Virus record (IMG/VR): IMGVR_UViG_3300028287_000035 | Span: 1 to 20,770 of that record | Reading direction: 5' to 3' (one strand) | DNA: 20,770 nt | Source: a virus | Shown here: positions 1-20,770 of the stretch, in pieces | Position numbering within the stretch: position 1 is the stretch's first letter | Layout of the letters: each line of letters starts with the position of its first letter | Notes under the pieces: model-generated | The model's input: the letters and a program-made list of their open reading frames with translations, nothing else | The model's database searches: none | Told to the model about the DNA's origin: nothing | Program-made: the position numbers and the translations under genes

Positions 1-144
1 TTTCATTTCTTTCATCTCAGATTTAATCATTTGATATGCATCTTCTGATGAAAGTTTATTTGCCATTTCCATAGCAGTAATGATTTCTACTCTCGTTCCA
101 AAATGTTGTAGTGCCTTTTCAAAATCATCTAATTCTTCGTACAT
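1..144 (-). CDS. Partial small early protein, unknown function (3' end outside window)
   Basis: The reading frame opens with ATG at 144 and stays open for 48 codons to the window edge, so the C-terminus is missing. The peptide begins MYEELDDFEKALQHFG and is acidic and helix-prone, with no membrane segment or cysteine motif. It starts 2 nt after the stop of the preceding gene, which fits the tightly packed early operon. It resembles small conserved cyanophage proteins of unknown function, from memory only. No function is proposed. Confidence 0.7.
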   Translation of the reverse strand, partial: MYEELDDFEKALQHFGTRVEIITAMEMANKLSSEDAYQMIKSEMKEMK

Positions 145-146
145 AA

Positions 147-401
147 TTACAAATCCTTGTAGGATCCTCCACCAGAAACAACTATGGTATGATCATCTAA
201 AGTCCCATCCTGCTCACATTTGAGATGAAATCTTGTCATGATGATTACATTATCTCTAACAGCACCAGTGAGCATTTTGCGTCCTTGTTTAGTCATCGAA
301 GAAAACAAACCATAACGAGTTTCCCAAACATAAAAACACTCATCAATAAGTTCGGCACCTTCTGGTATAATGACTTCTGGTTTTGTATCAGTTTGAATCA
401 T
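147..401 (-). CDS. Small early protein of unknown function
   Basis: I take ATG at 401 as the start (84 residues, beginning MIQTDTKPEVIIPEG), not the longer frame from 434. The shorter start overlaps the upstream gene by only 14 nt and has a GGAAGA ribosome site about 4 nt before it. The protein has a short polar N-terminus and a central part rich in beta-prone residues (ECFYVWETRYGLFSS), and it ends in a Gly/Ser-rich tail. There is no signal peptide or catalytic motif that I recognise. It is followed after 2 nt by the next small gene and is probably translated from the same polycistronic early message. Confidence 0.7.
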   Translation of the reverse strand: MIQTDTKPEVIIPEGAELIDECFYVWETRYGLFSSMTKQGRKMLTGAVRDNVIIMTRFHLKCEQDGTLDDHTIVVSGGGSYKDL

Positions 402-615
402 TGTTTTCTTCCGGTGGTTTTTTATTGAATCCAAAAGGTCCTACTTTAGTTTCAGACCTTTTCTTCATAACAACACCAGCAAGAGACTCCATAATTTTAA
501 GGATGTCTTCTGCCTTAGCACCTTCACCAAGTTCTTTGGCAACATAAAAATACTTATCAAAGAACTCTTGACTGTGCTCTTTATAGTCTTCGACTGTGAT
601 TGGTTGGTCTTTCAT
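388..615 (-). CDS. Small early protein of unknown function
   Basis: This encodes 75 residues, starting MKDQPITVEDYKEHSQ. A GGAGG ribosome site lies 9 nt before the ATG, inside the end of the upstream gene. The start shares one base with that gene's stop codon (TAATG), which suggests translational coupling. The first two thirds is charged and helical (FFDKYFYVAKELGEGAK). The tail is lysine- and proline-rich and then acidic. It looks like a conserved cyanophage hypothetical protein; no enzymatic motif is visible. Confidence 0.75.
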   Translation of the reverse strand: MKDQPITVEDYKEHSQEFFDKYFYVAKELGEGAKAEDILKIMESLAGVVMKKRSETKVGPFGFNKKPPEENNDSN

Positions 616-794
616 TACATTTGTCCTCCATTACAATAACGAACTGCTTTATATGTGGGGTAATTTAATTTTTCTTTGACTTGTTTTACGCATTCAAGTT
701 GCAGATCTCTCCAGTAGTATGTTTTCGGTCCATCAGCATGAACTGGTGCTGGTAATAACACTAACATAGTGAATGAGATAATAAGAAACTTCAT
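615..794 (-). CDS. Small exported protein with signal peptide
   Basis: This 59-codon gene starts at ATG 794 and ends TAA at 615-617. The N-terminus is a textbook Sec signal peptide: Lys2, a hydrophobic core (FLIISFTMLVLLP), then a VHA-D cleavage site near residue 20. The predicted mature part is about 39 residues, with aromatic residues near its start (TYYWRDLQ) and two cysteines (in LECVKQ and RYCNGG) that could form a disulphide. Its ATG overlaps the upstream stop as ATGA, and its stop overlaps the next ATG as TAATG, so it is embedded in the operon. It probably acts in the periplasm of the infected cell. Its role is unknown; a part in superinfection exclusion or envelope modification would be guesswork. 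Confidence 0.75.
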   Translation of the reverse strand: MKFLIISFTMLVLLPAPVHADGPKTYYWRDLQLECVKQVKEKLNYPTYKAVRYCNGGQM

Positions 795-949
795 TTTCCT
801 CCTGTATCATAGTTTAGTTGATCATCTTGTGCTTTTAGATTAGCAAGTCTCACTCTATCATGAAGTTGCTTGAGTGCTTCAGTAACTTCAGAAGTTTCTT
901 CCCACTCCCAACTTTCACCACCCTTTCCAGTAAATTCTTTTTTAGTCAT
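791..949 (-). CDS. Small early protein of unknown function
   Basis: This 52-codon frame runs from ATG 949 to TGA 791-793. It overlaps both neighbours by four bases (ATGA), the same coupling signature seen throughout this operon. The N-terminal third is Gly/Trp/Glu-rich (GKGGESWEWEETSEV). It is followed by one amphipathic helix (ALKQLHDRVRLANLKAQDD) that could be a short coiled coil. Its AGGAGG near the stop (in the codons for Gly-Gly) also serves as the ribosome site of the exported-protein gene downstream. Function unknown. Confidence 0.65.
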   Translation of the reverse strand: MTKKEFTGKGGESWEWEETSEVTEALKQLHDRVRLANLKAQDDQLNYDTGGK

Positions 950-1074
950 GGATTTAAAGTTTTGTAGACAGCAGAGATACTCATGTGCCCGTGAATGTAT
1001 CCTGCAAGAATTATAGCAAATGCGGACAGAAATATCAAGCCTGTTGCGATTAGGTTAGGCAACGGTGAGATCAT
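946..1074 (-). CDS. 42-residue single-pass membrane protein
   Basis: I choose the ATG at 1074, because longer frames would run far into the preceding gene. The peptide MISPLPNLIATG leads into a strongly hydrophobic segment (LIFLSAFAIILAGYI, about residues 13-27) and a short polar tail. It overlaps the upstream gene by 20 nt and the downstream ATG by ATGA. Small one-helix proteins of this kind are common in cyanophage early regions. It is not similar enough to a photosystem small subunit for me to name it. Confidence 0.6.
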   Translation of the reverse strand: MISPLPNLIATGLIFLSAFAIILAGYIHGHMSISAVYKTLNP

Positions 1075-1303
1075 TAATTGTGTATTTGTTTTTTCTGAGT
1101 TTGTATCGTTTGATGTATGCTTGTCTGTGTTCATTACAATCAAAATGGCAGATTCGATCTTCATTCCCGTCCCTATACTCTAATCGATAAGGGAATGCTT
1201 TAAATGGATGCATTTCTTCAGGTGTTAGATTCTTTTTCTTTGGAGTTTTTGTTGAACTCTTTACCCTCGCTTTGCGAGTTGTAGTATTCTTCTTTGCTGG
1301 CAT
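1055..1303 (-). CDS. Basic small protein, probably nucleic-acid associated, unknown
   Basis: Starting at ATG 1303, this encodes 82 residues; a TTG at 1312 is an alternative start. The first about 30 residues are extremely Lys/Arg/Thr-rich (KKNTTTRKARVKSSTKTPKKK) and look disordered and nucleic-acid binding. The rest (HPFKAFPYRLEYRDG, then CHFDCNEHRQAYIKRYKLRK) looks like a folded domain with a Cys-x-x-x-Cys and His pair that might bind metal. From memory this C-terminal part resembles a conserved cyanophage protein. The 5' end overlaps a second small frame (1218-1364) read in another phase. Confidence 0.65.
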   Translation of the reverse strand: MPAKKNTTTRKARVKSSTKTPKKKNLTPEEMHPFKAFPYRLEYRDGNEDRICHFDCNEHRQAYIKRYKLRKNKYTINDLTVA

Positions 1304-1364
1304 TTTTCTCAATCATTTTTTCATGTTGTTGAGCACCTAAGTTGTCTAGAAAATCATTAATCAT
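1218..1364 (-). CDS. Possible overlapping 48-codon gene
   Basis: ATG at 1364 overlaps the stop of the upstream gene as ATGA, and the frame stays open for 48 codons to TGA at 1218-1220. The peptide starts MINDFLDNLGAQQHEKM and becomes very Lys/Glu/Asn/Ser-rich. About 86 nt of it overlap the basic protein gene 1055-1303 in a different phase. The ATGA junction and the otherwise unfilled gap 1304-1360 argue that it is translated. The low-complexity second half argues that part of it may be only the shadow of the other gene. Confidence 0.4.
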   Translation of the reverse strand: MINDFLDNLGAQQHEKMIEKNASKEEYYNSQSEGKEFNKNSKEKESNT

Positions 1365-1573
1365 TTGAAACCTTTTGCTTCTTGCTTATCTATTACATCA
1401 ATATGAGAGAGAAAAGATGATGGAGTATTCCACCAGATTGATTGTGCTTCTCCCCATGATTCTACTGTAAGAGCAACACCATCAGTTTTTATAATTTTAT
1501 AGTGATGTCGATCATAAGGTTCACTGGATGATTCTGTGAAGAATAGTGGGTCAGAGGGATCAATTAAACTCAT
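1361..1573 (-). CDS. Conserved small early protein, unknown
   Basis: This encodes 70 residues beginning MSLIDPSDPLFFTESSSEP. The central segment DRHHYKIIKTDGVALTVESW, followed by GEAQSIWWNT and FLSHIDVID, looks like a compact alpha/beta fold with conserved aromatic residues. From memory this pattern recurs in cyanophage hypothetical proteins. Its ATG overlaps the upstream stop as ATGA and its stop overlaps the next possible ATG in the same way. No catalytic residues can be named. Confidence 0.75.
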   Translation of the reverse strand: MSLIDPSDPLFFTESSSEPYDRHHYKIIKTDGVALTVESWGEAQSIWWNTPSSFLSHIDVIDKQEAKGFK

Positions 1574-1983
1574 GAGATTTTCATAATTTGGGTTGTAACT
1601 TCTTGATGTCTTAGATACAATTTAATAAAGCATCTAGCCATTTCTTTCACTGTATCAAGATCTTCGCAGTTCTCAATTTCTCTTGAGAGTTTTTCATATT
1701 CAAAGAGTTTAGATGTAGTCTCTAACTGTATGCTATCTGGATCCATGTCTTTTAGATATTCTAAACTACTATTTACCCCAGAATGTTTTAGTTTAAAGCA
1801 TACTGAGTTAAACCATCCCACTTTATTATAGAGTTTGATTTTTGTATGTTGAGAATGAACATCTACCTTCTCAATGATATACTCTTTACCAACTACAAGA
1901 GATAAAGTAGGATCATCATTATTTCCCCATCTTATCTGCTCTTGAGAGCATCCTATGTACTCTACAACATTATTCTTTTCCAT
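1570..1983 (-). CDS. Conserved early protein with N-terminal beta domain, unknown
   Basis: This encodes 137 residues, one of the longer products of the early operon. The N-terminal half (GKEYIIEKVDVHSQHTKIKLY then GWFNSVCFK) alternates short beta strands in the manner of an SH3-like barrel. The C-terminal half from about residue 85 (KLFEYEKLSREIENCEDLD onward) is helical and charged with two cysteines. The start overlaps the upstream frame by 14 nt and the stop overlaps the next ATG as ATGA. The two-part architecture is familiar from cyanophage hypothetical proteins. I assign no function. Confidence 0.75.
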   Translation of the reverse strand: MEKNNVVEYIGCSQEQIRWGNNDDPTLSLVVGKEYIIEKVDVHSQHTKIKLYNKVGWFNSVCFKLKHSGVNSSLEYLKDMDPDSIQLETTSKLFEYEKLSREIENCEDLDTVKEMARCFIKLYLRHQEVTTQIMKIS

Positions 1984-2137
1984 TTGTAATCATGCGATCT
2001 ATTGCGATTAAAGTATCATAAGGAATCCATGCAGGATTTTCATCATTAAACTGAACCTGAACCTCATTGATATTCCTATCTAATAATTTAGAATAAGAAG
2101 TTCTGGTGTTCTTTACATAAGAGATTGGATTAATCAT
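1970..2137 (-). CDS. Small early protein, unknown
   Basis: I start this gene at ATG 2137 (55 residues, MINPISYVKNTRTSYSKLL), one base after the stop of the preceding gene. A longer frame from 2206 would lie mostly inside that gene. The product has a basic N-terminus and a C-terminal part with FNDENPAWIPYDTL, the kind of Trp-Ile-Pro-Tyr patch seen in small beta-barrel folds. The stop lies within the first codons of the next gene. Function unknown. Confidence 0.65.
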   Translation of the reverse strand: MINPISYVKNTRTSYSKLLDRNINEVQVQFNDENPAWIPYDTLIAIDRMITNGKE

Positions 2138-2138
2138 A

Positions 2139-2345
2139 TTACTTGAACAAAGGAAAGAGAGGGGGGGCAATATCATAATACCCCATATTATACCAATAAC
2201 AATCAATCAATCTCAATTTTTCAGTAACTGTATTATCATCATTATGAGGATCAATTAATGTAAAATCCTTACAGGTTCTCACAATCTCTGGTGGGACTTC
2301 TATTTTTGTCCATGTGTTCGGGTCGTCAACAAAAACTGGAATCAT
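2139..2345 (-). CDS. Small early protein, unknown
   Basis: ATG at 2345 overlaps the upstream stop as ATGA and gives 68 residues beginning MIPVFVDDPNTWTKI. The product is acidic and rich in aromatic residues, with a tyrosine cluster (DCYWYNMGYYDI) before a proline-rich end (APPLFPLFK). There is no membrane segment or recognisable motif. It belongs to the same overlapping gene chain as its neighbours. Confidence 0.65.
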   Translation of the reverse strand: MIPVFVDDPNTWTKIEVPPEIVRTCKDFTLIDPHNDDNTVTEKLRLIDCYWYNMGYYDIAPPLFPLFK

Positions 2346-2560
2346 ACTACCACCTCTTTCCATGCTTTCTTAAAGTTTTTATCCCAGTTTTCAGTATAAA
2401 CTGGAAGGAAGGAATTTAGAGCATAACAAATATCAACAATTTTCATTTGATTTTGTTCATCTACAGCCTCTTGCAATTCATCTAACATAAATTCTACCGT
2501 AGAAATACGGGAAAATGATTGCTCAAGATTGTTCATGACTTTCCAAGTTTCATCAGGCAT
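2342..2560 (-). CDS. Small helical early protein, unknown
   Basis: This encodes 72 residues starting MPDETWKVMNNLEQSFSRI. It is predominantly helical with regularly spaced hydrophobics (TVEFMLDELQEAVDEQNQM), which suggests a small helical bundle or a dimerising helix. The start shares one base with the upstream stop (TGATG) and the stop overlaps the next ATG. No motif identifies its function. Confidence 0.7.
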   Translation of the reverse strand: MPDETWKVMNNLEQSFSRISTVEFMLDELQEAVDEQNQMKIVDICYALNSFLPVYTENWDKNFKKAWKEVVV

Positions 2561-2718
2561 CAGGTTTCTTTTGAATTATACCCATATTCTATCACAATTT
2601 CCTTGTGTGTGCTCACTGTGTCTGATAAAGATCTCTGATGTATTTTGTAGTCATGACCCTCTTCACCTAATTGTTCCGCAAACTGATGCAATAAATTCCA
2701 ATTTAAGTTCTGATCCAT
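2560..2718 (-). CDS. Small early protein, unknown
   Basis: I prefer ATG at 2718 (52 residues, MDQNLNWNLLHQFAEQLGEE) over an upstream TTG at 2769 that would run into the preceding gene. The peptide contains EEGHDYKIHQRSLSDTV, a His/Tyr-containing helix, and ends polar. About 31 nt separate it from the preceding stop, one of the few true gaps in this array. It is likely translated from the common message. Function unknown. Confidence 0.6.
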   Translation of the reverse strand: MDQNLNWNLLHQFAEQLGEEGHDYKIHQRSLSDTVSTHKEIVIEYGYNSKET

Positions 2719-2749
2719 TGCTTCGATGCAACTTGTGTTATATTTAACA

Positions 2750-2899
2750 CTATGGATTTCTTGGGTCAATACCTAAACTTTCAAGATAATCAATCCACCA
2801 GGTAGAATCTTTCATATACTTCCAATTGGGAACGGGTTTACCTTGTTCTACAGTATAATACTCATATAAAGCATCATCGATAATCTGTGCGGTCTCCAT
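2750..2899 (-). CDS. Small early protein, unknown
   Basis: ATG at 2899 gives 49 residues beginning METAQIIDDALYEYYTVEQG. It is preceded by a very purine-rich GGAGGAAGAAG ribosome site that lies inside the Glu-rich codons of the upstream gene. The longer frame from 2980 would be a shadow of that gene. The product has an acidic helical N-terminus and a Trp-rich C-terminus (NWKYMKDSTWWIDYLESLG). No known function. Confidence 0.65.
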   Translation of the reverse strand: METAQIIDDALYEYYTVEQGKPVPNWKYMKDSTWWIDYLESLGIDPRNP

Positions 2900-3083
2900 A
2901 TTCTTCTTCCTCCTCATCAACATCCGCATATGCATCTTCCACATATCCGGTTCTGACTCTGTATTTTTCCCCTGCGACATAAGTTTTCTCGGAATTAACA
3001 GCAGATACCCACACAGAAAGTTTTATTATAATGAAAATAATAATCAGTGGAGTGAAGCAACCAATTAAAATTACTGAAGTCAT
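2874..3083 (-). CDS. Small membrane-anchored protein with acidic tail
   Basis: This encodes 69 residues. Residues about 3-28 form one long hydrophobic segment (ILIGCFTPLIIIFIIIKLS), acting as a membrane anchor or uncleaved signal. A short linker follows, and then a highly acidic tail (EDAYADVDEEEEEYGD). Its ATG overlaps the upstream stop as TAATG. The run of Glu codons doubles as the ribosome-binding site for the next gene. Its job at the membrane of the infected cell is unknown. Confidence 0.7.
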   Translation of the reverse strand: MTSVILIGCFTPLIIIFIIIKLSVWVSAVNSEKTYVAGEKYRVRTGYVEDAYADVDEEEEEYGDRTDYR

Positions 3084-3274
3084 TACAGTTCTTTCGTTAT
3101 AAAATTATCTATATCAGTATTCTTCCAGATAAGTTGATGTGCTAACTTATCTCTCAATTCATTAATTCTTTCCTCATCATAAGAATCAAAGTTCCCTCTC
3201 TTATCAACTTTCTTATAATAATGAAGAGCATTCAGTATTATAGTATAATCTTCTAATGACAACTCAAAGTTCAT
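3083..3274 (-). CDS. Small helical early protein, unknown
   Basis: This encodes 63 residues beginning MNFELSLEDYTIILNALHYY. It reads as two amphipathic helices (SLEDYTIILNALHYYKK and DEERINELRDKLAHQLIW) joined by a charged loop. This resembles a small helical hairpin. It is coupled to the glutaredoxin-like gene upstream by an ATGA overlap and to the membrane protein gene downstream by TAATG. Function unknown. Confidence 0.7.
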   Translation of the reverse strand: MNFELSLEDYTIILNALHYYKKVDKRGNFDSYDEERINELRDKLAHQLIWKNTDIDNFITKEL

Positions 3275-3507
3275 ACAAACATTCCCTGCTCATTCATATA
3301 TTGAAGTGCCTCCTTCATACTACCAATATGATGATATCCGATTGATACTTGAGGATATGTTGCATTTGATCCAAACTCTGCCTCAAATGCCTTATCATCA
3401 AAGTCAACACCTAAAACATATTCATGAAAGTCATCACCAAGAGATTTAAGAAGAGATATCATTCTCTCACACTCTTGACTTCCGTTGCTGTAAATTACTG
3501 CTTGCAT
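3271..3507 (-). CDS. Glutaredoxin-like protein
   Basis: At 78 residues this has the length and layout of a minimal phage glutaredoxin. It opens with a beta strand (AVIYSNG), then the active-site helix (SQECERMISLLKSLG, residues 10-24), and later the cis-proline loop TYPQV (50-54). It ends with IGSMKEAL, matching the usual Gly-Gly/Ser plus helix that holds glutathione. Glutaredoxins reduce disulphides, for example in ribonucleotide reductase, using glutathione. The odd feature is that the usual Cys-x-x-Cys is Ser10-x-x-Cys13, so the normal nucleophilic cysteine is absent. It may work by a changed mechanism or only bind. It is coupled by ATGA to the next gene. Confidence 0.75.
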   Translation of the reverse strand: MQAVIYSNGSQECERMISLLKSLGDDFHEYVLGVDFDDKAFEAEFGSNATYPQVSIGYHHIGSMKEALQYMNEQGMFV

Positions 3508-3508
3508 T

Positions 3509-3823
3509 TTAATCCCTTGTTCTCCAATCCTCTGGTTTATCTCTCTTAAACCAATCTACAATCTCATCAGCACTATCAAATCCTGTCCTATGGTTGGATG
3601 GGTCCGGGTCTCCCAAACCTAATCTATTCATAAAATCATCCATACTACCTTCCTCAATATCTTGAGAAGATTGTCTTCGTGCCTTCTTTAACATTTCATG
3701 AGCAGAAGTATTTGCTTTCGCAAGTTTTTGTGCCCATACCATGTCTTCAAGTTTCACCTCTTCGTTATTTGCAATACATTTACAAATAAATTCTAACCGA
3801 AGACGGTATTGTGTTGAGAGCAT
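3509..3823 (-). CDS. Conserved cyanophage-type hypothetical protein
   Basis: This encodes 104 residues. The N-terminal 50 are helical and basic (YRLRLEFICKCIANNEEVK). The C-terminal half contains GLGDPDPSNHRTGFDSADE and then IVDWFKRDKPEDW, a Pro/Asp-rich segment that from memory is conserved in T4-like cyanophages. There is no membrane segment. It starts just after the stop of the membrane protein upstream and ends one base before the glutaredoxin-like gene. Function unknown. Confidence 0.75.
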   Translation of the reverse strand: MLSTQYRLRLEFICKCIANNEEVKLEDMVWAQKLAKANTSAHEMLKKARRQSSQDIEEGSMDDFMNRLGLGDPDPSNHRTGFDSADEIVDWFKRDKPEDWRTRD

Positions 3824-3824
3824 A

Positions 3825-4073
3825 TTATTCTTTTGCCTCTAAATGCTTATTTATTTTTGCAGTAAGTTCTTCTGCAAGTTTAAGGTTCTTACGGTACATC
3901 ATATATTTTACCACAGGATTGGCAGGATTATGCCTTAACCACCATATCTTATGACTTATTTGTGCTTTCACTAACTTTAGAACATAATCAAATGCTTTTG
4001 CAACATTTGGATCCGTAAGCACAAAATATAAAATAGTTCCAAATACCAAAAAAAGCACATATTGTGCTGTCAT
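3825..4073 (-). CDS. Small membrane protein, unknown
   Basis: This encodes 82 residues with a single N-terminal transmembrane helix (about residues 4-20, YVLFLVFGTILYFVLT). A basic cytoplasmic tail follows with WWLRHNPANPVVKYM, then a helix (NLKLAEELTAKINKHLE). The Arg-His-Asn-Pro-Ala-Asn-Pro stretch is distinctive and, from memory, recurs in cyanophage hypothetical proteins. The ATG overlaps the preceding stop as ATGA. Membrane location is well supported; function is not. Confidence 0.75.
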   Translation of the reverse strand: MTAQYVLFLVFGTILYFVLTDPNVAKAFDYVLKLVKAQISHKIWWLRHNPANPVVKYMMYRKNLKLAEELTAKINKHLEAKE

Positions 4074-4252
4074 TGGTGAAACTCCTGATTTCTACGACTA
4101 TCAAGATACTCTAGAATTTCTGCTCTCCATTCCATCAACTCAAAGAAACATTCTTGATTATGAGCACATTTTCGGAGTTCAGGATCAGGTTTTAATACAC
4201 TTTCATAAAAAAGTCCAAGTGCATCTTTGCGTTTTTGTTGTTGGTCAGTCAT
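4070..4252 (-). CDS. Small helical early protein, unknown
   Basis: This encodes 60 residues, MTDQQQKRKDALGLFYESV onward. The product is almost wholly helical and charged, with two cysteines (KCAHNQECFF) spaced by six residues that could bind metal or form a disulphide. It is coupled by ATGA overlaps on both sides. No motif points to a role. Confidence 0.7.
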   Translation of the reverse strand: MTDQQQKRKDALGLFYESVLKPDPELRKCAHNQECFFELMEWRAEILEYLDSRRNQEFHQ

Positions 4253-4503
4253 AGAAATTGTTCAAGAGAAGAGGTTGCTTTCTTTTTAATTTTAGAATAC
4301 TTTTTGATATAATCAAGTGCCTGTTTATACGTTTTTACACTATGCACTTGACTACCATTATGTATAATACAGAAACCTTTCTTCTTTCCTGTCCATGGAA
4401 CAGCAGCCCACATTCCATCATTCGATACAAAACCATCGGGATCTCCTGGTTTTACATTCAGGAGACTTTGATTATGAACATGTGGTTTGAGAAACTTAGT
4501 CAT
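4249..4503 (-). CDS. Small basic early protein, unknown
   Basis: ATG at 4503 gives 84 residues (MTKFLKPHVHNQSLLNVKPG) and an 8-nt overlap with the preceding gene. A longer frame from 4617 is a shadow of that gene. The middle (GMWAAVPWTGKKKGFCIIHNG) looks like a beta-rich mini-domain. The C-terminus is a lysine-rich helix (TYKQALDYIKKYSKIKKK) that could bind nucleic acid. Function unknown. Confidence 0.7.
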   Translation of the reverse strand: MTKFLKPHVHNQSLLNVKPGDPDGFVSNDGMWAAVPWTGKKKGFCIIHNGSQVHSVKTYKQALDYIKKYSKIKKKATSSLEQFL

Positions 4504-4939
4504 CAAGTGCTCCAAGAATAAGAACGATAAAGAAGAAACCAAAGATAAGACCAACAAGAAGTTGTGGTGACATAAATGGAATCCAAGAGAATAAACCCCA
4601 TGCCCATTGGGTGGCACCTACAATCCACTGCCAAGCAGTCATAACAACAGCAGAACCCAACTTCCATGCCTCCCATGCTAACCATCCACCAAGTGCTAGA
4701 ATTGCAATTCCACCAAGTCCACTAGAAGAACTAGAAGAGGAAGAATAACCTCCATCATATGAAGATTCTTCAGTCCAAGAAGTATCATGATCAGGTTGAT
4801 CAAAAATAGCAGTGGTGCTTACAATTGTAGATTCAGGGTTACGTGCAAGTGCTTTCTGATTTGCTTGTTGATAATCACGGGCAATAACAACCTCTTCAAA
4901 AGTTGTTCCAGATTCATAGAGAGTCACTGCAACTTTCAT
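4496..4939 (-). CDS. Membrane protein with cytoplasmic N-domain and Ser-rich linker
   Basis: This is the first gene of the long early operon (147 residues). Residues 1-50 form a small soluble domain (VAVTLYESGTTFEEVVIARD). Residues 55-75 are an acidic then polyserine linker. After that come two hydrophobic segments (about 76-105, GLGGIAILALGGWLAWEAW, and 125-145, LLVGLIFGFFFIVLILG), the first Trp-rich. The ATG lies about 27 nt downstream of the TATAAT box of a promoter cassette, with an AAAGGAA ribosome site. It probably sits in the host inner or thylakoid membrane. The role is unknown. Confidence 0.75.
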   Translation of the reverse strand: MKVAVTLYESGTTFEEVVIARDYQQANQKALARNPESTIVSTTAIFDQPDHDTSWTEESSYDGGYSSSSSSSSGLGGIAILALGGWLAWEAWKLGSAVVMTAWQWIVGATQWAWGLFSWIPFMSPQLLVGLIFGFFFIVLILGALDD

Positions 4940-4953
4940 GGTGGTGTTCCTTT

Positions 4954-5010
4954 GATTACCTTTGTATTATAGGGCAGAGTGGGGCAGAGTGGAGGGGCAG
5001 AGTGACAGTT
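4954..5010 (-). promoter_or_regulatory. Early promoter cassette, copy 1 (no stem-loop, triple direct repeat)
   Basis: Reading leftward, AAACTGTC is followed after about 31 nt by CTATAATA (-10 box at 4966-4971) and then by AAGGTAATC. This is the same order as in the copies at 5413-5469 and 7627-7681. Here the middle has no hairpin. It holds three copies of CACTCTGCCC (4972-4981, 4982-4991, 4995-5004). No good -35 box is visible. It lies directly before the first gene of the early operon. Confidence 0.7.
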
Positions 5011-5012
5011 TA

Positions 5013-5396
5013 TTAATTGGCAGAAAGAGTCCACAAAGGTTCCCGAAGACGATTAGGAATATCAGTTTGTGTAGGATTAACCATGTGTGTGGGAACGTTT
5101 TCTACTTTTGCAAAAAAAGAAACACAATTAATCACAGAATTGGGATGATCTTGCCAATCTTTCCAAATTTTAGTAGCATCAACTTCGATTTGTTCTCCTG
5201 TTGCAACACCAAATCCAAGATCATAATTACCATCATTGCGTTTATCTGCAAGAATGACACGTTGATTTTTATTAAATTTTCGACCAGTAGTTCCCTGACA
5301 AACTGCACTATGTTTAATGGATTCGTTAAGATGTTCTCCATCCGAATTGTAAATGATAGTTCGCATGGAGGATGTGATGTATTTTGAAGGATTCAT
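5013..5396 (-). CDS. Early protein of unknown function flanked by promoter cassettes
   Basis: This encodes 127 residues from ATG 5396; a second in-frame ATG lies at 5366. The sequence is soluble and mixed alpha/beta, with FNKNQRVILADKRNDGNYDL, then GFGVATGEQIEVDATKIW, then NSVINCVSFFAKVENVP. There is no signal peptide and I recognise no motif. It stands alone between two copies of the early promoter cassette, so it forms its own transcription unit that could be gained or lost as a module. The ribosome site is weak. Confidence 0.75.
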   Translation of the reverse strand: MNPSKYITSSMRTIIYNSDGEHLNESIKHSAVCQGTTGRKFNKNQRVILADKRNDGNYDLGFGVATGEQIEVDATKIWKDWQDHPNSVINCVSFFAKVENVPTHMVNPTQTDIPNRLREPLWTLSAN

Positions 5397-5412
5397 TTGA
5401 ATAATAATCTTA

Positions 5413-5469
5413 GATTACCTGGATATTATAGCAGAGTGGAGCAGGTGGTTTGCTCCTGGTGGACAGTTT
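5413..5469 (-). promoter_or_regulatory. Early promoter cassette, copy 2, with stem-loop
   Basis: Reading leftward the order is AAACTGTCCACCAGG, a hairpin (stem GGAGCA/TGCTCC at 5438-5456, 7-nt loop), an extended -10 TGCTATAATA (TATAAT at 5425-5430), then CAGGTAATC. The hairpin may end transcription of the HNH gene upstream while the promoter restarts it for the gene at 5013-5396. The AAACTGTC begins on the HNH stop codon. Confidence 0.7.
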
Positions 5470-5803
5470 AGTGAGTGGTCTCCAAAAATTCTTTTAGAGA
5501 TAGATTTCCCTTTTTCTTATTGCAGTGATTACACGCAATTAAAATATTACCAGCATCAAATGCCAAATCAGGTCTTTCCACATAAGGAATAACATGGTCT
5601 AAACAGAAATAGGTTTCTTTGGTTTTTGGACCTTTCCACCCACAATAGGCACACTTTACTTCTCTTTCACCATAAATTTCCATCGGAATAATAATTTCAT
5701 TCCACATATATCTTCTAAAATCTTTCCACTGTTTTGTTTGACATAATTCCCAAGAACCTTGAAGAATTTCTTTTCCATCCCAACAACGAGTCCAACCTTT
5801 CAT
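5468..5803 (-). CDS. HNH endonuclease (probable homing endonuclease)
   Basis: This encodes 111 residues with a complete zinc-supported HNH core. It shows Cys51-x-x-Cys54 (VKCAYCGWKG), then the Asp69-His70 catalytic start (CLDHVIPY), Asn86 (GNILIA), and Cys91-x-x-Cys94 (CNHCNKKKGN). The N-terminal 50 residues are Trp- and Lys-rich (GWTRCWDGKE, QTKQWKDFRRYMW) and may recognise DNA. HNH enzymes of this kind nick or cut DNA and often spread as free-standing homing genes in T4-like phages. Its ATG lies 7 nt after the stop of a leftover helicase 3' end, with GAGG formed partly by that stop. This shows it originally sat directly behind the helicase gene. Confidence 0.85.
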   Translation of the reverse strand: MKGWTRCWDGKEILQGSWELCQTKQWKDFRRYMWNEIIIPMEIYGEREVKCAYCGWKGPKTKETYFCLDHVIPYVERPDLAFDAGNILIACNHCNKKKGNLSLKEFLETTH

Positions 5804-5810
5804 AATAACC

Positions 5811-5894
5811 TCAACGACGGATAACGGAAATGGCAGGTTGACCCTGCTTAAACACGGTGTCTACAACTGCCTGAACGGACTTGGCAGTGCTGAT
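5811..5894 (-). pseudogene. Orphan copy of the helicase 3' end (27 codons plus stop)
   Basis: Read leftward this encodes ISTAKSVQAVVDTVF, then KQGQPAISVIRR and a TGA stop. It matches the last 27 residues of the intact helicase (6422-6505) with only three changes: Asn to Lys, Leu to Gln and Val to Ile. At the DNA level only about 55 of 84 positions agree by hand count, so the two copies are old relatives, not a recent duplication. Similarity stops abruptly at the Ile codon. An ATG at 5898-5900 could open a 29-codon frame through it, but this ATG overlaps a TATAAT box, so I treat the segment as a remnant. Confidence 0.85.
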
Positions 5895-5898
5895 AGAC

Positions 5899-5907
5899 AT
5901 TATAGCA
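5899..5907 (-). promoter_or_regulatory. Possible extended -10 promoter before the remnant and HNH gene
   Basis: TGCTATAAT is identical to the extended -10 of two of the early cassettes. It lies about 95 nt upstream of the HNH gene at 5468-5803. There is no AGGTAATC leader and no clear -35 box, so it may be coincidental. Confidence 0.4.
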
Positions 5908-5939
5908 TACATACCCCCCAAAAGCATTTTAGGTGCCTT

Positions 5940-6374
5940 CTAGACGGGTCTGAGTCTTACTACAATCTCATCTCCAATCCTATCAACACTTGTTACTCTA
6001 TAACCTTCAGCAAGTTTGTCTTTATCGTGATTAATAAGAGACTTAACTTCGTGGCAGTTGTAGCATAAGAGTTGACATTTATCAACCTCTGCTATAAGTT
6101 TTTCCATACTATAGTCCAAACACTTTGCTATTGTAAAACTTTTTTGAGTTCTATCAAGGTGGTCAAATTGTAAGTTCTCTGTAGTGCCACAACCTTTACA
6201 TTTGCCCCCCAAATGTTCAATAAGGATTTTCCTGCGATTCTGTCTGCGCTCACGGGTGTATTGTCGTCTCTTCTCCTTGTGCTTCTGAAATTGTGCCTTA
6301 TTCCTTTCTTTCTTTTTTTCCCTGTAAGTTTCGTCAGTAGAGTATCTTTCCCGGTCTTTTGCATTCCTATCCAT
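5940..6374 (-). CDS. HNH endonuclease inserted behind the helicase
   Basis: This encodes 144 residues. The first about 50 are highly basic and helical (RERYSTDETYREKKKERNKA and a QNRRK stretch), typical of a DNA-contacting arm. The HNH core follows: Cys59-x-x-Cys62 (KCKGCGTT), Asp71-His72 (LQFDHLDRT) and Cys104-x-x-Cys107 with His108 (LLCYNCHEVKS). The C-terminus (YRVTSVDRIGDEIVVRLRP) looks like a small beta hairpin. It starts 47 nt after the intact helicase stop and ends 45 nt before the orphan helicase 3' end, so the gene is bracketed by two versions of the same target region. This is what a homing gene leaves behind. Its exact cleavage site is unknown. Confidence 0.85.
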   Translation of the reverse strand: MDRNAKDRERYSTDETYREKKKERNKAQFQKHKEKRRQYTRERRQNRRKILIEHLGGKCKGCGTTENLQFDHLDRTQKSFTIAKCLDYSMEKLIAEVDKCQLLCYNCHEVKSLINHDKDKLAEGYRVTSVDRIGDEIVVRLRPV

Positions 6375-6405
6375 AACGCATTACACTCCGTTGTGTTATC
6401 TCTAT

Positions 6406-6411
6406 ATTATA
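6406..6411 (-). promoter_or_regulatory. Possible -10 box upstream of the HNH gene
   Basis: TATAATATAGAGATAAC lies in the 47-nt gap between the helicase stop and the HNH start. It partly resembles the TATAATA plus AGGTAATC arrangement of the early cassettes. It is followed by an ACGGAG ribosome site about 11 nt from the ATG. No convincing -35 box is seen. Confidence 0.4.
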
Positions 6412-6421
6412 TAGTATTTTA

Positions 6422-7615
6422 CTACCTTCTAACGACAGAAATGGCGGGAAGACCTTGATTGAATACTGTATCAACAACTGCCTGAACACTTTTAGCAGTA
6501 GAAATCCCAACTTTGTCATATACTGGAATTGCCACCAATCCGAAAGTTTTTTCTGCACCACCGAGTCTAATAACCCGTCCAATGCTTTGACTCAATCCAA
6601 TATAATCCATGTTACGCATGAACAGCACTGCCTCAAGTCCACTGACGTTGATACCTTCAGACAAAATAGAGTGATGAAGAACAACAAACTTTTTGCTAGG
6701 ATCTTTGCCCCATGCATTCAGAGTATCAAAGAATACCTCACGATTGACTTTCTGACCATCAATCACGGCACCAGTCTTGGATGTAATATACAGACAGGAA
6801 TAACCACGTTCAGACAACTCTTTACGAAAGTCAGATTGACTCAGAAGTTTGATAATCTGTTTGGTAGAACGTGCGGCAATCAGGATTTTGTCCAGTGAGT
6901 TCTCATCAATTGTCTCAATCAAATTCTCACAATCACGGTCGGCAATCATCTGCTTATCCTGAACCATATCCAGTTGCTTTACAACAACCTTAGGTGGCAG
7001 AATGTATCCTTGCTCTACTAATGTAGGAGCAGGAACATTACAGATGACTTTACCATAGACCTCATAATCATTCATCCCTGCCTTGTAAATAGAGAGAGAA
7101 TGCTTAGGTGTAGCAGTGAAGAAGTAACACCGATCAGCATCAGCAGAAAAGTGCTCCGTAGCAGGGAAAAAGTTACGTTGGACTGAGTTATGTGCTTCAT
7201 CAAAGTAAATCGTATTGACTTCGATATCTGCTTCTACAAGACGATGTAGAGAGTGATATGTGGTAAAGATTACTACATTCTCACCAGCAGTTCTTGCTGT
7301 ATTTACAAAAAGATTGATCTTTTCTGCTTTTGTTGTGGAGAAGTGTGAAGTCTCACCACTATGAACATGCATCACATGTGTATGAGTTGTATCGATTACC
7401 TCAAGAAACTCACTACAAAGTTGTTCTGCAAGTAGAATACGTGGTGCTACAACAACAATAGTAGAACCATTATCAATATACTTTTGATTCTCAACAATAT
7501 CATATATCATACACATAGTCTTACCACCACCAGTAGGGATGATCAACTGACCTTTGTCATATGCCAGCATCTCATTCAGTGCTTTGCGTTGATGGGGTCT
7601 GAGAGTGATGGTCAA
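6422..7615 (-). CDS. Superfamily 2 DNA/RNA helicase (DEAD/DEAH-type, UvsW-like core)
   Basis: This encodes 397 residues with the SF2 motifs in order. They are Gln9 in RPHQ, Walker A PTGGGKT (27-33), APR (57-59), DEAH (139-142), TATP (167-170) and motif VI QSIGRVIR (about 343-350). Such enzymes use ATP to unwind or remodel branched nucleic acid. T4 UvsW does so in recombination and the switch away from origin replication. This protein is shorter than UvsW and lacks its N-terminal extension, so I give no gene symbol. The start is TTG at 7615 with GAGGG 6 nt before it; two in-frame TAA codons upstream exclude a longer start. A promoter cassette lies just ahead. The last 27 codons exist again, diverged, at 5811-5894. 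Confidence 0.88.
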   Translation of the reverse strand: MTITLRPHQRKALNEMLAYDKGQLIIPTGGGKTMCMIYDIVENQKYIDNGSTIVVVAPRILLAEQLCSEFLEVIDTTHTHVMHVHSGETSHFSTTKAEKINLFVNTARTAGENVVIFTTYHSLHRLVEADIEVNTIYFDEAHNSVQRNFFPATEHFSADADRCYFFTATPKHSLSIYKAGMNDYEVYGKVICNVPAPTLVEQGYILPPKVVVKQLDMVQDKQMIADRDCENLIETIDENSLDKILIAARSTKQIIKLLSQSDFRKELSERGYSCLYITSKTGAVIDGQKVNREVFFDTLNAWGKDPSKKFVVLHHSILSEGINVSGLEAVLFMRNMDYIGLSQSIGRVIRLGGAEKTFGLVAIPVYDKVGISTAKSVQAVVDTVFNQGLPAISVVRR

Positions 7616-7626
7616 AGGTGTCCCTC

Positions 7627-7681
7627 GATTACCTTCTTATTATAGCAGAAAACCGTCCCCAGTGCGACCTGGTGGACGGTT
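7627..7681 (-). promoter_or_regulatory. Early promoter cassette, copy 3, with strong stem-loop
   Basis: Reading leftward, a strong hairpin spans 7681-7651: AACCGTCC pairs with GGACGGTT, and after one bulged A, CCAG pairs with CTGG around a 6-nt loop. A short T-run, extended -10 TGCTATAATA (TATAAT at 7639-7644) and GAAGGTAATC follow. The hairpin probably ends late transcription arriving from the tail and oxygenase genes, while the promoter starts the helicase message. Confidence 0.75.
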
Positions 7682-7708
7682 CTTAAAGTGTCTTATAGCT
7701 TCCTCTTC

Positions 7709-7736
7709 AACCCTAACAAAGGTAGTCTATAGGGTT
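7709..7736. terminator. Inverted repeat, possible terminator
   Basis: AACCCTA (7709-7715) and TAGGGTT (7730-7736) form a perfect 7-bp stem with a 14-nt loop. The T-run (TTTTT) follows the stem on the plus strand, so as a terminator it would best stop plus-strand transcripts. It lies 12 nt after the last late gene and may also act with the neighbouring cassette hairpin on minus-strand transcripts. Confidence 0.45.
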
Positions 7737-7748
7737 TTTAGAGTCTTG

Positions 7749-8318
7749 TCAAGTCTCTGTAAATATATGCCATCCTGTAGCAATATACTTTGTTTCAGTC
7801 TCACTTATAATACCATGATGTTGATGAGTCCAATATGCAGGCCAAATAACTAATCTACCCATTCTGGCACTTATAGTAAGGTCATATGTTGGAAATCTAG
7901 TCCCTCCATTATCATTTACCGTATTTAAGTAGAACATCCAGGCTAGAACTCTTTTAGATCCTCTGAATGATGCAGATTCACAATGAGGAAGAAAATATCC
8001 TTCATTTGGTTCATATTTTTGTATATTAAAAAGTGAGTCAATAGTCCAAGAACCTATATTATCTACATCAGGATAATTATTTCTATATTCATTTATACCA
8101 AGTTCTAAGACACTTAAAATAATAGAAACACTATCATTTTTTTCATTTACACTGTAACTAATATCTGTAGATTTTTTAGTTTTTGGTTTAACTTCACTGT
8201 CTCCAACTACACCTTTATGATGTCTTTCTGATTTATTTTCAAATTCATTGATAATAATATCACAATATTCTTTTGATAAAATGTCATCATAGATTGATAT
8301 AAAATTTTGATTTATCAT
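7749..8318 (-). CDS. 2-oxoglutarate/Fe(II) oxygenase, prolyl-4-hydroxylase-like
   Basis: This encodes 189 residues with the jelly-roll oxygenase pattern. It shows YEPNEGYFLPHCES (metal site His112-x-Glu114), AWMFYLN, NGGTRFP, GRLVIWPAYWTHQHHG (distal His about 165-168) and then KYIATGWH, where Lys177 would hold the 2-oxoglutarate carboxylate as in prolyl 4-hydroxylases. The first metal ligand pair is His-x-Glu and not the usual His-x-Asp; Glu is known in some members of the superfamily. The substrate is unknown; a protein side chain on the virion or host is one possibility. The ATG overlaps the other oxygenase gene as ATGA, so the two are coupled. Confidence 0.8.
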   Translation of the reverse strand: MINQNFISIYDDILSKEYCDIIINEFENKSERHHKGVVGDSEVKPKTKKSTDISYSVNEKNDSVSIILSVLELGINEYRNNYPDVDNIGSWTIDSLFNIQKYEPNEGYFLPHCESASFRGSKRVLAWMFYLNTVNDNGGTRFPTYDLTISARMGRLVIWPAYWTHQHHGIISETETKYIATGWHIFTET

Positions 8319-8941
8319 TTTTCCGTCTTACCTTTACAACCAAAAAATGAAGTAATCGCATAACGACCAAATCCATCAAAGTAATCAGATTCGTCAATTT
8401 CAACTTTAGTAACTCCATGTTCTACCCATCCAGGAAAGATAATCATAGAATTATTATTACAAGTAATCTCGTAATCATATTGTGGGAATATTAAATTTCC
8501 TCCTGTAAATTTTTTTGGTTCTTTATAAAAATATGAAAATCCTAAAAATTGCATTGAACTATCAGTATGAGGATCATAATACTCTCCATCATGATAGTAT
8601 CTGACTTTAGTTGTATCATAATCGGATTTAGTTGCTAATATACAACATTGATGTATATTAGCAAAATGATCTAAAACACCACAATTAAATAACTTACGAT
8701 TTACATTTAAAATATTTGAAACAGATCTATATTTTTCTCCATACAAAGAATCTAATAAAAGTGCTTTAGAGTTTGTATAATCAACTATTCCACCATAATA
8801 TTTTGCTTCTAAAAATTTTCCTGGTTTGGTATAAAAGTTCAATTCTTCCCATATAAGGTCCAATTCACTTTCATTATAAAAATTCTCAATAATCATATGT
8901 GGAAAAGGAAATTCATCCACTACGGCTTCTAATTTTTCCAT
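8315..8941 (-). CDS. 2-oxoglutarate/Fe(II) oxygenase
   Basis: This encodes 208 residues. The oxygenase core is clear: RYYHDGEYYDPHTDSS with His125-x-Asp127, GFSYFYKEP, GGNLIFP (148-153), SMIIFPGWVEHGV with distal His175, and GRYAIT with Arg193 as the 2-oxoglutarate ligand. These are the expected metal and cosubstrate residues, so the enzyme looks active. It begins about 22 nt after the glycine-rich adhesin-like gene and is coupled to a second, more P4H-like oxygenase. The position at the end of the tail-fibre block suggests, without proof, that it modifies a tail or adhesin protein or a host surface component. Confidence 0.82.
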   Translation of the reverse strand: MEKLEAVVDEFPFPHMIIENFYNESELDLIWEELNFYTKPGKFLEAKYYGGIVDYTNSKALLLDSLYGEKYRSVSNILNVNRKLFNCGVLDHFANIHQCCILATKSDYDTTKVRYYHDGEYYDPHTDSSMQFLGFSYFYKEPKKFTGGNLIFPQYDYEITCNNNSMIIFPGWVEHGVTKVEIDESDYFDGFGRYAITSFFGCKGKTEK

Positions 8942-8952
8942 TATAATAATCT

Positions 8953-8960
8953 AATTTATC
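8953..8960 (-). promoter_or_regulatory. Imperfect late promoter motif
   Basis: GATAAATT lies 12 nt before the oxygenase ATG and just after the adhesin-like gene's stop. It differs by one base from the ATAAATA motif found in front of four other late genes here. Confidence 0.35.
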
Positions 8961-8963
8961 TAT

Positions 8964-10112
8964 CTATGATACTCCTGCTCCTGCTCCTGTAGGACCTTGA
9001 ACAGTTCCTCCTGATACTCCTGGAATTGAAGTATTTGAAGTAATCGAATATCCAGAGGCACCTCCGGCACCTCCTTGTGCTTCATCTTGACCTGATCCTT
9101 GTGCTCCACCTTTTCCTCCTCCACCACCCTGTCCATTAGCAATAGGAGTTCGATTGTCCTCTCCAGTTTCACTCAATCCAGGATATCCCCCAGGATTACC
9201 ATCATGTGCTTCTCCATTATTAAATGGATTACCTTGTCCAGCCTCTCCACCACTGCCACCAGAACCTCCCCAGGATCCTCCACCTCCTCCACCACCACCA
9301 TCGGCGTTGTTTTCATTGTTGCCTCCAGTAGCTCCTAATCCACCAGCACCACCATTAGGATTACTCCCACCACCACCATTAGTAGCTTCTCTCTCTTCCC
9401 CCTCAGAATCATTACCTTGACTACCACCAGGTCCTGCTGGTATTCCGGATCCACCGGCTCCACCACCTCCGGCACCATATTCCTGACTCCTACCAGGTTG
9501 TATTTCTCCTGCTGCTCCTCCACCACCTCCTCCACCACCAGCACCTGCTCTAATGAGGGATCCTGGACTTAATACTACTGATTCTACAAATCTCTGAAGT
9601 CCTAATGCACTGGTTCCGGTCTGTCCTGCATTACCAGCATTTGCATTTCTTCCACCTGCATTTCCCCCATTTCCACCTGCTCCACCACCTCCATAAATTT
9701 GTGCAAAATTGCCCAAAATAACATCCATTTTGGAAGCAGTATTAAATCCTCCTGTTCTTAATGCGCACTTATTTGTAGGTCCTCCTGTTGTAGTAGTAAA
9801 TATACTATTAACGTAGATAACAACTCTTGCACCGGTAAATGTTGCATTTCCACCTCCTATTACTGTTCTTCCTCTAACTCCTGCATCTACTCTAATTCCA
9901 CCGGCAGAATAGCAATCGACTATAATATTTTTTGATTTTGAATAAAAATTGCCGAAAGATATTTGACCAGATGTAGGAACTCCTTCATCTAAAGGCCAAT
10001 TAACTCCTCCAACAGATTGGTTTACGCGATAATTTCCAAGACTTCCACGATTTCCACCAAATTCATCAATAATTTGAGAATATGAAATTGGTCCACTTGC
10101 TTGTAGTGTCAT
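8964..10112 (-). CDS. Glycine-rich tail-fibre adhesin-like protein
   Basis: This encodes 382 residues. The N-terminus (SGPISYSQIIDEFGGN, then VPTSGQISFGNFYS) matches, from memory, a module that starts many cyanophage fibre-tip proteins. From about residue 130 the protein is mostly Gly with Ala, Ser and Asn, including runs of nine glycines. This recalls the polyglycine-rich domains of T2- and S16-type gp38 adhesins that sit on the long tail fibre tip and bind receptors. No homology to gp38 is proven. It starts 4 nt after the repeat fibre gene and precedes two oxygenase genes, so it is likely made late and assembled on the fibre. Confidence 0.7.
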   Translation of the reverse strand: MTLQASGPISYSQIIDEFGGNRGSLGNYRVNQSVGGVNWPLDEGVPTSGQISFGNFYSKSKNIIVDCYSAGGIRVDAGVRGRTVIGGGNATFTGARVVIYVNSIFTTTTGGPTNKCALRTGGFNTASKMDVILGNFAQIYGGGGAGGNGGNAGGRNANAGNAGQTGTSALGLQRFVESVVLSPGSLIRAGAGGGGGGGGAAGEIQPGRSQEYGAGGGGAGGSGIPAGPGGSQGNDSEGEEREATNGGGGSNPNGGAGGLGATGGNNENNADGGGGGGGGSWGGSGGSGGEAGQGNPFNNGEAHDGNPGGYPGLSETGEDNRTPIANGQGGGGGKGGAQGSGQDEAQGGAGGASGYSITSNTSIPGVSGGTVQGPTGAGAGVS

Positions 10113-10116
10113 TTTG

Positions 10117-11922
10117 TTATGCCTCTGTAGTTAAACCAACCCAAGAAGTTCCATTATAAAGTTCTAACCGTTTAAGAGTATTATTATATATTAGTGCTCC
10201 TTCAATAAGTGGAGATATGGAATCTCTATTACCAGTAGTTTGAGAAGGTAAAAGCACAAATCCACTACCGGATGAATTAGAATCTTTAATATCTAAAGCA
10301 CATCTTGGTGTTGTCGTTCCAATACCAACACGATTAGAGTTTATATAATTAAATGTAGAAATTCCTGCTAAACTACCATTCACATCACCAGTTAAATTGC
10401 CGGTAACATTAGCATTTACTCTTGGTTCAGAAACATCAAGAATTACATTCGAAAAAGAATTTTGAACATCTCCAATTAAAGTTGCTGTTATATTAGCTCC
10501 AGTAGAAAAATTAAGTGATCCACCAATAGTTACATCTTGCTCAAAATGTGCATTTCCAGTGAATGTTGATATACCTTGAACATTTAATTTATGTGTAGGA
10601 TTGGTAATACCTACACCTAAATTTCCTTCATTAGTCAAAGACATTAATCTGGTGGAACCACCTCTATGCCAGTGGAAGGATACAATATCCGAACTTAAAG
10701 TTCCTGACTCAAGATAAAAATTAACATTACCCTGACCGAAATTCATAAAATCTAATGAATTTTCGGTGCTATATGGATATATTCCTGATGTATTTCCATA
10801 TTTAACCATACCAGAAGTATCATCATCAAGATTTCTACCAACTCTTAATGAAGATGCGGCACTATCACTTCCTACATATATTTCTGCTGCTCCAGATTGT
10901 TGAATATGTAATGCATCAGTTGGAGAATCAGTTCCTATTCCTACACTTGTAAATTGTGGAGTGGTAGGAAGTCTATCATTATTAATTGTTCCAGTCGTTA
11001 TATTTGCGCCATTGGAAAGATTTGTTGCGGTTGTAGCAGTTCCGGTTACATTGCCTTCAAAAGTAGTTGCCGTTATAATACCGGCAAACATTGAAATTGC
11101 TGTTCCGACTTTAAGTTCATTAAAAGTAGAAACACCAGAAGAAGCATTAACATTACCAGTTAAATCACCGGTTACATTACCATCAAAAGTAGTTGCCGTT
11201 ATAATACCGGCAGACATTGTAATTGCTGTTCCAACTTTAAGTTCGGTAAAAGTAGAAACACCAGAAGAAGCATTAACATTACCAGTTACATTACCAGTTA
11301 CATCGCCAGTCAAAGCACCATCAAATGCTGTTGCCGTTATAATACCGGCAGACATTGTAATTGCTGTTCCAACTTTAAGTTCAGTAAAAGTAGAAACACC
11401 AGAAGAATTAACATTACCAGTTACATTACCAGAAAAAGTAGTTGCTGTTATAATTCCAGTAACATCAACATTACCAAATACAGAAAGTTCAGGGTCTGAA
11501 GCACCAGGACTTGTTGTGGTATTAATACCAATCTTTGAGGTTGTATGAAGACCTACTCCGCCATTATCAGTAATAAATGTAGTTCTTGCAAAACCAATTA
11601 AATTATCAACCGTATCTCCATTTGCCAGTTTAAGTGTTGCTGCCGTAAGAGCACCACCAACATTTATTCCATTCGCAACATCTATACTACTTGCGGTTAA
11701 TACTCCAACCGTCGTTACACCAATTACTTCAGCATTTTGAGTTACATATAAATCTCGTGTTGTGGTTAATCCAGTAGTTCTCGTATCCCCATAAACATTT
11801 AACAAATAATTTTGTGGGACGGAAGTTCCAATTCCCACAAGACCATTTGCATTAATTACAAAATTGTCATTATCAACTTGAAGACCAGACCTAAAATTAA
11901 ATGACTTCCTAATATTTGCCAT
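10117..11922 (-). CDS. Tail fibre protein with modular beta repeats
   Basis: This encodes 601 residues. It starts MANIRKSFNFRSGLQVDNDN and soon enters VGIGT and GVTTVGVLTASSI elements typical of phage trimeric fibres. Four imperfect modules follow between about 11065 and 11460 (GVSTFTELKVGTAITMSAG, then GDVTGNVTGNV), of different length. The C-terminal part (LNVQGISTFTGNAHFEQDV to the LLPSQTTGNRDSI and ELYNGTSWVGLTTEA end) is like the terminal region of many fibre and baseplate wedge-associated proteins. It is expected to trimerise and form part of a long or side tail fibre. A late promoter motif lies 18 nt before the ATG. Confidence 0.8.
   Translation of the reverse strand: MANIRKSFNFRSGLQVDNDNFVINANGLVGIGTSVPQNYLLNVYGDTRTTGLTTTRDLYVTQNAEVIGVTTVGVLTASSIDVANGINVGGALTAATLKLANGDTVDNLIGFARTTFITDNGGVGLHTTSKIGINTTTSPGASDPELSVFGNVDVTGIITATTFSGNVTGNVNSSGVSTFTELKVGTAITMSAGIITATAFDGALTGDVTGNVTGNVNASSGVSTFTELKVGTAITMSAGIITATTFDGNVTGDLTGNVNASSGVSTFNELKVGTAISMFAGIITATTFEGNVTGTATTATNLSNGANITTGTINNDRLPTTPQFTSVGIGTDSPTDALHIQQSGAAEIYVGSDSAASSLRVGRNLDDDTSGMVKYGNTSGIYPYSTENSLDFMNFGQGNVNFYLESGTLSSDIVSFHWHRGGSTRLMSLTNEGNLGVGITNPTHKLNVQGISTFTGNAHFEQDVTIGGSLNFSTGANITATLIGDVQNSFSNVILDVSEPRVNANVTGNLTGDVNGSLAGISTFNYINSNRVGIGTTTPRCALDIKDSNSSGSGFVLLPSQTTGNRDSISPLIEGALIYNNTLKRLELYNGTSWVGLTTEA
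11060..11460 (-). repeat. Four imperfect tail-fibre modules
   Basis: The phrase GTTGCCGTTATAATACC (plus strand) recurs near 11066, 11192 and 11330, with a weaker copy at 11441. The spacing is 126, 138 and 111 nt, all multiples of three. Each unit also holds a shared TTTAAGTTC and GTAGAAACACCAGAAGAA. The size differences come from gain or loss of short GNVTG-type codon blocks. Confidence 0.8.
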
Positions 11923-11939
11923 TATTGCAACTTTTAGAG

Positions 11940-14900
11940 TTATTTATCTTCCAATCTCTGTTCAAGCTTTTCAACCTTATCAGAGAGTTCCTTGATTGCC
12001 TCAATTAGAAGTGGGACAACCTTATCATATTGAACTGTTATGTATTTATCATCAACTGGTGCTGGATGAACTACTTCAGGAAGAACTTTCTGAACTTCCT
12101 GTGCGGATACACCAGCATAAGTAATATCCGGATTAAATCCAAGTTTTTCACCAATCTCATTAAACTTATATGTAAATCCATTTAATGAATTGACCTTAAA
12201 GAGTGCATCTGTTATTGGAGAAATATTGGTTTTTAATCTCTCATCAGAAGCAAATGCAATAATGTCACCCGTGACCGAAAGGTTGCCAGTAGGTCCAAGA
12301 TCCATCCTTTTTGTAAAAGTAGATCCATCATGTGTCCACCAAACATGGTTCTGTCCCTCTTGCTGATATAAGCAACCAACTCCTCCGGTAAAATTCCAAG
12401 ATTCAGTAACTCCACTATACCAAGCATTAGTTGCAAGATGTGCTAAAGAACTCGTAAAAGTGCCAGAAGATACATATGCATTTCCAACATTTATATACGA
12501 ATCTTGACTTACTTCGAAATTTCCACCAGTAAGTGATAAAATATTATTGTCAAAATTCTCTAATCTAACATCAAAATCTTCAGTTCCTCTCTTAAAGTCA
12601 ATATATGCTCCAGTATCCCTTTGCAATTCTATGTTACCCTTATCAGATCCCAACAATACACTACCACTGGTTCTTGAGTTAATAAGAACAGAACCATTCA
12701 AAGTTTGACTATCAGTTCTTTCACTTCCGAGTGTAGTATTACCAGTAACACCTAAAGTGCCTGTAACTGTAGTATTACCAGTAACACCTAAAGTGCCTGT
12801 AACTGTAGTATTAGCAGGGATAGAAACCGTGCCAGTACCATCAGGATCGATAGTGATACTTCCATTAGTATCAACTACACCAATAGTATTACCATCAATC
12901 CTTATGCCGTCAATATCTGCTCTTCCATTGACATCTAGAATTCCAGTAACATTTGTATTTGTTTGAATAGCAACTGAACTTCCTGCAAAGGCATTAATAT
13001 TCAAATTACCACTTGTTGAAGTTAGTTCATTAGTAGTGCCATTAAGAGTAACATTACCGACTGTGGCATTTGCTGCAGTAATTGTTTTACCAATACCAAC
13101 ACCACCAGTAACTACAAGTGCTCCAGAAGTGGTTCCTGTAGAATCAGTTTCATTAGCAATTTTTACTTGAGCATTTGCTTTAATTTTTTCATCAAAAGTA
13201 ACGGGTCCGCCAAACTGAGAAAGAACCTGTCCAGAATCTCCGCCTTCTACAACTAATCTTTCTTTAATTGTAACTTCATCAAATACTGCACTTAATCTCG
13301 ATGGGTCTTCACCAGTCACAGTTGGCACTGGAATATCAAAATTAGTTTCTTCACCAGTTGCAGATGATTTCTTCTGGTTTCCAATATAGAAATCACCTTT
13401 GTTATTCATACCAGTATAAACAACGAGACCAGCACCCCTTTCCTGTGCCTGTGACAAGAACTCTTCCCTTTCTGTGAGTGTTCTGTCCTGAACTTGCGGA
13501 AGACCCGTAGAATAGTTTCCAGGACCATATCCAAGATACTCAAATGTATGACCAGAAGCACGAATAATTGATGGTCTATGGAACTCAATTGAAGGAACTT
13601 TAACTTTTCTAATTGTTGAGTTCTCGACATGTATTGCAGGTGAAGTAGCCAGTGCTCCACGAATCACGGTAATTTGATCTGCAGGAGTTCCACTCAGAGA
13701 ATCACTTGCAATTCTCATAATTTCATTATCAATCTGAATGTAAGAACCTAATGGGAACCTTGTCATAGTTCCGGCAATACCAGGACTACTTACAGAGAAT
13801 GATGTTGTTGTTGAATTGGCATTAATACCACCAGATTCAGAAAGAGTTAATGTTTCTCCATCAAAAATAGTAATTGCTCTTTGATCAAGATTTTCATTCG
13901 TCTTATCAGAAACACCTGCATTTGATGATAGTCCGTGCTTTAAGATATATCCATTAGTAAGAGTAGATACCTCAGATTCTGTATCGAAAGTAAATGTATC
14001 GTAATCTACAACTCCTGCAACTATAAAATCACCTTTATTTGCATTAGAACTGTTAATAATTCTAAACTTATTACCAGGTGCTAGTCCATGAGCAGCATTA
14101 GTATTGATTGTTTGAATTGCATTAGAAAAACTACTTGAAGATATTTGAACAGAAGGTGCAGTCACAAATGCATAATTATCTGATGTAATTACCGGATCCC
14201 CAGTTGTTCTTGCAATCGAAATACTATCTCTACCAGTGACACTAGCAATACGATGATAAGTATCAGTTCCTGTTCCAATACCAGTAAACTGAACTACATC
14301 TCCAATATGAGATGAAATACCAGCAGAAGTGACTGTAAATGTATTAGGAGTTCCTGCTCCAATTACACGAGTATCCAAATAATATGTTGCTGTTGCTGCA
14401 GAATAATTAGAACCACCGTTCATAATTTCTACGGAATCTATACTTTGTCCAGGTGCAACAACAACTTTTGCAGTTGCACCCTGCCAAGCACTATCAAAAG
14501 CACTTCCACTATTAATTGGATCTGGTATTGTGGAAATTTTTACATTATAATAAGTTCCTGGAGTAAAGTTTGCAGTTGCACCAAGACTTCCAGTTACAAT
14601 ACTATTAAAGTTATGATTTCTATCAAATTCGATAATTGGTAATGTTGGTGTTGTATTATCAACTGATTTTATATTAAGACCAATACCGAGTGATGTTAGT
14701 AATAAGTCGGCACTTTCTCTTGTAATACTCTTCTTAAGGTCATCTGTCTGAACTTCTCCGATTGGAGACCTTAAGGCATAAGTTTTTGCAGAATTTGGGT
14801 CGTCGTTAGGATTATCTCTATCAAGTTGTGGATATAAATCAGTTACATTCTGACTATACTCAAGATTTGTAAATTCATTCTGAATTGCATTATTAGAATT

Positions 14901-17717
14901 CAGTGTATAAATGTGATAAACACCATTTGAATCTCCATCACTATATTCAGAGATTATCTCGTTCCTATAAACATAAAGATTTGACTGTAGGTCAGTTCTC
15001 TCAAATCTTGGAAGTGATGTTGTTCTTTCATTTACATTATTTGTAAATGTTCCTGGAGTTAATGTTGTTGTATATGTGAATTCTAAATCATTTGTAGAAA
15101 CACTGGCGACATTATATGTTCCATTATATCCCTTATCAATTAATCCAGTCGTGTTTGTAGAATCAGTTACATTCTTAATAGTGACTGAATCCCCAACTTT
15201 TAAATTGTGGGGTAATTCTGAGACAACAGTTACAGTGTTTGAAACTCTAGAACAAGTATTAATAAAACTTGGATTACGATTCCAATTGTAATTTGTATTG
15301 TTAATAGTTTCTCTACTTGTATCAGCAGTTCCTACATATCCAGTTGTGCTAGATTCTTGAATAACAAATCCTGCTTCTGGAGTCTTTGCATTTGTAAGTT
15401 GACTTGGAACTACAACTCTAACTTTATAAATCTTCTCATCTAAACTTCTATTGTCTGAAGTTCTCTTAATGATAGTTGGTTCTGATGCACCAGTTCCAGA
15501 AAGTTGTCCAGTAATAGTATTATTAGATACTTTAATATACCATTGACTTCCATCCCACTGAACTGGATGTCCGGCATCACCAGATTGTTTATCAGAAACT
15601 CTCGTAATAATTTTTAGATTTGTTCCACCATATACTGTAATTGGTTGATCGGCATCTGCTTCTGCTTTTGATGCGGCAAGTTTAACAGTCGTATTATTTG
15701 GTGCAATTGCATAATAAACTGTGTTAGTTCTTAAATTTTCTGGTAGATCTCCATCATCACTGATAATGATAACCTTTTCACCTGTTGCTAAACTATGAGT
15801 CCCTATCGTGAATATATTTGACGAAGGTCCAGAAGTTACCGGATATTCTTTAAATGATGAAGAATCATCCGACATTAAAATATCTGCCGAATATTCTGTT
15901 CCACTAACAGTAAGGAAAAGTTTATCATTTACTTTTGCACCAACACGATATCCTTGTGTAAGAATTGGTGGCTTTACATCTTCATTATCAAATCCAAAGA
16001 GATATAGTTTTGTATTATCTGATGTTTTTGAGTTATCAAGAGTCAACCAATCAATATCTTCTTCAATTGAATGTAATGCTCTTGGTGGAATAATATGAGT
16101 GATGAATGCCTTATTATCTTTCTCAAATGCTTCCTTCTTAAATCCTTCGGAGATTAGTGATAATTGACCAAAGTTAGAGTTTGAGTTGGTTACAGAGGCA
16201 TCTCCACCACTCTGTGCTTCAAAATGTTTGTTATATCCAATCGCAAACACAGAAACAATCTGAACAATTGCATCATTCGTAATCTTAATGTGAGATTGTT
16301 CCCATCCTTTTCTATAAATTGCTTCAGAATCTAAATGATATACAGTTCCGGACGATGAAGATTTTGAAGAAAGATCTGAACCAGTTTGTGTTGTTCCTGC
16401 AGAGTAAAATGTATTTTCATATTGTCTAGATGATGGGATATATTTTACAAATGCTCTATCATCTTTTTGAAGACTAACTCCAGTAAATTGAGCCACGACC
16501 ATACTACGGAATCCAGTTGCCTTAGATCCGTCTGTATGCATTCCATTCATACCCCATACAGAACGCATTGAGATATTAAAGATATAAGGAGAAGCTCCAG
16601 AAACTGTATCAGTTTCAATTGTAACTGTTCCTTGATTTGGTGTTGGTGCAGGACTAATAAGTGCCGGATCAGATGATATAGTATAGAAAAAGATATTATC
16701 ACTAGTAGTACTAACTTCTGTGACTCTGGTTGAAATATTATACTGAGAATCTGATACATCCTTAATACGAATTGGTGTTCCTACATCTAATCCATGAGGA
16801 CCTTGTGTTGTGACAGTAATTCTTCTCGTTGGTGTTAGTCCATCACCTGATATAATTGATGTGATTGTAATAGGATCTGATGCAAATGCACCTACAATCT
16901 CAAACTCTGGTCTTACTGAAGTAAATCCTTCTTTATTTCCGGGAAATACATCAGTAGAGTCAACTTCTCTACCTGACCCACTAGCATATGCTTGTGATAG
17001 TTTTGCATAATACATTGCAAGGTCTGTTACACCTTGAGTACCAACTTCATTTACACCATCAGCATATTCAAATACCGTAAGTTTATGGTGTGAAAATGTT
17101 GGACTTGATTTGAGTTCAAAATTATTGTTTTGTGTATAAACTGTTCCAAATTCATCTCCATCAAAAATAGAGAATTGCCAGAGATAACATGCCCCAGTAA
17201 TTCTAAAGATTGCCGAATATGGAACTGCATCATCAGTTGGATTCGGAACATAAAGAGGGCGTATTTTGGTCTTTCTTAAGTCAAGACCAACAATTGAAGT
17301 TCCGCGAGGGACAATTACACCACCATTTACACTATTAAACTTATAAAGATCGTTATCTTTTTGAGTTAAGTCGAAAACAGAATCTAATGTTAATGGTAAA
17401 GGTCTTAATGGTGAACCATCGGCAGATGTAATATTTGCTGGATTACTATTATCAATGGAATAACCTGGACGATTATCAACTACATGATTACCAGGCATCA
17501 AGAGAATTGTAGTCTTCTCTGTCTCGTCGTTATTATTTCCCTTTACATACGAAAATCTTGCAGACTCAATTAATGCTCTCTGAATTGTTTTAAACGGTCG
17601 AGCAAGTGAGTTTCCTTGGTTACTAATACTATCAGTCGAATCTAAATCTGATGGACTTACATATAATATACGACCCTCAGTGTTCTTAATAATAGAATCT
17701 AATTTATTCAGAGGCAT
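11940..17717 (-). CDS. Giant tail-fibre/structural protein with C-terminal S74 autoprocessing domain
   Basis: This encodes 1925 residues, by far the largest product here. The N-terminus (NSLARPFKTIQRALIESA, then TTILLMPGNHVVDN and GGVIVPRGTSIVGLDLR) resembles the opening of a right-handed beta-helix fibre in cyanophage structural proteins. The long middle is Thr/Ser/Asn-rich with many VTS, VGD and ITI strands. Late in the protein come GALVVTGGVGIGKT and TVTGTLGVTGNT repeats, and then a peptidase S74 chaperone domain from about Ser1824 (SDERLKTNI, LNGFTYKFN, YAGVSAQEVQKVLPEVV). A final coiled coil follows (LLIEAIKELSDKVEKLEQ). S74 domains help fibres trimerise and then cut themselves off before this serine. 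A late promoter motif lies 33 nt upstream. Confidence 0.85.
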   Translation of the reverse strand: MPLNKLDSIIKNTEGRILYVSPSDLDSTDSISNQGNSLARPFKTIQRALIESARFSYVKGNNNDETEKTTILLMPGNHVVDNRPGYSIDNSNPANITSADGSPLRPLPLTLDSVFDLTQKDNDLYKFNSVNGGVIVPRGTSIVGLDLRKTKIRPLYVPNPTDDAVPYSAIFRITGACYLWQFSIFDGDEFGTVYTQNNNFELKSSPTFSHHKLTVFEYADGVNEVGTQGVTDLAMYYAKLSQAYASGSGREVDSTDVFPGNKEGFTSVRPEFEIVGAFASDPITITSIISGDGLTPTRRITVTTQGPHGLDVGTPIRIKDVSDSQYNISTRVTEVSTTSDNIFFYTISSDPALISPAPTPNQGTVTIETDTVSGASPYIFNISMRSVWGMNGMHTDGSKATGFRSMVVAQFTGVSLQKDDRAFVKYIPSSRQYENTFYSAGTTQTGSDLSSKSSSSGTVYHLDSEAIYRKGWEQSHIKITNDAIVQIVSVFAIGYNKHFEAQSGGDASVTNSNSNFGQLSLISEGFKKEAFEKDNKAFITHIIPPRALHSIEEDIDWLTLDNSKTSDNTKLYLFGFDNEDVKPPILTQGYRVGAKVNDKLFLTVSGTEYSADILMSDDSSSFKEYPVTSGPSSNIFTIGTHSLATGEKVIIISDDGDLPENLRTNTVYYAIAPNNTTVKLAASKAEADADQPITVYGGTNLKIITRVSDKQSGDAGHPVQWDGSQWYIKVSNNTITGQLSGTGASEPTIIKRTSDNRSLDEKIYKVRVVVPSQLTNAKTPEAGFVIQESSTTGYVGTADTSRETINNTNYNWNRNPSFINTCSRVSNTVTVVSELPHNLKVGDSVTIKNVTDSTNTTGLIDKGYNGTYNVASVSTNDLEFTYTTTLTPGTFTNNVNERTTSLPRFERTDLQSNLYVYRNEIISEYSDGDSNGVYHIYTLNSNNAIQNEFTNLEYSQNVTDLYPQLDRDNPNDDPNSAKTYALRSPIGEVQTDDLKKSITRESADLLLTSLGIGLNIKSVDNTTPTLPIIEFDRNHNFNSIVTGSLGATANFTPGTYYNVKISTIPDPINSGSAFDSAWQGATAKVVVAPGQSIDSVEIMNGGSNYSAATATYYLDTRVIGAGTPNTFTVTSAGISSHIGDVVQFTGIGTGTDTYHRIASVTGRDSISIARTTGDPVITSDNYAFVTAPSVQISSSSFSNAIQTINTNAAHGLAPGNKFRIINSSNANKGDFIVAGVVDYDTFTFDTESEVSTLTNGYILKHGLSSNAGVSDKTNENLDQRAITIFDGETLTLSESGGINANSTTTSFSVSSPGIAGTMTRFPLGSYIQIDNEIMRIASDSLSGTPADQITVIRGALATSPAIHVENSTIRKVKVPSIEFHRPSIIRASGHTFEYLGYGPGNYSTGLPQVQDRTLTEREEFLSQAQERGAGLVVYTGMNNKGDFYIGNQKKSSATGEETNFDIPVPTVTGEDPSRLSAVFDEVTIKERLVVEGGDSGQVLSQFGGPVTFDEKIKANAQVKIANETDSTGTTSGALVVTGGVGIGKTITAANATVGNVTLNGTTNELTSTSGNLNINAFAGSSVAIQTNTNVTGILDVNGRADIDGIRIDGNTIGVVDTNGSITIDPDGTGTVSIPANTTVTGTLGVTGNTTVTGTLGVTGNTTLGSERTDSQTLNGSVLINSRTSGSVLLGSDKGNIELQRDTGAYIDFKRGTEDFDVRLENFDNNILSLTGGNFEVSQDSYINVGNAYVSSGTFTSSLAHLATNAWYSGVTESWNFTGGVGCLYQQEGQNHVWWTHDGSTFTKRMDLGPTGNLSVTGDIIAFASDERLKTNISPITDALFKVNSLNGFTYKFNEIGEKLGFNPDITYAGVSAQEVQKVLPEVVHPAPVDDKYITVQYDKVVPLLIEAIKELSDKVEKLEQRLEDK
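11941..11947 (-). promoter_or_regulatory. T4-type late promoter motif
   Basis: ATAAATA overlaps the stop codon of the S74 fibre gene and lies 18 nt before the ATG of the next fibre gene. T4-like phages start late transcription at TATAAATA-like boxes without a -35 element. Confidence 0.6.
12736..12807 (-). repeat. Perfect 36-bp tandem repeat inside the giant fibre gene
   Basis: Two identical 36-bp units (12736-12771 and 12772-12807) encode the 12-residue unit TVTGTLGVTGNT twice. A third partial start follows. Exact identity suggests a recent slip or recombination event that adds one beta turn to the fibre. Confidence 0.85.
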
Positions 17718-17749
17718 TGTATTACTGCGTCTATGCTATTTCTATAATT

Positions 17750-17756
17750 TATTTAT
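17750..17756 (-). promoter_or_regulatory. T4-type late promoter motif
   Basis: ATAAATA overlaps the TAA stop (17753-17755) of the preceding gene and lies 33 nt before the ATG of the giant fibre gene. Confidence 0.6.
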
Positions 17757-18061
17757 CTCAGTAAATCCTCTTCTCCATTATAGAAACTTTGTATCTCTTC
17801 TGGTAAGTTTTCAGGGTTTAATATCTCAATATCATCAAAGCAAGGATGACAATTTTCTAATATCAAATAATTGGAACCTTTGTAAATATCTTCTACCGAA
17901 TAATCTTTATTACTGTATGCTTCTCTTACTATTTCCCGGTCATACAAATACCCTACAGGTAAATCATCAAATGTAAATGGGACATCATTCAAGAAGAACA
18001 TTTTGACTATTACCTTATAGTCATTATACCAACACTTCTTTGTGGTTACTTCATAAGACAT
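17753..18061 (-). CDS. Late protein of unknown function
   Basis: I start this gene at ATG 18061 (102 residues, MSYEVTTKKCWYNDYKVIV). A longer frame from 18133 would translate through a strong terminator hairpin. The product is acidic, with three cysteines (Cys10 in KKCWYN, and two in ENCHPCFDDIEIL) and many tyrosines. The His-Pro-Cys cluster might bind metal, but this is only suggestive. A late promoter motif lies 18 nt upstream and a GAAAG ribosome site precedes the ATG. It heads the late block, just before the giant fibre gene, so a role in virion structure or fibre assembly is possible but unproven. Confidence 0.75.
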   Translation of the reverse strand: MSYEVTTKKCWYNDYKVIVKMFFLNDVPFTFDDLPVGYLYDREIVREAYSNKDYSVEDIYKGSNYLILENCHPCFDDIEILNPENLPEEIQSFYNGEEDLLR

Positions 18062-18078
18062 AATATTATTCTTTCTTT

Positions 18079-18085
18079 TATTTAT
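18079..18085 (-). promoter_or_regulatory. T4-type late promoter motif
   Basis: ATAAATA lies directly after the tRNA-region terminator and 18 nt before the ATG of the 102-codon late gene. It would restart transcription for the late block. Confidence 0.6.
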
Positions 18086-18091
18086 TTTCAT

Positions 18092-18121
18092 AAAAAAAGG
18101 TTCCCGCACCACCAGGAACCT
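18092..18121 (-). terminator. Strong rho-independent terminator after the tRNA cluster
   Basis: Read leftward, AGGTTCC pairs with GGAACCT around a 10-nt loop and is followed by seven T residues. It ends the transcript that carries the antitoxin-like gene and both tRNAs. Confidence 0.9.
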
Positions 18122-18218
18122 CATGTTATTCACTCACCAAAAGGAAACCCTATCATATAATCATCATTTCTCGCAGAGTGACTTTACATCTAGTGGGGCT
18201 AACTCCTTCCCCTTCCAA

Positions 18219-18293
18219 TACCCGTGATCGGACTCGAACCGATACTGTCGAAATTTTAAGTTTCGTGTCTACTGCCAATTGGACTACACGGGC
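18219..18293 (-). tRNA. tRNA-Leu(UAA), with a short variable loop
   Basis: The 75-nt cloverleaf can be folded by eye. The acceptor GCCCGTG pairs with CACGGGT (one G-U at position 1-72), with a D arm containing TTGG, an anticodon stem CGAAA/TTTCG with loop CTTAAAA, and a T arm ATCGG-TTCGAGT-CCGAT. The discriminator base is A. The anticodon UAA reads the leucine codon UUA, and the loop is the same as in T4 tRNA-Leu from memory. Bacterial leucine tRNAs normally have a long variable arm; here only about five bases (ACAGT) are present. CCA is not encoded. It would help translate the UUA-rich phage genes. Confidence 0.85.
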
Positions 18294-18297
18294 AAGA

Positions 18298-18357
18298 CAT
18301 TACACTTATCCGTATGCTATGTGGGCATCACACCCAGTATACTGACAGTTTGTAATG
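18298..18357 (-). ncRNA. Structured spacer RNA candidate between the tRNAs
   Basis: CATTACA and TGTAATG form a perfect 7-bp closing stem around 46 nt. Inside, GTAT can pair with ATAC, and TGGG with CCCA at the tip. The element begins 4 nt from the tRNA-Leu 5' end. Only the folding is visible; it could be a processing signal, a decayed tRNA or a small RNA. The rest of the spacer (18358-18468) holds two short hairpins (near 18415-18434 and 18450-18466) and no gene. Confidence 0.3.
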
Positions 18358-18468
18358 GAGTAAGACACAATTTCCGTTGTGAATATTCAAGGGGGTTTAT
18401 CCTCACCAACAGGGTTTCGGTATATCCGAACCGATGAGCACCTTGATTGGAACGTCTCAAGTTCCTAA

Positions 18469-18541
18469 TGCCCGTTGTGGGAATCTAACCCACCTTCGAT
18501 CGTTTATGAGACGATTGCATTCGACAGATTGCTAAACGGGC
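18469..18541 (-). tRNA. tRNA-Met(CAU) (could be the Ile2 type)
   Basis: The 73-nt cloverleaf has acceptor GCCCGTT/AACGGGC (7 bp), a D stem GCA/TGC, an anticodon stem ATCGT/ACGAT with loop CTCATAA, and a T stem GTGGG/CCCAC; the discriminator is A. Anticodon CAU means methionine, or isoleucine AUA if the C is lysidine-modified. The T loop is TTAGATT instead of TTCGAxx and the D loop lacks GG. A U19-A56 pair may replace the usual G19-C56 contact. CCA is not encoded. Confidence 0.8.
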
Positions 18542-18597
18542 AAGGAAAAGGTTTATAAAACTCCCCTGACTACCAAGTCTCACGAGCAGATGATGAA

Positions 18598-18771
18598 CTA
18601 CTGAGCTTCGTTATTGTTCTCAGTGTGTATTCGTATCAGTTCATCATCGGCAGGCATCATTACTGCTGCCTTACCATCTTCTCTTACAATACCTATGGTT
18701 TCACCGTTTTCGACTCTTTCCATAAGATCATCAAAATTGTCTTCCCATTCTTTCAGGGTAAAAACTTCCAT
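18598..18771 (-). CDS. Phd/YefM-like antitoxin
   Basis: This 57-codon gene begins at ATG 18771 with GGAGG 5 nt before it and starts directly after the preceding stop. The peptide EVFTLKEWEDNFDDLMERV, followed by ENGETIGIVREDGKAAVMMP, fits the Phd/YefM fold. In that family a beta strand with a short helix is followed by the xVENGExxxIxRxGKxxAVxxP signature, which binds operator DNA as a dimer. The tail (ADDELIRIHTENNNEAQ) is short and polar, so the toxin-binding part seems reduced. Phd/YefM proteins neutralise a partner toxin and repress their own operon. The gene upstream (62 codons) is the only candidate partner here. An alternative is an orphan antitoxin that counters a host toxin. Confidence 0.7.
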   Translation of the reverse strand: MEVFTLKEWEDNFDDLMERVENGETIGIVREDGKAAVMMPADDELIRIHTENNNEAQ

Positions 18772-18960
18772 TTACACCTCCAGTGGTTCTGCATAAACCA
18801 AAGCATCTTCGGGACAAGTATTGCGGATGACCTCAAGAACATTCATGAACTGGTCCACAGTATCACAAACAATTTCTTTGGTGTCTCCTTCACTAGAATA
18901 GATGTAAAATATGCGTTTGGTAGGGTCTACAACACATCGTGTGAGAAACTCGTCTTGCAT
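18772..18960 (-). CDS. Small protein paired with the antitoxin-like gene, unknown
   Basis: I start this gene at ATG 18960 (62 residues, MQDEFLTRCVVDPTKRIFYI). An upstream in-frame ATG (18997-18999) sits between the -35 and -10 boxes of the promoter, so it cannot be on the mRNA made from it. The product is a compact alpha/beta protein with beta strands (RIFYIYSSEGDTKEIVC), a helix (TVDQFMNVLEVIRN) and an acidic end. It does not match RelE, Doc or YoeB toxins by eye. It heads a two-gene operon with the Phd/YefM-like gene and shares its promoter. Function unknown; from memory similar small proteins occur in other cyanophages. Confidence 0.7.
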   Translation of the reverse strand: MQDEFLTRCVVDPTKRIFYIYSSEGDTKEIVCDTVDQFMNVLEVIRNTCPEDALVYAEPLEV

Positions 18961-18984
18961 CTTGCTTTGGTTGCTTACCTTGTT

Positions 18985-19013
18985 ATTATAAGGCATTTGA
19001 GTGCCGGTGTCAA
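18985..19013 (-). promoter_or_regulatory. Consensus sigma-70 promoter
   Basis: TTGACA (19008-19013), 17 nt, then TATAAT (18985-18990): both boxes are perfect and optimally spaced. It is followed by ACAAGGTAAGC, nearly the same leader as in the three early cassettes. It would drive the small gene, the antitoxin-like gene and the two tRNAs. Confidence 0.88.
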
Positions 19014-19034
19014 CTGTGCCGGTTGGAGAAGTGG

Positions 19035-19367
19035 TTAGGTTGTTGCGACTCCAACAGTAGGTTTTGGATATTGATTTTTTACTTCTAAAATTTCTGCTTT
19101 CCATCCGTCATATCCTTGATGATATAGAAGATCTAATTGGTCTTCGATTGATGGATATGCAGGTTTACGATCTCTTTGATATTGTTTATTTTCCCATTGT
19201 TGTGCTAATACTAGAATTTCAGCATTAACTTCATCTTCTGTTGGTACTGATTGATCTTCACTCAACCAATCAATACCAGAATATGTATTCCCTATAACGG
19301 CAAATTCAGCACCAGGTCTCAATGAGGCTAATGCACAAGCAATTGTAGGATAGTAAGTATTATTCAT
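19035..19367 (-). CDS. XkdW-like tail-fibre assembly protein
   Basis: ATG at 19367 overlaps the stop of the fibre gene upstream as ATGA and gives 110 residues; a longer frame from 19463 is a shadow of that gene. The C-terminal half has RDRKPAYPSIEDQLDLLYHQ, then GWKAEILEVKNQYPKP. The YPSIEDQLDLLY pattern is characteristic, from memory, of XkdW-type proteins found next to phage tail fibres. The N-terminal half (PTIACALASLRPGAEFAVIG, then DWLSEDQSVPTEDE) is like small fibre-assembly chaperones. It probably assists folding or attachment of the fibre protein encoded just upstream. Confidence 0.7.
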   Translation of the reverse strand: MNNTYYPTIACALASLRPGAEFAVIGNTYSGIDWLSEDQSVPTEDEVNAEILVLAQQWENKQYQRDRKPAYPSIEDQLDLLYHQGYDGWKAEILEVKNQYPKPTVGVATT

Positions 19368-19915
19368 GCTGCAATTTCCATTACTGTGATTATGTTGTTG
19401 TGATTGTAACTGCCCAGTGTGAGGTCGGAGTAATTCCAGTATGAAGTGCCACCTGGATCCCATCTAGCACCTAAAAGGTTAAAGTCCAATGTAGTACCTG
19501 CAGATATTCCCGGACTCCAAAGAGCACTTCTATTTAAAGTTGCTCCTGTCTCTCCTAAAGCGGCATTGCATCCCCATTCGTCACCCTGAGTTCCATCCAC
19601 TCCAGCAATCCTAGTCCCCAATGCAGAGTAATCCGTCGAAGGAGCTCCTGCAGCAAATCCAATATTATGTCTAGACAAAGCACTACTATTATTGTATACA
19701 TGTGCATATCCGATTAGAAAAAACTGACTATTTGTTCCAACTGTAGTTAATCTTACTTTATTAAATATGCTGTAATAATCTTTTGTAGTGGTACGTTGGA
19801 CCTCAATTGTACTTTTGCTAGACTTAAGTTGAAGAAGTTTTCCAGTGCCATCAGTGCCATCAGCACCATCAGAAACTTGTACCCATTCTCCACCTTCTCT
19901 TACTTTTATTGGCAT
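19364..19915 (-). CDS. Short tail-fibre/knob-like structural protein
   Basis: This encodes 183 residues. The N-terminus MPIKVREGGEWVQVSDGADG is a module I recall from many marine phage fibre proteins; it is followed by a short Gly-Asp/Thr repeat. The rest is beta-rich (FNKVRLTTVGTNSQFFLIGY to LDFNLLGARWDPGGTSYWNY), ending NNIITVMEIAA, as in trimeric knob domains. It likely forms a receptor-facing tip. A late promoter motif lies 19 nt upstream. The ATGA overlap with the XkdW-like gene suggests the two products are made together. Confidence 0.7.
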   Translation of the reverse strand: MPIKVREGGEWVQVSDGADGTDGTGKLLQLKSSKSTIEVQRTTTKDYYSIFNKVRLTTVGTNSQFFLIGYAHVYNNSSALSRHNIGFAAGAPSTDYSALGTRIAGVDGTQGDEWGCNAALGETGATLNRSALWSPGISAGTTLDFNLLGARWDPGGTSYWNYSDLTLGSYNHNNIITVMEIAA

Positions 19916-19933
19916 AATTATAATATTTTTCTA

Positions 19934-19940
19934 TATTTAT
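19934..19940 (-). promoter_or_regulatory. T4-type late promoter motif
   Basis: ATAAATA follows directly after the stop codon (19941-19943) of the tail-collar gene and lies 19 nt before the ATG of the next structural gene. Confidence 0.6.
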
Positions 19941-20770
19941 TTAAGTCTTCATGATGAAGGCAAGAGCATAATATGGTGGTAGATTTGTTGATCTTGAATC
20001 ATTTACAAGGGTCGCACCGACGCCTCCAACATAAATGGGGTCTGTTTCTGCTCCAGCAGTTATTCCACTATGTTGATGATCTCCCTCACTAATATTCCAA
20101 GTAATCCCTTGAAAAGGTGGTCCATCATTTATATCAACTCTTGACACATCGCCGCTCTCGCGCACATCAAAACCAGCTTGAGTAACCGCTGGAGCAGGAC
20201 CATTATCAAAATGATTATGGGCTCCACCAGGCTGTGTGGTGAAACCATGAACATGGTTATGCATGACACTATCTGCACGACCACCAGTAGCATTAAGATT
20301 ATAACTAATACCCGTTCCAACGATGAACCTATCTCTCAAATCTGGAGTTCCATTAGATCCATTACATAATGCCCATCCAGTAGGAGCTGTAGTTCCAGAG
20401 AACATCATAATCATACCAGTGACAAAACCTCCACTACTACCACTACCAGAACTAGTAGAAGTATCATACCAAATATCACCATCGCAAACATCTGTGGTTG
20501 GTGTTGTTGATTGAACATACTTAGCACCAAAAGCATTACTATTATCAGGAATATTAATTTGTCTTGTTCCTGGACTTGCAGGTGGTGTTGTTACTGTAAT
20601 TGGAGTAGTACATTCGGTGTCACTTCTGTCCGTATAATCGACCGTAACATCAGAAACATTTCCATCAGCAGTCGTTTGTGCAGCAGAGGCAGCAGATGCA
20701 GCACTATTAGCAGTCGTTTGTGCAGCAGAGGCAGCAGATGCAGCACTATTAGCAGTCGTTTGTGCACCAG
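19941..20770 (-). CDS. Tail-collar-domain fibre protein, 5' end outside window
   Basis: The frame is open from the window edge to TAA at 19941-19943, giving 275 visible residues; an internal ATG at 20414 is not the start. The visible N-terminal part is an Ala/Ser/Thr-rich repeat (AQTTANSAASAASA). A linker (VDYTDRSDTECTTPITVTT) and a Ser/Gly-rich hinge follow. The C-terminal 157 residues match the phage tail-collar domain: MIMMFSGTTAPTGWALCNG, then TPDLRDRFIVGTG. His-x-His clusters (HNHVHG, GAHNHF, DHQHSG) are like those that hold metal ions in T4 gp37/gp12-type receptor tips. It is a probable receptor-binding fibre or short tail fibre. Confidence 0.82.
   Translation of the reverse strand, partial: GAQTTANSAASAASAAQTTANSAASAASAAQTTADGNVSDVTVDYTDRSDTECTTPITVTTPPASPGTRQINIPDNSNAFGAKYVQSTTPTTDVCDGDIWYDTSTSSGSGSSGGFVTGMIMMFSGTTAPTGWALCNGSNGTPDLRDRFIVGTGISYNLNATGGRADSVMHNHVHGFTTQPGGAHNHFDNGPAPAVTQAGFDVRESGDVSRVDINDGPPFQGITWNISEGDHQHSGITAGAETDPIYVGGVGATLVNDSRSTNLPPYYALAFIMKT
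20668..20770 (-). repeat. 42-bp tandem repeat in the fibre shaft
   Basis: Two identical 42-bp units (20668-20709 and 20710-20751) and a third cut by the window edge (one base differs) encode the 14-residue unit AQTTANSAASAASA. The period of 14 is two heptads, so a trimeric coiled-coil shaft is likely. The array probably continues beyond the window. Confidence 0.9.

Follow-up and report, generated by a model that had tools for sequence, protein, structure and literature searches.

Two ends of one helicase gene

The question raised by this locus is why a viral genome should carry the end of one helicase gene twice, with an HNH endonuclease gene placed between the two copies. In the window, meaning the whole stretch of 20,770 bases that was analysed, both copies lie on the minus strand and share 24 of their 27 residues but no more than 55 of their 84 bases (Table 1). 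A sequence-only reading of this DNA had described this duplicate with its intervening HNH gene, and it is real: with the helicase as query, tblastn recovers the second copy on the same contig with an E-value of 3.7e-10, so the repeat is not due to chance. The complete gene terminates in GISTAKSVQAVVDTVFNQGLPAISVVRR followed by its stop codon, and it matches the PHROG DNA helicase family (E=1.4e-64) and Pfam ResIII/DEAD. Its cyanophage homologues are annotated as helicase or UvsW (UvsW in S-SCSM2R), that of S-SKS1 being 90% identical. The shorter copy, called the orphan below, is followed by a second HNH gene (5468-5803) that begins 7 bases past the orphan stop.

Table 1. Features of the locus and of related contigs; positions refer to the window unless preceded by a contig label (L-number).
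Feature	Position	Strand	Remarks
UvsW-like superfamily 2 helicase, chimeric (recipient 5' part, donor 3' end)	6422..7615	minus	397 codons, TTG start
Resident helicase part, nt 1-1014	6602..7615	minus	nt 181-1014 close to nuclease-free L007
Left junction, presumed nuclease cut region	6599..6602	minus	codons 339-340, directly before SQSIGRVIR (motif VI)
Donor helicase 3' end, nt 1015-1181	6435..6601	minus	close to GIY-YIG-bearing L182; begins at motif VI
Final 13 nt of helicase, unlike L182	6422..6434	minus	8/13 identity to L182
Helicase end, reading	6422-6505	minus	ISTAKSVQAVVDTVFNQGLPAISVVRR, then stop
HNH endonuclease gene, 144 aa	5940..6374	minus	PHROG HNH E=1.6e-25; flanked by both helicase-end copies
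Stub, last 27 bases (TQTRLEGT and stop) of the L179/L181/L182 GIY-YIG gene	5929..5955	minus	overlaps 3' end of the HNH gene
Element spacer with TGCTATAAT promoter-like box beside the orphan	5895..5928	minus	common to L179, L181 and L182
Orphan, former last 27 codons and stop of the recipient; proposed right homology arm	5811..5894	minus	close to L007 and L125
Orphan, reading	5811-5894	minus	ISTAKSVQAVVDTVFKQGQPAISVIRR, then stop
Second HNH gene, resident downstream gene of the recipient	5468..5803	minus	Pfam HNH E=6.6e-10
GIY-YIG-type genes in the position of the window's HNH gene	L179:2623-3168; L181:2151-2696; L182:3001-3546		
Mirror-image elements: orphan helicase start, HNH gene, complete helicase with foreign start	L131:2852-3490; L091:1458-2100		

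Nuclease-free relatives and the chimeric helicase

Among the 80 viral contigs with the closest helicases, every contig that includes the end of the gene has a single helicase end. The nearest relatives (L003-L011) are mostly at least 90% identical to the window per 60-base block along the body of the gene, with 33-43 of 60 bases in the last three blocks, and their ends agree with the orphan at 77-83 of 84 bases, compared to 54-57 of 84 for the window's own helicase end. The orphan differs from nuclease-free L007 at a single position (83/84) and agrees with L125 at 80/84. In L125, an HNH gene of the 5468-5803 type stands immediately behind the helicase, as it also does in L014/L122, L123 and L124, and the first HNH gene (5940-6374) is absent; the window and L125 are near base-for-base equal from the orphan into the second HNH gene, 68 aligned residues of which are 100% identical to the L125 copy. 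The sequence-only reading had anticipated both features, namely that HNH-free relatives would match the 5811-5894 version, which is their only helicase end, and that the second HNH gene would directly follow it. These relatives do not have the duplication, and so the two copies and the HNH gene are not an ancient, collinear arrangement of all relatives, the observation that the same reading had named as speaking against it.

Compared with L007, the helicase of the window is identical at 798 of 834 positions over nt 181-1014 and at 114 of 180 over nt 1015-1194; compared with L182, it is identical at 166 of 167 positions over nt 1015-1181 and at 255 of 315 in the preceding 315 nt. By comparison with relatives, the foreign helicase end measures approximately 180 bases (6422-6601), more than the 27 codons of the repeat as first described. 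The left boundary is the same in a second background, as the identity of L182 to its nuclease-free relative L077 drops where that of the window to L007 drops. At both boundaries, the recipient runs through GA(T/C)TA(T/C)AT and the donor starts at once before SQSIGRVIR, the codons of motif VI, as established for superfamily 2 helicases. Different backgrounds would share a left boundary if the cut site were fixed, and this common switch to donor sequence within motif VI suggests a cut near helicase nt 1015-1017 (codons 339-340); the Ile-Ser-Thr codons, where cleavage had been expected, lie about 95 bases further on.

Considering 118 full-length helicases, the mismatch between body and tail relative to the nearest relative is largest in the window and third largest in L182, the two being each other's best tail match, and it is greater where a nuclease gene lies downstream (Mann-Whitney p=0.009). 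The comparison of sequences supports a foreign origin of the window's helicase end and the identity of the orphan as its old end, and the outcome, seen at this level, is that of a gene conversion. As a separate observation, the helicases of L007, L008, L009, L011 and L125 have a diverged start (nt ~15-180) and a near-identical remaining body; no HNH2-family or GIY-YIG-type gene was found upstream of them, and these starts are possibly conversion tracts without a nuclease.

A GIY-YIG-type element and a probably later HNH gene

A search with the exact 27-base right-hand junction led to L179, which shares the downstream backbone of the window (99.4% over 3.2 kb) and has another helicase and, in the position of the HNH gene, a gene of GIY-YIG type. 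The GIY-YIG-type gene, the same spacer and an orphan end stand behind three different helicases in L179, L181 and L182. Members of this family have weak matches to GIY-YIG and homing endonuclease entries (PHROG homing endonuclease, 1.1e-9; Pfam LEM-3_GIY-YIG, 8.7e-4; profile against PDB GIY-YIG, 0.005); the L179 protein alone has no Pfam GIY-YIG match, and the structure model of the L182 protein is of low confidence and too poor to use. In the window, ACTCAGACCCGTCTAGAAGGCACCTAA at 5929-5955, located before the orphan, is identical to the last 27 bases of the GIY-YIG-type gene of these three contigs, and the HNH frame (5940-6374) terminates within this stub. As GIY-YIG-type genes occupy the position of the HNH gene in the same element, unrelated nucleases are, on the evidence of these sequences, exchanged between the same arms at the helicase end.

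It had been proposed that a donor end replaced that of the recipient, with the 5940-6374 HNH gene as the agent, and that HNH-bearing phages should match 6422-6505. The replacement holds, while the agent has to be revised: the match to 6422-6505 is 79 of 84 bases in GIY-YIG-bearing L182 and 57 of 84 in HNH-bearing L083. Because the DNA match is to L182 and the window retains the last 27 bases of its nuclease gene, the end-replacing element probably came first, the HNH gene replacing its nuclease later, and the last 13 nt of the helicase (6422-6434) probably arrived with the HNH gene. The HNH gene as donor of the helicase end was rejected as the simplest account in view of these two matches and of the nearly whole donor tract found in L182.

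Distribution and nature of the orphan ends

A full-length target gene, a nuclease gene and then a 3' fragment of the target follow one another in the window, L105, L179, L181 and L182. The 118 full-length helicases comprise 43 with a gene of any of three nuclease families within 900 bases and 75 without, and orphan ends occur in 6 of the former and 0 of the latter (Fisher p=0.0019, for a non-random set in which some loci were fetched via nuclease or junction), with the nuclease sitting between gene and orphan in every case. The other 37 of the 43 nuclease-flanked helicases have no orphan, so the orphan is not required for residence. It begins at helicase nt 1111, approximately 95 recipient bases being lost on the right; since this start lies about 95 bases downstream of the presumed cut, the right arm does not reach the cut.

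The spacer is the same in the window, L179, L181 and L182 and similar in L105. Because homologous right ends are common to all five, their orphans are not independent origins and, judging from these ends, probably share a single one; an independent origin of the window and L105 orphans was considered and dropped, as the spacers before them are like the one at the GIY-YIG loci. Toward their 3' ends the orphans diverge from each other and lead into different genes (L007-type in L181 and L182, a 203-residue gene in L179 and the second HNH gene in the window), which is expected if right-hand crossovers fall inside the orphan and it serves as a right-hand homology arm. The last 27 codons of the recipient were thus left behind as the earlier reading had it, except that a one-off remnant does not agree with the recurrence of spacer and orphan behind different helicases. 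In phage isolates, only single helicase ends were seen (88 places in 88 records) and the spacer was not found, the complete orphan arrangement being known solely from contigs, fragmentary as these are, of uncultured phages.

Proposed mechanism and alternative explanations

The locus is likely to be a homing element that replaces the end of a gene, here the uvsW-type helicase gene of a T4-like cyanophage, in the manner of the yeast WHO elements. Its parts would be the donor helicase 3' end, the nuclease gene, the short promoter-bearing spacer and the orphan helicase 3' end. The nuclease would cut a nuclease-free helicase gene near the motif VI codons; then, the left end of the break would copy the diverged 3' end of the donor, followed by the nuclease gene, the copied end both keeping the helicase open and changing the target. 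The right end would pair with the orphan, because the orphan is homologous to the recipient's own 3' end, and the old end of the recipient would turn into the new orphan. Regarding the window, a GIY-YIG-type element would have entered an L125-like recipient (helicase, then the 5468-5803 HNH gene), and the 5940-6374 HNH gene, bringing a few bases from the flank upstream of it, would afterwards have replaced the GIY-YIG gene, leaving 27 bases. We infer which nuclease lay behind the replacement in the window, where the HNH gene is the one present.

A passive scar of one-sided homing is considered unlikely. It would involve homology on the left only, illegitimate joining on the right and a useless remnant, spread later by ordinary recombination in which the orphan plays no role. 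One-sided T4 intron homing does yield illegitimate junctions at microhomology (PMC2988022), and the junction TATGCTATAATG resembles the recipient's TATGATAAAGTG; the orphan start about 95 bases past the presumed cut, the decayed orphan of L105, with its in-frame stop, and the majority of nuclease-flanked helicases that have no orphan are also in line with a scar. However, orphan and spacer persist behind four different helicase backgrounds, and the differing genes into which the orphan 3' part runs are what right-hand crossovers within it would give. There is little probability that the chimera is a product of ordinary homologous recombination during co-infection, with the nucleases as bystanders. 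Nuclease-free helicases are mosaic too, as in the diverged first ~180 bases of L007, L008, L011 and L125, but orphan ends occur solely beside nuclease genes, the nuclease invariably separating gene from orphan, two backgrounds have the same left boundary, and the tail-to-body mismatch is larger with a downstream nuclease.

The remaining explanations are confronted with the relatives more directly. Expression of the orphan as a small peptide of some use is highly improbable. Its frame is intact and includes an in-frame ATG (MSISTAKS...) in the window as well as in L179, L181 and L182, but this ATG overlaps the TATAAT box, so that transcription from that promoter would begin downstream of the ATG, the matches of the orphan to recipients are explained by recent origin, and the stop in L105 indicates that the remnant is not conserved as a peptide, the other finding that the sequence-only reading had listed against itself. 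An assembly chimera might be suspected in a metagenomic virus record such as the window, yet the exact junction is also present in L179, whose nuclease and helicase differ, closely similar ones occur in L181 and L182, and isolate genomes display presence and absence of the nuclease with the same boundary, all of which leaves an artefact extremely improbable. A tandem duplication of the helicase end whose copies then diverged silently, which would account for two copies encoding nearly the same residues, has a practically negligible chance: it is refuted by relatives, because the orphan agrees with nuclease-free L007 at 83 of 84 positions and the helicase's own end at about 55 of 84, and a duplicate that had merely diverged would not come to resemble another phage.

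Mirror-image cases at the helicase start

HNH-family members are also found directly in front of the helicase (L090-L097, L104, L130-L134 and L143). L131, closely related to the virus of the window, agrees with the window in the recipient promoter and in the initial 79 nt of the helicase, with 1 difference in the 120 bases before the start and none in the coding stretch after it. Behind this orphan start lie an HNH gene and then a foreign promoter with a foreign helicase start, and the resident helicase sequence resumes immediately after the Walker A codons; L091 and L092 have the same plan. On the tree, HNH genes located before and behind the helicase form separate clusters, with 4 position changes compared to 15 with shuffled labels. 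The chances are roughly even that a recurrent class of end replacers attacks the helicase of T4-like cyanophages at both ends, with presumed cuts at motif VI (3') and at the Walker A codons (5'), each bringing a diverged repairing end, using the displaced end as a homology arm and being able to swap its nuclease (HNH or GIY-YIG) while keeping the arms.

Comparison with known systems

The WHO elements home into FBA1, the yeast aldolase gene, in Torulaspora and Lachancea, and every homing event exchanges the 3' end of that gene; successive replacements involve different family members, fragments decay, and a fragment has been proposed as a recombination site (Coughlan et al. 2020, PMC7282813, a text without the word phage). 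Their layout of chimeric target gene, nuclease and old 3' end of the recipient is that of the cyanophage locus. Meanwhile, WHO nucleases are intein-like with zinc fingers and act at yeast FBA1, whereas HNH and GIY-YIG-like genes and a phage helicase are involved here, and the cyanophage element differs in the interchange of unrelated nucleases and in its mirror-image cases at the gene start. Because the layout fits in the features that sequence can test and the nucleases are unrelated, the cyanophage locus is, in those features, one that works like a WHO element and not a member of the WHO gene family.

In PMC3630166, mobile ORFs of fungal mitochondria are described in Allomyces atp6 and in Glomus atp6, atp9, cox2 and nad3, where a foreign 3' end with an endonuclease ORF was inserted and the native 3' end displaced downstream, the native end matching relatives in DNA and the inserted end being diverged in DNA and conserved in protein, as in the present case. 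They differ in being mitochondrial genes with mostly LAGLIDADG endonucleases, GIY-YIG in atp9 and HNH in none of these cases. Regarding T4, the free-standing GIY-YIG endonuclease SegE is located between inh and uvsW and targets uvsW, and free-standing homing endonucleases of T4-like phages share with the present locus the adjacency of nuclease gene and target as well as co-conversion; however, a displaced copy of the target gene end is not described for them in the passages of PMC2988022 considered here. One-sided T4 intron homing, as given there, similarly has homology on one side and a microhomology junction on the other, but in laboratory intron constructs and not in natural end-replacing elements.

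Replacement of a gene end of the kind proposed for this marine cyanobacterial virus is described in yeast and fungal mitochondria, and a search of the open literature, which is no proof of absence, found no equivalent described in viruses of bacteria. If the proposed mechanism is true, phages independently reached the strategy of WHO elements, in which a selfish nuclease needs neither intron nor intein to enter a conserved gene, since it brings along a diverged substitute for the end of that gene. Engineered home-and-rescue drives follow the same logic. The mechanism would also explain why helicase ends in marine phages change rapidly and for the most part silently at the protein level. A tractable system is offered by two cyanophage isolates, ACG-2014f US40 and C21, of which only the former has such a nuclease gene, allowing the study of how free-standing phage nucleases invade new sites with one-sided homology.

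The HNH family, its isolates and its leaders

The 5940-6374 HNH protein has no Pfam or NCBIfam family match. The residues C59, C62, D71, H72, C104, C107 and H108 are conserved in 20 relatives, its model has a pLDDT of 92, and fold matches in the PDB are weak (E ~0.05), HNH nucleases among them. Relatives of the gene flank the same helicase, being present or absent beside the target in close relatives (KJ019100 compared to KJ019149, and the window compared to L125). The HNH gene by which US40 and C21 differ belongs to the same family and lies directly behind the helicase, whose identity between the two falls from about nt 1021, with scattered differences earlier too. In US40 (L127, KJ019100, 2952-3429), the HNH frame closes with what were the last 14 bases of the resident helicase, which now encode the C-terminus of the HNH protein, and the helicase end is supplied anew upstream of the HNH gene.

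Hairpins and late promoters control T4 I-TevI, SegB and Aeh1 MobE, the promoters being enclosed by the hairpin for segB and Aeh1 mobE (PMC2988022). A hairpin as in I-TevI is present in 16 HNH family leaders selected for it (L090, L091, L093, L095-L099, L102, L105, L130-L132, L134, L136 and L137), directly before the HNH start codon and with TATAAATA or a close variant in the loop. It covaries, 86.7% of the cells being paired compared to 67.7% when shuffled (covariation score 0.486 compared to 0.161; 0/500), whereas no significant hairpin is present in the HNH leader of the window itself (z=-0.8). In L090, HNH-family genes flank one helicase on both sides (503-979 and 2276-2839). Elsewhere in the window, two adjacent 2OG-Fe(II) oxygenase genes lie immediately upstream of the helicase (7749-8941), where L131 has a tail fibre gene, and a Phd-like antitoxin gene is found at 18598-18771 (PHROG 375, E=3.6e-16).
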